From Salinigranum rubrum (GTDB lineage Archaea > Halobacteriota > Halobacteria > Halobacteriales > Haloferacaceae), in assembly GCF_002906575.1 (NCBI RefSeq), contig NZ_CP026309.1, positions 2,418,001-2,482,000 of the forward strand: a stretch of 64,000 nucleotides of DNA, in the 5' to 3' direction. The position numbers were made by a program, and so were the translations under genes. Under the pieces are notes generated by a model. The model searched no databases. It was not told where the DNA came from and saw nothing but the letters and a program-made list of their open reading frames with translations. Positions 1 through 64,000 of this stretch are shown here, piece after piece (the stretch's first letter is position 1; each line of letters begins with the position of its first letter).

Positions 1-2
1 TA

Positions 3-140
3 TCGTACGTTTTCAACGTCTTGGCCATCACGGGCACGTTCGACGTGTTTCGGTGGGTTGTATTCGTGGTACTGTTCTTCGGGTTCACGTACGGATTCGA
101 GAGGGTTCTGAGCCTGACTGAACTCTTGGAAGGTACATAA
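3..140 (+). CDS. C-terminal end of a small membrane protein (5' part outside window)
   Basis: An open frame runs from the window edge to a TAA at 138-140 and encodes about 45 residues. It contains one clear hydrophobic helix (WVVFVVLFFGFTYGF) and a short polar tail ending LLEGT. The stop overlaps the next ATG (TAATG), so the two genes were translationally coupled. Small archaeal membrane proteins of DUF2178 type often precede a short membrane protein like the next one, but too little is visible to assign a family. The start lies outside the window. Confidence 0.5.
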   Translation, partial: SYVFNVLAITGTFDVFRWVVFVVLFFGFTYGFERVLSLTELLEGT

Positions 141-366
141 TGGCAGAGAAAGTACAGGACTGGCGAATCGGACTCTTCGGCTTGTTCGGCTGACCGGCCT
201 GCAGGCCTTCGCCCTGAACGAACCGCTCTGATTGTTCTATTTCGGTTTCTTCGGCTTCTTCTCGTACTTCCGGTACTACCGAGAGGAACTGAAGTATCTC
301 GGGCTCCTCGGAGCTGTCGGTGTGTTATTGGCGATAGCCGGTGTGGTGGGAGTGTTTCCGGTGTGA
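140..366 (+). pseudogene. Decayed small membrane protein gene (DUF3796-like)
   Basis: The first frame reads MAEKVQDWRIGLFGLFG and then meets TGA at about residue 18. Restoring one base there continues as LTGLQAFALNEPL, then a second in-frame TGA stands where a Trp codon is expected, then LFYFGFFGFFSYFRYYRE, then a last hydrophobic segment ending at TGA 364-366. The conceptual product of about 75 residues resembles DUF3796-type two-helix membrane proteins (my recognition, not tested). One frameshift plus one nonsense change argues for true loss of function. Its start overlaps the upstream stop, so it was the last gene of an operon. Confidence 0.6.
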
Positions 367-703
367 GTGCGGTTACCTGATTCCTGCCGGGGGCACTGTC
401 TTTCGATTAAGTTTGCTGTCAGTGCTGAACACAGGGCGCAAGTCGGCCAGTTCTACGCAGACGGCTTCGCCGAAGAGTCGGAAAGTGCGACACGGACGCT
501 ACTCTTTTGATACGATTATTCGACTTCTCATTCATGCCTTTTTGCGATGTTGCGGATACTTTCAGGTGTAGCCGCTGGGTTAGTCGTGACGCCACGCCCG
601 TGACCCAGAATTGAATCCTCAGTTCGTATCCAGAGGAGTGGATTCTCACACCGCCTCCGACGTTTCGTCGGCAGGCCGGAAGTCCACGGACGAGCCCCCG
701 ACT
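367..703. other. Gene-free stretch with possible mobile-element remnants
   Basis: No frame here has convincing haloarchaeal codon use, and base composition is less GC-rich than in neighbouring genes. Bases 422-440 nearly match 49967-49985 in another gene-free gap. Near the end, the sequence around 695-715 (CCCCCGACTTCAGTCGTGGG) can fold into an imperfect hairpin that looks like the right end of IS200/IS605-type elements. I read the stretch as an old insertion scar; that is inference. Confidence 0.4.
422..440 (+). repeat. 19-base motif repeated at 49967-49985
   Basis: GTGCTGAACACAGGGCGCA here and GTGCTGAATACTGGGCGCA at 49967-49985 differ at two positions. Both copies lie in intergenic, lower-GC sequence. 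The match continues loosely for about ten bases. It may be the edge of a degraded transposable element. Confidence 0.45.
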
Positions 704-2899
704 TCAGTCGTGGGTCGACGACCCGCGAAAGCCGAGCAACCGTAGGCCGTTTAGCGAGACGAGAACCGTCGAGCCCTCGTGGCCGACCACCGCGAGTGGG
801 AGCGGGATGCCTCGAAGGAGGATTGTGCCGACCATGAGAGCAATCGCGCCGAAAGCGATGGCGAGATTGATCGTGAGTGTCCGGCGGGTCCTGCGTCCGA
901 GGCCGAGCACGTAGGGAATCTTGCTGAGGTCGTCGCCCATCAGTACCACGTCAGCAGTGTCGAGCGCGACGTCGGTTCCCGCGCCGCCCATCGCTATGCC
1001 GAGGGTTGCTGTGGCGAGCGCTGGGGCGTCGTTGACGCCGTCGCCGACCATCGCCACGTGCTCGTGTCGCTCGACCAGTTCCTCGATGGTCGCCACCTTT
1101 TCCTCCGGCAGCAGTTCCGCTTGCACTTCGTCGATGCCGACTTCGTCGGCGATTCGCCGTGCGACGCGTTCGTTGTCGCCCGTCAGCATGACGATGTGTT
1201 TCACGCCCAGCGAGCGGAGGTCGTCGATCATCTCGGCGGCGTCGGGGCGAACGGTGTCGATGAAGGCGAGCCACCCCAGGACGCTGACGTCGCCGCGACG
1301 CTCTCTGGCGACGAGGACGCTCGTTTTCCCGTCTTCCTCTAACGTTTCGAGGCGGTCAAGGCCCGGTTCGAGACCGTCGATTACCGCGTCCCCGAGAACG
1401 GTCTGGAAGTAACTACGGTTCCCAATGTGGGTAGTTTGGCCGTCGACGTCGGCTTTGACCCCTTTCCCGGCGACTGACTGAAACCGCTCGGCGTCAGCGA
1501 CGTCGAGTGACCGGGCGGCTGCCGCCCGCACGGTCGCACGAGCGAGGTGATGCTCCGAGCGAGCCTGCACTGCGGCCGCGATGGAGAGCAGGGCGTCCTC
1601 GGTCAGTGTGTCGTCCGCCGTCCCGTCACGGACGAATACGTCGGTCAACTGCGTGTCGCCCCGTGTGAGTGTACCGGTCTTGTCGAAGGCGACCGCGTCG
1701 ATGCGTGCTGCGGTCTCGACGTGTTCGCCGCCTTTGAACAGCACGCCCTGCCGGCCCCCGGAGGCGATCGCCGAGAGGACTGCCGCGGGCGTCGAGATGA
1801 TGACTGCACACGGCGAGGCGGCTACCATGAGTGTCATCGCGCGGTAGAACGTCCCCGTGAATTCGCTCCCGAGTGCGACCGGGAGTGCGATGGCTGCGAT
1901 TGTGAGTACGAACACGCCGAGGACGTACGGTTGTTCGAGCCGGTCGATGAGTCGCTGTGTTGGGGCCTTTTCGCTCTGGGCGCGTTCGACCATGTGGATG
2001 AGGCGGCTAATCGCCGATTCGTGGGCCTGCCGTGTGACTTCGATTTCGAGACTTCCGCTCTCGTTGATCGTGCCGCCGAACACCTCGTCGCCAGGTTCCT
2101 TCGGGACGGGGACGGACTCGCCGGTGAGCGAAGCCTGATCGACCGTTCCCTCACCGGACGTAACGACGCCGTCGAGCGGAATCCGATCACCGGGGCGGAC
2201 GACGAACACGTCACCGACGGCGACGTCGTCGATGGGCACAGTGACTTCTTCGCCGTCACGAAGCACCTGCGCTTCGTCCGGTCGCATCTCGACGAGGGAC
2301 TTGATCGCCCGGCGCGAGCGGCCGATAGCGTAGTGTTGGAGCGTGTTCGAGAGCGAGAACAGGAAGAGGAGCATCGCACCCTCGAACGGGGCCCCAATCG
2401 AGAGCGCGCCGAGTGCGGCGACGATCATCAACAGGTCGATATCGACCGCACGGTGGCGGAGCGTCTGGATGGCCCCCTTGAGCCCGTACCACCCACCGAA
2501 GACGTACGCGACGCCGTAGCTGGCCCACACGAGGAGCGGCGGTCCGTTGAGCCACCCTGTCGCCAAGCCGGTCACCATGCCGACCAGCGTCAGTCCGACG
2601 AACACTACCTCCCGTCTGAGTTCCGAGCGGGTGGTCACCTCGTCGGCATCGGTGTCGCGCTCGCCTTGGATCGAGACGTTCCGGTCGCGGACCGCGTCTC
2701 GAAGCCCTTCCTCTGAGGTGATGCTCTCGTCGTAGGTGATTCGAACGCTCCCCGTTCGGAACGAGACATCGACGTCGTGGACGCCGGGTGTGTCACGCAG
2801 CTGTCGTTCAAGTGCTCGCGCTCCCGCTTCGCCGCGACCGCCTCGCCGTTTGATCTGGACGGTACACGTCGATAACGGAGGTGATTCAGTAACGGTCAC
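704..2899 (-). CDS. Heavy-metal P1B-type ATPase, P1B-4 (Co/Zn/Fe/Cd export type)
   Basis: A 731-residue membrane pump that should use ATP to export divalent metal ions. Visible motifs are TGES (259-262, actuator), SPC in the transport helix (362-364), DKTGTLT (406-412, phosphorylated Asp), TGDN (573-576), GDGVND (619-624) and HEGST (707-711) in the last helix pair. SPC together with HEG(S/G)T marks the P1B-4 subgroup rather than the CPC copper or zinc pumps. Residues 10-75 have the length and fold pattern of a heavy-metal-associated domain but lack its CxxC, so that domain probably cannot bind metal. The usual SEHP motif reads SEHHLA at 448-453. The start is GTG at 2899. Exact metal specificity cannot be read from the sequence. 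Confidence 0.9.
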   Translation of the reverse strand: MTVTESPPLSTCTVQIKRRGGRGEAGARALERQLRDTPGVHDVDVSFRTGSVRITYDESITSEEGLRDAVRDRNVSIQGERDTDADEVTTRSELRREVVFVGLTLVGMVTGLATGWLNGPPLLVWASYGVAYVFGGWYGLKGAIQTLRHRAVDIDLLMIVAALGALSIGAPFEGAMLLFLFSLSNTLQHYAIGRSRRAIKSLVEMRPDEAQVLRDGEEVTVPIDDVAVGDVFVVRPGDRIPLDGVVTSGEGTVDQASLTGESVPVPKEPGDEVFGGTINESGSLEIEVTRQAHESAISRLIHMVERAQSEKAPTQRLIDRLEQPYVLGVFVLTIAAIALPVALGSEFTGTFYRAMTLMVAASPCAVIISTPAAVLSAIASGGRQGVLFKGGEHVETAARIDAVAFDKTGTLTRGDTQLTDVFVRDGTADDTLTEDALLSIAAAVQARSEHHLARATVRAAAARSLDVADAERFQSVAGKGVKADVDGQTTHIGNRSYFQTVLGDAVIDGLEPGLDRLETLEEDGKTSVLVARERRGDVSVLGWLAFIDTVRPDAAEMIDDLRSLGVKHIVMLTGDNERVARRIADEVGIDEVQAELLPEEKVATIEELVERHEHVAMVGDGVNDAPALATATLGIAMGGAGTDVALDTADVVLMGDDLSKIPYVLGLGRRTRRTLTINLAIAFGAIALMVGTILLRGIPLPLAVVGHEGSTVLVSLNGLRLLGFRGSSTHD

Positions 2900-3026
2900 G
2901 CGACCTCTCCGTACCGTGTGTGTTGATTTTGCATTGTGGGTCCCTCACTGTGTCCTCGTCTGACTGCATGCGAGAGCGGGTCCGCGATACTCTGGGGCGC
3001 CTTCCCGTCCCTCCGGGTCGAACGAC

Positions 3027-3455
3027 TCAACTGATGATCGTCACCGGAATCCGTGCTCGGCGGGTGACTGTCTCCGCGACGCTCCCGAGGAGCGTACGGT
3101 CGAATCCTGAGCGGCCGTGGCTGCCCATGACGATCTGATGGATGTCGTGGCCGTCGGCGTATTCAAGGATCGCTCGTGCCGGTTTACCGACCTCCGTGAC
3201 GGTATGGAGTTCGGTATTCCGTTCCGCCGCGAGGTCCGTGGCCATCGTGTGGATTCTGGTTGCTTCTTCTTTCGCGTTCTCGAACCAGTCGTCGGCGACT
3301 GGTAAGCCGCCAGCCTCTACGTCGATAACCGAGTCCACCGGATTGATGACGTAAATCGATGTGATGGGTGCGTCCGGGAAGGTCTCGATAGCGTATGTGA
3401 GCGCCCGCTCCGAAAGCGGAGAGCCGTCGAAGGCGACGAGAACGTTGGCAGACAT
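3027..3455 (-). CDS. Universal stress protein (UspA family, ATP-binding type)
   Basis: A 142-residue single UspA domain starting MSANVLVAFDGSPLSERAL, the usual length and N-terminal strand for the family. Near the C-terminus GSHGRSGFDRTLLGSVAE fits the Gx2Gx9G(S/T) nucleotide-binding signature, so this is an ATP-binding Usp. I chose the ATG at 3455, not the longer upstream frame, because the family begins here and a TATA-like TTTTAATT (about 3475-3482) lies 20-28 bases upstream. It is monocistronic beside the metal ATPase, with no obvious functional link beyond stress. Confidence 0.85.
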   Translation of the reverse strand: MSANVLVAFDGSPLSERALTYAIETFPDAPITSIYVINPVDSVIDVEAGGLPVADDWFENAKEEATRIHTMATDLAAERNTELHTVTEVGKPARAILEYADGHDIHQIVMGSHGRSGFDRTLLGSVAETVTRRARIPVTIIS

Positions 3456-3791
3456 GAGTGGAGGTTCGTGGTGAATTAAAATGAACGTGCTGCTCCCCAG
3501 ATTGCGTGACGGTGAGTCGTCGGAAAGAGAACGGGCAGGAGAGTCGGGTTGCAGGAACTCACTCGTCTGGCTTCGGCAGTTGAACGCCAATCGGTTTGGC
3601 GACCACACCCCTCGATTTGGCTGTATCGTCTGTCGAGTTACTCTCACCGGCAGCATCGTTCGACAGAAGTACTGACACTCGCTCAACCCAGTCTCCAGCA
3701 ACTGGTTTCTGCCGACGAGTATCGAATGCAGCGGACTTAGTGTGTTACGGTTTAGAGATCAGGCCAACCGGCTTCAGTTCCACCGAGCCTA
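3456..3791. other. Gene-free gap
   Basis: Apart from the Usp promoter near 3475, I see no supported gene. The frame that runs upstream of UspA on the minus strand has poor codon use and no family resemblance. Confidence 0.5.
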
Positions 3792-4154
3792 CTAGTAGAT
3801 TCCCGTCCGGTAGTGTCCCGGGCGATGCCTCCACGTCGCGAGCGCGAAGGGGATGGCGATGAGGTAGAACTCGCGGCGCCAGTACTTCGTGAGGTAGGCC
3901 GCGATTCCACCGAGGAATCCCAGCCCTGCGAGGACGAACGGGGTCCCCCGCGTGGAGGTGAACTGCAGCACCACCGGTGTCAGTGAGAGGGGGACGGACG
4001 TCGATGCGAGTGCGCCGAGGATACCGACGTACGGGACGACGCCGGACGGCAAGCCGGTGACCAGCGGTTTCGTGGTGGTCGACGTGAGTTCGTACGGGCG
4101 TCTCGTCGCGCAATCGGGGCATACGGATTCGCCGAGGTTAGGCACAGATCTCAC
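3792..4154 (-). CDS. Small membrane protein with N-terminal CxxC (unknown)
   Basis: A 120-residue protein. Its N-terminus carries CPDC (12-15), a possible metal or redox pair, followed by about three hydrophobic segments (PYVGILGALASTSV, PFVLAGLGFLGGIAAYL, FYLIAIPFALATW) and a basic C-terminus. I do not recognise the family. Coding evidence is the long frame with haloarchaeal codon use and a membrane-protein pattern. It lies next to the HxlR regulator on the same strand, 121 bases downstream, and could be part of its regulon. Confidence 0.6.
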   Translation of the reverse strand: MRSVPNLGESVCPDCATRRPYELTSTTTKPLVTGLPSGVVPYVGILGALASTSVPLSLTPVVLQFTSTRGTPFVLAGLGFLGGIAAYLTKYWRREFYLIAIPFALATWRHRPGHYRTGIY

Positions 4155-4275
4155 AGAATTCGCCCGATACCGATGCCGAGTGAACGGATACTTCGTTGCG
4201 GTCGGACGGACTCGGGATGCTGCCGGCTGAATCGGTCACACCGACTGTCCGCCTCGCTCGGCGGTGACCACTCGG

Positions 4276-4653
4276 CTAGCGGTCCTTCCCGGCGTCTTCA
4301 GCCGTCTCGACCGCTTCGGCGTACCGTTCGGTCCAGTCGGCGACGGCGTCCATGACGTGCTTCAGTTCCCTCCCGGGTTCGGTCAGGGAGTACTCGACCC
4401 TGACGGGCCTGTCGTCGACGACGCGGCGGTCGACGAGGTGACACGCCTCCAGGTTCTGCAGCGATTCCGAGAGCATCTTGTCGGAGATGCCGTCGATTTC
4501 CTCGCTCAGTTCGCTGTACCGCATCGAGTCGTGGAACAGCAGGTGCTCGATGATGACCCGCGTCCACTTGCGACTGATGAGTTCGATGACCTCCGCGACG
4601 ACGGAGTCGCCGTGAATCGCTGGGTCGAAGACGAACTCTCGGTCCCTGCTCAT
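4276..4653 (-). CDS. HxlR-family winged-helix transcription regulator
   Basis: A 125-residue protein consisting almost wholly of one winged helix-turn-helix. KWTRVIIEHLLFHDSMRYSE (29-48), then GISDKMLSESLQNLEACHLV and a wing ending VEYSLTEPGREL, is the HxlR pattern. HxlR proteins are dimeric repressors or activators often tuned to redox or small aldehydes; no effector is visible here, and there is no conserved N-terminal Cys. It lies between a small membrane protein and the MMPL exporter operon, which are plausible targets. Its own promoter carries an inverted repeat round the TATA box. Confidence 0.85.
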   Translation of the reverse strand: MSRDREFVFDPAIHGDSVVAEVIELISRKWTRVIIEHLLFHDSMRYSELSEEIDGISDKMLSESLQNLEACHLVDRRVVDDRPVRVEYSLTEPGRELKHVMDAVADWTERYAEAVETAEDAGKDR

Positions 4654-4662
4654 CCTCGATGG

Positions 4663-4693
4663 GACAAGGGATGGAACGGGGTTATATCTTGTC
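4663..4693 (-). promoter_or_regulatory. hxlR promoter with flanking inverted repeat
   Basis: On the minus strand a TATA-like GATATAAC (about 4680-4688) lies roughly 30 bases before the ATG at 4653. Six-base arms GACAAG (4663-4668) and CTTGTC (4688-4693) bracket it with a 19-base spacer. That arrangement suits autoregulation by a dimeric repressor, but the arms are short and could be chance. Confidence 0.4.
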
Positions 4694-4793
4694 TGCGCTT
4701 CGCGGGCCTCGCTCGAATCTCACGGCCCGACGGAACGGAACGGAACCATCGGGCCACACCGAACGGATGTGTGACCGCCGAGCGGTGGTGACG

Positions 4794-7064
4794 TCAGTCG
4801 CCGCCGGCGGAAGCGTTCACACGGTCGTCACGTCCCCAGCGCCCGTGGACCGCACCCCACGCCTCGTCGAGGACGACGAGCGTCGGCGGGAGCGTGAGCA
4901 CCGACGCGACGAGCGTCAGCAGGATGACCCCGACCGTCAGGTAGCCGAAGTCGCTGAGGATCGGGAACGGCGAGAGCACGAGCGCGGAGAAGCCGAACAC
5001 GGTGGTGAGTCCGGAGACGGTGATGGCCGACCCGACGCGTCGCGAGGCGACGTCGGCCGCCTCGACGGGCGAGGCGCCGCGCTCGCGCTCCTCGTAGTAC
5101 CGCTCCATCACGACGACGGTGTACTCCGCGCCGATGCCGACCGTGAGCGCCCCGAGCGACGCTCCGAGCGGTGAGACGGGGACGTCGAAGCCCGCCATGA
5201 ACAGTCCCTGCCAGCCGACGACGAACAGCATCGGGACCAGCGGCGCGGTCGCCTTCACCGGATGCCGGTAGTAGACGAGGAGCAGGCCGAAGACGAACGC
5301 GAGCCCGAGCCCCGTGATACGGTCGCGGCTGGTCACCTGCCCGTAGGTCAGCCGCTGGGAGAGGACAGCGTCGCCGGTGAGTTCGGCTTCGACACCGGGT
5401 GGTGGCCGGCTCAGGGCGACGGCCTCCTGAACGTTCTCCCCGAAGGCGAGCAGCCGCTCGGTCGAGAGGTCGCGCTCGGAGACGACGACGATTCTCGCCG
5501 CGCCGTCGTTGTAGAACTGTACCCGCTGTTCGTCCGGCACTCGGTCGAGCACGCGTTCGACGCCGGCCTCGGTGCGCGGGAGTTCGCCCCCGTTCGCCCG
5601 ACGGACTGCCTCCGCGGGCGTCTGGACGTCCCGAACCTCGTCGATTCCGGTGGCGGCCGCATCGAACTCTTCCATCCAGCGCAGCGTCGTCGGGTGGGTG
5701 AGGTCGCTCCCGCTCACGTAGACGCTGAACCGGACGTCGCTACCGCCGCCGGTCTCGGCGCGGAAGGCGTCGAGGTCGAGCCGCGCGGGCAGGTCCGGCG
5801 GGGAGAACTCCTCGCTGTCGGCGAGGACGTCGAGGTCCTCGCTCGCGTAGAGGCCGCCGGTCATCAGGAGGCCTGCAACGAGGAGGACGGCCGCCGGGTT
5901 GCTGGCGGTGGTGACCGCGAGGGGGCCGAGCAGGCTCGCGATGAGTCCGTCGTCCGTCTCGGGACGTGCGTCCGCCCGCGGCGGCCGGTCGTTCGCGGTC
6001 GACTCCTTCGTCGAACCGCTCGACCCCTGCCGCCGGGCGTACAGGGTGAGAAGCGGCAGCAGGACGAGGATCGCTGTCGCGAACGTCAGCAGGACGCCGA
6101 CGATGGACGCTTGGGCGAACCAGACGAACGCCGGACTCTCGCTGGTCGTGAGCCAGGTGGCGGCGAAGCCGAGCGCCGCCGCGAGCATCGCAACCGTCAC
6201 CGCCGGGCCGATACCGGCGAGCGCCCTCGGGAGCGCCTCGCGTGGGGGCGCGGATTCGAGTTCCTCCGTGTAGCGCTGGTGGAACTGGACGGAGTAGTCG
6301 ATACCGAGACCGACGAGGATGGGGAACACCGCTGACGTCAGCGTGGAGTTCGGAACCCCGAGGTAGCCCATCGCCCCCAGCGTGTAGACGATGCCGACGA
6401 AGACGGCGACGATGGGGAGCAGTCGGAGGGGGACGCCCCGGAAGAGGACGAGCAACGCGACGACCATCAGCCCGACCGCCAGTCCGAGGAGCGTCCGCGT
6501 CGACTCCTGGATGACGCGCGTGAGTTGGGCCGTGAACGCCGGTGACCCGGTGACGACCGGGTCGACGCCGGCCGGGAACGACGCCCACGCGACGGCCTCG
6601 ACCGCGGCGTCGTAGATGACCGTCTCCTCCGCCTGGCTCGTGTCGGTCGTCGGGACGATGGTGATGATCGTCGACTCCGGCGTGCCGACCGCCGCTTCGA
6701 TGCGTGCGCTCGAGCCCGGAACGTACCCGTACCGGGCGCGGACCTCGTCTGCGGGCGTCACGACGTCCGTGACCTCTCTGACGTCGGACATCCGGCGGTC
6801 GAACCGGTCGATGGCGCGCATCGTCGCCGGGTCGGTGACGTCGCCGCGTATCAACACCACGAGAGACCCGCGCTGGAAGTCGTCCTGGTACGCGGCGTAC
6901 GTCCGGTCCGCGGGCGTGAACGCCGCCGTCCCCGAGACGGTCTGTAGCCCCGTCGCCCCGACGACGGCGGCGCCGACGAGCAACACGGCGAACAGTAGCG
7001 TCGCGACCGGCCGCGCCTGAATCTGCCGGCCGACGGCGCGGAACGGCGGTTCGAGTCGGCTCAT
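4794..7064 (-). CDS. RND-superfamily exporter (MMPL / HAE3 type)
   Basis: A 756-residue membrane protein with two homologous halves. Each half has one N-terminal helix, a large extracytoplasmic loop of about 160-200 residues, and then five packed helices. The conserved helix-4 motifs are GLGIDYSVQFHQRY in the first half and GIGAEYTVVVMERY in the second, the acidic proton-relay positions of MMPL/SSD-type transporters. The length is typical for archaeal HAE3 members, which are thought to export lipids or hydrophobic compounds; the substrate is not predictable. The ATG lies two bases after the stop of the upstream S-layer-like gene, so the pair is co-transcribed and probably forms one envelope system. 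Confidence 0.88.
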   Translation of the reverse strand: MSRLEPPFRAVGRQIQARPVATLLFAVLLVGAAVVGATGLQTVSGTAAFTPADRTYAAYQDDFQRGSLVVLIRGDVTDPATMRAIDRFDRRMSDVREVTDVVTPADEVRARYGYVPGSSARIEAAVGTPESTIITIVPTTDTSQAEETVIYDAAVEAVAWASFPAGVDPVVTGSPAFTAQLTRVIQESTRTLLGLAVGLMVVALLVLFRGVPLRLLPIVAVFVGIVYTLGAMGYLGVPNSTLTSAVFPILVGLGIDYSVQFHQRYTEELESAPPREALPRALAGIGPAVTVAMLAAALGFAATWLTTSESPAFVWFAQASIVGVLLTFATAILVLLPLLTLYARRQGSSGSTKESTANDRPPRADARPETDDGLIASLLGPLAVTTASNPAAVLLVAGLLMTGGLYASEDLDVLADSEEFSPPDLPARLDLDAFRAETGGGSDVRFSVYVSGSDLTHPTTLRWMEEFDAAATGIDEVRDVQTPAEAVRRANGGELPRTEAGVERVLDRVPDEQRVQFYNDGAARIVVVSERDLSTERLLAFGENVQEAVALSRPPPGVEAELTGDAVLSQRLTYGQVTSRDRITGLGLAFVFGLLLVYYRHPVKATAPLVPMLFVVGWQGLFMAGFDVPVSPLGASLGALTVGIGAEYTVVVMERYYEERERGASPVEAADVASRRVGSAITVSGLTTVFGFSALVLSPFPILSDFGYLTVGVILLTLVASVLTLPPTLVVLDEAWGAVHGRWGRDDRVNASAGGD

Positions 7065-7066
7065 CG

Positions 7067-8833
7067 TCAGTCCCTGCGCCAGATGTAGACGCCGCCGGCG
7101 AGGACCGCAACACCGAGTCCGAAACCGACGTACGTCAGCGGCAGTCCGCCGGACGACGGCGACACCGGAACGCCGATTCGGAGGTCGTCCGCGAGCGCCG
7201 TATCGCCGTCTTGGTCCTCGTATCTGATCTCGACGCTCCCGGCGTACGCCTTCGCCCGAGCACTGTCGGCGGCGGCGACCCCGAACGTCAGCGTCGTCCG
7301 CTCACCGGGTTCGAGCCGACCGACGAACGCGCCGTTGTCCGGTGCGCTGAGCGGGTCGTTCACGAACAGTTTCGCGTTCGCGTCGGTCACGGGGCTGTCG
7401 CCGGTGTTCTCGACGGTCACCCGCAGCGTCGCCGAGCCGCCGGCTCTGACGGACGTCTCGACGCCGACGACTGCGAACGCGTCTCGCTCCGGGCCGACCT
7501 CGACGCTGCGTCGGACGGGAGTCGTCGACCGGCGGAGGTCGCCGTCGGCGTTCTCGTACTCCACGAGGAAGCGCAGCGTCTGCGACCCGGGTTCGGCGTC
7601 CTCGGAGACGGCCAATCTGAACGTCACCGGCCGCGACTCACCGGGCGCGAGGGTGCCGACGCTCGACTCGGCACTCGTCACGACGACGGGTCCGGGGCCG
7701 CCGCTCGACGCTGGTGCGCCCGCCCCCCTAGCCTGTCCACCGGCGCCCCCCGGCGAGTCGCCGAGCACGGAGCCACTGCTCCCGACGGCCAGTCTGACGA
7801 CGGCGTTCGTCGCCGGCGCGGGGCCGTGGTTGACGACGTCGCCCGTGACGACGACGTCGTCCTCGCCGACGCGGAGCCGTTCGGTCTGCAGGTTCTCTAC
7901 CGAGAACCGTCGCTCGGCACCGACGGTAACCTCGGTCGAGAGCGGGTCCGACACCGTGCGGACGCCGTTGTCGTTCTCGTACGTCACGCGCGCCTCGATG
8001 GGGTACGTTCCCGGTGTCGTCTCGGAGGTGGCGCCGACCTCGAACGTCGCCGTGGTCGAGGCGCCGGGCGCGAGTTCGGCGACGAACGTCGTCGCCGACG
8101 GCTGTGGGTTCGACTGCGGACCGAAGTACACCGACGGCGACTTCGAGGAGAGTTCGACCGTGGCGTCCCGCGCCGTCTGCCACCCCGCGTTGGTGACCGT
8201 CATCGTCACCGACCCGGTGTCGCCGGCGAAGAGGTTCTCTGCCCCGTCCGATTCCACGCGAAAGCGCGGCTCGCTATCGACGACGACGTCGACGGACACA
8301 ACGCGCTCGCGGAACGAGTCCGAAAAGTCGGGGTTCCCGTACCCCGGCGGGGACTGCGTCGGTTCGTACGTGACGAGTCGCGTATAGTCGTACGAGAGCC
8401 GAATCGGGATCCGGTAGGTCCCCGGCTGCAACGCCTCGCCCGTCTCGACCTCGAACGTCGCCGTCGCCGGACGGTCGGTCCCGACCGAGCCGAGCACCAC
8501 GTCGCCGCTCTTGAACTCGATGGGCGCGTCGACGCGCGATTCGAGCACGGACACTCGGACGTTCCGCGCGGTGGTCACCCGTTCGGTCAGCGCTGCCGGG
8601 CCGCCCTGGCGGACCTCGCCGCCGTTCGAGAGCACGACCGTCAGGCTGCCGCGTTCGCTCGGTGCGAGTCGGTTGTCCGGCGCCGAGACGTCGAGGTCGG
8701 GCCGGCCGATGACCTGTTCTTCGGGCGTCGCGGCGGCCACGACGCCGGTCAGTACCGAGGACACGAGGACGACCGACAGGAGAACCGCCACGGTTCGTGG
8801 GCCCGCCGAACGGGTCGCGTCGGAGCGGTTCAC
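7067..8833 (-). CDS. S-layer-like exported protein with NEW3/CARDB-type repeats (COG1361-like)
   Basis: A 588-residue protein with an N-terminal signal sequence (LLSVVLVSSVLTGVVAAA, about 17-34). Four or so beta-sandwich repeats follow, each with the pattern 'lavGe..sv...v.N.G....a.v.l', for example near residues 200-280, 300-420 and 440-540. It ends with a membrane anchor (VGFGLGVAVLAGGVYIW) and a short RRD tail. Such proteins sit on the outer face of the membrane. It is the first gene of a two-gene operon with the MMPL exporter (2-base gap), a recurrent archaeal pairing, so it may be an outer accessory subunit. A Gly/Pro/Ala-rich linker lies around residues 350-380. Confidence 0.8.
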   Translation of the reverse strand: MNRSDATRSAGPRTVAVLLSVVLVSSVLTGVVAAATPEEQVIGRPDLDVSAPDNRLAPSERGSLTVVLSNGGEVRQGGPAALTERVTTARNVRVSVLESRVDAPIEFKSGDVVLGSVGTDRPATATFEVETGEALQPGTYRIPIRLSYDYTRLVTYEPTQSPPGYGNPDFSDSFRERVVSVDVVVDSEPRFRVESDGAENLFAGDTGSVTMTVTNAGWQTARDATVELSSKSPSVYFGPQSNPQPSATTFVAELAPGASTTATFEVGATSETTPGTYPIEARVTYENDNGVRTVSDPLSTEVTVGAERRFSVENLQTERLRVGEDDVVVTGDVVNHGPAPATNAVVRLAVGSSGSVLGDSPGGAGGQARGAGAPASSGGPGPVVVTSAESSVGTLAPGESRPVTFRLAVSEDAEPGSQTLRFLVEYENADGDLRRSTTPVRRSVEVGPERDAFAVVGVETSVRAGGSATLRVTVENTGDSPVTDANAKLFVNDPLSAPDNGAFVGRLEPGERTTLTFGVAAADSARAKAYAGSVEIRYEDQDGDTALADDLRIGVPVSPSSGGLPLTYVGFGLGVAVLAGGVYIWRRD

Positions 8834-9244
8834 CGGCCACCTCCCCAGCGGGCGACTGGACGTCGCGCGGGCCGGACCCGCTCGAAAGAGTTGTCGGTGC
8901 CGACTGGTTCCGACCGAGCCTCTCGACTCGACTGTCTCTCGCGTTCTGCGTCTTCACACATCACGTTCTCCCGTTCCGCCAGCGTGGGGATAACTTATAT
9001 CGAACCTCTGACATAGTAACCGGCGAGAACGTGCGTCACGTTCGTCGAGGTAAGTGGGTCCGTGACCCGTCGACCGTCGGTTGGCCGTCTGCCATACCGC
9101 GTCTCCATGTCCCGACGCTCCGCTCGGTTGACAGTGTCGGACGGGAGCCACCGCTCGTCCGTTCGGCGGTCGGAGACGACGCGAGGTGAGATAGTCGGAG
9201 GCGACGTGAGGTGAAGTGCCCGGGCGTTCACCGACCGGTCGTGT
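8834..9244. other. Intergenic gap with probable operon promoter
   Basis: The minus strand has CGATATAAGTTATC (about 8991-9004), a good archaeal TATA element, but it lies about 165 bases before the annotated ATG of the S-layer-like gene. Either the transcript has an unusually long leader or a weaker promoter lies closer. No gene is supported in the rest. Confidence 0.45.
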
Positions 9245-10366
9245 TCACAGTCCGGCGACGTCCTCGATGGCGTCGGTCAGTCGCTCGACCGACTCGACGT
9301 CGTGTTCGCCCATGTGGCCGATGCGGAACGTCTTCTCTCCCAGAGCCGACCCGTAGCCGTTCGAGAAGACCATGTCGTACGTCTCCGACACCTCCTCGAT
9401 GGTCGCGGCCACGTCGATGCCCTGGGTGTTCTCGATGCAGGCGACCGTCTGTGACTCGTACCCCTCCTCGGGGAACATGTCGAAGTGGTCGTCCGCCCAC
9501 TCGCGGGTGTACTCGGCCATCTCGCGGTGCCGTTCGCTCCGCCCCTCGTGGCCCTCATCGAGCATGTGTTTCATCTGTTGTCGATAGGCGAGCATGATCG
9601 GAATCGCCGGCGTCGAGTGGGTCTGACCCTTCCGGTCGTAGTAGTCGAGACACCGCTGGAAACCGCCGTACCACGACGCCGACTCCTTGTCGAGTTCCCG
9701 CTGGTACGCCTCGTCGCTCACGACACAGATGGCAAGACCCGGCGGCATCGCGAACGCCTTCTGCGACGAGGCGAAGAGCACGTCGATGCCGTGTGCGTCG
9801 ATGTCGACGTAGTCGCCGCCGAGCGACGAAACCGCGTCGACGACGAAGTACGTGTCGGGGTACTCGCTGACGACGTCGCCGATCTCCTCGATGGGGTTTC
9901 TCACGCCCGTCGAACTCTCGTTCATCACACAGCCCACCACGTCGTAGCCCTCGTCGCTCGCTTCGAGCGCCTCACGGACGTCCTCGGGCTTGACCGCCTC
10001 CCCCCACTCGTACTCCAGTCGGTCGACGTCCTTACCGAGGCGCTCGGCGACGTTGGCGAACCGTTCGGAGAAACTGCCGCACGTCGCGACGAGGACGTCG
10101 TCGTCGACGAGGTTCAGCGTCGCCGCCTCCCAGAACTCCGTCCCCGACGCCGTGAGCACGATGACGTCGTTGTCGGTGCCGAGGAACGTCTTCGTGTCCT
10201 CGACGATGGTCGTGTAGAGGTCCGTCATCCGGTCCATCCGGTGCCCGAACATCGGCTGGGCCATCGCCTCGATGACGTCTTCTCGCACTTCGGTCGGTCC
10301 GGGGATGTACAGCGTCTTGTCCGGATAGTCGCCTGTGTACTCGCGTTTTTCTGTCACGGAAGCCAC
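9245..10366 (-). CDS. PLP-dependent class V aminotransferase (alanine/serine-glyoxylate type)
   Basis: A 373-residue fold-type I PLP enzyme. It opens with the substrate-binding IPGPTEVRED (21-30), has TASGTEFWEAA (72-82) for the phosphate loop, the PLP-ring Asp in VVDAVSSLGG (175-184), and the Schiff-base Lys in SSQKAF (K203). This layout matches alanine-glyoxylate or serine-glyoxylate aminotransferases. The exact amino donor cannot be decided, and phosphonate or purine-derived glyoxylate transaminases share the motifs. The start is GTG at 10366; a second in-frame GTG three codons later is possible. The gene is monocistronic. The nearby Lrp regulator gene (670 bases upstream, opposite strand) is a candidate controller. 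Confidence 0.85.
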   Translation of the reverse strand: MASVTEKREYTGDYPDKTLYIPGPTEVREDVIEAMAQPMFGHRMDRMTDLYTTIVEDTKTFLGTDNDVIVLTASGTEFWEAATLNLVDDDVLVATCGSFSERFANVAERLGKDVDRLEYEWGEAVKPEDVREALEASDEGYDVVGCVMNESSTGVRNPIEEIGDVVSEYPDTYFVVDAVSSLGGDYVDIDAHGIDVLFASSQKAFAMPPGLAICVVSDEAYQRELDKESASWYGGFQRCLDYYDRKGQTHSTPAIPIMLAYRQQMKHMLDEGHEGRSERHREMAEYTREWADDHFDMFPEEGYESQTVACIENTQGIDVAATIEEVSETYDMVFSNGYGSALGEKTFRIGHMGEHDVESVERLTDAIEDVAGL

Positions 10367-10410
10367 CTGAGTAGAGGTTTCTGTGTGGCCGGCTGTGATG
10401 GTACTTTTGA

Positions 10411-10779
10411 TTTCGTCGGTGCGACCGCGTCGCGGCGGTCTCGGTCGCCGTCGCGGCGGTCTCGGTCGCCGTCGCGGCGGTCTCGGTCGCCGTCGCGCGC
10501 CGTTTCGGTTTCGACGCGTCGGTCTCGGCGTCTCGTTCGTCCGCTCGCCTCTCGACAGCCGGCGCCATCGCCGCGCGGACCGGCGCGACCCGGGAGGGCG
10601 TGTTCCAGACGTTCACGTCCGGGACCATCCCAGAGACCGTTGCCGAGCGCGCCTCGGCGACGGCCATCGTGACCAAGCGCGCCCTCGACGTCGGCGACCG
10701 CCTCCAGCAGTCGGTCACGAAACTCGGCGAGCGGGCGACCGGCCGGGTCGACCCGCTGAAGGGTCCCACGGTGCCGTGA
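10411..10779 (+). pseudogene. Coding remnant lacking a start codon
   Basis: A plus-strand frame between TGA (10408) and TGA (10777) has strict G/C third positions and plausible protein sequence: Ala/Val/Ser-rich repeats, then ARTGATREGVFQTFTSGT and an amphipathic helix containing AERASATAIVTKRALDVGD, ending GPTVP. No ATG, GTG or TTG lies near its beginning. An ATG at 10398 sits in another frame. So either the gene is 5'-truncated or frameshifted at the tandem repeat, or translation begins unusually. I do not recognise a family. Confidence 0.45.
10429..10497 (+). repeat. 21-base tandem repeat, 3.3 copies
   Basis: GTCGCGGCGGTCTCGGTCGC plus C repeats exactly three times (10429-10449, 10450-10470, 10471-10491) with a partial fourth copy. 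In the plus frame it encodes VAAVSVA per unit. The unit is a multiple of three, so copy-number change keeps the frame. Confidence 0.9.
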
Positions 10780-11036
10780 ATCGGCTTACACCGAGGTGGC
10801 GTCGGTCAGTACCTCGACGAGCGCCGATCCGTCGCACGCGGACGCCCCGCCGCGGCGAACCTCGTGCCCGATGGCGAACACCGCGTCGGTCGTCGTCGAT
10901 ACCGTCCACCCGCCGACAGGTCACAGGACCGTATCCGCAGGGTGGGGTGGGAACTCGCACGACCCTCACGTGCTCGCTCGGAGACCCGACCACCGCAACG
11001 GTAACGTTCATGCGGCAGGCCCGTGGTAGGACGGAT

Positions 11037-11552
11037 ATGACTCTCGAGGGACTCGACGATCTGGACCGAGCGATCCTCGGCGCGCTCCAGCGCGACGCAC
11101 GTCACACCTCTTCGGGCGAGATCGCAGAGCGAATGGACGTCTCCGCGTCGACCGTCCGAAAGCGCATCCAGCGGCTCGAATCGGAGGGAATCATCACCGG
11201 CTACCACGCCACGGTCGACTACGAGCGGGCCGGCTACCCGCTCTACATGGTGCTCATCTGCACCGCGCCGATCCCCGAGCGCGAGCGACTCGCGGACGAG
11301 GCGCTCACCGTCGCCGGGGTGGTCGACGTCCGCGAGATAGCCACCGGGACCGAGAACGTCCTGGTCACCGTCGTCGCCGCGGACGCCGAGGAGTTGACGG
11401 ATTCGGCCCGCCGACTCGTCGAACTCGGCTTGACCATCGGCGAGGAGGAACTCATCCGCGGGGACCGCTCGACCCCGTTCGACGGGTTCGTCTCCGACGC
11501 GGCCGACGCCGCGGACCGGACGGAGTCGGCGGAGTCGTCTGACACGCCCTGA
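11037..11552 (+). CDS. Lrp/AsnC-family transcription regulator
   Basis: A 171-residue protein with the Lrp layout: N-terminal helix-turn-helix (DDLDRAILGALQRDAR, then SSGEIAERMDVSASTVRKRI) followed by IITGYHATVDYERAGYPLYM, which leads into the RAM ligand-binding sandwich (about 65-150) and an acidic tail ending ESSDTP. Lrp proteins bind amino acids and control amino-acid metabolism, often their neighbours. The next gene on the strand is hisD, and the aminotransferase lies on the opposite strand. The ATG at 11037 is chosen because the family begins with this helix; the frame is open further upstream but without family resemblance. Confidence 0.9.
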   Translation: MTLEGLDDLDRAILGALQRDARHTSSGEIAERMDVSASTVRKRIQRLESEGIITGYHATVDYERAGYPLYMVLICTAPIPERERLADEALTVAGVVDVREIATGTENVLVTVVAADAEELTDSARRLVELGLTIGEEELIRGDRSTPFDGFVSDAADAADRTESAESSDTP

Positions 11553-11564
11553 CGGACAGTCGGC

Positions 11565-11702
11565 TCACTCCTCGAAGTCGTCCGGGCTGGTGAAGTCGCC
11601 AGTCTCGACCGTCGCCTCGCACAGCACGCAGCCGTCGTCGAGGAGCGCCGCCCGGAGGCCGCTGTCGACGGCCGTCTCGACGCTTCGGGAGGTGCCCGTC
11701 GA
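11565..11702 (-). pseudogene. 3' remnant of a haloarchaeal zinc-ribbon gene
   Basis: About 45 residues on the minus strand contain VDSGLRAALLDDGCVLCEAT, the second half of the small haloarchaeal zinc-ribbon proteins (two CxxC pairs, DUF7560-like by my memory). Here only one CxxC is present, and no start codon or first CxxC is found upstream in this frame. The codon use is coding-like. I take it as a truncated copy; a translation start inside the hisD promoter region is unlikely. Confidence 0.4.
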
Positions 11703-11759
11703 CGGCGTCGACGACCGACGAGTCGGAACGTCTTTTCTCCCGCCGACTGTATCGCCGAT

Positions 11760-13061
11760 ATGACTCTCGATCCCGACCTCGACGTCCGCGCCGTCGGCGA
11801 CCTCCGCCCGGCCGAGCGGGAGGCGCTGTTCGCGCGCGACGCCGGCGTCGCCGAAATCCGGAGCGACGTCCGCGACATCGTGACGCGCGTCAGCGACGAG
11901 GGCGACGTCGCCGTCCGCGACTTCTCCCGCGAGTTCGACGGCGTCGAAGTCGGCAACATCGACGTGACGGATCAGGCCGAGCGTGCCGTGGAGGAGGTGG
12001 ACGACCGAGTCCTCGAAGCGATTCGGACCGCCATCGACAACGTCCGGTCGTTCCACGAGCGTCAGGTGCCCGAGGACTGGCGTGTGGAAGAAGCGGGCCG
12101 CGAACTCGGGCGACGCTTCCGCCCCATCGAGCGCGTCGGCGTCTACGTCCCCGGCGGTGCGGCGGCCTATCCGTCGAGCGCCATCATGGGCGTCGTTCCG
12201 GCCGTCGTCGCCGGCGTCGAACACGTCGCCGTCGCCACGCCGCCCGCCGACGAGATGAACCCGGTCACGCTCGCAGCCATCCACGAGGCCGGCGCCGACC
12301 GGGTGTACGCCATCGGCGGTGCGCAGGCCGTCGCCGCCCTCGCGTACGGGACCGACACGGTGAACCGCGTCCAGAAGGTCGTCGGCCCCGGAAACCGGTG
12401 GGTGACGGCGGCGAAGGCCGAGGTCCGGGGCGAGGTGGAAATCGACTTCCTCGCCGGCCCGTCCGAGATTCTCGTCCTCGCCGACGACTCGGCGCGAGCG
12501 GAGTACGTCGCCGCGGACCTGCTCGCCCAGGCCGAACACGACCCGAACGCCTCCGTCGTCTGCGTCACCGACTCCGAGCGGGTCGCGGAGGCGGTCGTCG
12601 GGGCGGTGCGTGAACACCTGCCCGCACGCGAGCGCAGCGAGGTCGCACGGGAGGCCGTCGAGAACGACGCGTCCGGCGTGTTCCTCGCGCGGTCGATGCC
12701 CGAGGCCGTGCTCTTCGCCGAAGAGTACGCCGCCGAACACCTCTCGATTCAGGCAGCGGACGACGAGGCCCTCCTCGACAGGATATCGAACGCCGGCAGC
12801 GTCTTCCTCGGCCCGTACACGCCTGTCGCGGCCGGCGACTACGCCTCGGGCACCAACCACGTCCTGCCCACGGGAGGCGGCGCACGCCTCCACGGGGGGC
12901 TCTCGGTCGACACGTTCCTCCGGTCGTCGACGGTTCAGCGCTTGTCGAAGGAGGCGCTCGGAGCGCTCTCGGAGACCATCACGACGCTCGCGGAGGCCGA
13001 GGGGCTTGAGGCGCACGCCGAGAGCGTCCGGACGCGTCTGGACGACGAAGCCGGTAACTAA
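11760..13061 (+). CDS. hisD: Histidinol dehydrogenase
   Basis: A 433-residue enzyme catalysing the last two NAD-dependent oxidations of histidine synthesis (histidinol to histidine). The family signatures are all present: [32 protein letters not shown] followed by [15 protein letters not shown], the zinc and active-site region [13 protein letters not shown], and [20 protein letters not shown]. The length matches archaeal HisD. It stands alone, away from other his genes, as is usual in haloarchaea. The ATG at 11760 is the first in frame and gives the normal N-terminus. Confidence 0.97.
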
Positions 13062-13089
13062 AAGCGCGAGCGGAGAGTCCACCGCGAGC

Positions 13090-14184
13090 ATGGTGCCGTT
13101 CGACGAAGTCGACCGTGAGACCCTCCTCTCGGGCCGACGCGACTGGATGGACTCGGACCACGCAGCGGCGCTCTCGCGGCATCCGCTGGACTGCCTGGAG
13201 ACCGAGTACCCCCACTACGTCGGGGCCGTCGGCGGTTCGGGCGAGGCACCCTCTCCGAAGCGACAGCACCCGGTCTTCTACGGCTGTTTCGACTGGCACT
13301 CCGCCGTCCACAGCCACTGGTGTCTGATCCGTCAGTTGCGACTGTTCGAGGACCACCCCGACGAAGCCGCCGTCACCCGGAGCATCTCGGGGCGGTTCAC
13401 CGCGGCGAACGTCGAGCGGGAAGTCGAGTACCTCGACGACCATCCGTCGTTCGAGCGACCGTACGGCTGGGCGTGGCTCCTGCGACTCGCCGCCGAACTC
13501 CACCTCTGGGACGACGAGCGTGCGGACGAGTGGCGCGCCGTCCTCCGACCGCTCGAACAGTCGGTCGTTGACCTCGTGCGGGACGGGTTTCTCTCCCGGC
13601 AACGGCCGATTCGCGTCGGCACGCACCACAACTCCGCGTTCGCGCTCCAGTGCGTTCTCGACTACGCGGCGGTCACAGGGGCGGACGGCCTCGCCGTCGC
13701 CGCCCGGGAGCGGTCACGGGCGTTCTTCGAGGGTGACCGGAACTACCCCGTCGAGTACGAGCCGATGGGGTTCGACTTCCTCTCGCCGGCGCTCGCGGAG
13801 GCGGACCTGATGCGCCGCGTGCTCGACCGTGAGGCGTTCGTGGCCTGGGTCGACGAGTTCCTGCCCGAACTGACGGAACCGCCGTACGACGGGGCCCTCG
13901 ACCCGGTCGAGGTGGACCCCGAATCCGCGGACGGGAGCGAACTCCACCTGGTCGGCCTGAACCTCTCGAAGGCGTGGTGTCTGGCGGGTGTGGGCTCGGC
14001 GCTCGGCGACCACCGGTACGCGACGGCGTTCGAGCGGAGCGCCGAACGGCACGCCGTGGAGGGCCTGGAGCGGGCGTTCACCGACGACTACGCCGGGGCG
14101 CACTGGCTCTCGTCGTTCGTGCTGTACCTGCTGACGCGAAACGAGGGCGGGGTCGCCCCCGTCGATGGCCGTCCGGACGCCTGA
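13090..14184 (+). CDS. DUF2891 family protein
   Basis: A 364-residue soluble protein. HPVFYGCFDWHSAVHSHW (about 59-76), GWAWLLRLAAELHLW (about 122-136) and the His-containing RVGTHHNSAFALQCVLDYA resemble the DUF2891 family, whose all-alpha pattern recalls alpha/alpha-barrel glycosidases or lyases. The conserved His and Trp residues suggest an enzyme, but no reaction is known. It lies 28 bases after hisD on the same strand, so it may be co-transcribed, though I see no histidine-related motif. Confidence 0.8.
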   Translation: MVPFDEVDRETLLSGRRDWMDSDHAAALSRHPLDCLETEYPHYVGAVGGSGEAPSPKRQHPVFYGCFDWHSAVHSHWCLIRQLRLFEDHPDEAAVTRSISGRFTAANVEREVEYLDDHPSFERPYGWAWLLRLAAELHLWDDERADEWRAVLRPLEQSVVDLVRDGFLSRQRPIRVGTHHNSAFALQCVLDYAAVTGADGLAVAARERSRAFFEGDRNYPVEYEPMGFDFLSPALAEADLMRRVLDREAFVAWVDEFLPELTEPPYDGALDPVEVDPESADGSELHLVGLNLSKAWCLAGVGSALGDHRYATAFERSAERHAVEGLERAFTDDYAGAHWLSSFVLYLLTRNEGGVAPVDGRPDA

Positions 14185-14253
14185 CACCGGGACGACACCG
14201 GCCACCACAGGTCCCTGCGTCAACGTTAACTCGCTGGATGAGTGAGTAAGGGT

Positions 14254-14616
14254 ATGAGCGCAGAAGCGGCTAACGGGGAGGAAGCTCCCGTCAGAGTGAC
14301 GGAGGTCGCGGCCTCCGAGGCGCTGTCGCTCCTGGAGGGCGAGGGCCTCGACACGGACGTCGCGGGCCTTCGACTGTTCGTCCAGCAGGGCGGCTGCGCC
14401 GGGCTCTCGTACGGGATGCGGTTCGACGACGAACCGGAACCGGACGACGCCGTCACCGAGCACCACGGCCTCCGAATCTTCGTCGACCCGGCCTCACAGA
14501 AGTACATCGGCGGCTCCACCCTCGACTACGAGGCCGGCCTCCAGGCGGCGGGCTTCCACGTCGAGAACCCCAACGTCGTCAGCGAGTGCGGCTGCGGCGA
14601 GTCGTTCCGGACGTAG
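14254..14616 (+). CDS. A-type iron-sulfur carrier (IscA/HesB/ErpA family)
   Basis: A 120-residue A-type carrier with the three conserved cysteines C48 (QQGGCAGLSYGM), C112 and C114 (SECGCGESF), which hold or pass on Fe-S clusters. The N-terminal strand VRVTEVAASEAL is typical. Start choice: an upstream in-frame GTG at 14242 exists, but the ATG at 14254 gives the usual short N-terminal tail. The gene stands alone, 69 bases before the ThDP enzyme; other Fe-S assembly genes are not in this window. Confidence 0.93.
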   Translation: MSAEAANGEEAPVRVTEVAASEALSLLEGEGLDTDVAGLRLFVQQGGCAGLSYGMRFDDEPEPDDAVTEHHGLRIFVDPASQKYIGGSTLDYEAGLQAAGFHVENPNVVSECGCGESFRT

Positions 14617-14684
14617 GCCTCTCACCTCCGCTCGCTCTCGCCCCGAAGACCAACCTATTTCACGGCCACCCGTGACGCTCAGAC

Positions 14685-16346
14685 ATGACCACGGGTGCGG
14701 ACCTCTTCGTCGAAGCCCTCGAATCGTACGGCGTCACCCGCCTGTTCGGTAACCCGGGGACGACGGAACTCCCGCTGATGCAGGCCATCGGCGACAGCGA
14801 CGTCGAGTACGTCCTCGGCCTCCACGAGGACGTGGCCGTCGCCGCGGCGAGCGGCTACGCGACGTCCCGCCGCTACGACAGCCACAGAGAGTCGGGAGTG
14901 CTCCCGCTGGGCGTCGTGAACCTCCACCTCGCCGGGGGGCTCGGCCACGGCCTCGGTAACCTCCTGAACGCGGACTTCTCGGGCGCGCCACTGCTCGTGA
15001 CCGCCGGCAACCACCACCGCGACTTCCAGCAGGAAGAGCCCATCCTCTCCGGCGACCTGGTGTCGCTCGCCGAGCAGTACACGAAGTGGGCCGCGGAGGT
15101 CAAGGACGTCGCGGCGCTGCCGACGATGGTTCGCCGGGCGGTCCGGACCGCGCTGACGCCGCCGACGGGTCCCGTCTTCCTCGCGCTGCCGGTCGACGTC
15201 CAGCAGGCCGAAACGGACCAGGGACCACAGCGGCTGGGCCCGATTCCGACCGCCGGGCGGGGTGACAGCGCGGCCATCGACGACGCGGCGCGGGTCGTCG
15301 CCGAGGCGAGAGAGCCGGTGGTCGTCCTCGGCGACGAGGTGGCCCGGAGCGGCGGCGTCGACTCCGCAGTCGAGTTCGCGGAGGCCGCCGGCGCGCGCGT
15401 TCACGGCGAAATCCTCGCCGGCGAGGTGAACTTCCCATCCGAACACGAGCAGTGGCGCGGCCCGCTGTCGACGCGGGCGGGCTACACGGCGACGGCGATG
15501 GACACCGACACGCTCGTCTTCGTCGGCTGTTCGACGAACACGACCGTCTCCCGACCGACCGAGCCGCTGGTCCCCGACGACGCCACCTGCGTCCACGTGA
15601 CGAACGACGGCTGGGAACTCGGCAAGCACGCGCCCGCCGACGTGGCGGTGCTCGGCGACCCCGCGCAGGTGCTCTCGGAACTCGCCGACAGCGTGCGAGA
15701 GGCGGTCGACGAGGACGAACGCGCCCGGCGACTCGACGCCGTCCGCGCGTGGGGGGCCGAGGGGAACGAGCCCCCGGACGTCGCCGACGGCCGCTCGACG
15801 AAACACGGACTCGCACGGGCGCTCGCCCGCGTCGCACCCGAGGCAGTCGTCGTCGACGAGGGCATCACGGCGAGCCCCGCCCTCCACTCGACCTTCCCGT
15901 TCGAGCCGACGCAACTCGTCGGCGAGAAGGGCGGCAGCCTCGGCTTCGGGGTCGGCGCGGCGGCCGGCGTCGCCCTCGCAGAACGCGAGGCCGGCCGCGA
16001 CCGCTCGGTGGTCGCGTACGTCGGCGACGGCTCGTACCTCTACTACCCGCAGGCCATCTACACCGCGGTGCGGTACGGTCTCGACCTCACGGTCGTGGTG
16101 CCCGACAACCGCAACTACCGTATCCTGAAGGAGAACACGGCGCTGCTCATGGGGGGCGAACCGGACGACTACGAGTACGAGGGGGTCGACTTCGACCCCC
16201 CGGCCGACCTGGTCGCGAGCGCCGAGAGCTACGGCGCGCTGGGCCTGCGCGTCGACGACCCGGCCGAACTCGACGCGACCCTCGAACGGGCGCTCGGTCA
16301 CGACGGCCCCGCGCTCGTCGACGTCCCGGTGACCGACGACGGCTGA
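14685..16346 (+). CDS. Thiamine-diphosphate-dependent enzyme, benzoylformate decarboxylase-like
   Basis: A 553-residue three-domain ThDP enzyme. The N-terminal Pyr domain begins GADLFVEALESYGVTRLFGNPG with the catalytic Glu in GLHEDVAVA (about 47). The central domain (about 190-340) lies between, and the PP domain has the cofactor motif VGDGSYLYYPQAIYTA (GDG near 447) ending DNRNYRIL. The GNPGTTELP loop and HHRDFQQEEPIL resemble benzoylformate or 2-oxoacid decarboxylases rather than acetolactate synthase. The substrate is unknown. Haloarchaeal relatives are usually annotated only as ThDP-binding proteins. Confidence 0.85.
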   Translation: MTTGADLFVEALESYGVTRLFGNPGTTELPLMQAIGDSDVEYVLGLHEDVAVAAASGYATSRRYDSHRESGVLPLGVVNLHLAGGLGHGLGNLLNADFSGAPLLVTAGNHHRDFQQEEPILSGDLVSLAEQYTKWAAEVKDVAALPTMVRRAVRTALTPPTGPVFLALPVDVQQAETDQGPQRLGPIPTAGRGDSAAIDDAARVVAEAREPVVVLGDEVARSGGVDSAVEFAEAAGARVHGEILAGEVNFPSEHEQWRGPLSTRAGYTATAMDTDTLVFVGCSTNTTVSRPTEPLVPDDATCVHVTNDGWELGKHAPADVAVLGDPAQVLSELADSVREAVDEDERARRLDAVRAWGAEGNEPPDVADGRSTKHGLARALARVAPEAVVVDEGITASPALHSTFPFEPTQLVGEKGGSLGFGVGAAAGVALAEREAGRDRSVVAYVGDGSYLYYPQAIYTAVRYGLDLTVVVPDNRNYRILKENTALLMGGEPDDYEYEGVDFDPPADLVASAESYGALGLRVDDPAELDATLERALGHDGPALVDVPVTDDG

Positions 16347-16415
16347 GCGACGACGGCTGACCGACCGCGCCTGAGCGTCGACAGGATATAAACCACCGGA
16401 ACCGTGTGGATGGGT

Positions 16416-16660
16416 ATGCAACTCGAAGCCGCCCAGACGAAGACCGGTGACACGGTGTACGTCGCCGAAGACGAACCCGAGCGGGGGTCGAAGGGACCCT
16501 TCTACGTCGTCTACGTCACGCCGGACCGCGAGACGCGCTGGGGTACCGCTGTGGCAACTGCGACTCGCTCGACACCGCGATGGACACGATGGGGCGCATC
16601 GAGTGTAACGACTGCCGGAACGTCCGCAAACCCGAGGAGTGGGACGCGGCCCACGAGTGA
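16416..16660 (+). CDS. DUF5816-like zinc-ribbon protein, frameshifted
   Basis: The ATG at 16416 opens MQLEAAQTKTGDTVYVAED, followed by GSKGPFYVVYVTPDRETRWG. The frame then breaks at a G run (16540-16543). With one added G the sequence continues YRCGNCDSLDTAMDTMGRIE, then CNDC, then RKPEEWDAAHE and a stop at 16658-16660, giving 81 residues with two CxxC pairs. This matches the haloarchaeal DUF5816 family end to end, so the gene is probably intact in the cell and one G was lost in sequencing. The span of 245 bases is one short of a multiple of three. Confidence 0.75.
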
Positions 16661-16776
16661 CCGGGGCCGGAGGTCCGGCAGCGCCGCTGTCACCGTGTCT
16701 CGCTTCACCCACACGACGGCGTGCGGTCGCTGCCGGACCGACAGCGGCCTCTCTCAGCCTGTGAGACGGGTGACAA

Positions 16777-16785
16777 GATTTATCA
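16777..16785 (+). promoter_or_regulatory. TATA box of the gene at 16811
   Basis: AGATTTATC lies about 30 bases before the ATG, the normal position for a leaderless haloarchaeal transcript. It decides between the two possible starts. Confidence 0.6.
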
Positions 16786-16810
16786 TGGCGTGAGTGGTAT
16801 CGATTCCCAC

Positions 16811-17161
16811 ATGGCCCCTGTTACCATGCCGCCTGTAGAGGAGGCACGGGCCATCTTCCGACGTCTCGGGTACGAGGTGTCGGGGAATGGCCCGGAACTG
16901 CTGGCCGAACGCAAGTGGCGGACCGTCCGCGTAACCGCACTCGGCGGGGACGCGGAGCACGCCGTCGCCGACGGCGGGTCCGTCCGCGAGGCCGACTATC
17001 GATTCCAGTGCTTCGTCACCTGGACGGACCGAACAGGGGAACTCGTCGACTGCCTCCGGCGCGCGGCGCCGGAGTGTGAGTGGGCGGTCATCGGCGTCGA
17101 CCACGACTCCGAGGAGTACGACGTCGTCCACGGGACCGAGGCGGCGCCGGCGTCGGCGTAA
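16811..17161 (+). CDS. Small conserved haloarchaeal protein (DUF7116-like)
   Basis: A 116-residue soluble protein beginning MAPVTMPPVEEARAIFRRLG and containing ELLAERKWRTVRVTAL and YRFQCFVTWTD. I recognise it as a conserved haloarchaeal family of unknown function, tentatively DUF7116. A longer frame exists upstream, but the ATG at 16811 is preferred because AGATTTATC (about 16777-16785) is a TATA box 27-34 bases before it, giving a leaderless message. No catalytic motif is visible. Confidence 0.75.
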   Translation: MAPVTMPPVEEARAIFRRLGYEVSGNGPELLAERKWRTVRVTALGGDAEHAVADGGSVREADYRFQCFVTWTDRTGELVDCLRRAAPECEWAVIGVDHDSEEYDVVHGTEAAPASA

Positions 17162-17224
17162 CGCTCGCCGCCGCGAGACTCGTTCTCACACTCGATTTAT
17201 GCGTCGGAGACGCGAACAGTAGGT

Positions 17225-18190
17225 ATGTTCGTCGGCCACGCCGCCCTCGCGTTCGCGGTCGTCGCCGGACTCGCCGCCCGACGGGTCGAGCGCCGCCAGG
17301 CGCTCCTCGTCGGCCTCGTCGCGGCCGCGTTCGCGGCGATTCCCGACGTCGACATGCTCTACGCACCGGTCGGTCTCGTCGGCGCGCGACTCGACGCGCT
17401 CGCGATGGCCTCCGCGTTCTGGTCGACCTCCACGGTGGTCCACCGCGGCGTGACCCACTCGCTCGTCGTCGCGTTCCTCGTCGGCTGTGTCGCCCTCCTG
17501 TGGTTCGTCGGGACCCGGAGGAGACACTCGTCCCGCGGCACGGGTGCGCTCGTCGGAAGTCTCGGCCTCGGAACCGCGCTCGTCGTCGGCGTCGGACTCG
17601 ACACCGGCGCGCTCGGCGGGGCCGTCACCGCCCTGTTCGTCGCCAGCGCCGTGGGCGTGGCGTGGGCGACGGCGCGCCGGACAGACCTCGGCGTCCGTCC
17701 TGTCGCGGTCGCCGCCGCGTTCGGCCTCCTCTCACACCCCTTCGGCGACGTGTTCACCGGAACGCCGCCGGCGTTCCTCTACCCGTTCGACGTCGTACTC
17801 GTCTCGGAGCGCGTCACCCTCGCGGGCGACCCGACGCTTCACCTCCTCGCGGCGGGCGCGCTGGAACTGCTCACTATCTGGTTCGCCCTCTCCGTCCTCG
17901 TCGACGGCTCCGAACTGAGCGTCCGCGACCTGATCGCCCCGCGGGTCGCCGTCGCCGTCGGCTACGCCGTGAGCGTCTTCTTGATCCCGCCGCCGACGCT
18001 CGACCTCTCGTACCCGTTCGTCCTCAGCGTCGTCTCGGTCGGCGCCATCGGCGTCATTCCACACCTGCACCTCCGGAAGTCGCGTCGACGCCGGGTGTCC
18101 GTTCCCAGCCGAACCACGGCGTTCGTCACGGCGCTGGCGGCCGTGACCGTCGCGTGGGGGGCGTACGCGGTGGCCTACCTCGTCGTGTGA
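17225..18190 (+). CDS. Membrane-bound metal-dependent hydrolase (DUF457/YdjM family)
   Basis: A 321-residue multi-helix membrane protein. Its N-terminus MFVGHAALAFAVVAGLAA and the motifs AIPDVDML (about 39-46), STVVHRGVTHSL (about 70-81) and SHPFGDVF (about 173-180) supply the His/Asp metal ligands of the DUF457 (YdjM) family. Members are predicted membrane hydrolases; the substrate is unknown. A TATA-like GATTTAT at 17194-17200 lies about 28 bases upstream of the ATG. It is probably monocistronic, with 79 bases to the next gene. Confidence 0.85.
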   Translation: MFVGHAALAFAVVAGLAARRVERRQALLVGLVAAAFAAIPDVDMLYAPVGLVGARLDALAMASAFWSTSTVVHRGVTHSLVVAFLVGCVALLWFVGTRRRHSSRGTGALVGSLGLGTALVVGVGLDTGALGGAVTALFVASAVGVAWATARRTDLGVRPVAVAAAFGLLSHPFGDVFTGTPPAFLYPFDVVLVSERVTLAGDPTLHLLAAGALELLTIWFALSVLVDGSELSVRDLIAPRVAVAVGYAVSVFLIPPPTLDLSYPFVLSVVSVGAIGVIPHLHLRKSRRRRVSVPSRTTAFVTALAAVTVAWGAYAVAYLVV

Positions 18191-18269
18191 CTCGTCCGCA
18201 GTCGCGTTCGAGCGTCGCCGACCGTCCGTCGTCGAAAGGGGTTTGTCCCACTCCTCCCCTGTCGTACGT

Positions 18270-18908
18270 ATGTCGCGACCCAGTGGACTGCGGCCGGTCG
18301 TCGAGAGCGCGCGGCTGAACGCGGCGCTCGCGTGGGCGCTCGTCGTCCTGCTCGTCGCCGCCGTCGCCGTCAACGCCCTCCAGGGGCACGTCGTCTGGGC
18401 CGGCTTTACCGCCGTGCTCGTCGTGCTCGCGGTGATACCCGCCGTGCGCTACGGGAACCCGGCCGCGATGCTGCCGTGGGAGGTCCTGCTCCTGGCGTCG
18501 CTTCCAGTCGTGGGGCGGACGTTCATCGTCGGCCAGCGCGTCGGCGAGTTCACGCTCACCGGTCGGGTGACGACGTACCTGGCCGTCGCCGCCGTGGCGC
18601 TCGTCATCGCCGTCGAACTCGACGTGTTCACTCCCGTCCGAATGAACGAGGCGTTCGCGCTGCTGTTCGTCGTCGTCACGACGACGGCCGCCGCGGGCGT
18701 CTGGGCCGTCACGCAGTGGACGGCCGACCTCTTCCTCGGGACGTCGCTGCTCCTCGATGGGCGGCCGGAGGCGGTCATCGAGCGTGAACTCATGTGGGAC
18801 TTCGTCGCCGCGACGGTCGCCGGACTGTTCGCGGGGGTCCTCTTCGAGTACTACTTCCGCCGGCGAGAGCGCGTCCGTGCCCCCCTCGAAGAGGTGGTCG
18901 AGGGATGA
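18270..18908 (+). CDS. Haloarchaeal multi-pass membrane protein (unknown)
   Basis: A 212-residue protein with about six hydrophobic segments (for example LAWALVVLLVAAVAVNAL, TTYLAVAAVALVIAVEL, AFALLFVVVTTTAAAGVWAV) and a positively charged cytoplasmic C-terminus (YYFRRRERVRAPLEE). The family is not named. Its stop overlaps the next ATG (ATGA at 18905-18908), so both proteins are translationally coupled and probably work together in the membrane. I use the ATG at 18270 (MSRPSGLRP); a start at 18243 would add nine residues without support. Confidence 0.75.
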   Translation: MSRPSGLRPVVESARLNAALAWALVVLLVAAVAVNALQGHVVWAGFTAVLVVLAVIPAVRYGNPAAMLPWEVLLLASLPVVGRTFIVGQRVGEFTLTGRVTTYLAVAAVALVIAVELDVFTPVRMNEAFALLFVVVTTTAAAGVWAVTQWTADLFLGTSLLLDGRPEAVIERELMWDFVAATVAGLFAGVLFEYYFRRRERVRAPLEEVVEG

Positions 18909-19567
18909 GACTCCGCGACCGACTTCGCATCGGCGTGACGACCCAGCGCCGCCTCTCGCGGGCGATGCAGGTCGTCCTCGTCGGCCTGGTGTTCATCGGC
19001 CTCGACCGCGGGAACGTCGGTATCATCGCCAACAGCGCCATCGCGCTCGGGGTGACGTACCTGCCGGCGACGCTCGAACGCGACTACCACATCCCGATGG
19101 ACGCCGGCCTGACGCTGTGGATCACCACGGCGGTGTTCCTCCACGCGCTCGGCACCGTCGGCCTCCCGGGGTCGCAACTCAGCTTCTACCAGACGCTCTG
19201 GTGGTGGGACCACCTCACCCACGCGCTCTCGGCGTCGGTCGTCGCGGCGGCCGGCTACGCCACCGTCCGCGCCATCGACCTCCACACCGAACAGGTGTAC
19301 CTCCCCCCGAAGTTCACCTTCGTCTTCATCCTGCTTTTCGTCGTCGCCTTCGGCGTCCTCTGGGAGGTCATCGAGTTCGCCGTCGGCGGCCTCGCTTCCC
19401 TCGTCGGCGGGGACGCCGTCCTCACCCAGTACGGCCTCGGGGACACCCTCTTGGACCTCGTGTTCAACACGATCGGCGGCGTCCTCGTCGCCGTCTGGGG
19501 CACCGCGTACCTCGGCGACGTCGTCGGCGCGCTCGCCCGGCGTTTCGACGCCCGGACGTCCGAGTAG
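18905..19567 (+). CDS. Multi-pass membrane protein (DUF2238/YjdF-like)
   Basis: A 220-residue protein with about six helices. WWWDHLTHALSASVVAAAGYA followed by WEVIEFAVGGL resembles DUF2238 (YjdF) proteins, where the His and acidic residues within helices are conserved. The function is unknown. It overlaps the previous gene by four bases. A bacterial role for the family has not been settled, so I leave the product as a membrane protein. Confidence 0.7.
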   Translation: MRLRDRLRIGVTTQRRLSRAMQVVLVGLVFIGLDRGNVGIIANSAIALGVTYLPATLERDYHIPMDAGLTLWITTAVFLHALGTVGLPGSQLSFYQTLWWWDHLTHALSASVVAAAGYATVRAIDLHTEQVYLPPKFTFVFILLFVVAFGVLWEVIEFAVGGLASLVGGDAVLTQYGLGDTLLDLVFNTIGGVLVAVWGTAYLGDVVGALARRFDARTSE

Positions 19568-19637
19568 TCGTCTCGGTCCCGCGTCTCCGTCGACGGTCCG
19601 CGTGCGATTCGTTATCGTTGTAGAGAATGTAAGACTA

Positions 19638-19647
19638 ACGTATATAT
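19638..19647 (+). promoter_or_regulatory. TATA box of the pilin-like surface protein gene
   Basis: ACGTATATAT lies 31-40 bases before the ATG at 19678 in an AT-rich 60-base stretch, the strongest TATA element in the first 20 kb. Confidence 0.6.
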
Positions 19648-19677
19648 GCGCACGTACACCTCGGTACACTCGATTGT

Positions 19678-22436
19678 ATGTTCAGTGCGGATACGCGGGG
19701 GGCGACCGTCCAGGTGGGGGCGATTCTCCTCTTCGGGATGATAATCGTCTCGATGTCGTTTCACCAGTCGTTCGTCGTCCCACAGGAGAACCGGGCGGTC
19801 GAGTTCGAACACCAGACCGACGTCGAGAACGAACTGAAGCGGCTTCGGAACGCCGTTCTCAGTTCGGCGCTCACGGACACGGACCGGTCGACGGAGGTGA
19901 CGCTGGGGACGGCGTACCCACAGCGGACGATGTTCGTCAGCCCGCCGCCGGCGAGCGGACGCCTCCGGACGACGTCGCTCGGTCCGGTCGTCGTCGGCGG
20001 AGCGACCGCCGCGGGCGAGACCGGCGACTACTGGAACGGGACGAACCGCTCGTTCGTCACGAGCGACGTGGTCTACGAGCCGAGCTACACGGAACTGCAG
20101 AACCCCCCGACGACGCGGTACGAACACTCCGTGCTGTACGACAGCTACGGCGAGGACAACGCCGTCGCACAGACCGGTCAGGTGCTCGTCGACGGGACGC
20201 AGGTGACGGTGGTCGTGGTCAACGGCTCGTACCAGGCGGCGCAGACGAAGGCGACGTCGGTCGACCTCGACGTCGTGAGCGGCTCCACCCGGTCCGTCTC
20301 GGTGACCGACGGCGGCGACCCGGTCACGCTGACGATTCCGACCAACCTCCCGGAGGACGACTGGCGCGCGCTGCTCGAAGACGAACTGGACCTGGGCGCG
20401 CTGGCGCAGGAACTCGACACCGACTTCGAGGGCGGGTCGTTCGGCGCGTGGACCGAAAACGCCGCCGAGGCGGGCGTCGACGGCAGCCACGACGGCACGA
20501 CGGCTCCGGGTCCCGAGTCGGGCTACCTCGACTCGCACGGGACGGTCACCTCGCCGACGATGAACACGAGCGGGTCGGTCTCCATCGACGTCTCGTTCTG
20601 GTGGCAGATGGACGCCGACCGACCGCCCGAGTCGAGTCAGAACGAGGACCTCATCGTCGAGTACCGGGACGTGAGCGGCTCGTGGGTCGAGGTCGACCGC
20701 GTCGACTCGGCGAATCCGAGCGTGACCCCGGAACCGAGGGAACGCGGAGCTTCACCATCACGGACCCCGACGCGATGCACGAGGACTTCCGCTTCCGCTT
20801 CCGACAGGAGGGGTCGTCGAGCGAGGACCGCTGGCACTTCGACAACGTCGACATCACCTCCGACACCGGCTCGGGTGACAACGACGCGTACATCGCCGGC
20901 TTCTCGTACAACGCCACGCCGGACCCGAACCGCCTGACGCTCACGTTCGAGCGCAACGCCCAGTACCAGCTCCGGATGGCGAAGCTGGGTGTCGGCAGCG
21001 ACGTCGACACGTCCGACGCGGCGGCGCACTACATCGTCGACGTGCGGGGGAGCGCAACCGGCGTCGCGACCGACGGGCGTCGGAAGCTCGTCGCGGAGGT
21101 CCGCGACCGGTACAACAACCCCGTTCCGGGTGTGACGGTGAACGTGACCGGCGTCCCCGCCAGCCGGCTCAGCGCCACCACCGTGACGACGGACGTCGAC
21201 GGACGCGCCGCGGTCACCTACACCGCGCCCGACGCCACGACGGCGGAGACCGTCACGATGGAGTTCGACGGCGGCACGACCGACCGACAGCGCGCGACGT
21301 TCGACCTGTACGTCGGTGGCGGCGGCGGCGGTGGCGGCAGCGGCGGGCTGGCGTGGACCACGGCGGCCGACTGGGACGCCCGCTCGGACGAGCGCGGCGT
21401 GGTGCATGAGTCACAGACCGACACGGACTGGCCCGGCGGCGGCGCCATCGAACTCGGCTACCAGTCGGACGACGAGAGCGGCGACTCGCTCGTGAGCTAC
21501 TGGCCGCTCGACGAGGACTCGGGAACGACGGGCTCGACCGTGACGGACGTCGCCGGCCCTCACGACGGGACGCTCGTCGGCGCGAACGGCGGGGACGACG
21601 GCGTCTTCGGTCGCACCGCGTACGACTTCGCGCGCCCCAACGACGAGTACGTCGACCTCGGCGACGTCGACGCCGGCGACGACACCGACCGCCTCACGAT
21701 TTCGGCGTGGTTCAACGCCGAGTCGTTCAGCGACCACGACCCGCGAATCGTCTCGAAGGCCCACGGGGAGTCCGCGGGGGACCACATCTGGATGATGAGC
21801 GAGGACGGCAACGAGTTGCGCGTCCGACTCCGGACCGACGGGAGCACCCAGACCCACTACGGGCCGAGCATCTCGACGGGAACGTGGACTCACGGCGTGA
21901 TGACGTACGACGGCTCGCAGGTGTGTGTCTACGTCGACGCCGGGACGCCCGACTGTTTCGCCCAGAGCGGGTCGATTCCGGCGTCGGACGACCCGACGTA
22001 CCTCGGCGCGAGCACGGGTGACTCGGGCGGGGTAGACCGCTTCTGGGACGGCCAGATAGACGAAGTGCGCATCTACGACCGTGCGCTCTCCGAGTCGGAG
22101 GTGCAGACCCTCCACGACGCGTCGACGAGCGGGTACCTCGTGACGGACTGGCGGAACGAGTCCAGCGCGATGGACGTGAGCGCGATGGAACTGTCGAGCG
22201 TCGGCGCGTCGGTCCCGTCCGGGACCTCCGTGACGGTGTACGTCCAGAGCGACACCGATGGCGACGGCTCCGTCGACGAGACGAGCAACGCCATCACGGT
22301 CGACGGGTCGACGGGGTCGTACGCGGTCGAGGGGCTCTCGACCGACACGGACACGTTCCGGCTTCGGGTCGAACTCGCCTCGTCGGGGCCGACCGAGAGC
22401 CCGACGTTCTCCGGCGCGGAACTCAGCTCCACGTAG
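19678..22436 (+). CDS. Pilin-like surface protein with Ig-like and LamG domains, frameshifted
   Basis: A conceptual product of about 919 residues. The N-terminus RGATVQVGAILLFGMIIVSM with FVVPQENRAVEF is the hallmark of a large haloarchaeal class of pilin-like exported proteins. Residues about 240-400 form a beta-rich domain. The frame breaks near 20730-20745 (after VTPE); the plus-one frame resumes at GTRSFTITDPDAMHEDF. Then follow an Ig-like Big_1-type domain (KLVAEVRDRYNNPVPGVTV), a Gly linker of eight residues, a LamG/concanavalin-type lectin fold (VSYWPLDEDSG to IDEVRIYDRALSESEVQ), and a final beta domain ending at TAG. The span is one base short of a multiple of three, so one lost base would explain the break. 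Its role is probably adhesion or sugar binding at the cell surface. Confidence 0.75.
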
Positions 22437-22493
22437 GGAGAGCTTTCGGCTGCGGCGTGTGATTTTTTGTCCCCCTGACCCGAACGTGTCACC

Positions 22494-22700
22494 ATGGTCT
22501 ACAAGAAGATCACGCTCATCGGCCGCAGTTCGGAGAGCTTCGACGCCGCCGTCGACGACGCCATCGACCGGGCGAACGACACACTCGACAACGTCCACTG
22601 GGTCGAGGTCGACGAACTCGGCGTCGAAATCGCCTCCGTCGACGACCGGGAGTACCAGGCCGAGGTGACCGTCGCCTTCGAACTCGAGAACGACGAGTAA
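22494..22700 (+). CDS. Dodecin (riboflavin-binding flavoprotein)
   Basis: A 68-residue dodecin, which forms a hollow 12-mer that stores riboflavin in haloarchaea. [20 protein letters not shown] is the family start. Trp36 (VHWVEV) and Gln55 (EYQAEV) are at the exact positions that stack on and hydrogen-bond flavin in the Halobacterium protein. GATTTTTTG at about 22461-22469 may act both as the T-rich terminator of the preceding gene and as a TATA-like element for this one. Confidence 0.95.
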
Positions 22701-22759
22701 CGAGTAGACCCAGACCGAGAGCGCGACCTTTTATTTTCGGACGCTCCTCCGACAGAGCG

Positions 22760-24093
22760 ATGGCTCGGCTGCTGCAGTACTCCGACGTCGAGAACGTCTA
22801 CGACGACCCGGTCCGCGCCGGCCGCCTCGCCGGTCGCCTCCGCGAACTGTCGGGGCCGGACGCCCTCGTCGTCGGGACGGGTGACAACACCGCCCCGGGC
22901 GTCGTCGCGCTCGCGGCGCGGGGTCGGCAGGCGCTCGATCTCTTCGACGCGGTCGACACCGGCTTCGAGACGTTCGGCAACCACGACTTCGACTTCGGCC
23001 CCCGGGCGACGCTCGACGTCGTCTCCGATTCGAACGTAGCGTGGGTGAGTGCCAACGTCCACTCCGACGGCGACCGGTTCGGACGCGGTGACGGCGTCGT
23101 CCCCCACGCCGTCGCGCGGATCGACGGCGAGCGCGTCGGTCTCGTCGGCGTCACGGACCCCGCAACCGGTTCGCTCAACCCGATGGCCGCCGACGTGACG
23201 TTCACCGACCCCGTCGAGGCGGTGCGGGAAGCGGTCGATTCGCTCGGGAGCGTCGACCACGTCGTCGCCCTCTCGCACCTCGGTGCGGGCGACGACGCGC
23301 TCGCCGCTCTCGATGGCATCGACGCCGTTCTCGGCGGGCACGTCCACAGCCGCCGGAACGAGGTGGTGAAGGGGACGCGCTGCACCCGACCCGGGGTCAA
23401 CGGGGCGGCCGTGTGCGAGGTCGACCTCGCCACGGGGGAGGCGACGCTGCACGAGACCACATCCGCGGACCCGTACGAACCGCTCGTCGAGTCGCTCGAG
23501 CGCCGCGTCGTCGCGGCCGGCTTCGACGAGGTGCTCGCCCGCGTCGACGAACCGCTCCACCGGGACCACGGGACGGTGTTCGGCGGGGAGTGTCGCGTCG
23601 GCAACCTCGTCGCAGACGCGTACCGCTGGGCCACCGAGTCGGACGTGGGGCTCCAGAACAGCGGCGGCATCCGCGAGGGGCCGCCCCTCTCGGGACGGGT
23701 CACCACCGGCGACCTCGTGAGCCTCGTCCCCTTCGAGGAGCAGGTCGTCACGGCCGAGGTGACGGGGAGGGAACTCGAAGCGATTCTCCGCGAGTCGGCC
23801 GGGGAGAACCTCGCGTTCGGCGACCCCGACTGGTGGCACGGCCACGTCAGCGGCGTCTCGATGACGGTTTCGGGAGAAGGGGTGACGGACGTCCTCGTCG
23901 GGGGCGAACCGCTCGACCCGGCGGCGACGTACACGGTGGGCACCTCGGACTACCTCCTGCACACCGACCACGAGTTCCCCACGCTCGACCAGCACCATCG
24001 CGCGGGGAGGTCGGCATCCAGTACGAGGTGCTCTGGGCGTACGCGCGGGCGGAGGGGCTCGACGCGCGGGTCGATGGACGAATCCGGAAATGA
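22760..24093 (+). CDS. Metallophosphatase / 5'-nucleotidase family, frameshifted near the 3' end
   Basis: The N-terminal calcineurin-like domain (about 1-210) has the metal motifs GTGDN (38-42), GNHDFD (about 73-78), ALSHLG and GGHVHS. The C-terminal 5'-nucleotidase domain has LVADAY and LQNSGGIREG. The entry strand reads YSDVENVYDD, not the usual DxH, as is common in haloarchaeal members. After FPTLDQHHRA the frame shifts at the G run near 24002-24006 and resumes as RGEVGIQYEVLWAYARAEG to a stop at 24091-24093; the span is one base short of a multiple of three. It should hydrolyse nucleotides or related phosphoesters. TTTTATTTT about 28 bases upstream is its TATA box. Confidence 0.8.
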
Positions 24094-24138
24094 GCCGCAA
24101 CAGAAACGTTCAGGCCGCCGGAGCGTTTTCCCCCGCGT

Positions 24139-24543
24139 ATGACGCGCGTCGTGGTTCCCGTCAGGTACCCCCTGTCGGAGCCCTCCGAAGCGACACTGCG
24201 AGAGGCCGTTCGAATCGCCCGCGAGAGCGACGCCGACATCACCGTCCTCCACGTCGACCTCTACCAGGACTCCCGAGGGGTGACCCGCGCGGACCTCAAG
24301 CGGGCGGCCGAGCGCGCCGTCGGCCAGATCGACCGCGCCCGGTACGTCGTCCGTCGGGGCTTTCTCGTCGAGGAGACTATCCTCGAAGAGGTCGCCGCCG
24401 AGTCGGCCGACGTCGTCGTCATCGGCACCCAGCAGGCCTCCCGGTGGCGGACGATGGTCAAGCGCTTCCTCGACGACCCCGACATCGAGACCTTTCTCGA
24501 GGAGAAACTCGACTGCCAAGTCGTCACCGTCCGCGCCGACTAG
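24139..24543 (+). CDS. Universal stress protein family, no ATP-binding loop
   Basis: A 134-residue Usp-fold protein beginning MTRVVVPVRYPLSEPSEATL with the core strand VVVIGTQQASRW. Where ATP-binding members have Gx2Gx9G(S/T), this one has GTQQASRWRTMVKRFLDDPD, so it probably does not bind ATP. This is a common haloarchaeal variant of unknown role. It lies 45 bases after the nucleotidase gene on the same strand. Confidence 0.8.
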   Translation: MTRVVVPVRYPLSEPSEATLREAVRIARESDADITVLHVDLYQDSRGVTRADLKRAAERAVGQIDRARYVVRRGFLVEETILEEVAAESADVVVIGTQQASRWRTMVKRFLDDPDIETFLEEKLDCQVVTVRAD

Positions 24544-24549
24544 GGCTTC

Positions 24550-25560
24550 TCACTCGCGGTCCGGCCGCGAGACGGACTGTCGACCGACGGCGTCCCCGCG
24601 TCGGTGCGCGCCGTCGCCCCGGCCGTTCCGCCCGGTGCCGTTCCCCAGTTCGACCTGTGCGACGCCGCTCGTCTCGTCGAACACGAGGTGCTGGTGCGGG
24701 TAGGCCATCTCGACGCCGTCGCCGTCCTCGGCGAGGCTCTGACCGAGGTTCGTCAGCACCTCCGACCGGACGGTCCCGAGTTTGTACGGCTTCTTCGCCC
24801 AGTACCGCAGCGTGATACTGATGCCGTGGTCGGCGTACTGGTCGATGTACGCCCGCGGCGCGGCGGGGTAGCGGGCGCTCCCGATGCGGATGTCCGGCCC
24901 CCCTTCGACGACCATGTCGCTCCGGCGGCCGGCGTCTTCGAGCAGTCGGCGCGCCTTGTCTATGTCAGACTCGTAGGTCACGAGCACGCTGAGTTGGATC
25001 CGCGTCCGCTCGTCCTCCGCGGAGTAGTTGATGACGTCGCGGTCCCTGATCGTCGAGTTCGGGATGACGAGGAAGGTGTTGTCGAGGGTGAACATCTTCG
25101 TGTAGCGGAGGGTAATCTCGTCGATGAACCCGCGCTGACCGGTGTCGAGTTCGATCATGTCACCGACCTCGTACGGCTGGTCCGCGAGGAGGAACAGCCC
25201 GTTGATGAGGCTCCCGAGGATGGGCGCGAGGACGATACCCAGGACGGCCGAGAACACCGTCACCGAGAGGACGATGTTGCCCAGTTCGATGCCGACGACG
25301 TTGAGCCCGAACGCCCCCGCCAGCAGAATAGTGAGCACGCGGATGGATTTGAGGAGCGTCTGGGCCACGCTCTGCCGCTTGAACCGGTGGGCGATGGGCC
25401 GACCGAGGAGGCGGACGACGTACTTCGAGACGTACGCTCCGAGGCCGAGGACGATGACGACGACGATGAGCCGCCACCCGGGAAACTGCACCCACTCCGG
25501 CAGGACGTCCGCGAGCGTCGGCTCGTCCACCGCCTGGAGCACCACGGCGAGGGGGTCCAT
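24550..25560 (-). CDS. Mechanosensitive ion channel, MscS family
   Basis: A 336-residue MscS-type channel that releases solutes on hypo-osmotic shock. It has two or three N-terminal helices (RLIVVVIVLGLGAYVSKYVV, VLTILLAGAFGLNVVG), the pore-lining helix (SAVLGIVLAPILGSLINGLF), and the beta domain GDMIELDTGQRGFIDEITLR with VIPNSTI. A C-terminal alpha/beta domain and a Gly/Arg-rich tail follow. It is a minus-strand gene with a T-rich TATA-like element (about 25580-25587) just upstream. It converges with the Usp gene, six bases between their stops. Confidence 0.93.
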   Translation of the reverse strand: MDPLAVVLQAVDEPTLADVLPEWVQFPGWRLIVVVIVLGLGAYVSKYVVRLLGRPIAHRFKRQSVAQTLLKSIRVLTILLAGAFGLNVVGIELGNIVLSVTVFSAVLGIVLAPILGSLINGLFLLADQPYEVGDMIELDTGQRGFIDEITLRYTKMFTLDNTFLVIPNSTIRDRDVINYSAEDERTRIQLSVLVTYESDIDKARRLLEDAGRRSDMVVEGGPDIRIGSARYPAAPRAYIDQYADHGISITLRYWAKKPYKLGTVRSEVLTNLGQSLAEDGDGVEMAYPHQHLVFDETSGVAQVELGNGTGRNGRGDGAHRRGDAVGRQSVSRPDRE

Positions 25561-25952
25561 GAGGAACGCTCGGCGTATCTACAAAAAAGGGTTGTCCTCC
25601 CTCACCATGCGGCCGGTGGCGTTCGGTGTGTGGACAGACGGCTCGTGTGTGGTCCGTGCAGTGCCGTGAGCGTGCCAGTGAGCACGGAGACTCGCATGTA
25701 CGGGCGTGGTGAGACCGCAGCCACACCCTCCCCCGGCCGGTTCCTTCGGTCGCTCCGTCCGCGGGACTGGCGAGACCGACCTGAGTCGCCCGTGTGGCCA
25801 GCGGGGCGCGCCGTGTCCGTGTGTCGTGCGGTGTTCGCGCTCCCGCTCCGACCGCCGGCGGTTCACGCGGTCCCCGAGACGCACACGGACCCACACCGTA
25901 CGCGTGGCGTCGGGCCGAACAGCTAAACGGCGGCTCTTCGAACATCGCGGTC
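25561..25952. other. Intergenic gap holding a GC-rich dispersed repeat
   Basis: Apart from promoter sequence at both ends, bases 25690-25870 belong to a repeat family: ACGGGCGTGGTGAGACCGCA (from 25700) matches 51019-51043 closely, and CCACACCCTCCCC (25721-25733) recurs at 27972-27984. No gene is supported. Confidence 0.5.
25700..25733 (+). repeat. GC-rich intergenic repeat, copy A
   Basis: ACGGGCG(T/C)GGTGA(G/A)ACCGCAGCC here and at 51019, followed by CCACACCCTCCCC shared with copy B at 27972. Alignment was by eye; the full element is longer and variable. Confidence 0.5.
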
Positions 25953-26693
25953 ATGTCCGCCGACGCACCCTCCGCGCCCGACTTCTCCGTCACGCACGCC
26001 GACGAACCGAGCAGCCTCCTCGTCGTGGGGTTCTCGGCGTTCGGCCTCGCCGGCCTCACCGCCGTGGACTTCCTCGTCGACCACCTCGACCTCGAACAGC
26101 AGGGCCACGTCACCGCCGAGGGGCTCCCGGTCATCACCCCGTTCACCGACGGCCGCCCCCGTCACCCCGTGCGCATCTACTCGCGTGACGACCTCGATAT
26201 CACCGTCCTCGTCGCGGAACTGTTCGTTCCGACCGCCGTGGGCGGGCCGTTCGCCGACGCCGTCCTCGACTGGACGGAGGGGAGCAGCGTCGAGGAGGTG
26301 GTGGTGCTCGCGGGCGTCCCCGTCCCGCACGGCCCCGACGCCCACCGGACGTTCTACGTCGCGACCGACGACTACCGCGAGCGTCGGCTGGCGGGGGAAG
26401 ACGTCCCGCCCATGGGGACGGGCTTCCTCGACGGCGTCAACGCGGCGCTGATGGTGCGCGGCCTCGACTCGCCACTGGGAGTCTGCCTGTACGTCACACC
26501 CGTCCACGCGCAGGCGCCCGACGTCGACGCGGCCATCCGACTCGTCGACACCGTCGGGGACGTCTACGACCTCGGCATCGATTCGAGCCCGCTCACGTCG
26601 TTCGCCGAGCGGGTGCGCCAGTACTACGCGGACCTCGCCGCGCGGATGGACACACAGGAGGCGGACGTTCCCGAGGACCGGATGTACATGTGA
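25953..26693 (+). CDS. PAC2-family protein (proteasome-assembly-chaperone-like)
   Basis: A 246-residue protein of the archaeal PAC2 / COG2047 family. Typical elements are LLVVGFSAFGLAGLTAVDFL (N-terminal strand-loop-helix), VLVAELFVPTAVGGPFADAV, VVVLAGVPVPHG, and LVDTVGDVYDLGIDSSPL with ERVRQYYADLA near the C-terminus. Eukaryotic PAC2 helps assemble the 20S proteasome; the archaeal role is not firmly known. The ATG at 25953 gives the normal N-terminus. Confidence 0.85.
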   Translation: MSADAPSAPDFSVTHADEPSSLLVVGFSAFGLAGLTAVDFLVDHLDLEQQGHVTAEGLPVITPFTDGRPRHPVRIYSRDDLDITVLVAELFVPTAVGGPFADAVLDWTEGSSVEEVVVLAGVPVPHGPDAHRTFYVATDDYRERRLAGEDVPPMGTGFLDGVNAALMVRGLDSPLGVCLYVTPVHAQAPDVDAAIRLVDTVGDVYDLGIDSSPLTSFAERVRQYYADLAARMDTQEADVPEDRMYM

Positions 26694-26747
26694 GCGGGCC
26701 AACCGTGGTTCGAGAACGGGTTTTCGTAACGTCGTGCTACTCGAATT

Positions 26748-26757
26748 ATAATAAATC
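26748..26757 (+). promoter_or_regulatory. TATA box of trmB-like gene
   Basis: TATAATAAAT lies about 30-39 bases before the ATG at 26787, in the only AT-rich patch of this gap. No TACT-N7/8-GAGTA site is visible here, so self-regulation by TrmB is not supported. Confidence 0.55.
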
Positions 26758-26786
26758 CTTTAGGGCCCACGTCCGACGGGCACAGT

Positions 26787-27848
26787 ATGGTAGACGACCT
26801 GCGGACGACGATGGAGCGCGTCGGCGACCGGTTCAACCTCGGGGAGTACGAGATCGAGGCGTACCTCGCGGTCCTCGAACACGGACAGTTGACGGCGAGC
26901 GAAATCGCCGACCGGACCGACATTCCCCAGCCCAGAGTGTACGACACGGTCCGCTCGCTCTCCGACCGGGGGCTCGTCGAACTCCGCGAGTCCCGTCCGA
27001 TGAAGGTGGTCGCCGTCGACCCCGACGACGCCTTCGGGAGCATCCAGAGTTCGCTCGACGAACTGGTGACCGAACTCGAAGCGCGCTACACGGCGCCCGC
27101 CCGCGACACCGAGGCCGTCACGCTCGTGAAGTCCCGGTCGACCATCCTCCGCTACGTCGAGGAGATCATCGAGACCGCCGAGTACGAACTCGTCCTCTCG
27201 CTCACGCCCGACTTGCTTCGGCGGTTCCGCGACGACCTCGCGGCACAGATCGACGACGGCGTGAGCATCGACCTGCTCGTGACGCCCGCCTCGCGCGCGC
27301 CCGACCCGACGGAGTTCGACTACCTCGACGTCGCCACCGTCGCGCGCGCCCGCCGCGGCATCACGACGCCGGTTCTCGCCGTCGCCGACGGCGACTACTC
27401 CATCTACGCGACGCAGGACGCCCTCCGCGACGACCGCGACCGCTACGGCGTCATCTTCAACCGCTCGGCGCTGGGCTTCCTCGTGAGCGGCTTCTTCGGC
27501 ACCGTGCTGTGGACGACGGCGGAGACGCTCGCCACGGACGGCAAACGCCGCCCGTTCCCCCGTCGCTACGCCTCGATTCGTCGCGCCGTCAAGGACGTCC
27601 GCGAACTCGAAGGCCCCTTCTACGCCTCCGTCTCGGGTCGCGACGTCGAAACCGGCGAGACCATCGTCGTCGAGGGCCGCGTCGAGACGTACACGTTCGA
27701 GGACACCGAGGAGGTCGCGTCGTTCGTCATCGAGACCGACGACGGCCCCGTCGACGTCGGCGGACTGGTCGCCGCGCTCGAATCGGTCGAGGCCCAGGAG
27801 ATACTGCTCGGGAGGGACAGCGTCCCGGACCGGTCGGCGTTCGAGTGA
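26787..27848 (+). CDS. TrmB-family transcription regulator of sugar metabolism
   Basis: A 353-residue TrmB-like protein, the length of Halobacterium TrmB. The N-terminal winged helix is [20 protein letters not shown] then [23 protein letters not shown]-like middle domain (about 110-230) and a C-terminal sugar-binding domain (about 240-345) follow. In Halobacterium TrmB binds sugar and switches gluconeogenesis on and glycolysis or cofactor genes off. The carbohydrate ABC operon 5 kb away and the DoxX gene with an exact consensus site (48204-48219) are possible targets. Orthology with the global regulator, rather than a paralogue, is not proven. Confidence 0.85.
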
Positions 27849-28348
27849 GCGAGTCCGTCGCCCTCCGTCGCGTGTGAGGTTCGATCTGTCGGACTGATCG
27901 ATGTGGAGAGAGGCAGCAGCGAAGCGAACCGCGACGAGACTGAAGTCGCACGGTACACGGACACGGTGTGACCACACCCTCCCCAGCCGATTCGCTCGTT
28001 CACTCACTCCGTTCGTTCACCCGCTCATCCCTCGCACGAGCGTTCGCGCGGCACGGAGGCCGCGCTGGCCGCGCGCCACCGCACCGTGTTGGCGGTCGGC
28101 GCGCGGGAGCGAACGAGCCGGGCGGAACCGGCGGTTCCGCTGGAAGCCGGCGCACAGCGCCGGCGACAACGCGAGCGAGCGACTCGTGCGAGGGCCCGCT
28201 CGCGCACGGAGGCGCGAGCATCTGGCTGGGGAGGGACGAGGGTGCGGTTCACCGCGCCCGTGCCCTGCGCGCCTTCTCGTCCGATCCAGCCGATTCGTCG
28301 ACGACTCTCCACACGACCACTGCCGACCACTGCCGAGGAGAGAGCGAC
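27849..28348. other. 500-base gap filled by a GC-rich dispersed repeat
   Basis: Bases 27965-28260 share several blocks with 51010-51340 and 55440-55720: ACCACACCCTCCCCAGCCG (27971-27989), GCACGGAGGCCGCG (28051-28064) and GGCGGTCGGCGCG (28091-28103). Short arms such as GCGAGCG and CGCTCGC occur on both strands, so the RNA could fold strongly. No frame has credible protein sequence. Confidence 0.5.
28051..28103 (+). repeat. GC-rich intergenic repeat, copy B core
   Basis: GCACGGAGGCCGCG then CGCGCCACCGC and GGCGGTCGGCGCG appear in the same order at 55476-55529 with small changes. These blocks define the shared core of two copies. Confidence 0.55.
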
Positions 28349-29191
28349 TCAGAACTCGTACAGCAGTTCCTCACACTCGCTACAGGCGAGAACGGGCGTC
28401 TCGGGGTTGTCGTAGACGCCCTGCGTCCCCCCGCAGCACTCTCTCACGACGGTCTCTTCGGTGTCGCCGCCGCAGAGCGGACACGTCTCTAAGAAGAGGC
28501 GGAACGGCATCGCGGCCTGTGCGGCCGTCCGTGCGTCGACCGCGTCGGACATCGCGGCGACGGCAGCCGTGTCCGCGATGGCGTGCGCCCGCGAGAGCCA
28601 CACCTCGTCGCCCTCGCCGTCGCTGCCCGCTTCGCCGACACCCGCCTCGTCCGCGTCGGCGGTTCGCGTCACGACTACCCAGTCGCCCTCGACGCTCCCT
28701 TCGGCGGGGAACGGCGCGGCCGACGCCGTCGCGGCTCCGAGTTCCTCGTCGGAGGCGTCGCGCAGACGTCTCATCCCCGCCTCCCACGTCCGGCGGGTCT
28801 CCCCCGCGAGGAAGAGGTCGCCGGACTCGTCGGCGGCGATGACCCCCGCGTCGGCGAGTCGCCGGATGAGCGTCTCGCCGTCCGCCTCGTCGTCACCGGT
28901 CAGCGACTCCGACGCCCGTCCGCCGTCGGTGCGGTGCGTCTCGAACCTGAGGTCGACCGGGAGCGCTGCCACGAGACGCGGCGCGAACTCGGGGGTGTAC
29001 GGGACGACGTAGCCGCGCAGGACGACGAGCGCGAGGCCCGAGAGGAGACCGAGAACACCGAGAAACGGCGAGAGAAGGCCGACCAGGACGCTCCCGACGA
29101 ACACGAGCGCGACGTTCAGCGCGGTACACGGCCAGCACCGGTTCTTCCCCGTGTACTCCGGGCGACGTATCGAGGCGAAGACGCGCGACAT
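28349..29191 (-). CDS. Membrane protein with C-terminal zinc-ribbon cysteines (haloarchaeal, unknown)
   Basis: A 280-residue protein. MSRVFASIRRPEYTGKNRCW begins a conserved haloarchaeal family. Two helices follow (ALVFVGSVLVGLLSPFLGVL, LLSGLALVVLRGYVVPY), then a soluble acidic region, and finally a cysteine cluster (CPLCGG, then ECCGG, then CSECEELLYEF) that should bind zinc. I chose the ATG at 29191 over one 23 codons upstream because the family begins at MSR. The function is unknown; the layout suits a membrane-anchored adaptor. Confidence 0.75.
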   Translation of the reverse strand: MSRVFASIRRPEYTGKNRCWPCTALNVALVFVGSVLVGLLSPFLGVLGLLSGLALVVLRGYVVPYTPEFAPRLVAALPVDLRFETHRTDGGRASESLTGDDEADGETLIRRLADAGVIAADESGDLFLAGETRRTWEAGMRRLRDASDEELGAATASAAPFPAEGSVEGDWVVVTRTADADEAGVGEAGSDGEGDEVWLSRAHAIADTAAVAAMSDAVDARTAAQAAMPFRLFLETCPLCGGDTEETVVRECCGGTQGVYDNPETPVLACSECEELLYEF

Positions 29192-29415
29192 GGCCCACTG
29201 TGAGGCGCGTGGTCGTTTCAACCTGTCTCTCCCGGACCGGTCCGACGCCGCGGCGTTCACCTCCGACGCATGTCAAGAGTATTGGTTACTATTGCGGAAG
29301 TTTTATCTGACCGACGTGAACAGTTGTGAGACGCCTGAAACGATGATTCGAACCAGCCCTGCAGACGGTATCGTCCACTCGCCCTCCAGACAGACACGCG
29401 AACCGAACTCGGGAT

Positions 29416-30942
29416 GTGAAGACAGTGGGTGACCGTCTCTGGAGTACGTCGGTCCTCCCGGTCATCACCGCCCTCGTCGCGGCCATGGTGGTCGTCGGCG
29501 GGGCTCCAGCACTGGCCGTCTCACAGGCCGGCCAGACTGGAACCGCCGTCAGCGAGGACGTCGACGATTCGGGAAGTGCGTTCTTCGAAGTGGAAATCGG
29601 CAGCCCCACCGATCCGGTCGAAGCGGGCGACCGACTCGAAGTACGCCCCGTAATCACGAACACCGGCGAGCAGTCGAGCAGACAGCTACTCCGACTCCGC
29701 GTCGGGGGTAAGGTCGTCGATACGACGACGGTCAGGGTCGACCCCGGCGAGAGCAAGACGGTTCCGATTCTACATGAACCGACCCCGGACGACGTCGGCG
29801 AACTGGAAGTCGCGGTGAGCAGCGAGAACGACACGGACAGCACGACGGTGACGGTCACCGCCCCGCCGAACGACTCAGGGGGTGCGTTCTTCGACGCTGA
29901 GATCACTGGGACGAACGCGCCACTCAGTCCGGGACCGCCGCTCGAAGTGGACGTGAGCGTCCGAAACACCGGTGACGCCGAAGGCACGCAGGTCGTGCAG
30001 TTCCTGTTCGAGGGCGAGGCGGTCGACGACGTCTTCTTCGACCCGACACTGGCGAGCGGCGAGACTGCGACGGGCGGTTTCTCCGAGGCGACGAACAACC
30101 TCCCTCCCGGTGAGTACGAGGTGGGCGTCCGCACCGAGGACACCGTCGACACGACGACGGTCGTGATTACAGAACCCTCCGAAGCCGCCTCCTTCAACGT
30201 GCGACCCGGTTCTTCCGCCGATTCGGTCGAAGCGGGCGACCGGTTCGAGGTATCCTCTGTCGTCGAGAACACCGGCAAGCAGTCGGGCACACAGCAGATC
30301 TCTCTCGTCGTCGGCGGTGAGGTCGTGAACACGACGACGGTCACGCTCGACCCGGGCGAGGGTGATGTGGTGTCACTCTCGTACCGGCCCACCTCGGCCG
30401 ACGTCGGTGAGCAGGAGGTCGTCGTGCGAAGCGCGAACGACACGGTCGAGACCACGGTGACGGTCACCGCCGCGGACGAGGAACCGGTCTACTGGCAGGT
30501 CGACTTCGGCGAGGGAGCGACGCCTCCGACCCCGCCGGGTTACTGGCCGAACGACGTGATGGCCGCGCTCGGAAACTCCGAAGACGGCGCCTCTCAGAAC
30601 CCGTCCCTGCTCAGGAAACGAAACGACAGCCAACTCGGCGGAGTCACCATCGTCGACAACGAGTTCCAGTTCGACGACCAGGGCAACCCGACTGAGGTCA
30701 CGGTCGAGTTCGAACTCGAAGACGGCGCGTCGGAACGTGACCTGCACCTCGCCGTCTACACGCTCCCCGGTCCGTTCGACGAGGAGGAAATCGGCCAGCA
30801 GGAACTGTTCGAGTCAGCCAACGGGACTTACGACGGGGGAGACACCGGCACGCTGACCGTCTCGATTCCGCAACCCGACGACGTCGACACTGGCGCACAG
30901 AGCGAAACCGCAACGGACGAAGAGGAGTCCAGCGCCGAGTGA
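29416..30942 (+). CDS. Exported protein with three CARDB-type domains
   Basis: A 508-residue exported protein. A signal sequence (TALVAAMVVVGGAPALA) is followed by three CARDB-like beta-sandwich domains (about 55-150, 155-255, 260-355), each with 'V.aGd.leV...v.NtG....q.v.l.v.G..vd.t.v.ldpGe', and then a Thr/Glu-rich C-terminal domain without a membrane anchor. Domains one and three are close copies, which points to duplication. The start is GTG (29416 or 29425). TTTTATCTG near 29301-29309 is a possible TATA box, which would leave a leader of about 80 bases. It is probably an adhesion or substrate-presenting surface protein, perhaps for the sugar importer next door; that link is inference. 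Confidence 0.7.
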   Translation: MKTVGDRLWSTSVLPVITALVAAMVVVGGAPALAVSQAGQTGTAVSEDVDDSGSAFFEVEIGSPTDPVEAGDRLEVRPVITNTGEQSSRQLLRLRVGGKVVDTTTVRVDPGESKTVPILHEPTPDDVGELEVAVSSENDTDSTTVTVTAPPNDSGGAFFDAEITGTNAPLSPGPPLEVDVSVRNTGDAEGTQVVQFLFEGEAVDDVFFDPTLASGETATGGFSEATNNLPPGEYEVGVRTEDTVDTTTVVITEPSEAASFNVRPGSSADSVEAGDRFEVSSVVENTGKQSGTQQISLVVGGEVVNTTTVTLDPGEGDVVSLSYRPTSADVGEQEVVVRSANDTVETTVTVTAADEEPVYWQVDFGEGATPPTPPGYWPNDVMAALGNSEDGASQNPSLLRKRNDSQLGGVTIVDNEFQFDDQGNPTEVTVEFELEDGASERDLHLAVYTLPGPFDEEEIGQQELFESANGTYDGGDTGTLTVSIPQPDDVDTGAQSETATDEEESSAE

Positions 30943-31058
30943 ACGTCCCGACACCTCCTCGCAGGTGTCCACGACACTATTCTGTATCGACTGGCCCGAT
31001 TCAGACGTCTCTTGCTCCGGTCCGACGCGGACGATGACTATCGAGGTCCGATCAGCAA

Positions 31059-32132
31059 TCAGTCGTCCAGCCGAATCGCGCGCCCCTCAGCCGCCGAGCG
31101 GTAGATGGCGTCGATGACCCGCTGGACCGCGAGCGCCTGGTCGACCGTGTTCCGTTCGACCTGACCCCGCTGGACCGCCTCGACGAACGCCCGCTGCTCC
31201 TGGCGGTGGGTGACCGCCTCCTGGGTCTCGACGTCCGTGGTCGAGAAGTGGTTCGCGCCGCCGATGCTCGCCTCGTACATCGTGAGGTCGTGCGAGCCCC
31301 GGTCGAGGGTCGCGCCGGCCTCGGTGCCCCGAATCACGAACTCGTCGGAGTCCGCTCGGTTGGCGGCCCACGCCACCTCCAGCGAAATCGTCCGGCCGTC
31401 GGCACACCGGATGAAGGCCGTCGCCGAGTCCTCGACGTCGAACCCGCCGGCGCCGTGGTCCGCGCCCCACTGTCGGAGGTACGCGTACTCGTCGTGAATA
31501 CCGAACTCCGACCGGGTCGTCCCCGACACCTCAACGACCTCGGGGAAGTCGAGGAAGTAAAGCGAGAGGTCGATGGCGTGGACGCCGATGTCGATGAGCG
31601 CGCCGCCGCCGGCGACGTCCTTCGAGGTGAACCACGACCCGCGACCGGGGATGCCCCGACGGCGGACATAGTTCGCCTCGACGTGGGTGACGTCGCCGAA
31701 TCGACCCGCGCGGAGGTCGTGTTTCAGCACCTCGACCGGGTTCGAGAAGCGGTTGTTGAACCCGACCATGCAAAGCGCGTCGCTCTCGCGGACGGCACGC
31801 GCGATGCGCTCCGCGCTTTCGAGCGTGTGCGCGAGCGGCTTCTCCAAGAGGACGTCGACGCCGGCGTCCAGCGCGGCGACGGCGTACTCCTCGTGGAAGC
31901 GGTTCGGCGTGGTGACGATGACGGCGTCCACCTGGTCGAACAGGTCGGACCGGTCGGCGTACGTCTCGACGCCGAACTCCGCGGCGAACGCGTCGCGGGC
32001 GTCGGCGTCGATGTCGAGGCCGGCGACGATGTCCGCCCGCTCGACTTCTCCGAGGAACTCCGCGTGGTAGGTGCCGATGTTGCCGAGGCCGACGATGCCG
32101 ATACGTACTTTCCCGTCCGTTTCCGAGGTCAT
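31059..32132 (-). CDS. Gfo/Idh/MocA-family NAD(P)-dependent sugar dehydrogenase
   Basis: A 357-residue oxidoreductase. The Rossmann loop is GIVGLGNIGTYHAE (12-25), the catalytic Lys lies in VLLEKPLAHT, and the second conserved motif is ALIDIGVHAIDLSLYFL. Members oxidise or interconvert sugars and inositols. It is transcribed in the same direction as the carbohydrate ABC operon and lies just after it, so it probably acts on the imported sugar. The substrate is not predictable. A second family member is at 53004-54125. Confidence 0.88.
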   Translation of the reverse strand: MTSETDGKVRIGIVGLGNIGTYHAEFLGEVERADIVAGLDIDADARDAFAAEFGVETYADRSDLFDQVDAVIVTTPNRFHEEYAVAALDAGVDVLLEKPLAHTLESAERIARAVRESDALCMVGFNNRFSNPVEVLKHDLRAGRFGDVTHVEANYVRRRGIPGRGSWFTSKDVAGGGALIDIGVHAIDLSLYFLDFPEVVEVSGTTRSEFGIHDEYAYLRQWGADHGAGGFDVEDSATAFIRCADGRTISLEVAWAANRADSDEFVIRGTEAGATLDRGSHDLTMYEASIGGANHFSTTDVETQEAVTHRQEQRAFVEAVQRGQVERNTVDQALAVQRVIDAIYRSAAEGRAIRLDD

Positions 32133-32231
32133 GGCTCACCCGAAACAGGGGAGGTGGTTACGTGTTATGTGTTCGCCGTGTGGCTGTGAGAGTGTGACAC
32201 ACGGGAGCCGCTGGCGTCCGTGGGCGCCCCG

Positions 32232-32435
32232 TCAGTACAGTTGTCGCTCCTTCTCCTCGCGTTCTTTCTCCTTCTTCTCCTCCTCCTTGAGCCGCCGCCG
32301 CCCCCGAACGTACTGCTTCCCTTTCGGGATGTAGATGTTCTTCACGTCCATGAGGAACCGGATGATGCCGTACGCCCAGAAGAAGAAGAGCACGGTCATC
32401 CCGCCCAGATAGACGTATCCCTCTAGCGTGACCAT
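32232..32435 (-). CDS. Small membrane protein linked to the sugar ABC transporter
   Basis: A 67-residue protein with one helix (LGGMTVLFFFWAYGIIRFLM) and a highly charged, Lys/Glu-rich cytoplasmic tail ending EREEKERQLY. I have seen such small proteins beside haloarchaeal sugar ABC operons, but no function is known. Start choice: ATGs exist at 32444 and 32435; CATATAAG (32461-32468, minus strand) is a TATA box whose usual spacing places leaderless transcription at 32435, so MVTLEGYVY is preferred. Confidence 0.65.
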   Translation of the reverse strand: MVTLEGYVYLGGMTVLFFFWAYGIIRFLMDVKNIYIPKGKQYVRGRRRLKEEEKKEKEREEKERQLY

Positions 32436-32460
32436 GCCCGGCATAAGGGCCGGGCGCTAC

Positions 32461-32468
32461 TTATATGT
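32461..32468 (-). promoter_or_regulatory. TATA box of the small membrane protein gene
   Basis: The minus strand reads CATATAAG, 26-33 bases before the ATG at 32435 but only about 17-24 before the ATG at 32444. It shows that the small gene has its own promoter and does not rely only on the ABC operon. Confidence 0.55.
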
Positions 32469-32609
32469 CGGCCACGGCTGCCGGCGACGAATATCGGGAC
32501 ACACCACAGCCGACGCGGACGCGACGACCGACGGCGAGCGGTCGCTCACGAGGGAGGCCAAGAAGAAAGGGCGTGTCGTCGCGAGGGCGGACCGAGCGTC
32601 GAGTCGAGT

Positions 32610-33788
32610 TCAGTCGTCGCTCTCGGCGGCTTCGGTGGCCCCGCCGGTGCTCGTCATCGAATCGAGGCCGTGCTGGATGGACTCGCCGGATTCGCGGTCG
32701 AACAGGTGGACCTTCGAGCGGTCGAGAACGACTTCGATGCTTTCGTCCTCCTCGATGTTCGTGTCGGGCGAGACGCTCATGAGGAGTTGGCCGCTGCCAG
32801 CACCCGCTTCGAGGTCGATTTCGGCCTCCTCCGAGAGCAGCAGGTAGACGAACGTCTCGTCACCCATCGGCTCCATCACGTCGGTGTCCGCACGGATGAC
32901 CTTCGTCTGGCTCTCGATGTTGCTGGCCTTGTCGACGGGGTAGACGTCCTCGGGTCGGATCCCGAGGGCGACTTCGTCACCGGGTGTGACGCCGTACTGC
33001 GCCGGGTCGAAGTCCACGGAGACGTTGTCGTTCTCCCAGCCGTTCTCGGTGATGCGCCCGTCGAGCATGTTCATCGACGGCGAGCCGATGAACGTCGCGA
33101 CGAACATGTTGGCCGGCTCGTTGTAACAGGTGAGCGGCGGGTCGATCTGCTGGAGGTTGCCGGAGTCGATGACCGCGATTCGGTCGCTCATCGTCATCGC
33201 CTCCGCCTGGTCGTGCGTCACGTAGATGATGGTGGTCTGCAGCTCCTTGTGGAGGCGCTGCAGCTCCGTCCGCATGTGGACGCGGAGCTTGGCGTCGAGG
33301 TTCGCCAGCGGCTCGTCCATCAAGAACACGTCGGGGTTCCGGACGATGGCGCGGGCGATGGCGACGCGCTGACGCTGCCCGCCGGACATCTCGTCCGGCA
33401 TGCGGTCGAGCATGCTGGTGATCTGCACGATTTCCGCGGCACGCTCGACGCGACGGTCGATCTCCTCCTTGTCGAAGTCTCTGAGGCGAAGACCGAACGA
33501 GACGTTGTCGTACACATCCATGTGCGGGAACAGCGCGATGTTCTGGAAGACCATCGCAATTCCGCGGTCCTTCGGTGGGAGGTTCGTCACCTCGCGTCCA
33601 CCGATGTACACCTCCCCCTCCGAGGGGATGGTGAGGCCGGCAACCATCTCCATCGTGGTCGACTTTCCACAGCCGGAGGGACCGACGAGACAGACGAACT
33701 CGCCGTCCCGGATGTGGATGTTCATGTCTTCGACTGCCGTTACGTCGTCGTACCGCTTGTACACGTTCTCGAGTTTGACGTCTCCCAT
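32610..33788 (-). CDS. Carbohydrate ABC transporter ATP-binding protein (UgpC/MsmK type)
   Basis: A 392-residue ATPase subunit. Walker A is GPSGCGKST (36-44), the signature MSGGQ (134-138), Walker B VFLMDEP (154-160), and the switch His192 lies in THDQAEAM. A TOBE regulatory domain (about 240-370) marks the sugar-importer class, and a Ser/Thr-rich tail follows. It is the last gene of the four-gene importer operon, four bases after the MalG-like permease gene. Confidence 0.95.
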   Translation of the reverse strand: MGDVKLENVYKRYDDVTAVEDMNIHIRDGEFVCLVGPSGCGKSTTMEMVAGLTIPSEGEVYIGGREVTNLPPKDRGIAMVFQNIALFPHMDVYDNVSFGLRLRDFDKEEIDRRVERAAEIVQITSMLDRMPDEMSGGQRQRVAIARAIVRNPDVFLMDEPLANLDAKLRVHMRTELQRLHKELQTTIIYVTHDQAEAMTMSDRIAVIDSGNLQQIDPPLTCYNEPANMFVATFIGSPSMNMLDGRITENGWENDNVSVDFDPAQYGVTPGDEVALGIRPEDVYPVDKASNIESQTKVIRADTDVMEPMGDETFVYLLLSEEAEIDLEAGAGSGQLLMSVSPDTNIEEDESIEVVLDRSKVHLFDRESGESIQHGLDSMTSTGGATEAAESDD

Positions 33789-33792
33789 TGTA

Positions 33793-34788
33793 TTACTCCT
33801 TGAGTGCTCCGGCGGTCAGCCCGCTCACGATGCGTTCCTGAGCGATGATGACCAGTATTGCCACGGGCAGGACCCCGACGATGCTCGCTGCTGCCATGAG
33901 GTTGAACGGCGTGTCGAACTGGCCCTGATACTTCAGGATGCCAGCGACGATGGGCGCCCACGAGGAGGCCTCGCCGTTGTTCATCAGGAACGAGAAGAAG
34001 AACTCGTTGTAGACGCTGATGAACGTCAGGACGCCCGCCGTCGCGACGCCCGGTGCCGAGAGCGGGATGATGACGCGGAACAGCGCACCCAATCTCGTGG
34101 TGCCCTCCACCCGCGCGGCGTCCTCCAACCCGTCCGGAATCTGACCGTAGAACGTCGTGAGGATGAAGATCGACAGCGGCATGAACAGCGCGCTGAACGG
34201 CAACACCATCGGGATGGGCGTGTTGAACGTGTCCGGTGAGGACACCGTGATCTCGGGGAGCCCCGGGATCATGAACGTCAACGCCACGTTCCCGGTGAAC
34301 AACTGGAACAGCGGGATGAGGAACGCCGCCGGCGGGAAGTACGAGATGGCCAGGATGGCCAGCATCAGCACGTTCTTCCCGGGGAAGCGGAGCCGACCGA
34401 AGACGTAGCCGGCCAGAGACGCCAAGAGTAACACGATGACCGTCGTCGTGATGCCGAGCACGAAGCTGTTGAACATGTAGAGGTGGAACGGCACCCGCTC
34501 GAACATCGTGACGAACACGGCGGGGTTGAACCCCTTCGGGACGAGCCCCATGTTCGAGATGAGCTCGTTCGGCGTGAGCGCCAACACGAGCAGCCAGTAG
34601 AACGGGAACAGCGTCGTGACGAGGAAGAAGATGGTCAGAACGTAGAACATCGCGCGGTACGCGCGCTGTGGGTTCTTGATGACCTTGCTGACCCACGTCG
34701 CGAGTGGGCCGCGCTTGATCGGTGCGTCCTCCATCTTGCCCATCTTCTCCGTCTGGGTCGGGTTCTCTCCAGACATCTCAGAAGGCAC
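33793..34788 (-). CDS. Carbohydrate ABC transporter permease, MalG type
   Basis: A 331-residue permease with six helices preceded by an N-terminal cytoplasmic stretch. The coupling (EAA) loop reads EDAARVEGTTRLGALFRVII. LVTTLFPFYWLLVLALTPNE is the typical first helix. It overlaps the MalF-type gene by 11 bases (34778-34788), which implies translational coupling. It forms the membrane channel with its partner. Confidence 0.93.
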   Translation of the reverse strand: MPSEMSGENPTQTEKMGKMEDAPIKRGPLATWVSKVIKNPQRAYRAMFYVLTIFFLVTTLFPFYWLLVLALTPNELISNMGLVPKGFNPAVFVTMFERVPFHLYMFNSFVLGITTTVIVLLLASLAGYVFGRLRFPGKNVLMLAILAISYFPPAAFLIPLFQLFTGNVALTFMIPGLPEITVSSPDTFNTPIPMVLPFSALFMPLSIFILTTFYGQIPDGLEDAARVEGTTRLGALFRVIIPLSAPGVATAGVLTFISVYNEFFFSFLMNNGEASSWAPIVAGILKYQGQFDTPFNLMAAASIVGVLPVAILVIIAQERIVSGLTAGALKE

Positions 34789-35785
34789 CTCCCTCGGCGT
34801 CGGCGAACTTGAAGATGTAGATGGACACCACGACGGCGATGATCGCCGCCGTCACGAACGCGACCGTAGCAGAGGTCCCGTACAGCCGTGAGTTGAACGT
34901 CGTCACGACGAGACACGACAGCGACGGAACGGTCGAACAGCCCGCCATCGTCTCGATGATGCCGTACACGCGCATCGCGGCGATGGTGCGGAACAGCATC
35001 GCAACCAGGATGGTCGGGAGGATGAGCGGGAAGGTGATCATCTTGAACTGCTGCCACGGCGAGGCGCCTGCCACCTTCGCCACGTCGTACAGCGAGCGGT
35101 CGATGCTCTGCATCCCGGCGAGGATGAGAAGCGCCATGAACGCCGTCGTCTTCCAGACGTCGGCGACGATGATGAGCGTCAGCGAGTCGACCGTGTTCCG
35201 CAGAGGGGTCGTGCTGATACCGAGTTGGTTCAGGAGCGTCGGGTTCTCCGCGGTTCCGATGAGGAAGCCGATGTTCGGCTGAAACATCAGGAAGAAGATC
35301 ATCCCCTGGATGACGATGGGGACGGCCCACGGGATGATGATGGCGACGCGGACCCATCGGCGCCCGCGGAAGTCCTGGTCGAGGACGAACGCCTGACCGA
35401 AGCCGATGATGGTCTCGAACAGGACGCTCACCGCAGTGAACACGAGGGTGACACCGAGCGCGCTCTGGATGAACCCGGTTCCGCCACCCGGGAGGAACGG
35501 CGAGGGGAACTTGAAGTCGATCTGCCCAGTGAGTAGTTGTACGTAGTTCTGGAAGCCGACGAACTCACCAAGCCGGGCAGAGCCCGTCAGTGCGTCCGCC
35601 GACAGCGACATGAGGAACGTCGACGCCAACGGATAGATGGCGATGACGAGCAGGAGCAAGAGGGCCGGGATGAGGAGCAGATACGCGTACTGCGCCTCGG
35701 AGAGGTTCTCCATCCAGCGCGTAAACGCCGTTATCGGCCCGCCGCTCGTGCGGACGCCCTCCTCGGTTCGTTGTTCTGTTGCCAT
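34778..35785 (-). CDS. Carbohydrate ABC transporter permease, MalF type
   Basis: A 335-residue permease with six helices. LLLIPALLLLLVIAIYPLAS is the first helix, and the coupling loop reads YDVAKVAGASPWQQFKMITF. It is the second gene of the operon, 33 bases after the binding-protein gene. The substrate is probably a sugar or sugar polymer fragment. Confidence 0.93.
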   Translation of the reverse strand: MATEQRTEEGVRTSGGPITAFTRWMENLSEAQYAYLLLIPALLLLLVIAIYPLASTFLMSLSADALTGSARLGEFVGFQNYVQLLTGQIDFKFPSPFLPGGGTGFIQSALGVTLVFTAVSVLFETIIGFGQAFVLDQDFRGRRWVRVAIIIPWAVPIVIQGMIFFLMFQPNIGFLIGTAENPTLLNQLGISTTPLRNTVDSLTLIIVADVWKTTAFMALLILAGMQSIDRSLYDVAKVAGASPWQQFKMITFPLILPTILVAMLFRTIAAMRVYGIIETMAGCSTVPSLSCLVVTTFNSRLYGTSATVAFVTAAIIAVVVSIYIFKFADAEGGAF

Positions 35786-35818
35786 GTGTATGCGTGTGAC
35801 AGAGTGTACCGAGGGTAC

Positions 35819-37369
35819 TTATGCGCTGTTCTCGATCTGCTCGAGCTGGTCTCTCAGGTCGGACATCGCCTGCTGCGGGGTCTTCTCCTGCGCGTAGGCC
35901 GCGTTGACCTGGCTCGAGATGCGGCCGGACTGCTGCGGCCAGACGACGGTGACGGGTCGCGGGATGGCGTTCTCGCCGGCCACCTTCAGCTGCTGGGTGT
36001 AGCGGCCGATGATGTCGACCTGCGACGCCTCCTCGGAGTCGAGCAGGGACGGCTCCGGCGGAATCCAGCCGATGATGCTGAACATGTCGAGCTTGAACGA
36101 CTCGGTCATCATCGCGCGGAGCACGGAGACGGCGGCCTGCTTCTTCGCCGACGAGGAGCTCGGGTTCATCGTCATGTGCCAGCCGCCGAGCGCGGCGACC
36201 GGTCCACCCGTCATCGGGTACTCCGCCTCGTCGGCGGTGACGCCGTACGGGATGGGCATGACGCCGAGGTCCTCGCCGAAGGCGTCCTCCGCGCCGTTGA
36301 TGACGATGGAGTACGGCCAGTTGCGGTGCATGATGGCGTCCCCGCTCGTGAACGGCTTGCGCGAGGGCTCCTCGGTCCACTGCAGGACGGCCTCGGGAGC
36401 GATGTTGCCCGCGTAGTCGTCGCTGGACAGCGCCTCGGGGTCGTCCGCGCCGTTGATGAACTTGCGGACCATCCGGATGGAGTCGATGACCGGCTGCTCG
36501 TCGACCGTGATGGGCCGGTCGCCGATGGGGCCGAACAGGTACTGGGAGGGGTCGCCGAAGTACGCGCCGCCCCACGAGGTCATGAACTCGTTGAAGTCAC
36601 AGCACGACAGGCCCTCGTACACGTTCGCCTGGAACGTGTACCCGTACTCGGTGTCGGAGTTGGCCTCCATCGCCTGTTTCGTGACCTGCGAGAACTCCGC
36701 CCACGACATCGAGTCGGTCGCCCACGTCTCGAAGTCCGAGTCGCCGTACCCGGCCTCGCGGAGCAGGTCCTTGCGGTACTGCATCGTCGGGAAGTCCGGG
36801 AACAGCGGCACCCCGTAGAGGTCGCCGTTCGGTCCCTGTGCGGTGTTGACCGACGCCTGGAAGTAGTTGTCCTCGACCTGGCTCACCATCTCGTCCGGAA
36901 GCGACTGGCTCAGGTTCTGCAGCTGTTCGCGGGCGATGAACGGGATGGTCCACCCGCTGTCCATCATCATGAGGGTGGGGTCCTCACGACCCGAGCTCAG
37001 CCACTGCTGGTACTGCGACTGCCGGTTGTCGGTGACCTGTGACCCGGCGAGAATCTCGACGGTGATGTTGTCCGGCAGGCCGGCATCCGAGAGCGCCTGC
37101 TTGATCTGGTCGCTCGCGTTGGCGACCCGCGTGTCCGCCGCCCACTGAATCGTGACATCCTCGGTCGGCTCCTCGGTACTGATCGGCGTGTCCGTCGACC
37201 CACCACTGCCGCCGGAACCGCCGTTCCCACCGGAGCCACCGGAACTGTCGCCGCCGCCGGTGCTCACACAGCCCGCGAGTCCGACCGCGACCCCGGAGGC
37301 CCCTGCTGCTTTGACGAAGCTCCGACGCGACACACCCGATTCACTGTCGTGTGGCTCAGTATCAACCAT
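35819..37369 (-). CDS. Carbohydrate ABC transporter substrate-binding lipoprotein
   Basis: A 516-residue protein. A Tat signal SRRSFVK (14-20) is followed by lipobox LAGC with Cys34 as lipidation site, then a Gly/Ser linker, and then the type-1 extracellular solute-binding fold (about 75-510), including GDAIMHRNWPYSI and GPVAALGGWHMTM. It is exported folded and tethered by lipid, as haloarchaea usually do. First gene of the importer operon; its promoter carries a perfect palindrome upstream of the TATA box. Sugar specificity is unknown. Confidence 0.92.
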   Translation of the reverse strand: MVDTEPHDSESGVSRRSFVKAAGASGVAVGLAGCVSTGGGDSSGGSGGNGGSGGSGGSTDTPISTEEPTEDVTIQWAADTRVANASDQIKQALSDAGLPDNITVEILAGSQVTDNRQSQYQQWLSSGREDPTLMMMDSGWTIPFIAREQLQNLSQSLPDEMVSQVEDNYFQASVNTAQGPNGDLYGVPLFPDFPTMQYRKDLLREAGYGDSDFETWATDSMSWAEFSQVTKQAMEANSDTEYGYTFQANVYEGLSCCDFNEFMTSWGGAYFGDPSQYLFGPIGDRPITVDEQPVIDSIRMVRKFINGADDPEALSSDDYAGNIAPEAVLQWTEEPSRKPFTSGDAIMHRNWPYSIVINGAEDAFGEDLGVMPIPYGVTADEAEYPMTGGPVAALGGWHMTMNPSSSSAKKQAAVSVLRAMMTESFKLDMFSIIGWIPPEPSLLDSEEASQVDIIGRYTQQLKVAGENAIPRPVTVVWPQQSGRISSQVNAAYAQEKTPQQAMSDLRDQLEQIENSA

Positions 37370-37396
37370 TACAGTTCGATGTGTTGGTATAGGTCT

Positions 37397-37407
37397 TATT
37401 TATACTT
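37397..37407 (-). promoter_or_regulatory. TATA box of the sugar importer operon
   Basis: The minus strand reads AAGTATAAATA about 28-38 bases before the ATG at 37369, fitting a leaderless transcript. Confidence 0.7.
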
Positions 37408-37417
37408 TCGGTAATTG

Positions 37418-37438
37418 TTACTACCGCAGTTGTAGTAA
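37418..37438. promoter_or_regulatory. Perfect palindrome upstream of the importer promoter
   Basis: TTACTAC (37418-37424), a seven-base spacer CGCAGTT, and GTAGTAA (37432-37438) form exact seven-base arms. It lies directly upstream of the BRE/TATA region, where haloarchaeal activators bind. It is not the published TrmB motif, though it contains TACT and AGTA. The binding protein is unknown. Confidence 0.65.
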
Positions 37439-37646
37439 ACTCGTCGTCATCACTACGCGCGAGCCCGAAAAATCAGCAGTCCATCAACCGCACGACCCGA
37501 ACCGGTTCCTTATCGTGTGAGAACGTGACGAGCAGACTTAATTGTTCAGTGGGATGGTTCGTATTTTCGAGCAATACGGGACCGACCCCCACCCGCTCAC
37601 TCGCAGACGCAACGACTTTACCGACCTCTCGACAACATCCGCCGTC

Positions 37647-38804
37647 ATGGACAGCGCGACCCGCGACTACCTCCGCCGTCGGTTCAGCGCGTACTACGCG
37701 TCGACCGACGTCGTCCTCCCCCCGGCGGCGGGGTCGCGCGAGTGGGGCTACATCCCGTGGACCGCGGGCGGGACCACGATGGTCCGGCACAAGGCGCTCG
37801 TCGACCTCGGCGACGTCGGGACGTTCCTCGCCGACGAGGCCCCCCGGCACGTCTACTTCTCCGCCGCCGAGTATCGAAACCCCGGCGCCGACACGATGGA
37901 CGAGAAGGGGTGGCAGGCGGCGGACCTCGTCTTCGACCTCGACGGCGACCACCTCGACGGGGTCGACGAGTCGACGCCCTACCCGGAGATGCTCGACCGG
38001 TGCAAGGAGGCGCTCGTCCGCCTCCTCGACCTCCTGACCGACGACCTCGGAGTCGCCCACGACGACCTCCAGGTGGTGTTCTCGGGGGGAAGGGGATACC
38101 ACGTACACGTGCGCGAGGCGGGCGTTCGAACGCTCGACTCGACCGCCCGCCGCGAGGTCGTCGACTACATCCGCGCCATCGACCTCGACCTCGACGGTCT
38201 CGTCCGGACCGAGAACAGGCGGGGGACGACGCGCCGGATGCTCAAGACCGAAGGGGGGTGGGGCGCACGGACGCACCGTCGCCTCCTCTCGTTCGTCGAC
38301 GAACTGGGCGAACTGGACGAGGCCGAGGCCATCGAACGGCTCACGCAACTCGACGGCGTCGGCGAGAAGCGCGCCCGGACGGTCCTGGGCGCGTTCGAGT
38401 CCACCCCCGAGGCCGTCCGCACGGGGAACCTCGAAGCCGGCGGCCCCGGCGTCCGAACGCTGGTCGAGTCGCTCGCACGGGAGGCCGTCGCCACCGAGAC
38501 GGCCCCCATCGACGAACCGGTGACGACGGACCTCCGGCGGCTCATCCGGTTTCCCGGAAGTCTCCACGGGGGGACCGGCCTCGTGGTCCGACGGCTCGAC
38601 CCCGACGAGGTGGCGTCGTTCGACCCGCTCGTCGACGCGGTACCCGAGCAGTTCACGGGGCGAGAGGTGCAGGTCGAGGTGACGGACCCACCGGCGTGGA
38701 TGGACGGCGACAGGTTTAGGGTAGAGGAGGGTGTCGTGTCGGTTCGTGAGTGGATCGGCGTGTTCCTCCTCGCACGGGAACACGCGACAGTCGCCCACTC
38801 GTGA
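37647..38804 (+). CDS. priS: DNA primase small (catalytic) subunit PriS
   Basis: A 385-residue archaeo-eukaryotic primase subunit that makes RNA/DNA primers. The catalytic acids lie in LVFDLDGDHL (D97 and D99), and the nucleotide-binding SGGRGYHVH spans 146-154; FPGSLHGGTGLVV is the third conserved site. The ATG at 37647 is chosen over upstream ATGs because the family begins here and GACTTTACC lies about 27-30 bases before it. It is followed 31 bases later by the GINS gene, the usual archaeal primase-GINS pairing at the replisome. Confidence 0.95.
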   Translation: MDSATRDYLRRRFSAYYASTDVVLPPAAGSREWGYIPWTAGGTTMVRHKALVDLGDVGTFLADEAPRHVYFSAAEYRNPGADTMDEKGWQAADLVFDLDGDHLDGVDESTPYPEMLDRCKEALVRLLDLLTDDLGVAHDDLQVVFSGGRGYHVHVREAGVRTLDSTARREVVDYIRAIDLDLDGLVRTENRRGTTRRMLKTEGGWGARTHRRLLSFVDELGELDEAEAIERLTQLDGVGEKRARTVLGAFESTPEAVRTGNLEAGGPGVRTLVESLAREAVATETAPIDEPVTTDLRRLIRFPGSLHGGTGLVVRRLDPDEVASFDPLVDAVPEQFTGREVQVEVTDPPAWMDGDRFRVEEGVVSVREWIGVFLLAREHATVAHS

Positions 38805-38835
38805 CCCGGGACGAACCCGAGACGAACACCGACCG

Positions 38836-39816
38836 ATGAACCTCGAAGAGCTACGCAGCGTGCAACGGTCCGAGCGGCAGAAGGACAGCCTCCAGCACCT
38901 GCGGGACTCCTTCTACGAGGACGTCGCCGCCTACGTCGTCCAGTTGAAAGACGAACGCGAGCGCGCCGTCGAGGCGGCCGACGACCCCTTCGCCTCCGAG
39001 GACGTCCGTCAGCTCACCGACAAGATCGAGTCGACGCGGGAGATCGCGAACGCGCTGTACGAGCGCCGCGTCGGGAAGGTCGTCAAACACGCCTCGTTCG
39101 CCGCCGCGGATATGGGGGCCGACGAGGAGGGCATGACGACCGAGGAGCGGGAACTGTTCGACGACCTCGTCGCGCGCATTCGCGAGAACCGCGAGACGGT
39201 CATGGCAACCCTCGACGGGAAGCGCGACGAGGCGGCGTCGGAAACCCCCGACGAGCAGACGACCGATACAGACCCCGACGCGTCCGTCGCCGAGGGCGAC
39301 CCCACCCCGTCGGCGTCCTCGACGTCGGCCTCGTCAACGGCGCCGGACCCCGCGGACGACATCCTGGCGGACGCGCTCGGCGACTCCGGGGAGACGGACG
39401 CGCCGTCGGCACCGCCCGACACGCCCCCAGGTCCGGCGGCCGATTCAGCGACCGGTTCGGCGGCGGCCGACTCGGCGACCGGAGTCGGCTCCGACGACGA
39501 CTCGGGAACGGATCGTCCGACCGAGGAGGCGACGTCCGTCTCTGGCGCCCCTGACGCACCTGAGGCGTCTGGCGACGAGGGCGCGGACGCGTCGGCTGTG
39601 GCTCCGGCGTCCGGCCCGCCCGCCGGGGACGAGACACCGACCGACAGCCGCGACCTCGGGCCCGAGCGGACGACCCTCCGCATCACGGCCGACGTCGGAA
39701 CGGTGTACGGCGTCGACGAACGCGAGTACGACCTCGCGCGCGAGGACGTCGTGATGCTCCCGACGACCAACGCCGAACCCCTCCTCCGGAAGGACGCGGC
39801 CGAGCGAATCGACTGA
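38836..39816 (+). CDS. GINS complex subunit (Gins51 / Sld5-like)
   Basis: A 326-residue replisome protein that links the MCM helicase to the primase. The helical A domain (about 1-130) begins MNLEELRSVQRSERQKDSLQ. The small beta B domain is at the very end (ERTTLRITADVGTVYGVDER to KDAAERID, 277-326). Between them lies an acidic, Ala/Ser/Thr/Pro-rich linker of about 145 residues, much longer than in most archaeal Gins51. It sits directly after priS, probably co-transcribed. Confidence 0.9.
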   Translation: MNLEELRSVQRSERQKDSLQHLRDSFYEDVAAYVVQLKDERERAVEAADDPFASEDVRQLTDKIESTREIANALYERRVGKVVKHASFAAADMGADEEGMTTEERELFDDLVARIRENRETVMATLDGKRDEAASETPDEQTTDTDPDASVAEGDPTPSASSTSASSTAPDPADDILADALGDSGETDAPSAPPDTPPGPAADSATGSAAADSATGVGSDDDSGTDRPTEEATSVSGAPDAPEASGDEGADASAVAPASGPPAGDETPTDSRDLGPERTTLRITADVGTVYGVDEREYDLAREDVVMLPTTNAEPLLRKDAAERID

Positions 39817-39951
39817 CACGACCCCCCGTGGTCGTTTTCTTCGGCGAGACCGACACCATCGCCATCGAGCGCGGCCGCAACGGCGGCGACTACCGGCAAG
39901 CCATCACCGCAGTCCTCACCATTCTTCCCCGTCGGCGTTCCGAGTACGAGT

Positions 39952-40413
39952 ATGCTCGAAACCGGCACGAAAGCGCCGCCGTTCGAACTGCAGAACCAAC
40001 ACGGTGAACCCGTCGCGCTCGACGACTTCGACGGCTGGGTCGTCGTCTACTTCTACCCCCGCGCGGACACGCCCGGTTGTACGACCGAGGCGTGCGGCTT
40101 CCGCGACTCGCTCGACGACTTCGAAGAACGGGGCGTCTCGGTGGTCGGTATCAGCGACGACCCCGTCTCGGACCTCGCGGCCTTCGCCGAGAAACACGAC
40201 CTCCCGTTCGACCTCCTCTCGGACGAGTCCGGCGAGGTGGCGGCGGCGTACGACTCCTACGGCGAGAAGAACATGTTCGGCAAGACGTTCGACGGGGTGT
40301 TCCGCAACACCTACGTCGTCAGTCCCGAGAAGGAAATCGTTCGCGCCTACGAGGACGTCTCGCCCGAAGAGCACGCGGAGGGTATCCTGCTGGACCTCGA
40401 AAACGAGTTATAA
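39952..40413 (+). CDS. Peroxiredoxin, Bcp/PrxQ type
   Basis: A 153-residue thiol peroxidase. The peroxidatic Cys43 is in ADTPGCTTEACGF, and Cys48 five residues on is the usual resolving Cys of the atypical two-Cys Bcp group. KAPPFELQNQHG is the typical N-terminus. It removes peroxides, using thioredoxin-like reductants, in the cytoplasm. It stands alone, 135 bases after the GINS gene. Confidence 0.95.
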   Translation: MLETGTKAPPFELQNQHGEPVALDDFDGWVVVYFYPRADTPGCTTEACGFRDSLDDFEERGVSVVGISDDPVSDLAAFAEKHDLPFDLLSDESGEVAAAYDSYGEKNMFGKTFDGVFRNTYVVSPEKEIVRAYEDVSPEEHAEGILLDLENEL

Positions 40414-40604
40414 CTGTCGAAAACGGCACCGCTCACGTCTGTCGGTTTGACACACCGGGTTTCCGGTGAAACGAAGTCGGGTCGTCGGCGCCTCCGGCGC
40501 GCCGTTCGGACCTACCGCTCGGGGAAGCGGGGATAAGAACCTGTCGGAGGGAGCCCCTGCTCCGATACCACGTCGGCGAGCCTCGTCGGGTGAGGCCAGG
40601 AGTT

Positions 40605-41069
40605 ATGCGCGTTTGCACGGATGTGGATGACGTGATCGGTAGCCCCTCCCCCGTCACGTCGACGCGCCGACGGGTCTGCACCGCTGTCGGCAGCAGCGTC
40701 GCGGCGCTCCTGGGAGGATGTGCCGCGCCCGTCGACAGCGAAACCGAGACGCCGGCCGCGGAGGCGACGGTCACCGTCCGCATCCGGAACCGCGACGACG
40801 TTTCCCGACAGTACGAGGTGGTCGTCCGTCAGGGCGAGAGCGTGACGAACGAGTTCTCCGGCGTGCTTCCGCCCGACCGAGAGCAGGCGGTCGAGATGGT
40901 CGCGACGTTCCGTGCGTCCGCCGACCAGCACCAGGTGACCGTCAGCACCGAGGCCGGACAGACCGGGCGGACGTGGGACCCGACGGAGTGTCCGGCGTTC
41001 GTCGTCGACGCGTACGTCGAGAACGGGCGACCGGGGTTCGACGCGTCCTGTGCTGCTCGCGAGGAATAG
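40605..41069 (+). CDS. Small Tat-exported lipoprotein (unknown)
   Basis: A 154-residue protein. STRRRVCTAVGSSVAALLGGCAAP contains a Tat-like twin Arg and lipobox LGGC. After a short Thr/Glu linker comes one beta-sandwich (VTVRIRNRDDVSRQYEVVVR to VSTEAGQTGRTWDP) with a terminal Cys-containing stretch (CPAFVVDAY, ASCAAREE). Many haloarchaea have such lipoproteins of unknown use. The ATG at 40605 is preferred to an upstream GTG at 40590. Confidence 0.65.
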   Translation: MRVCTDVDDVIGSPSPVTSTRRRVCTAVGSSVAALLGGCAAPVDSETETPAAEATVTVRIRNRDDVSRQYEVVVRQGESVTNEFSGVLPPDREQAVEMVATFRASADQHQVTVSTEAGQTGRTWDPTECPAFVVDAYVENGRPGFDASCAAREE

Positions 41070-41332
41070 GGCGGTTAAATCGCCGAGCAGTGGCTGCCCT
41101 CGTCGTGCTCGGCTCGGGTCGTCCCTCGACTGTCGGGACGTTTCCTCGAAGGGGACTCCACGGACAGGTCATCGGCACCGCGCAGCCCAGTCGGGCCGGC
41201 CCGATGGAGCGCATGGTTTCAGGACCGACCGCGGCTGAGCGAGCGGAGCGAGCGAGGGCGAGGCGTTCGTTGGTGAACCGTTTTTCGAGCGGTTCGAGGC
41301 TGCTGGAGGCAGCCGAGGACTCGAAGAAGGTT

Positions 41333-43590
41333 CTACTGGAACGTCCGGCTGACTTCGTTGGTGTCCCGCTCGACCTCGCTCTTCTTGAAGCGCTGTTCGA
41401 TCTCCTCGTAGCGCTTTCTGGTCTCGTCGGTGACCGAGGGCGTGACCTCCGCCAGGGCGCCCTCGAAGTGGTCCATCGTGATGCGGACGTTGCCGACCGA
41501 CTCGCCGATCTCCTCCTTGGAGACGCTGCGGATGAACTCCCGCGAGGCGCTCATCGCGGCCTCGCGGCAGACGGCCTCGACGTCCGCGCCGACGTAGCCC
41601 TCGGTCTTCCGCGCGAGGGAGTCGAGGTCGACGTCGTCGGCGAGCGGCTTGTCCCGCGTGTGGACCTCGAAGATGGCCCGGCGCGCGGCCTCGTCGGGGA
41701 CGGGCACGTGGACGTGTCTGTCCAGCCGCCCGGGCCGGAGGAGCGCCGAGTCGATGAGGTCGGGCCGGTTCGAGGTGGCGATGACCACCACGTCCTCCAG
41801 GGCTTCGAGGCCGTCCAGTTCGGTGAGGAGCTGTGAGACCATCCGCTCGCTCACGCCCGAGTCACCGCTGTTGCGGCCGCGCTCGGTGGCGATGGAGTCG
41901 ATTTCGTCGAAGAAGACGACCGTGGGAGCGTTCTCCCGCGCCTTCTTGAACACCTCTCGAACCCCTTTCTCCGACTCCCCGACGTACTTGTTCAGCAGTT
42001 CGGGGCCCTTGATGGAGATGAAGTTCGAGTCGGCCTCGTTCGCGACGGCCTTCGCCAGCAGCGTTTTTCCGGTTCCGGGCGGGCCGTAGAGCATGACGCC
42101 CTTCGCGGCCTCCATGTCCAACTGCTGGAACACCTCGGGGTACTCCAGCGGCCACTGGATGGTCTCGCGGAGCCGTTCTTTCGTCCCTTCGAGCCCACCG
42201 ACGTCCTCCCAGGTGACGTCCGGGACCTCCACGAAGACCTCCCTGAGCGCCGAGGGTTCGATGCCCTTCAGCGCCTCCTTGAAGTCGTCGAGGGTCACCT
42301 GCAGCCGTTCGAGTATCTCGGCGTCGATTTCGTCGGCCTCCAGGTCGAGTTCGGGGCGGATACGCCGGAGGGCGTTCATCGCCGACTCCTTCGCCAGCGA
42401 TTCGAGGTCGGCGCCGACGAAGCCGTGGGTGTTGTCGGCGAACTCGTCGAGCTGGACGTCGTCGGCGAGCGGCATGTTGCGCGTGTGGACCTGCAGGATC
42501 TCCTTGCGGCCCTCGCGGTCGGGGACACCGATCTCGATCTCGCGGTCGAACCGACCTCCCCTCCGAAGGGCGGGGTCGATGGCGTCCACGCGATTGGTCG
42601 CGCCGATGACGACGACCTGGCCTCTGGACTGGAGGCCGTCCATCAGGCTCAGGAGCTGGGCGACGACGCGGCGTTCGACGTCGCCGGACGTCTCCTCGCG
42701 CTTGGGCGCGATGGAGTCGAGTTCGTCCATGAAGACGATGGCCGGGGCGTTCTCCTCTGCCTCCTCGAACACCTCGCGCAGCTGCTCTTCGGACTCCCCG
42801 TAGTACTTCGACATGATCTCGGGGCCGGAGATGGTGTGGAACGAGGCGTCGATTTCGTTCGCCACCGCCTTGGCGATGAGCGTCTTGCCCGTCCCCGGCG
42901 GCCCGTGGAGGAGGACGCCCTTCGGCGGATCGATGCCCAGCCGCGAGAACAGTTCGGGGTGGCGCATCGGCAGCTCGATCATCTCGCGGACCTGTTCGAG
43001 TTCGCGGTCCAGCCCACCGATGTCCTCGTAGGTGATGGTGGGACCGCCGTCGCTCCCGGTCGAGGTCTCCTTGATCTGTTCGGCGGGCTTCTGCGAGATC
43101 TGGACCTCGGTCGAGTCGTTGACGACGACCGTCCCGGAGGGCTGGGTCGACGCGACTCGCAGTGGGACGGTCTGGTTCGACGAGGCCATGAACCCGAAGC
43201 CCAGCGGAAGCTGGACGGTCTGGCCCGTCGTCACGGGCTGCCCGGCGAGCTTGTCGCGGATGTACGTGCCGATGTTCCCCCGATGCGGAGGTTCTGCGGG
43301 AGCGCGACGGTCACCCGCGAGGCGGGCTTGACGTCGGCCTTCTCGACCTCGACGCGGTCGTCGATACCGACGTTCGCCTGCTGGCGAAGCCGGCCGTCGA
43401 TGCGGATGACGCCCGTGCCGTGGTCCTCGGGATAGCCGGGCCACACCCGGGCGATGGTCGAACCGTTCTGTCCCTTGAGGCGGATGAAGTCGCCGCCTTC
43501 GAGGCCGAGCTCTTCGGCGGCCTGCCGGTCGATGGCGGCGAGTCCGCGCCCTGCGTCCTTCTGTTTCAGCGGTCGAACGATGAGTTTCAT
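41333..43590 (-). CDS. Cdc48/VAT-type AAA ATPase, frameshifted near the N-terminus
   Basis: A conceptual product of about 752 residues: N-domain (1-200; [20 protein letters not shown]), then two AAA domains. Each AAA domain has Walker A GPPGTGKT, Walker B (VFMDELDS in D1, VFFDEIDS in D2) and an arginine-finger region. It is a hexameric unfoldase working with the proteasome. The frame breaks inside the N-domain at a run of five C on the plus strand (43277-43281): LRI should continue [14 protein letters not shown]. The span is one base short of a multiple of three. This gene is normally indispensable, so the break is probably a sequencing error. Confidence 0.9.
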
Positions 43591-43660
43591 GCGATATCTC
43601 GTGTGTTGGTAGGATGTCCGTCGATGTGTGCGTACCGGCGGTCGCTGGACACGGCTCGTG

Positions 43661-43909
43661 TCACTTCGCGACCGTGATGGTCAGCACGCCGTTCTGTACG
43701 GCGACGTCGGCGTCGGTGCCGGGGAGTTCGAACTCCGTCTCGGCGACCCCGTCGCCGGTGTCGACCACGACGATGGCCGTCGTCCCGACCACGTCGACGT
43801 CGACCGCGTCGTCGGCGACGCCGAGGTCGGCCGCGACGATCCAGCTGTCGTCGTACTCGTAGCGGCGGAGGAACCGGTCGTTGGCACCGGCGAACTGTTG
43901 GGTACTCAT
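43661..43909 (-). CDS. Hsp20-like small protein beside cdc48 (DUF7127-like)
   Basis: An 82-residue protein that looks like a short alpha-crystallin (Hsp20) domain: FLRRYEYDDSWIVAADLG, a central VDVDVVGTTAIVVVD, and the closing strand LPGTDADVAVQNGVLTITVA. Full Hsp20 proteins are about 140 residues; this lacks the N-terminal arm. It lies just upstream of the cdc48 gene on the same strand (70 bases) and may hand substrates to it; that is inference from position. I use the ATG at 43909 rather than one six codons earlier. Confidence 0.75.
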   Translation of the reverse strand: MSTQQFAGANDRFLRRYEYDDSWIVAADLGVADDAVDVDVVGTTAIVVVDTGDGVAETEFELPGTDADVAVQNGVLTITVAK

Positions 43910-43941
43910 GTTATCAACTAACCCCAAGTTAGCTTTCTACA

Positions 43942-43949
43942 TATATAAA
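43942..43949 (-). promoter_or_regulatory. TATA box of the Hsp20-like gene
   Basis: The minus strand reads TTTATATA, 33-40 bases before the ATG at 43909, a near-consensus archaeal TATA box. The transcript may continue into cdc48. Confidence 0.65.
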
Positions 43950-44075
43950 TCTTTCTCAGACGAATCAGGAGACGGCGGCCGGGTGCCTCTGAGAACTCGA
44001 TTTGCGGTTCCGCTCCTGAACAGACGCGCCAGCCGTCGGACGGGGCTTTATCCCACTGCCTCGCAGACAGTCACT

Positions 44076-44849
44076 ATGGACCGGACGACACACCACGGAC
44101 GGACCACGGCCTACCGGACGCGCGGGGAAGGGGACGGTCCCGGACTCCTCTGCGTTCACGGGAGCGGTGGGTCGCACGCGGCGTGGCGCGCGCAGTTCCG
44201 ACTCGCGGACGCCACGCCGGTCACCGCGCTCGACCTGAGCGGACACGGCGAGAGCGACGACGTCGACGCCGACCCGGGCTACGAGGCGCTGTCGGCGTAC
44301 GCCGACGACGTGGTCGCCGTCGCACGCGAGGTGGACGCGCGCGTCCTCGTCGGCAACTCCCTCGGGGGTGCAGTCGCCCTCACGACGGCGCTCGAACGCG
44401 ACCTCGCCCTCGATGGCCTCGTTTTGACGGGGACCGGGGCGCGGCTCGCCGTCCTCGACGACCTGCTGGTGTGGCTCGACGACGACTTCGACCGCGCCGT
44501 CGAGTTCCTCCACGAACCCGACCGGCTCTTTCACAACCCGACGGACGCGCTCGTCGAGGCCTCCACGGAGGCGATGTACGACGCCGGCCGAACCGTCACC
44601 CGCCGCGACTTCCGGACGTGTCACACGTTCGACGTTCGCGACCGACTCGCTGACCTCTCCGTTCCGAGCGTCGCCGTCGTCGGCGAGTACGACCAGTTGA
44701 CGCCGCCGTGGTACCACGAGTACCTCGCAGAGAACCTCCCGGACTGTACCGCCGCCGAGATACCCGACGCGGCCCACCTGGCGATGCTCGAACGACCGAC
44801 CGCGTTCAACGAGGCGGTCCGCGAGTTCCTCGACGAGCGCCCGTCCTGA
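44076..44849 (+). CDS. Alpha/beta hydrolase
   Basis: A 257-residue alpha/beta-fold hydrolase. The oxyanion loop is HGSGGSHAAWRAQF (about 27-40), the nucleophile elbow GNSLGG (Ser near 91), the acid in VVGEYDQLTPP, and the catalytic His in DAAHLAMLERP, so the triad is complete. The substrate is unknown; relatives include esterases and haloperoxidase-like enzymes. A TATA-like CTTTATCC lies about 27-30 bases before the ATG. Confidence 0.88.
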   Translation: MDRTTHHGRTTAYRTRGEGDGPGLLCVHGSGGSHAAWRAQFRLADATPVTALDLSGHGESDDVDADPGYEALSAYADDVVAVAREVDARVLVGNSLGGAVALTTALERDLALDGLVLTGTGARLAVLDDLLVWLDDDFDRAVEFLHEPDRLFHNPTDALVEASTEAMYDAGRTVTRRDFRTCHTFDVRDRLADLSVPSVAVVGEYDQLTPPWYHEYLAENLPDCTAAEIPDAAHLAMLERPTAFNEAVREFLDERPS

Positions 44850-44914
44850 CCGGTCTCACGCCCCGTCCCCGACGGCACACACTGCTTATCCGTCTCGACT
44901 CGCTAGAACGCTCG

Positions 44915-45280
44915 ATGAGCGACGAGGACGTGACCGTCACGGTCACCTACTACTGTCCGCACTGCGGCGCGCTGGCCGAACTGGAGCGCGACGCGTACCT
45001 CGCCGACAAGGCCGTCACGCCGTACCCGTTCGAGGGGTGGACGTACGCGAACCCCGACGAGGAGTACGAGGAGAGCGAGGGCGTCCGGTTCGTCTGTGGC
45101 GACGAGACGCTCAAGCGGGGCGAGGAGGGCTGTGGCGAATCCTTCTATCTGAGCTTCGTGAAGTACGAGAACGGGAGAGAACTCGACCCCCGCCAGCCTA
45201 CAGAACGCGTCGAACTGCGCGACCGACCGGGGCCACGAAGTCCGGGCGGACCGCGGGGTCCGTCGGGTCCGACGGGATGA
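44915..45280 (+). CDS. Small zinc-ribbon-like protein (haloarchaeal, unknown)
   Basis: A 121-residue protein beginning MSDEDVTVTVTYYCPHCG with a CPHC pair near residues 14-17 and further cysteines at FVCGDE and EEGCGESF, so one zinc site is likely. The C-terminal 20 residues are Pro/Gly/Arg-rich and look disordered. I do not recognise a named family. A TATA-like TGCTTATCC lies about 29 bases before the ATG. Confidence 0.7.
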   Translation: MSDEDVTVTVTYYCPHCGALAELERDAYLADKAVTPYPFEGWTYANPDEEYEESEGVRFVCGDETLKRGEEGCGESFYLSFVKYENGRELDPRQPTERVELRDRPGPRSPGGPRGPSGPTG

Positions 45281-45508
45281 CGCGTGCCGGTCGGTGGACA
45301 GAGAGTCGGCGAGGCTGGTGAGACCGTAACGACAGTACTACCGAATGGGTCGCGCGGGGAACAGCGCCGTCCGTCCTGCCCCCCAGGGCTATCCACACCC
45401 GTGACCACGGGACGGGACTGCTCCCACTTCGGACGTGTGGCGGGTCGGACAAAGACGGTACCGCTCGTTCTCAGTCACCTGTAACGAGCGTGGGCCTCTT
45501 CAGGCGGC

Positions 45509-47012
45509 TCAGCCCTTGATGTTGCACACGGGGAAGGTGCGGACCACCGTCTCGCCGATGCCCAGTTCGTCCGAGACGCGGACCACCTCGTCCACGTCCT
45601 TGTAGACGCCGGGGGCCTCCTCCGCCACCGTGGCTCCCGACTGCGCCTTCACGTATATCTGGTTCCGGTCGCGGAGTTCGGACTGAACGTCCCCGCCCCA
45701 GAACTCCTTTTTCGCCTGTGTCCGACTCATCAGTCGCCCCGCGCCGTGGGCGGTCGACCCGAACGAGCGCGCGAGCGACTGCTCACCCCCCGGAGGACGT
45801 ACGACCCCGCGCCCATACTCCCCGGGATGATGACGGGCTGGCCGACGTCGCGGTACGCCGGCGGGACCTCCTCCCGCCCGGCGGGGAACGCCCGCGTCGC
45901 CCCCTTCCGGTGGACGTACAGTTCGCGCTCTTCGGTCCCCACGCCTTCGTCGTAGGCGGTCGGCCTCCCCGCCGAGTCGACGGCCACCTCGTGGACCTCC
46001 TTCTTCGCGATGTTGTGCGCGACGTCGTACAGCAGTTCCATCCCGAGGTCCTCCCAGTCGGTGCCGAAGACGTCGGCGAACACCTCGCGGGTGCGGTGGG
46101 TGATGAGCTGGCGGTTCACCCACGCGAAGTTGATGCAGGCGCACATCGCGCGGTAGTACTCCTCGGCGAGGGGGGACCCGGCCGGCGCGGCGGCGAGTTC
46201 CTTGTCCGGCAACTCGTCGAGGAGGTCCGCGTGCTCCTTCTCGATGCGCCGGAGGTAGTCCGTGCAGGTCTGGTGGCCCAGCCCCCGCGAGCCACAGTGG
46301 ATGAGGACGACGACCTGGTCCTCCTCTAACCCGTAGGCGTCGGCCACGTCCCCCGGAAGACGTCGGTGACGCGCTGCACTTCTAAGAAGTGGTTGCCCGA
46401 CCCGAGCGAGCCGACCTGGTTCTTGCCCCTGTCCTTGGCCTTCTGCGACACCGCCGAGGCGTCGGCCTCGGGCCTGAACCCCTCGTCCTCGCAGTGGGTC
46501 AGGTCCTCCGGGACGGCGTACCCCTTCTCCAGCGCCCACTTGACCCCCTCTTCGAGAATCCGCTCCACCTCGCCCTTCGACGTCTCGACGACCCCGCCGC
46601 CGCCCAGCCCCGAGGGGACGCCGTCGAAGAGGGCGTCGACGAGTTCCTGTTCTCTCCCCTGTACGTCCTCGTAGGAGAGGTCCGTCCGCACCATGCGGAC
46701 GCCGCAGTTTATGTCGTATCCGACACTTCCGGGCGAGATACAGCCCGTCTCGACGTCCGTCGCACCGACGCCTCCCACCGGAAAGCCGTACCCCTGGTGT
46801 CCGTCGGGCATACAGAGCGCGTAGTTCGCGATGCCGGGGAGGTGCGTCGCGTTTCTGAGCTGTGAGAGCGTCTTGTCGTCGCCGATCTGTTCGAGGAGCT
46901 CCTCGCTGGCGAACACCCGCGCGGGGACGTTCATCTCCCCGTGCTTCTCTAGCTCCCAGACGTACTCGTCGACCTGTTCGAGCGTGATGTCGCCGAACTG
47001 GCGTGTGGTCAT
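45509..47012 (-). CDS. rtcB: RNA-splicing ligase RtcB, broken by two frameshifts
   Basis: A conceptual product of about 501 residues that joins 2',3'-cyclic phosphate and 5'-OH RNA ends, for example in tRNA splicing. Motifs occur in all three frame segments: DINCGVRM (Mn ligand Cys), GSGNHFLE, HCGSRGLGHQ, HNIAKKE, GSMGAGSYVL, and AHGAGRLMSR with the guanylylated His. Frame breaks lie at a C run 46350-46354 and at a run of six C 45786-45791 (plus strand). Adding one G on the coding strand at each restores VFRGDVADAYGL and VLRGGEQSLARSF. The span fits two lost bases. Archease, its cofactor, is encoded 1.4 kb upstream. Confidence 0.9.
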
Positions 47013-47087
47013 ACGGAGAGAATCAACGCGTTCGGGGGAAAGCGTTCCGTCCGCGCGCCGCCAGCCACCCCCGGTCCCCGGTTCGCC

Positions 47088-48203
47088 TCAGTCGGCGGCG
47101 CTCGGGGACTCTTCCAGCGGGTCGGGGACCGCATCGGGCACCTCGCGTGCGGCCCACGCGTCGAACGAGAGGGGGCCGGCACCCGTCACGAGGAGCGCGC
47201 TCACCAGACCGAACAGGGAGATGTGCGCGACGACCGGGTCGTCGGGGAGTCCGAAGAGCGTCGTCGTCAGGAGCACGAAGGCGACGCCCGAGAAGAGACG
47301 GGTGAAGACGCCGGCGAGGAGCGCCATCCCCACCGCGGCCTCGACGAGGCCGGCGCCGACGACCCACAGGGCGGGGTCGACCGGCACCACCGCCGTCAGG
47401 TCGTACTTGGCGACGACTGCCAGCGAGTCACCGGGGTTCGCGAGCTTCTGAACCACGCCGAGATAGACGAACGCCACGCCGACCCCCGCGCGGAGGACGA
47501 GCGGGACGTACTCCCGGAAGCCGTCGACGCGTTCGACGAACGGGACGGCCACCCGTCGGTAGAACGGGTCGATCCGCGAGTAGAACGTCCGGCCGTCGTC
47601 GGCCATGCGCGCGACGACCTGGTCGGCGCTCGGGCGGCCGCCGCCGACGAGCGCGATGGCGAGGAAGCCGGGGACGTACTCGAACGCGAGCAGCAGGTCG
47701 GACGAGACGGCGAGCGCGGCGAGGTACACGACGAACCCGAACGCCGCCATCAGCCGGGTTCCGAAGCCGAACAGCAGGCAGAATCCGACGGTGATGCCGA
47801 ACAGGCGGACCAGCGTGGGCGACGCCGGGGCGAACGCCGGTGTGAACAGGTAGCCCGCGAACCCCGCGCCGACGAGCGGGAGGCCGACGCTGAGTCGGAG
47901 CAACCAGGGCAGGAGGTCGCGGTACCCTGCCAGCAACTGCCGCAGCAGGAGGACGTCGTGACGGAGGGGGCGAATCCGAAGATACGCGAGGACGGCGGCG
48001 ACACCGACCGCCGCACCGCCCGCGAGCAGCGCCGCGTTCACCGGCTCCGCGAGCGTCGAGACCAGGAAGCCGAGCGGGTCCATCTCGTCACCGCCGGGCG
48101 TGACGTACTGGACGTGTGCGCGCACAGGAACGGCGACCGTCGCGGAGAGAACGACGGTGAGCAGTGTCGTCGTCCCGGCGAGCCGCGTTCGAGGAGAATC
48201 CAT
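47088..48203 (-). CDS. DoxX-family membrane protein
   Basis: A 371-residue protein with a signal-like first segment and about nine to ten helices. The last third (PLVLRAGVGVAFVYLGVVQK, VGAGLVEAAVGMALLAGVFT, VVAHISLFGLVSALLV) is a DoxX/DoxD-like four-helix unit; the first half may be a degenerate copy. DoxX proteins are linked to quinone or sulfur oxidation in some archaea, but here the electron partners are unknown. The region right before the ATG holds an exact TACT-N7-GAGTA site, the consensus reported for TrmB. Confidence 0.75.
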   Translation of the reverse strand: MDSPRTRLAGTTTLLTVVLSATVAVPVRAHVQYVTPGGDEMDPLGFLVSTLAEPVNAALLAGGAAVGVAAVLAYLRIRPLRHDVLLLRQLLAGYRDLLPWLLRLSVGLPLVGAGFAGYLFTPAFAPASPTLVRLFGITVGFCLLFGFGTRLMAAFGFVVYLAALAVSSDLLLAFEYVPGFLAIALVGGGRPSADQVVARMADDGRTFYSRIDPFYRRVAVPFVERVDGFREYVPLVLRAGVGVAFVYLGVVQKLANPGDSLAVVAKYDLTAVVPVDPALWVVGAGLVEAAVGMALLAGVFTRLFSGVAFVLLTTTLFGLPDDPVVAHISLFGLVSALLVTGAGPLSFDAWAAREVPDAVPDPLEESPSAAD

Positions 48204-48219
48204 TACTCGTATGTGAGTA
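48204..48219. promoter_or_regulatory. Exact TrmB-type site at the DoxX gene start
   Basis: TACT, seven bases, GAGTA (TACTCGTATGTGAGTA) matches the TACT-N7/8-GAGTA motif published for Halobacterium TrmB, and it reads the same way on both strands. It ends one base before the ATG at 48203, so a bound protein would block a leaderless start site. The site is seen directly; binding is inferred. Confidence 0.55.
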
Positions 48220-48367
48220 CTCGACCGACCTAAGCGGCACGGCCCGTTCTCGGTCGGCGAGAAAACTCACGAACGTTCGGTCGCTACAGAGGGACTGCTG
48301 TCAGTCGCTCCGGTATCGACCGCACGACGTCGTGCGGGCGGAGCGGTCACCGTGACCGCAGTCCCGC

Positions 48368-48829
48368 TCACACGTCGAAGACGACGTACGCCACCCAGCC
48401 ATCGGCACCCGGTTCGAGCCGCATCTCGGAGTACGTCACCGCCTTGACGTCACGCGCGTCGACGCGGTCGAAGGGAATGCCGCGCGCGCGGCCGTCGACG
48501 CGCCACACCGGTTCCGCCTCGCCCCCGTCCCCGCTCTCGGGCGCCGACTCCGGCTCGGGCTCGGAGACGACCGCCTCGTTGTCCGCGGGGAGGACGCCGC
48601 GGACGTCGCGCTCGTAGATGAGTTGGTCCAGGTAGTCGAATAGGAGCGCCTCCCGGGACTCGGCCTCGACGGTGAACGTCACCGACTCGTCGTCGTCCGC
48701 GGGCGGGGGCACGTCGTCGCACATCGCCGCCGTGAGCCCGTCGGCGACGGCGGCGAAGACGCCCGAGAGGCTCTCGGCCTCGGCCTCGACGGCGACGTCC
48801 GCGGTGTGGTCGCGGAGTCGAAACGTCAT
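48368..48829 (-). CDS. Archease
   Basis: A 153-residue archease that speeds guanylylation and turnover of RtcB. RLRDHTADVAVEAEAE has the conserved metal Asp, and the end has KAVTYSEMRLEP and VAYVVFDV. A Pro/Glu/Ser insert (about 90-107) is longer than in most archaeal members. It overlaps the DUF502 gene by four bases (48826-48829), an unusual partner. RtcB lies downstream on the same strand after the DoxX gene. Confidence 0.93.
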   Translation of the reverse strand: MTFRLRDHTADVAVEAEAESLSGVFAAVADGLTAAMCDDVPPPADDDESVTFTVEAESREALLFDYLDQLIYERDVRGVLPADNEAVVSEPEPESAPESGDGGEAEPVWRVDGRARGIPFDRVDARDVKAVTYSEMRLEPGADGWVAYVVFDV

Positions 48830-49884
48830 TCGCGTTCCTCCTGTTCGTCGGACTCCCGACCGGTCCGTTCGGCGGGAGGGTCGTCCGTCCGCTCGCGCTC
48901 GTCGTGGGTGCGGTCGGCCCGCTCGGCGGGGGGCGTGTCGGTTCGCTCGCGTGCCTCGCTGGCCCGGTCCGCTTCGCGGGCCGGGCGGGTGGCGTCGGGG
49001 TCGACGTGGTCGTCGTGCCCCCGCTCGGCGAGGTCACGGGGGCGGCCGGCGTGAGCGGGGTCGACATCGGCGCGGTACCGCGCCGTCCGGTCGTGGTCCG
49101 GTCGTCGGTGGAAGGACGTCGCCCGCTCCGGTCGGGTCCGACGGTCGACGGCTTCGCCCGCGGCGAGCGTCCGTATCTCCTCGCCGGAGAGGCCGCCGTC
49201 GAGGTCGGAGTCGGCGATGGCGACGCCGCTCGTGACGATGGTCTGGACGCCCTCCTCGACGGTGAGGTCGACGTCCATCACGCGGTCGGTCGGCAGGTGG
49301 ACGAGGTGGCCGCCCATCACGGGGTTCGGCGCCATCGGGAGGAACATCGTCACCATCTCGTCGTGCGGCGTGGGCTCGGCGAGCGCGTCGGGCGTCTCGG
49401 TCGTGACGAAGCCGAGCGTGTACGACCCTTCGTGGGGGAACTCGACGAGCTTCACCTCGCGGAAGCTCTCCGTGTCAGAGGAGAGGACGACGTCGGACAT
49501 CTGCCGGAAGCTCTCGTAGATGGAGCCGAAGCCGGGAATGCGCGTCGCCGCGCGGTCGAAGTAGTCGACCGCCTGCTCGCCGTACCGCGAGCGCTCGACG
49601 GCGAACCCGACCCCGAAGACGCCACAGAGGACGACCACGGGAATGGCCAGTTCGAGCAGGAGTTCGGCAGAGACGACGAGGCCGGGGACGAGCGTGATCC
49701 GGTTCGAGACCGAAAAGAGCGCGGCGACCAGCGCGAGGTAGCGGTAGAGCGTGTTGAACAGGACGGCGAAGACGAACGTCGTGACGAGGACCGGGACGAC
49801 CACGGCGACGCCCGTGATGAACGATTCGCGGACGACGTCGGTCACGGAGCGGACGGGGGTCCCCGCCTCGGACAGCGGCGCCAT
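48826..49884 (-). CDS. DUF502 membrane protein with long charged tail
   Basis: A 352-residue protein. The N-terminal half is DUF502: two helices (ITGVAVVVPVLVTTFVFAVL, LLLELAIPVVVLCGVFGVGF), then RIPGFGSIYESFRQM and FVTTETPDAL and MVTMFLPMAPNPVMGGHLV. The last 110 residues are Arg/Glu/Asp-rich, without hydrophobic core, and contain a repeated unit (RERTDTPPAER, RERTDDPPAER). DUF502 function is unknown. Its stop overlaps the archease ATG. Confidence 0.85.
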   Translation of the reverse strand: MAPLSEAGTPVRSVTDVVRESFITGVAVVVPVLVTTFVFAVLFNTLYRYLALVAALFSVSNRITLVPGLVVSAELLLELAIPVVVLCGVFGVGFAVERSRYGEQAVDYFDRAATRIPGFGSIYESFRQMSDVVLSSDTESFREVKLVEFPHEGSYTLGFVTTETPDALAEPTPHDEMVTMFLPMAPNPVMGGHLVHLPTDRVMDVDLTVEEGVQTIVTSGVAIADSDLDGGLSGEEIRTLAAGEAVDRRTRPERATSFHRRPDHDRTARYRADVDPAHAGRPRDLAERGHDDHVDPDATRPAREADRASEARERTDTPPAERADRTHDERERTDDPPAERTGRESDEQEERE

Positions 49885-50277
49885 GTGTCGTCCTGTGTCG
49901 GGTGCCTACCAAAGCGTTCCGGGACGTCGGCTCCGATGAAACCACTGTCCGGTCCGTTTCGGCGTCGTGCTGAATACTGGGCGCATCTCGGTCACACGAG
50001 TTCGGAGTGTCGCTCGGAGCGGATGGAAGGCACCGAAGCCCGCTGAGATTACTGTCGAGGGGGCCGACGGAGAGGGCGTGATTCGTTGTTTCCGTAGACT
50101 TATTCGTGTGTGGCCGAACCGTTCACCAACGGATAACACCATCATACTGTGTGTCTGTGCCCCAATCATGAAGGGGCCGCTTGAGCGCCGGAAACCCGGC
50201 AGACGCTCCCTCGTTCTCTTCGCGTGTCTGCTCACGCGGGACGTATCACAGAGTGCTAATGCGTTCCGTGAGCCACT
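49885..50277. other. Gene-free gap with a repeat motif
   Basis: No supported frame. Bases 49967-49985 pair with 422-440. GACTTATTCGTG near 50098 may be a promoter element, but it lies about 175 bases from the next ATG. Confidence 0.4.
49967..49985 (+). repeat. 19-base motif repeated at 422-440
   Basis: GTGCTGAATACTGGGCGCA, two mismatches to the copy at 422-440. Both gaps lie beside lower-GC, accessory-looking sequence. Confidence 0.45.
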
Positions 50278-50625
50278 ATGACCGACCGCAATCCCACCGC
50301 AGACGATAGCAATAGCTCGTCCCACGAGAATGAATCCGAAACAGTCCCACCCGCTCAGCCGTCGAGAGACGTTTTCCGCTCAAAGTACGGCGAGGACGAA
50401 CTCCCCTCGAAAGCCGTTATCTCGGCAGTCTCGGCAGTGACAGGAGTAGAACCGACGGAACTGGAGTGTCTGCACGACAGTATAAACCCCGACACCCTTG
50501 ATACCCTCATGGATGGGCCAGTGGTCATCGGGGACGGCGGGGGGGTTTGCGTCAACTTTCAGTACTCCGGCTACCGTGTGAGTGTTCGGAAACACGGGAG
50601 CATCACCATTCTTGAGAGCGCGTAG
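50278..50625 (+). CDS. HalOD1 output-domain protein
   Basis: A 115-residue protein with a disordered polar N-terminus (1-35) and a HalOD1 domain (about 36-113): LPSKAVISAVSAVTGVEPTE, LECLHDSINPDTLDTLM and GVCVNFQYSGYRVSVR. HalOD1 is a haloarchaeal domain of unknown role, often an output of signal-transduction proteins and here standing alone. Codon use is less GC-biased than in neighbours, so it may be an acquired gene. Confidence 0.85.
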   Translation: MTDRNPTADDSNSSSHENESETVPPAQPSRDVFRSKYGEDELPSKAVISAVSAVTGVEPTELECLHDSINPDTLDTLMDGPVVIGDGGGVCVNFQYSGYRVSVRKHGSITILESA

Positions 50626-51018
50626 GAGCGCAGGTCATGAACGCTCTTCGTCCGAACTGCATGGAAGCACACGGAGAGACGGGGGTCGCGTGAGTTCGAC
50701 AATCCCGATGGTCCGACGTACTCTTCGAACGCCCTGAGTGAGAGAACGAGTGGATGGTGAGCGTCTGACGGCTACGAAGACCAATTGTACCTCGAAGGAC
50801 AGCGCCACTCGTGCTGACTCCATCCTCTGTATGTAGCACGCTGATTGTCTCGATCGAGCAGACCTCAGACACGGTCTGGATGTCGCAAGTGAGGTGTCTC
50901 TCACGGTACGCGGTTCGGGTGGGTGTCGTTCGGCAGGTGAGTGAAACGGGTCCGTTGTACGGGTGGTCGTGCGGGAATCGACGGAACGACGAGGTCCTCC
51001 AAGAAGACCGCATGGCAC

Positions 51019-51098
51019 ACGGGCGCGGTGAAACCGCAGCCCCGCTCCGGGCCGTTCGTTCACTCGCTTCACTCGCTCACGAAGACCTCCCCAGCCGG
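51019..51098 (+). repeat. GC-rich intergenic repeat, copy C
   Basis: It shares a 25-base block with copy A (three mismatches) and CCTCCCCAGCCG with copy B. Between the blocks lies TTCACTCGC-type sequence, also seen in copy B. Confidence 0.5.
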
Positions 51099-51484
51099 TG
51101 CGGCCGGGACGGAGCCCGGCCGCGGCCCTCGCGCGCCGTTTCGCTCGCGGGCTCGCTCACTTCCGCGCGCCGACCGTCGCGAGACAGTGCGGTGGTACGT
51201 GACGTCACGCGGTCCCTCCGCGTGACGCACGCGTGAGGGCTTCGCGGGTGTACCGAGCGAACGGCTCGAAACGGCGGAGCCGCTTCGGTGGGTAACCGAA
51301 CGAGTGTACCGAGTGAGAGTCGGCTAGGGAGGGTGATGTCACACCGCCCCGATGCTCGCGCGGTCCGCTCCGGTCACCGACACGTTCGCAGCAATATCGA
51401 CCTTCCGTACCCGACCGCGACAGACGTTACCGACACACCGAACACCCTTCTCTCCCCGGCTCGACACCGTCGGACGACGACGGA

Positions 51485-51492
51485 GTTATATT
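51485..51492 (+). promoter_or_regulatory. TATA box that fixes the GNAT gene start
   Basis: GTTATATT lies 25-32 bases before the GTG at 51517. With leaderless transcription this supports GTG as the start and not the far-upstream ATG at 51352. Confidence 0.55.
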
Positions 51493-51516
51493 CCATACTC
51501 GTGTACGTGTACGCCA

Positions 51517-51993
51517 GTGAGTGCCACAATCGAGAAACGGGTGGACGGCCCCAACGACGCCACGCACGTCGAGGCCGCGTGGGCGCTCAAAGAGCGGATC
51601 AGGCAGGCCGAAGGCGTCCTGAAGCAGCGGCGCGGCTTCTTCGTCGACGCCTACCGTCGGTCGACGACCCACCTCCTCTTCGACGGCGACGACCTCGTCG
51701 GTTTCGTCTCCGTCCGACGCGACGGCTACATCCTCTTTCTCGCCGTCGCTCCCGAGGCCCGCGGCCAGGGGCTCGGTCGTCGACTCGTCGCCGAAGTCGC
51801 ACAGCACCACCGCTCGGTGACCTGTCACGCCCGGGCGACCAACGAGAACGCTCTCCGCTTCTACGAGCACATCGGCTTCGAGGTCCGACGACGGATCGAC
51901 AACTACTACGAGGACGGCGGCAACGCGTACTACCTCCGCCTCGGGCAGGACGCCTCGTTCCGGGAGCGACTCTCGGAGTTCTTGCGCCGCTGA
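51517..51993 (+). CDS. GNAT-family N-acetyltransferase
   Basis: A 158-residue acetyltransferase. The acetyl-CoA motif A is FLAVAPEARGQGLGRRLVAE (about 71-90), and motif B is RATNENALRFYEHIGFEVRR. It transfers acetyl groups to an amine or protein N-terminus; RimI-like members look similar but the substrate is open. Start: GTG at 51517 (GTGAGTGCCACAATC), supported by the TATA box and by the position of the first strand; the frame upstream has no family resemblance. Confidence 0.8.
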   Translation: MSATIEKRVDGPNDATHVEAAWALKERIRQAEGVLKQRRGFFVDAYRRSTTHLLFDGDDLVGFVSVRRDGYILFLAVAPEARGQGLGRRLVAEVAQHHRSVTCHARATNENALRFYEHIGFEVRRRIDNYYEDGGNAYYLRLGQDASFRERLSEFLRR

Positions 51994-52035
51994 CGCGACG
52001 GAAATTTTATTCGCGGTTCGAGAGTAGCCCGGCGC

Positions 52036-53004
52036 ATGGACGTAGGTGTACTTACCGTTCCGCTCGGTGGCGAGTCGCTCGACGACGCCCTGGCGTATCT
52101 CTCGGGTCTCAGCGTCGGTGCGGTCGAACTCGGCGTCGGCGGGTTCCCCGGCGACGACCACGTCGACCGGCGTGGTCTCCTCGACAGCGAGGACGCCCGG
52201 ACCGAACTGACGGACGCGCTCGACGAACACGGCCTGCGGGTGAGCGCGCTCGCGACACACAACAACCCGCTCCACCCCGACGACGAGCGGGCGGGGGAGG
52301 CCGACGAGGAACTCCGGGAGGCTATCGACCTCGCGGCGGCCCTCGACGTGAACACGGTGACCTGTTTCTCGGGCCTCCCCGCCGGTGGTCCCGACGACGA
52401 GGTGCCGAACTGGATTACGGCACCGTGGCCGACCGAACACGCCGACGCTCACGAGTACCAGTGGGAGGTGGCGACCGACTACTGGGCTGACCTCGCGGAC
52501 CACGCCGCCTCGAAGGCGGTGGACGTCGCCATCGAGATGCACCCCAACATGCTCGTGTACGAGCCACACGGCCTGCTCCGCCTCAGGGAGGCGACGAACG
52601 AGCGCGTCGGGGCGAACTTCGACCCCTCACACCTCTACTGGCAGGGTATCGACGTCACCGAGGCGATTCGGTTCCTGGGCGAACACGACGCCATCCACCA
52701 CGTCCACGCGAAGGACACCAAAGTGTACGAGGCGAACGCGCGCACCAGGGGCGTCCTCGACACCACGGCCTACACCGAGGAAAACGAGAGAGCGTGGCTC
52801 TTCCGAACCGTCGGCTACGGCCACGGCGAGGCCCACTGGAAAGACGTCGTCTCGACCCTGCGGATGGTCGGGTACGACGGTGCCCTCTCCATCGAGCACG
52901 AGGACTCGCTCACCTCCTCGCGCGAGGGACTGGAGAAGGCCGTCGACGTTCTCGGGCGCGCCGTCTTCGAGACCACCCCCGGCGAGGCGTACTGGGCAGA
53001 GTAA
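52036..53004 (+). CDS. Sugar phosphate isomerase/epimerase (AP-endonuclease-2-like TIM barrel)
   Basis: A 322-residue TIM-barrel protein of the IolE/xylose-isomerase-like class. Metal-ligand positions appear as VDVAIEMHPN (Glu), GANFDPSHLYWQG (Asp/His), HHVHAKDTKVY (His) and LSIEHED (Glu). Members isomerise or epimerise ketoses or inositols. The stop TAA overlaps the ATG of the Gfo/Idh gene by one base, so both enzymes are made together and probably act in one sugar or inositol pathway. TTTTATTC (about 52004-52011) is the TATA box. Confidence 0.9.
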   Translation: MDVGVLTVPLGGESLDDALAYLSGLSVGAVELGVGGFPGDDHVDRRGLLDSEDARTELTDALDEHGLRVSALATHNNPLHPDDERAGEADEELREAIDLAAALDVNTVTCFSGLPAGGPDDEVPNWITAPWPTEHADAHEYQWEVATDYWADLADHAASKAVDVAIEMHPNMLVYEPHGLLRLREATNERVGANFDPSHLYWQGIDVTEAIRFLGEHDAIHHVHAKDTKVYEANARTRGVLDTTAYTEENERAWLFRTVGYGHGEAHWKDVVSTLRMVGYDGALSIEHEDSLTSSREGLEKAVDVLGRAVFETTPGEAYWAE

Positions 53005-54125
53005 TGACGGAGGAACTCACCGTCGGCGTCCTCGGCTACCGGTTCATGGGGAAGGCACACTCGAACGCCCTGGCGCGCCTGCCAATGTTCTTCCCCGACG
53101 CCCCGGACGTCGACCGGCACACGCTCGTCGGACGCGACGAAGCGGCGCTGGCTGAGGCCGCCGACCGCTTCGGCTTCTCGCAGGTCGAAACGGACTGGCG
53201 CGACGTGGTCGACGAGGTGGACGTCTTCTACAACCTCGGCCCGAACCACCTCCACGCCGAACCCTCTATCGCGGCGCTGGAGGCGGGCGCGCACGTCTTC
53301 TGCGAGAAACCGCTCGCGCCGACCCTGGCGGAGGCCGAAGAGATGTACGAGGCGGCGCAGTCTTCGAACCGAGTCGCCGGCTGTGCGTTCAACTACCGGT
53401 TCGTCCCCGCCATCCGGTACGCGAAGGGCCTCATCGACGACGGCGAACTCGGCCAGATACACCACGTCCGGGGGCGCTACCTGCAGGACTGGCTGGCCGA
53501 CCCCGACGCGGAGTGGTCGTGGCGCAACTCGAAGGAGTTGGCAGGCAGCGGGGCGCTCGGTGATCTCGGCGCGCACACCCTCGACCTCGCGCGCTTCCTC
53601 GTGGGGGACGCCGCGGGCGACCTGACGCGACTCTCGGGGCACCTCCGGACGTTCGTCGACGAGCGACCCACGGGCGACGGCGAGACCAAGCCCGTGACGG
53701 TCGACGACGCGTACACGGCGCAGGCCGAGTACGAGAACGGGGCCGTCGGAACGTTCGAGGCCTCGCGGTTCGCCACGGGCCACAAGAACGACCACACCAT
53801 CGAGATTCACGGCTCCGAGGGGAGCCTCGAGTTCTCGCTCGAACGGTTGAACGAACTGGAGTACAAGTCGAGCGAGAGTCGAGGGTACGAGACGATTCTC
53901 GTCACGGACGGCTCGGACCCGTACATCGACCACTGGTGGCCGCCGGGGCACGTCATCGGCTGGGAGCACACGTTCGTCCACGAGAACTACGAGTTCCTCT
54001 CCGCGATTGCGGAGGGCGAGGAGTTCCACCCCTCGTTCGCCGACGCCTACGAGGTACAGAGAGTGCTGGACGCCATCGAGCGGTCGGACGAGCGCGGCGA
54101 GTGGGTCGAGGTCGACCGCGACTGA
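53004..54125 (+). CDS. Gfo/Idh/MocA-family oxidoreductase
   Basis: A 373-residue sugar or inositol dehydrogenase. The Rossmann motif is GVLGYRFMGKAHSNAL, the catalytic Lys lies in FCEKPLAPTLAEA, and DLGAHTLDLARFL is the second conserved motif. It is larger than the paralogue at 31059-32132 and has FATGHKNDHTIEIHGSEGSL, typical of this subgroup. It is the second gene of a tight two-gene operon with the TIM-barrel isomerase. Confidence 0.9.
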   Translation: MTEELTVGVLGYRFMGKAHSNALARLPMFFPDAPDVDRHTLVGRDEAALAEAADRFGFSQVETDWRDVVDEVDVFYNLGPNHLHAEPSIAALEAGAHVFCEKPLAPTLAEAEEMYEAAQSSNRVAGCAFNYRFVPAIRYAKGLIDDGELGQIHHVRGRYLQDWLADPDAEWSWRNSKELAGSGALGDLGAHTLDLARFLVGDAAGDLTRLSGHLRTFVDERPTGDGETKPVTVDDAYTAQAEYENGAVGTFEASRFATGHKNDHTIEIHGSEGSLEFSLERLNELEYKSSESRGYETILVTDGSDPYIDHWWPPGHVIGWEHTFVHENYEFLSAIAEGEEFHPSFADAYEVQRVLDAIERSDERGEWVEVDRD

Positions 54126-54148
54126 GCTCAGGTCGGTCGACCGGCGTG

Positions 54149-54991
54149 TTACAGTTCCTGCACGCCCTCGTCGGTGACGACTTCGTCGATGAGTTCCACA
54201 GGAGTTGCGTCGTACGCGGGGTTCTCGATGGTGATGTCCTCGACGGGTTCGAGGAGTACCTCCGTGGCGGGGCGGACCTCGTTCTCGAAGCGGAACTCGT
54301 CGATGAGCTTCGTGCTCGACCCGACGACGGTGACGGGGACTCCAACTCGGTTCGCCGTCGCGGCGAGCGGAAACGTCCCGATGCGGTTGTAGAGAGTGTT
54401 CTCGACGATGCAGTCCATCCCGATGACGACGCGGTCGCACTCGGGGAGGAAGTGCCCGCAGGCGGCGTCGACGACGAGGTGGGTGTCGACGGTCTCGATG
54501 GCCGCGAGCGACCGGGCGGTCTTTCGGCCGAGGTAGCGGGGGCGCGCCTCGGTGACGTACGCCGTCAGTTCCACGTCGGCGGCGGCGGTCTCGATGGCGT
54601 CGAGGACGGTCGAGGAGTAGTCGTGGGTGAGGAACGTCTCCCCCTCGGTGAACGTCTCGGCGGCGTTGGCGGCCGCCTCGCGCTTGCCCCGTTCGATGTC
54701 CTCGACGACGGCCTCGATGGTGTGTTCGAGCGTGGCCATCGAGCCCTCGACGGTCGTCGACGCGCCGATGACCTCTTCGAGCACCCGACGCATCGCGTTG
54801 TGGAGCGAGGCGTGGGAGGGGTTCGAGCGGCGGAGGGCACCGACGTTGTGCTCCAGCGCCCGCTCGAAGTCGTCGATGGCGGCGTACTCCCGCTCGGTGA
54901 GTTCGGCGAGCGCGCGGGTGGCCTTGATGGCGACGACCGAGGAGCTGTGGGTCTGCATCTCCCGAATCTCCTCGATGGTCTCGTCGATCAT
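54149..54991 (-). CDS. eIF2B-family protein (ribose-1,5-bisphosphate isomerase-like)
   Basis: A 280-residue member of the eIF2B/MtnA/R15P-isomerase family. A helical N-domain (1-120) is followed by the Rossmann-like part with VIGMDCIVENTLYNRIGTFP (catalytic-type Asp) and VTVVGSSTKL. In archaea without true eIF2B exchange activity such proteins are often R15P isomerases of the AMP-to-Rubisco path; this one is shorter than those (about 320), so the function is uncertain. Confidence 0.75.
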   Translation of the reverse strand: MIDETIEEIREMQTHSSSVVAIKATRALAELTEREYAAIDDFERALEHNVGALRRSNPSHASLHNAMRRVLEEVIGASTTVEGSMATLEHTIEAVVEDIERGKREAAANAAETFTEGETFLTHDYSSTVLDAIETAAADVELTAYVTEARPRYLGRKTARSLAAIETVDTHLVVDAACGHFLPECDRVVIGMDCIVENTLYNRIGTFPLAATANRVGVPVTVVGSSTKLIDEFRFENEVRPATEVLLEPVEDITIENPAYDATPVELIDEVVTDEGVQEL

Positions 54992-55029
54992 ACTCCCACG
55001 TGCGAGGGTGGCGGGGAAAACCGCTTCGG

Positions 55030-55101
55030 GCCGCTACTCCGTTTCAGGCCGTTACTCCGTTTCAGACCGTTACTCCGTTTCAGGCCGCTACTCCGTTTCC
55101 G
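55030..55101 (+). repeat. 18-base tandem repeat, four copies, covering a stop codon
   Basis: GCCGTTACTCCGTTTCAG repeats at 55030, 55048, 55066 and 55084 with one to three base changes. On the minus strand each unit reads GAAACGGAGTA plus G or A, that is Glu-Thr-Glu-stop. The fourth copy supplies the actual C-terminus of the gene at 55088. Confidence 0.85.
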
Positions 55102-55351
55102 GTCGTCCGACGCCGCCGTCGCCGGCGTTGGTGTGTCGGGCGTAGAGGTAGACGACGAGGGCGGTGAGGAACCAGATGACCGCGCCGACGCGGATGGCGA
55201 ACGAGGCGCGCGCGCCCCACGTGGTGAGCGTCGTCGTCGTCGACAGCACCGCGACGATGGGCGACCCGACGAGGATGGTCACGACGAACGTCGTCTGCAT
55301 CACCCACCCGAAGTCGACGCCGTCGGGGTCGGAACGTTCGACCGGTTGCAC
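55088..55351 (-). CDS. Small two-helix membrane protein (DUF5822-like)
   Basis: An 87-residue protein beginning MQPVERSDPDGVDFGWVMQT, then two helices (TFVVTILVGSPIVAVLS, FAIRVGAVIWFLTALVVYLY) and a polar tail. I recognise it as a conserved haloarchaeal family, tentatively DUF5822; the function is unknown. The start is GTG at 55351; CTTATTCC on the minus strand about 25-30 bases before it is the likely promoter. The last codons and stop lie in the 18-base tandem repeat. Confidence 0.7.
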   Translation of the reverse strand: MQPVERSDPDGVDFGWVMQTTFVVTILVGSPIVAVLSTTTTLTTWGARASFAIRVGAVIWFLTALVVYLYARHTNAGDGGVGRPETE

Positions 55352-55822
55352 GTTTTCGGGTTCGTCGGTGGGGAATAAGAGGTGTCGGTTCGCGTTCGCG
55401 TCGGGAGTTGTGATTCGTGTGTGGGTGCAGTCCTCGATTGAGACGAACGGTGCTGTCTGAGGACCGGAGCCGCCGGCACGGAGGCCGCGCGGTCACGCGC
55501 CACCGCCTCCTCTTGTGGCGGTCGGCGCGTGAGAGTGAGCGACTGGAAGGAGCGAACGAACGCGCGAGGGTCTGCTCGCGGCTCCGTCCGCGACCCACCG
55601 GCGGACGAGTCCGCCGAGTCATCCACTCGCTTCCTCCGGTCGCTCGTGGAGAGACCGGGTGGGGAGGGCGAGGCCGCGGCCACACCGCTCTGGCGACTCC
55701 GCGGTCCCCTCGTCGTTCTCAACGACTCCGGTGGCGACTCCGCAGTCTCTTCGTTCGTTCTCAACGACTCCGGTGGCGATTCGCCGACGACTCATCGCGC
55801 AGTACGCTCGCTCGACAGAGGA
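55352..55822. other. Intergenic gap with a GC-rich dispersed repeat
   Basis: Bases 55440-55720 share GCACGGAGGCCGCG (55476-55489) and GGCGGTCGGCGCG (55517-55529) with copy B at 28051-28103. A near-exact local duplication, CTCAACGACTCCGGTGGCGA (55716-55735 and 55764-55783), also lies here. No supported gene. Confidence 0.5.
55476..55529 (+). repeat. GC-rich intergenic repeat, copy D core
   Basis: It has the same block order as copy B: GCACGGAGGCCGCG, then CGCGCCACCGC, then GGCGGTCGGCGCG. The spacing differs by one base in total. Confidence 0.55.
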
Positions 55823-56380
55823 TCAGAACGACTCCACGGACCGATACGCCACGCCCGCACGCTCCGCGGCCGTCCGGTCCCGCGGGGAGTCGCCGACGAA
55901 CACCGCACGCTCGGGCGCGACGCCGACGCCGCGAAGCGTCGCCAGCAACGGCTCGGGGTCCGGTTTCCGCGTCGCCACCGTGTCCCGACCGACGACGGCG
56001 TCGACCCACCCGTCGAGGTCGTGCGTCTCCAGGGCGAGTCGGACGCTCGCCTCGCAGTTGAGCGAGCAGACGCCCACCGGGACGTCGTGGCTCGACACCC
56101 GGTCGGCGAGCGGCAGGCGAGTGGAGACCCGCGCGCCCTCGCGTTCGTGCTCGCCGATGATGGCCTCTATCTCGTCGCGCAGTCCTTCGCGGTCGGCTAA
56201 GTCGAGCATCGCCCAGAGGTCGTAGCCGGCGGCGTCGACGCCGTGGTCGTCGAAGCGGGCTACCGCGTCCCGCGCGACGGTGTCCCAGTCGACGGCGAGG
56301 TGGACGAGCGTCCCGTCGAGGTCGTAGACGACGGCCTCGAACCCGTCGAGGTCCGCGGCGGAGGCGTGGGTGTCTGTCAC
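55823..56380 (-). CDS. HAD-superfamily hydrolase (phosphoglycolate-phosphatase-like)
   Basis: A 185-residue HAD phosphatase. Motif I is VVYDLDGTLVHL (nucleophile Asp20, acid Asp22), motif II Ser is in VGVCSLN, motif III Lys is in TRKPDPEPLL, and motif IV is FVGDSPRDRTAAERAG. The small helical cap (about 40-95) fits phosphoglycolate-phosphatase-like members; the substrate is unknown. The start is GTG at 56380, with CTCTTTATGG on the minus strand about 22-32 bases before it as TATA element. Confidence 0.85.
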   Translation of the reverse strand: MTDTHASAADLDGFEAVVYDLDGTLVHLAVDWDTVARDAVARFDDHGVDAAGYDLWAMLDLADREGLRDEIEAIIGEHEREGARVSTRLPLADRVSSHDVPVGVCSLNCEASVRLALETHDLDGWVDAVVGRDTVATRKPDPEPLLATLRGVGVAPERAVFVGDSPRDRTAAERAGVAYRSVESF

Positions 56381-56438
56381 TACGCGAGAGGAGACGGGAC
56401 GCCATAAAGAGCGCTTCGGCGCGCGACCGAGTAAAGGG

Positions 56439-57581
56439 TCAGTCGACGACGCCGCGGGCGATGATCTCCTTCTGTATCTCGGAGGTGCCCTCGTAGATGG
56501 TGAGTATCTTCGCGTCGCGGTAGAAGCGCTCGACGGGGAAGTCGGTGGTGTAGCCGTAGCCGCCGTGGACCTGAACGGCCTCGTTGCAGACGTCCACGGC
56601 AGACTCGCTCGCGAAGTACTTCGCCATCGCCGCCTCGGTGCGGGGGTCCGCACCCCTGTCGGCCCGCTCGGCGGCCGCCCGGACGAGTTGCCGGGAGGCG
56701 TGGACCTTCGTCGCCATGTCGGCGAGTTTGTGCCTGATGGCCTGGATGTCGGCGATGGGGCCCCCGAACTGCTCGCGGTCTCGAGCATACGAGACGGCCT
56801 CGTCGAGCGCCGCCTGCGAGAGGCCGACCGCCTGCGCCGCGATGCCGATGCGGCCTCCGGTGAGGATGTGGAACGCCGCGGAGAGCCCCTTCCCCTCCTC
56901 GGTGAGGCGGTTCTCCGCCGGGATTCGGACCCCGTCGAACGTCAGCCCCGTCGTGTCCGACGCCCTGAGACCGAGTTTGTGCTCCTTCTTCCCGACTTCG
57001 ATGCCGGCCGATTTGGGGACGAGGAACTGTGTGATGGAGGAGTCGTCGTCCGGGTCGGTCTTCGCGAAGACGATGCAGACGTCGCCGCGCTCGCCGTTCG
57101 TGATCCACTGTTTCTCCCCGTCGATGACGTACTCGTCGCCCTCCTTTCTGGCCGTGGTCGTCATCTCCGCGGGGTTCGACCCCGCGTCCGGTTCCGAGAG
57201 GGCGAACATCCCGACCGGCCGACCCGTGGACATGTCGGGGAGGTACTCCTCTCTCAACGCCTCGCTCCCGAACTCGGCGATGCAGGAGGTGGCGAGGCAG
57301 TGGACCGACAGCGCCGTCGCCACGGCGAGGTGGCCGTAGGCGACCTCCTCGTTGACGACGCTGTAGGTGAGGCGGTCGGCGTCGTAGCCGCCGTACGCCT
57401 CGGGCGTCGTCAGGCCGGTCAGGTCCAGTGCGGCGAGTTCGTCCCACGCCTCCTCGGGGAACGTCTCGGTGGCGTCCGCCTCCCCGGCCCCCGGACGGAG
57501 TTCCTCGACGGCGAACCCGCGGACGACCTCACGGACGGCTCGCTGCTCCTCGGAGAGCGAGTCCGACGCTGCCAGTGTCAT
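56439..57581 (-). CDS. Acyl-CoA dehydrogenase
   Basis: A 380-residue flavoenzyme of fatty-acid or branched-chain acyl-CoA oxidation. MFALSEPDAGSNPAEM and WITNGERGDV are the two family signatures; GGYGYTTDFPVERFYRD and IYEGTSEIQ near the end carry the FAD contacts and the catalytic base (Glu364). The length and all motifs are normal. It stands alone, next to the HAD gene on the same strand (58 bases). Acyl-chain specificity is not readable. Confidence 0.93.
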   Translation of the reverse strand: MTLAASDSLSEEQRAVREVVRGFAVEELRPGAGEADATETFPEEAWDELAALDLTGLTTPEAYGGYDADRLTYSVVNEEVAYGHLAVATALSVHCLATSCIAEFGSEALREEYLPDMSTGRPVGMFALSEPDAGSNPAEMTTTARKEGDEYVIDGEKQWITNGERGDVCIVFAKTDPDDDSSITQFLVPKSAGIEVGKKEHKLGLRASDTTGLTFDGVRIPAENRLTEEGKGLSAAFHILTGGRIGIAAQAVGLSQAALDEAVSYARDREQFGGPIADIQAIRHKLADMATKVHASRQLVRAAAERADRGADPRTEAAMAKYFASESAVDVCNEAVQVHGGYGYTTDFPVERFYRDAKILTIYEGTSEIQKEIIARGVVD

Positions 57582-57676
57582 ACTCGCTCGACGGGGGCCG
57601 ACGAAGAAAAACCTGCGCCGGTTCGGCCGCTCGCGCTACTCGTCGTGGCGTGACCGCGGTACGCCCGTCGTGGTGG

Positions 57677-58810
57677 CTACCGGTCGCTGGGTTCCTGCGG
57701 TACCTGTCCGTGCGGCTTCTCGGCCGTTCGCTGGTTCTTCAGGTCGAGGACGTTCCGTTCGAGCGTCTCCAGTGCGGTCGACAGCGCGTCGGCCGCGCCG
57801 TACCCCTCGCCGGTCCCGGCGACCTGGTCCTCGTCGGTGAACAGCCGTATCTGACACCGGAACAGCGACTGGCCGCGGAGTTCCTCGTCGTGCTTCTGGA
57901 AGTCGACCTGCGCGTCGATCACGTCCAGTTTCTGGTCCTTCTCGACGATGGCCTCGATGCGCCTTGGAACCTCCTCGCGCTCTTCGGTCCGGAGATACTC
58001 GGGGTTCGTCACCTGGACGTCGAGCCGTTCCGACTCGGCGACGACGAGCGCTTGGAGCACGTCCGTCTTCGAGATTACGCCGATCAGGTCGCCGTGAGTA
58101 TCGTCGGTGACGACCGCGAGTCCGTCGTAGCCCGTCTCCAGCATCCGCTCGACCGCCGACTGGACCGTCCGGGTGGGAGTCGTCGTCTCCGCGGGACGGC
58201 TCATGACGTTCTCGACCGGCAGTTCGAGCAGGTCGGCCTTCTCGCCGCCGCGGTCGCCGGCCGACGGTGCCTGCGCGCTTCGAACGACGAACTCGACGAG
58301 GTCGTCCGTCGTCGCCACGCCGACGAGGTCCCCGTCGTCGAGAACCGGCAGCCGAGTGAGGTCGTTCTCGCGGAGGTCGTTGACGAGTTCGCCCATCGCC
58401 GTCTTGCGGTCGACCGTCGCCGGTTCGGTCGTGTAGACGTCCGCGACGTCGATCGCCGAGAGCGAGTCCGACACGGCTCGAAGCAGGCTGTCTCGGGTGA
58501 CGACGCCCCGAAATGCCTCGCCGTCGAACACCGGGGCGATCGTGGTCTCGTTCTCGACGAGGAGGCGAGCGACCTCGCGGACGCCCGTCTCGCTGTCGAC
58601 CGCCGGAACGCGCCGCTGGATCGACTGCACCTCGGCGTCGTCGCTCAGCCGCGACCGGAGGAGGTCACGCGGAAGCACCGCGCCGGTCACGTCCTCGTCG
58701 ACGACCAGGACGGCCTCCGTCGTGGCCGTCTCCAGTTCGGAGCGAACCGCACCGACGCGTGTCTCTGGCTCGGCAGTCTCGTACTCCTGAGTTACCATCG
58801 ACTGCTCCAT
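57677..58810 (-). CDS. CBS-domain protein fused to a ribosome-hibernation (HPF/S30AE)-like domain
   Basis: A 377-residue soluble protein. Four CBS units (about 10-65, 68-120, 125-180, 200-260) include IAPVFDGEAFRGVVTRDSLL and LAVVTDDTHGDLIGVISKTD. A C-terminal domain (about 268-362) begins RLDVQVTNPEYLRTEERE and ends DALSTALETLERNVLDLKNQ, which resembles the beta-alpha-beta-beta-beta-alpha fold of HPF/YfiA. CBS domains usually sense adenine nucleotides, so this protein could couple energy charge to ribosome hibernation. ATGs at 58810 and 58798 are both possible. Confidence 0.75.
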   Translation of the reverse strand: MEQSMVTQEYETAEPETRVGAVRSELETATTEAVLVVDEDVTGAVLPRDLLRSRLSDDAEVQSIQRRVPAVDSETGVREVARLLVENETTIAPVFDGEAFRGVVTRDSLLRAVSDSLSAIDVADVYTTEPATVDRKTAMGELVNDLRENDLTRLPVLDDGDLVGVATTDDLVEFVVRSAQAPSAGDRGGEKADLLELPVENVMSRPAETTTPTRTVQSAVERMLETGYDGLAVVTDDTHGDLIGVISKTDVLQALVVAESERLDVQVTNPEYLRTEEREEVPRRIEAIVEKDQKLDVIDAQVDFQKHDEELRGQSLFRCQIRLFTDEDQVAGTGEGYGAADALSTALETLERNVLDLKNQRTAEKPHGQVPQEPSDR

Positions 58811-58892
58811 GGGTGTGTCCCGGTCGAGGTGGAAACGGAATCAACCATCGGCCTGCACGCGAAAGCAACCTCGTAGTAGTCAGACATACAGA

Positions 58893-58911
58893 CATATTAC
58901 TCCCCGGGAGT
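58893..58911 (+). promoter_or_regulatory. TATA box overlapped by a perfect inverted repeat
   Basis: CATATTA (58893-58899) lies about 26-32 bases before the ATG at 58925. Just after it comes ACTCCCCGGGAGT (58899-58911), a perfect 13-base palindrome. A protein bound there would block transcription, so this is a candidate repressor operator. Confidence 0.55.
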
Positions 58912-58924
58912 GTACTATCCAGGT

Positions 58925-60250
58925 ATGCAGCGGAACGCCCTCATCGTCGCCGGACTCGTCGTCGTCGCGTCACTGGCCGGAGCCCCTGGGACCGCCCTCG
59001 CCCAGTCGGACGACGAACTGGTGACGTTGACAATCGAGGTGGTGAACCCCTCGTCGAACCAGCGGCTCGGCGGCGTGACGCTGGTGGCGACCTGGAACGG
59101 AGGAGAAGAACGAGTCACGACGGCGTCGAACGGCCAGGCGCTCATCGACGTTCCCGAGGCCGCGACCGTCGAGATAACCACCGACGACGACCAGTACACC
59201 CGCAACGAGCCGTACCGAATCCGCGTCGCAACCGAGCGGTCACACACCATCGAGGTGTCGCGGAAGGCCGACCTCGACGTGGTCGTCAACGACGCGGAGG
59301 GACCGGTCGCGAACGCCCGTGTCACCCTCTCGCAGGACGGGGTCGAGGTGGTCAGCGGCCGAACCGACTCCGACGGCCTGTACCAGTCGGGGACGGTCGC
59401 ACAGGGCGAGTACACGCTCGCCGTCGTGAAGCCCGGCTACTACCGCACCACGCAGGATATCGTCGTCGCCGGGTCGCCCGAACGGACGGTCTCCATCGAA
59501 CGCGGCCGCGTCGACTACGACGTCGTCGTCGAGGACCCCCACTTCGACCCGGCGCGACCCGTCGCGGACGCGACCGTCTCGGTGCAGGGGGTCGGCGAGG
59601 TCCAGACGGACGACAACGGGGCGGCGACGCAGCTCCTGCCCGTCAACAGCCGGCTCGAAGTGACCGTCTCGAAGGAGGGGTACGAGACGGCCACCGAGAC
59701 GGTCACGACCAACGAGAGCGAGAGCTCGCTCGTCTTCGAACTCAGCCGTGAGGCGACCCTCTCGCTCACGCCGGTGAACACGCGGGTCGTCGTCGGCGAA
59801 GTCGTCCCCGTCGAGGTGACGAACGCCTACGGCGAACCGGCGTCGGGAGTGACGGTCCGACTCGACGGCGAGGCGGTCGCACGGACGGACGAGAACGGCC
59901 GCGCGACGGTCCGCATCGAATCGGGCGGCGAGCACGAACTGACCGCGCGCGGCGGCGGGGCGACGTCCGAGGCAGTGACCGTCCGGGGTGTCGGCGAGGG
60001 TGGGGAGACGGCTACCGCAGAGACACAGGAGACGACGGAGCCCGAGACCACCCGTGCGACGACCGCTCCGGCGGGTGACTCCGGTCCCTCCCCGCTCACC
60101 ACGTTCGGACCGCTCGTCGTGGTCGTACTCCTGATCGCGGTCGGTGCGGCGTACCTCTACCGACGGCGACGCGACGACGCGCCCAACCCGTGGGCCGACG
60201 ACGAGGAGGAAGAAGAGCCGGAGGCGGACGACGACGACGAGATGTGGTAA
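58925..60250 (+). CDS. Membrane-anchored surface protein with carboxypeptidase-regulatory-like repeats
   Basis: A 441-residue protein. A signal sequence (ALIVAGLVVVASLAGAPGTALA) precedes four or so CarboxypepD_reg/PEGA-type beta modules, each with 'V.v.d..g.pv..a.Vtv...g....t...G'. A Thr/Glu linker follows, then a membrane helix (TTFGPLVVVVLLIAVGAAYL), and a basic then very acidic cytoplasmic tail (EEEEEPEADDDDEMW). It is probably displayed on the outer surface; the function is unknown. Confidence 0.75.
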   Translation: MQRNALIVAGLVVVASLAGAPGTALAQSDDELVTLTIEVVNPSSNQRLGGVTLVATWNGGEERVTTASNGQALIDVPEAATVEITTDDDQYTRNEPYRIRVATERSHTIEVSRKADLDVVVNDAEGPVANARVTLSQDGVEVVSGRTDSDGLYQSGTVAQGEYTLAVVKPGYYRTTQDIVVAGSPERTVSIERGRVDYDVVVEDPHFDPARPVADATVSVQGVGEVQTDDNGAATQLLPVNSRLEVTVSKEGYETATETVTTNESESSLVFELSREATLSLTPVNTRVVVGEVVPVEVTNAYGEPASGVTVRLDGEAVARTDENGRATVRIESGGEHELTARGGGATSEAVTVRGVGEGGETATAETQETTEPETTRATTAPAGDSGPSPLTTFGPLVVVVLLIAVGAAYLYRRRRDDAPNPWADDEEEEEPEADDDDEMW

Positions 60251-60302
60251 CGGCGGCAGTCGTCGGGCCGCTCTCGAGTCCCGTTCTCCTCGCACGGTCG
60301 CT

Positions 60303-61514
60303 CTACTCGGCGACGTCGTCACCCTCGCGGAGGAACGCCACGACCTCCTCGGGGGCGGCATCGAGCCCACCGCCCTGTGCGAACGGCGGCCCGCCGCCGC
60401 CACCGCCGCCGAACCGCTCAGTCACGCTGTCGACGACGTCGCCCGCGTTGACAGCCGACGACGACGCGACCACGACGAACGGTCGCCCCTCGCCGCCGAC
60501 GGCGGCGACGACCTCACCATCGCTCGCGACCCGCTTTGCGGCCTCGCCCGCGGCGTTCGCGTCGAACCCGTCGACGCTTCCGACGCGCCAGGCGACGCCC
60601 TCCCGGTCGACCGCCTCGAACGACCGGAGTCGGCCGTCGAGGAGGTCACCGCGAAGCTCCGACAGTTCCGCCGAGAGCCGCTCGTTCTCGTCGCGGAGCG
60701 ATCCGACGCCGTCGGCGAGGTCGGCCACGCCGACGCCGAGTTCGCGCGCGGCGTCGAGCGCCGCCCCGTGGACTGTCGCGCGGTGGTCGATGCCGGGTTC
60801 GCCGACGGCGAACTCGACGCGGGTGAGCCCCTCGCCGGGGTTGGAGCGTTCGAGGACCGAGACGGGGCCGATGACGCGCGTGTTCGAGACGTGCGTCCCC
60901 CCGCAGGCGGCGACGTCCCAGCCGTCGACGGTCACGACTCTGATCGAATCCGAGTCGGCCATCACCCCACCCTCGGTCTTGGTGTTGAACGCGACCTCTT
61001 CGCGGTTACGGGCTTCCTCGGTGGGTATCTCCTCCCACGAGACGGGGCGGGACTCCCACACCGCGCGGTTGACGAGCCGTTCCAGTTCGACGAGGACGGC
61101 GTCGTCGACGTCCGTCGAGGTGGCGAAGTCGACGCGGACCTTTTCGTCCCCGATGCCGAAACCGCCGTAGCCGAGGTCGTCGAGGAGCCGCCGCCCGGCA
61201 CCGTAGAGGACGTGGCTCGCGGTGTGCGCACGCATGCAGTACGTCCGGAACTCGTCGTCGATTCGCGCCTCGACCGTGTCGCCCGCGGCGACCGCGACGC
61301 CGTCCGGGTCGGTCCCGAGGGTGTGTTCGACCCGGCCGTCACGGGCCTGGACGTCGACCACTGTCTCGCCCGCGAGCGTCCCGCGGTCGGCCGGCTGGCC
61401 TCCACCTTCGGGGTAGAACCAGGTCCTGTCCAAGACGACGGTCGACCCGTCGACCGCCGTCACCTCGGCTTCGAACGTCCTGACGTCGGGCTCCTCTGAG
61501 GCTCGTGAGTGCAC
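60303..61514 (-). CDS. AlaX-like alanyl-tRNA editing protein (long form, DHHA1)
   Basis: A 403-residue editing protein that removes Ser or Gly wrongly attached to tRNA-Ala. FYPEGGGQPADRGTL is the N-terminal signature; HTASH (97-101) and CGGTH (204-208) supply the zinc ligands. The C-terminal third is a DHHA1 domain with a Gly-rich patch (FGGGGGGGPPFAQGGG), like the C-end of alanyl-tRNA synthetase without its catalytic core. The start is GTG at 61514. Confidence 0.9.
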   Translation of the reverse strand: MHSRASEEPDVRTFEAEVTAVDGSTVVLDRTWFYPEGGGQPADRGTLAGETVVDVQARDGRVEHTLGTDPDGVAVAAGDTVEARIDDEFRTYCMRAHTASHVLYGAGRRLLDDLGYGGFGIGDEKVRVDFATSTDVDDAVLVELERLVNRAVWESRPVSWEEIPTEEARNREEVAFNTKTEGGVMADSDSIRVVTVDGWDVAACGGTHVSNTRVIGPVSVLERSNPGEGLTRVEFAVGEPGIDHRATVHGAALDAARELGVGVADLADGVGSLRDENERLSAELSELRGDLLDGRLRSFEAVDREGVAWRVGSVDGFDANAAGEAAKRVASDGEVVAAVGGEGRPFVVVASSSAVNAGDVVDSVTERFGGGGGGGPPFAQGGGLDAAPEEVVAFLREGDDVAE

Positions 61515-61711
61515 GTCCGCCGTGGCACGCCGCTGGTGAAAAAGGCTTCCGCCCGGCCGGTGGATGACGGCCGCCCACGCGCTGTACGAGTTCGCCGGGG
61601 TTCGGGCGCGCGTCGTCGCGTTCGGAGGCGACGCTCCTCGCGTGATTCCACGAGGAACGGTCGTGAGACGACGGACGCTCGGTGCGTCCGGAGGTGGTGC
61701 CGGGACGTCGG

Positions 61712-62245
61712 TTACTCGTCGATGAGTCGGACGTCGAGTCGGTTCTCCAGCGCCCGGATGACGGAGCCACCGACGCCTGCCCGTGACGCTCGGCCCTGTT
61801 CGACGGCGAGCAGGTCGGCCTCGTCGACGTCGAGTTCGGTCGCCAGCTCTTCGAGTTGGAGGCCCTCGGCCTGTCGGGCCTCTTCGGCGATGTCGCCGTA
61901 GCCCGAAACCAGATAGGGGAGGCGGTCCTTCTCGTAGTTCGTCCCCTCCTTCTCCCAGTGGGTCGGGTCGCCCTTCTGCTTGTCGTACATCTTCGCCGCA
62001 CGCTGGGCCGCACGCTTCTTCCGGTTGCCCTCGAATCCGGAGTCGTCGCTTCCGTCGCCCGAGCCGCTCCGGTCGCGTCCCCCACCCCCGCCGCGCTGGT
62101 CACCGTGAGGCGCACAGGAGCCGCAGACGAGGAGGTCCGCGCCCGCGACGTTCGCACGTCGCAGGTCGCCGGTCTCCTTCCCGCAGAGCTCGCAGGCGTC
62201 ACCGGCATCGCCGCCGCCACCCGAGCCTGTCGAGTATTTAGCCAT
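61712..62245 (-). CDS. Multiprotein bridging factor MBF1-like protein
   Basis: A 177-residue protein. The N-terminal zinc ribbon has C18, C21, C41 and C44 (CELC, CGSC). A Gly/Ser/Asp linker follows, then a basic stretch (RKKRAAQRAAKMYDKQKGDP), and the Cro-type helix-turn-helix domain (IAEEARQAEGLQLEELATEL, LLAVEQGRASR). MBF1 is a conserved archaeal transcription or translation-associated protein. AATTTAAAC on the minus strand about 20-30 bases before the ATG is its TATA box. Confidence 0.9.
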   Translation of the reverse strand: MAKYSTGSGGGGDAGDACELCGKETGDLRRANVAGADLLVCGSCAPHGDQRGGGGGRDRSGSGDGSDDSGFEGNRKKRAAQRAAKMYDKQKGDPTHWEKEGTNYEKDRLPYLVSGYGDIAEEARQAEGLQLEELATELDVDEADLLAVEQGRASRAGVGGSVIRALENRLDVRLIDE

Positions 62246-62478
62246 AACCTCCGTACTGGTTCCAACCGTTTAAATTCGCGGACACGTCGATGTCGCCCGT
62301 TACTCGGCCCGTTCGGGTCGAACCCGTGTCCGACGGGAGTCCGCGCAGTCGTCGCTCGTCGTGTAGCGTTCGGAAGGATTGTGCGTGGGTGTTGTCCGCA
62401 GAGGGACGACACCTGCATCGTCTTGCCTCGGCGGCTGACGCCGCCTCGGTTGAGTGGTTCGTGGAACCACCCGTGCGA

Positions 62479-62563
62479 TGCGTGGGACCGGATTTGAACC
62501 GGCGGACCCCTATGGGACAGCGCCCTCAACGCTGCGCCGTTGGCCTGGCTTGGCTACCCACGC
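62479..62563 (-). tRNA. tRNA-Leu (anticodon GAG)
   Basis: The minus strand folds as a class II tRNA. Acceptor arms GCGTGGG (5') and CCCACGC (3') pair perfectly, with discriminator A. The anticodon stem CAGCG/CGCTG encloses TTGAGGG with anticodon GAG. A long variable arm follows (TCCCATAGGGGTCC), then the T-loop GGTTCAAATCC. No intron is visible, and CCA is not encoded. Confidence 0.95.
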
Positions 62564-62708
62564 TCGCAGTGGCGTGTGCAACACTTCGTATCCCGCCCCC
62601 GATTAAATGACTTTCCTTTCGGGGGCGGGGTGTCGGGCGTTCTCACGTCGAGGACGGGCGAGAGACGAAGTCCAAACCGTTTTTTCCGCTCCTTCCCTCG
62701 CTTCGGAC

Positions 62709-63275
62709 ATGGAACTCCGTGCCCGTGTACGCGGTCACGTCCGCGAACTCACCGCGCTGCTCACCGCCGTCTCGCTCGCGCTCGTCTTCGGCGCGGCGCT
62801 CGGTGCCGTCCCGCGGACGGTCCTGCCGCGGGCACCGGACGCCGTCTTCGCCGTCATCCCGCACGTCAACGCCGTCATCAGCACCGTCGCCATCGTCACC
62901 ATCCTCCTCGGCGTCCGCGCGATCAGGGCGGGCAACTGGCGACGCCACCGGGCGTTCATGCTCGCCTCGCTCGTGCTCTTCGTCGCGTTCCTCGCGCTGT
63001 ATCTCTACAAGGTGAGCGTCCAGGGTCCCGCGCCGTTCCCCGGCCCCGACACGGTGTATCGGTTCGTCTACCTCCCGACGCTCGCCGTCCACGTCGTCCT
63101 CGCCATCGTCTGTCTCCCCCTGCTCTACTACGTCGCTCTCCTCGCGCTCACCCGGTCGGTCGCCGAACTCCGGCGGACGGCCCACGCGCGGTTCGGTCGT
63201 ATCGCCGCCGCGCTGTGGCTCGTCTCGTTCGTCCTCGGCAACGTCGTGTACGCGATGCTGTACCTCGTCTACTGA
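62709..63275 (+). CDS. DUF420 family membrane protein
   Basis: A 188-residue protein with five to six helices. Three conserved His positions fall in or beside helices (VIPHVNAVISTVAIVTILLG, WRRHRAFMLASLVLFVAFL, LAVHVVLAIVCLPLLYYV), as in DUF420 proteins, which are often encoded near terminal oxidases and may handle haem or copper. No oxidase gene is present here. The ATG at 62709 is the first that gives the family's short N-terminus. Confidence 0.85.
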   Translation: MELRARVRGHVRELTALLTAVSLALVFGAALGAVPRTVLPRAPDAVFAVIPHVNAVISTVAIVTILLGVRAIRAGNWRRHRAFMLASLVLFVAFLALYLYKVSVQGPAPFPGPDTVYRFVYLPTLAVHVVLAIVCLPLLYYVALLALTRSVAELRRTAHARFGRIAAALWLVSFVLGNVVYAMLYLVY

Positions 63276-63334
63276 AACCGAGACCGAGGCAGGGTTGCTG
63301 GGGTGGGGGCGTCGGCGAACGCGGCGACCCCGCG

Positions 63335-64000
63335 TCAGTCGGCCGTCTCCGGGCCTCCGGTCGTTCCGGCGTCCCACTCCTCGGGCACGTACGGACAGAG
63401 CGGGTCGCTTCCGAACGGGTCGCCCGTGCGAGCGTACGCCCGCGACCGACTGCCGCCGCACTGCTCGCGGTACGCGCAGACCCCGCACTTTCCCCGGAGG
63501 TTCGAGCGGTCCCGAAGCGCCGAGAAGAGGTCGGAGTCGCGGTAGCGGTCGACGACCGAGTCGTCGCGGACGTTCCCCGCCGATTTGGGCAGGAAGCCCG
63601 AGGGGTAGACCTCGCCGACGTGTGAGACGAACGCGAAGCCGTCGCCGGCGAGGACACTCGGGCGTCCCCCGCTCGCGCGCTCGGGGCGACGCCCGCACGC
63701 TCCATCCCGACGCGGCGGAACTGCGGGGCCTCGGTGGTTTTGACGTCGAAGCGCTCCTCCTCGCGCACCGCGTGGAGCCACTCCATCACTCGGTCGGCGC
63801 GCTCGGGCGACACCGGGTCGAGGAGTCGACCGCGGCCGACCGGGACGAGGAAGAAGACGCTCCAGCGGTCGACGCCCAACTGAGACACGAGGTCGCGGAT
63901 TCCGGGCAGTTCCTCGACCGTGTCCGCACAGACCGTCGTGTTTACCTGGAGGCCGACGCCGGCGCGGTCGGCGGCGCGCGCGGCGCGGAGCGTGTCGACG
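63335..64000 (-). CDS. Radical SAM/SPASM-type protein, C-terminal part, frameshifted
   Basis: The gene enters from beyond 64000 and its radical SAM CxxxCxxC is not in view. The visible part begins VDTLRAARAADRAGVGLQVN and runs through SVFFLVPVGRGRLLDPVSPE and FRRVGMERAG, then shifts frame near 63665-63705. It resumes as RASGGRPSVLAGDGFAFVSH and ends with the cysteine cluster KCGVCAYREQCGGSRSRAYA then PLCPYVPEEW, a SPASM-like cluster typical of TIGR04053-type proteins. The region between joins is one base short. Members are linked to haem or peptide modification; the substrate is unknown here. Confidence 0.75.
   Translation of the reverse strand, partial: RRHAPRRARRRPRRRRPPGKHDGLCGHGRGTARNPRPRVSVGRRPLERLLPRPGRPRSTPRPGVARARRPSDGVAPRGARGGALRRQNHRGPAVPPRRDGACGRRPERASGGRPSVLAGDGFAFVSHVGEVYPSGFLPKSAGNVRDDSVVDRYRDSDLFSALRDRSNLRGKCGVCAYREQCGGSRSRAYARTGDPFGSDPLCPYVPEEWDAGTTGGPETAD

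Follow-up and report, generated by a model that had tools for sequence, protein, structure and literature searches.

The window, by which we mean the whole 64,000-nucleotide stretch that was analysed, carries on its minus strand, at positions 57677 to 58810, one intact and uninterrupted open reading frame of 377 codons. The product (hereafter, the window protein) and its surroundings are laid out as follows:

56439..57581, minus strand: acyl-CoA dehydrogenase, left edge of a site that is empty in sibling genomes
57677..58810, minus strand: hibA paralogue, 377 aa, four CBS domains and an HPF/RaiA-like domain (reading frame, Pfam, sequence matches, fold)
57722..58030, minus strand: HPF/RaiA-like domain, about residues 261-363 (prediction and structure searches)
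57872..57895, minus strand: residues 306-313, KHDEELRG, with D308 and E310 instead of the lysines K311 and K313 of the canonical HEHKEKLRG
58037..58216, minus strand: CBS4, about residues 199-258, nucleotide motif S247xxD250 retained (Pfam, motif table)
58217..58273, minus strand: CBS3-CBS4 loop, residues 180-198 (...GDRGGEK...), equivalent of the PTC loop of HibA (alignment)
58274..58453, minus strand: CBS3, about residues 120-179, nucleotide motif T167xxD170 retained (Pfam, model, motif table)
58460..58630, minus strand: CBS2, about residues 61-117, motif TRDS (Pfam, full-length model, motif table)
58631..58810, minus strand: CBS1, about residues 1-60, ligand motif degenerate (LPRD) (Pfam, motif table; borders approximate, from the full-length model)
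58811..58909, no strand: divergent intergenic region of about 100 bp upstream of the hibA paralogue
58910..60250, plus strand: membrane protein (carboxypeptidase-regulatory-like repeats), bounding on the right the site that is empty in siblings

The N-terminal part of the window protein is a tandem of four CBS stretches, as detected by Pfam PF00571 (E = 4e-32); the NCBIfam matches were likewise to CBS only, and far under their cut-offs. The full-length model was of moderate quality (pLDDT 69), and its CBS module was structurally nearest to archaeal four-CBS proteins, including the ribosome-bound Dri of Pyrobaculum and the SriA-D proteins of M. acetivorans. These share with the window protein a type of module that has been seen on ribosomes, but they lack an HPF domain. 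In particular, Dri comprises two CBS modules (eight CBS domains) and no HPF, whereas the window protein has a single four-CBS module followed by HPF, and hence is not a Dri protein. Rfam gave no match near the upstream intergenic region, a sigma-70 promoter scan returned nothing (its consensus is bacterial and not meaningful for archaea), and no phage match to the window protein was found.

Because a fold search with the whole protein returned CBS matches only, with the CBS module filling the list, we predicted and searched the C-terminal domain by itself. Pfam had left the final ~120 residues unmatched. Predicted in isolation, from an alignment that included one distant relative, residues 257-377 gave a mean pLDDT of 82.9 and a pTM of 0.74, with a predicted order of strand-helix-strand-strand-strand-helix (E8-12, H19-35, E41-55, E58-69, E73-81, H83-107). 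Foldseek placed HPF/YfiA/RaiA/pY-type chains at all of ranks 1-28. In VIA-align, the best 33 neighbours were hibernation factors (Z from 13.4 to 8.2), headed by E. coli HPF 6h4n_x (Z = 13.4, rmsd 2.0, 94 residues), and the first unrelated rows, YcaO and dsRBD, appeared at Z of 7.6 and lower. The earlier note had called the protein four CBS units fused to an HPF-like domain and had named a fold unrelated to S30AE as the outcome that would speak against it; prediction, Foldseek and VIA-align all favoured the domain call, which, together with the four Pfam stretches, proved right. The bacterial S30AE profile, Pfam PF02482, did not match the window protein and matched nothing in the genome at E ≤ 10, and it did ring in the Haloferax volcanii control; the sequence similarity to bacterial HPF is therefore remote. 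Bacterial HPF/YfiA/RaiA proteins thus have the fold of the C-terminal domain in common with the window protein (Z up to 13.4), but no CBS module and a sequence too distant for PF02482 to detect the window protein.

This architecture is a published one. HibA was defined in Nat Commun in 2026 as four CBS domains plus an HPF/RaiA domain, present in 47% of archaeal genomes (PMC13324472), and a CBS protein with a ribosome-hibernation-factor domain, HVO_2384, equal in size to the window protein, was reported from Haloferax volcanii in 2025 (PMC12607858). The fusion itself is hence already known, and the novelty that the earlier note implied for it does not hold. The whole window protein matched PDB 9l96_a at E = 9e-63 and P. 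abyssi HibA (Pab0961, Q9UYR4; PDB 9sr9, chain H, and other entries) at E = 1e-25 over residues 7-356, a homology that spans both the CBS and the HPF-like parts, while the C-terminal part alone still found the same two chains by sequence, at E = 1e-18 and E = 0.005, respectively. The domain order is identical in P. abyssi HibA, which also shares the CBS3-CBS4 loop, the nucleotide motifs of CBS3/4 and the family-wide residues of the HPF domain; the loop reads GDRGGEK in the window protein and GELAGEK in P. abyssi, in the length class of canonical HibA, and corresponds to residues 190-207 (the PTC loop) of the latter (PMC13324472). The PDB molecule name of 9sr9_H, an entry that belongs to the HibA paper (PMC13324472), is 'Dehydrogenase', perhaps a relic of an IMP-dehydrogenase misannotation. 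In a maximum-likelihood tree of 68 proteins, the window protein fell among haloarchaeal HibA. The window gene is a divergent member of the known HibA family.

For this family, ribosome hibernation was shown with HibA of P. abyssi and T. barophilus (PMC13324472). In idle 70S ribosomes, the HPF domain of P. abyssi HibA sits inside the mRNA/tRNA channel of the 30S subunit, its CBS module takes three positions on the 50S subunit, and the protein inhibits translation in vitro; deletion of hibA in T. barophilus led to slower recovery and a smaller 70S pool (PMC13324472).

The window gene is not the only hibA of its host. The genome (4.97 Mb) also carries a canonical HibA of 380 aa (C1:3341166-3342251) that is 41% identical to the window copy, and all 129 good-quality genomes sampled in the family had at least one strong HibA match. 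The tree resolved haloarchaeal HibA into two clades, one with the canonical copies and the other made up of paralogues of ~400-415 aa (the tree's 9l96 and P. abyssi rows were assembled from HMMER alignments, without 12 residues of the 9l96 loop and without the P. abyssi termini). The window protein grouped, with a support of 100/100, with the copies of genomes G235 (61% identical) and G338 (56%), a group that adjoins the copies of G373, G355, G193 and G174 and forms with them a sister branch to the canonical copies. Each of these six genomes holds a second copy, left out of the tree, that is 41-43% identical to the window protein, i.e., at the canonical level, which marks the window branch as a paralogue and not a replacement. 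The branch is rare: of 293 genomes from the order, 7 had it at E ≤ 1e-92, and an eighth match (G363) is placed by the tree among the canonical copies. Within the window's own family, none of the 147 genomes besides the host's had a match above 47% identity, and the one match that passed a similar cut-off (G047) was again placed with canonical copies. A contig scan of genomes for relatives of the window protein yielded one distant match only, in a Woesearchaeota. Evolution in the branch appears fast, with a length of 0.57 leading to the P0001/G235/G338 group and tips of 0.37-0.61, compared to mostly <0.3 for canonical tips, and two other genera retain the open frame, with identities of 56-61%. 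What is new is thus a haloarchaeon with a second, divergent HibA copy from a rare paralogue branch beside the standard one; the main text of the HibA-defining paper does not discuss several copies in one genome (PMC13324472).

We also compared the insertion site with that of congeners. In two of them (G027 and G048), the flanking genes lie ~100-150 bp apart with no HibA in between, and a third (G064) has an unrelated alpha/beta hydrolase at this place (L125:367-1125, on G064:C2), so that this appears as a small variable site that contains the hibA paralogue, the hydrolase or, in two congeners, nothing. Given this variable site and the fact that the nearest relatives belong to another family, a horizontal gain is favoured over repeated loss, and the window copy was probably acquired horizontally. 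No compositional sign of foreign origin was seen in the gene, whose GC of 0.68 and GC3 of 0.88 fall within those of its neighbours (0.67-0.72 and 0.82-0.92), which points to an old transfer or to one from a similar genome. The close relatives in G235, G338, G373 and G193 showed no conserved gene neighbourhood.

The closest relative of solved structure, by sequence, sits on another branch of paralogues, in which the CBS3-CBS4 loop is longer. Chain a of PDB 9l96 is WP_004060604.1 of Haloferax mediterranei plasmid pHME505 (L111:4986-6206; identical over the 378 residues compared, both 406 aa), and the same protein is chain a in 9l98, 9l9c and 9l9v. All four entries also contain haloarchaeal uL2, and the best PDB matches did not include any uS7 from haloarchaea, which suggests large-subunit particles carrying a HibA of the second clade. 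Such particles, apparently free 50S with HibA, would be unlike P. abyssi, where no 50S:HibA complexes were observed (PMC13324472). Copies of this clade (e.g., L060, L063 and L065) have a CBS3-CBS4 (PTC) loop that is ~13-19 residues longer, rich in glycine and serine and ending in GGFGxRxG, and that may bind differently at the peptidyl-transferase centre. Haloarchaeal megaplasmids commonly carry HibA paralogues (41 plasmid records, e.g., L109:5965-7173 and L110:5965-7200), and one tight group (e.g., L065-L069 and L071-L075), with branches of 0.03-0.11 across genera, looks recently spread between genera.

The window copy diverges most visibly in its HPF domain. The residues shared by P. abyssi and the haloarchaea are retained in the window copy (among them E309, R312, G313, L316, R322, G334, E335, G338, A346 and E351), but the canonical H301, R303, H305, K308, K310 and R324 are lost from it. 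The net charge of the domain is -10 (-9 and -14 in the related G235 and G338 copies), against +3 in P. abyssi; 23 canonical haloarchaeal copies average -1.2, with values from -4 to 5. With an acidic domain and canonical residues lost, the affinity for the ribosome could be reduced or altered. Most 380-aa copies carry two lysines at 311/313 within HEHKEKLRG. HVO_2384, a protein that is not part of the 68-protein tree, was reported to be acetylated at K311 and K313 (PMC12607858). By motif and numbering (KEK), we infer these to be the canonical lysines, with D308 and E310 of the window copy at the matching positions. The change to D308/E310 could make binding to the 30S subunit weaker or free the protein from acetyl control. 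The 9l96 protein, apparently ribosome-bound, has a similar segment (QKHDEKLRG, compared to QKHDEELRG in the window protein), so that the change in this segment need not abolish ribosome association.

For nucleotide binding, the alignment revealed a [TS]xxD motif at CBS3 and CBS4 in 65 of 65 haloarchaeal family members and in P. abyssi, which is usually degenerate at CBS1 and CBS2 in the same set. This pattern fits the single nucleotide per module, bound at the CBS3/CBS4 interface, of P. abyssi HibA, whose CBS module binds AMP, ADP and ATP with Kd values of 12, 65 and 113 uM (PMC13324472). Since the window protein retains T167xxD170 and S247xxD250, and the P. abyssi module binds adenylates, adenylate binding by the window protein is likely.

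Taken together, we consider it very probable that the window protein is an accessory paralogue of the archaeal ribosome-hibernation factor HibA, a reading within which ribosome binding, the conditions of use and any nucleotide effect stay presumptive. It is supported by the full-length matches to 9sr9_H and 9l96_a, the HPF fold, the CBS neighbours and the residues and motifs kept, as well as by the conserved frame, the canonical second copy, the empty site in siblings and the cryo-EM and deletion results published on the family (PMC13324472); the acidic C-terminal domain, the lost canonical residues, the moderate full-length model and the negative PF02482 search speak against it. A rival reading is a neofunctionalised paralogue that kept the HibA fold but lost ribosome silencing, and that would combine adenylate sensing with another partner (e.g., an acetyltransferase or replication/recombination proteins) or form mixed complexes with canonical HibA. 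The acidic shift, the loss of canonical basic and His positions and the faster evolution are consistent with this scenario, as are non-ribosomal partners of relatives, namely an inactive variant (Y154A) of the acetyltransferase Pat2 that co-purifies with HVO_2384 (PMC12607858), and RadB/GINS/GAN, reported for Pab0961 (PMC3820547). However, every family-wide conserved residue of the HPF domain is kept, and the apparently ribosome-associated 9l96 protein carries its similar segment in another branch, so that we regard a loss of ribosome silencing as quite improbable. Least credible of all is a newly arrived gene that is functionless now and heading to decay: its presence is sporadic and its site variable, but the frame is full length and free of stops, GC and GC3 are host-like, and core residues are conserved at 56-61% identity to relatives.

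A separate regulatory claim, compatible with an accessory paralogue, is that AMP or ATP on the CBS module directly switches ribosome binding on or off, in line with the earlier note's statement that nucleotide levels would control ribosome silencing directly. The invariant CBS3/CBS4 motifs and the preference of the P. abyssi module (AMP > ADP > ATP) agree with such a switch. However, native P. abyssi complexes contained no nucleotide, addition of AMP or ATP at 5 mM hardly altered the three conformations, and neither had a clear effect on ribosome binding (PMC13324472). That assay was at equilibrium, without competition by tRNA or mRNA, and is thus not conclusive against a switch; direct control nonetheless finds no support in the published data and is unproven, and we hold it to be unlikely.

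As an accessory HibA paralogue, the window protein would keep idle 70S ribosomes intact and blocked, as transferred from P. abyssi HibA. One adenylate, preferably AMP, could sit between CBS3 and CBS4 and could tune the availability of the protein or its choice of partner. The host retains its canonical single-copy HibA and carries a divergent second copy, probably gained by horizontal transfer, perhaps for other conditions or for use without acetyl-lysine control. More speculatively, and with a rather low probability, haloarchaeal hibernation might have two tiers: a conserved chromosomal HibA with acetylatable K311/K313, and horizontally moving paralogues with altered RNA-facing residues, which would comprise the rare branch of the window copy and another, large branch, in part carried by plasmids and perhaps acting on free 50S subunits. 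If so, the acidic residues at the lysine positions would uncouple the window copy from acetyl-CoA signalling or shift its ribosomal target.

HibA, in which ribosome silencing is coupled to a module that senses energy, ranks with the most widespread of the known hibernation factors of archaea. The remaining interest of the locus lies in a divergent, sporadic and probably horizontally acquired paralogue and in the wider set of accessory haloarchaeal HibA genes. The co-occurrence of canonical and divergent copies in one genome makes the roles of the CBS module and of lysine acetylation testable in the genetically tractable Haloferax.
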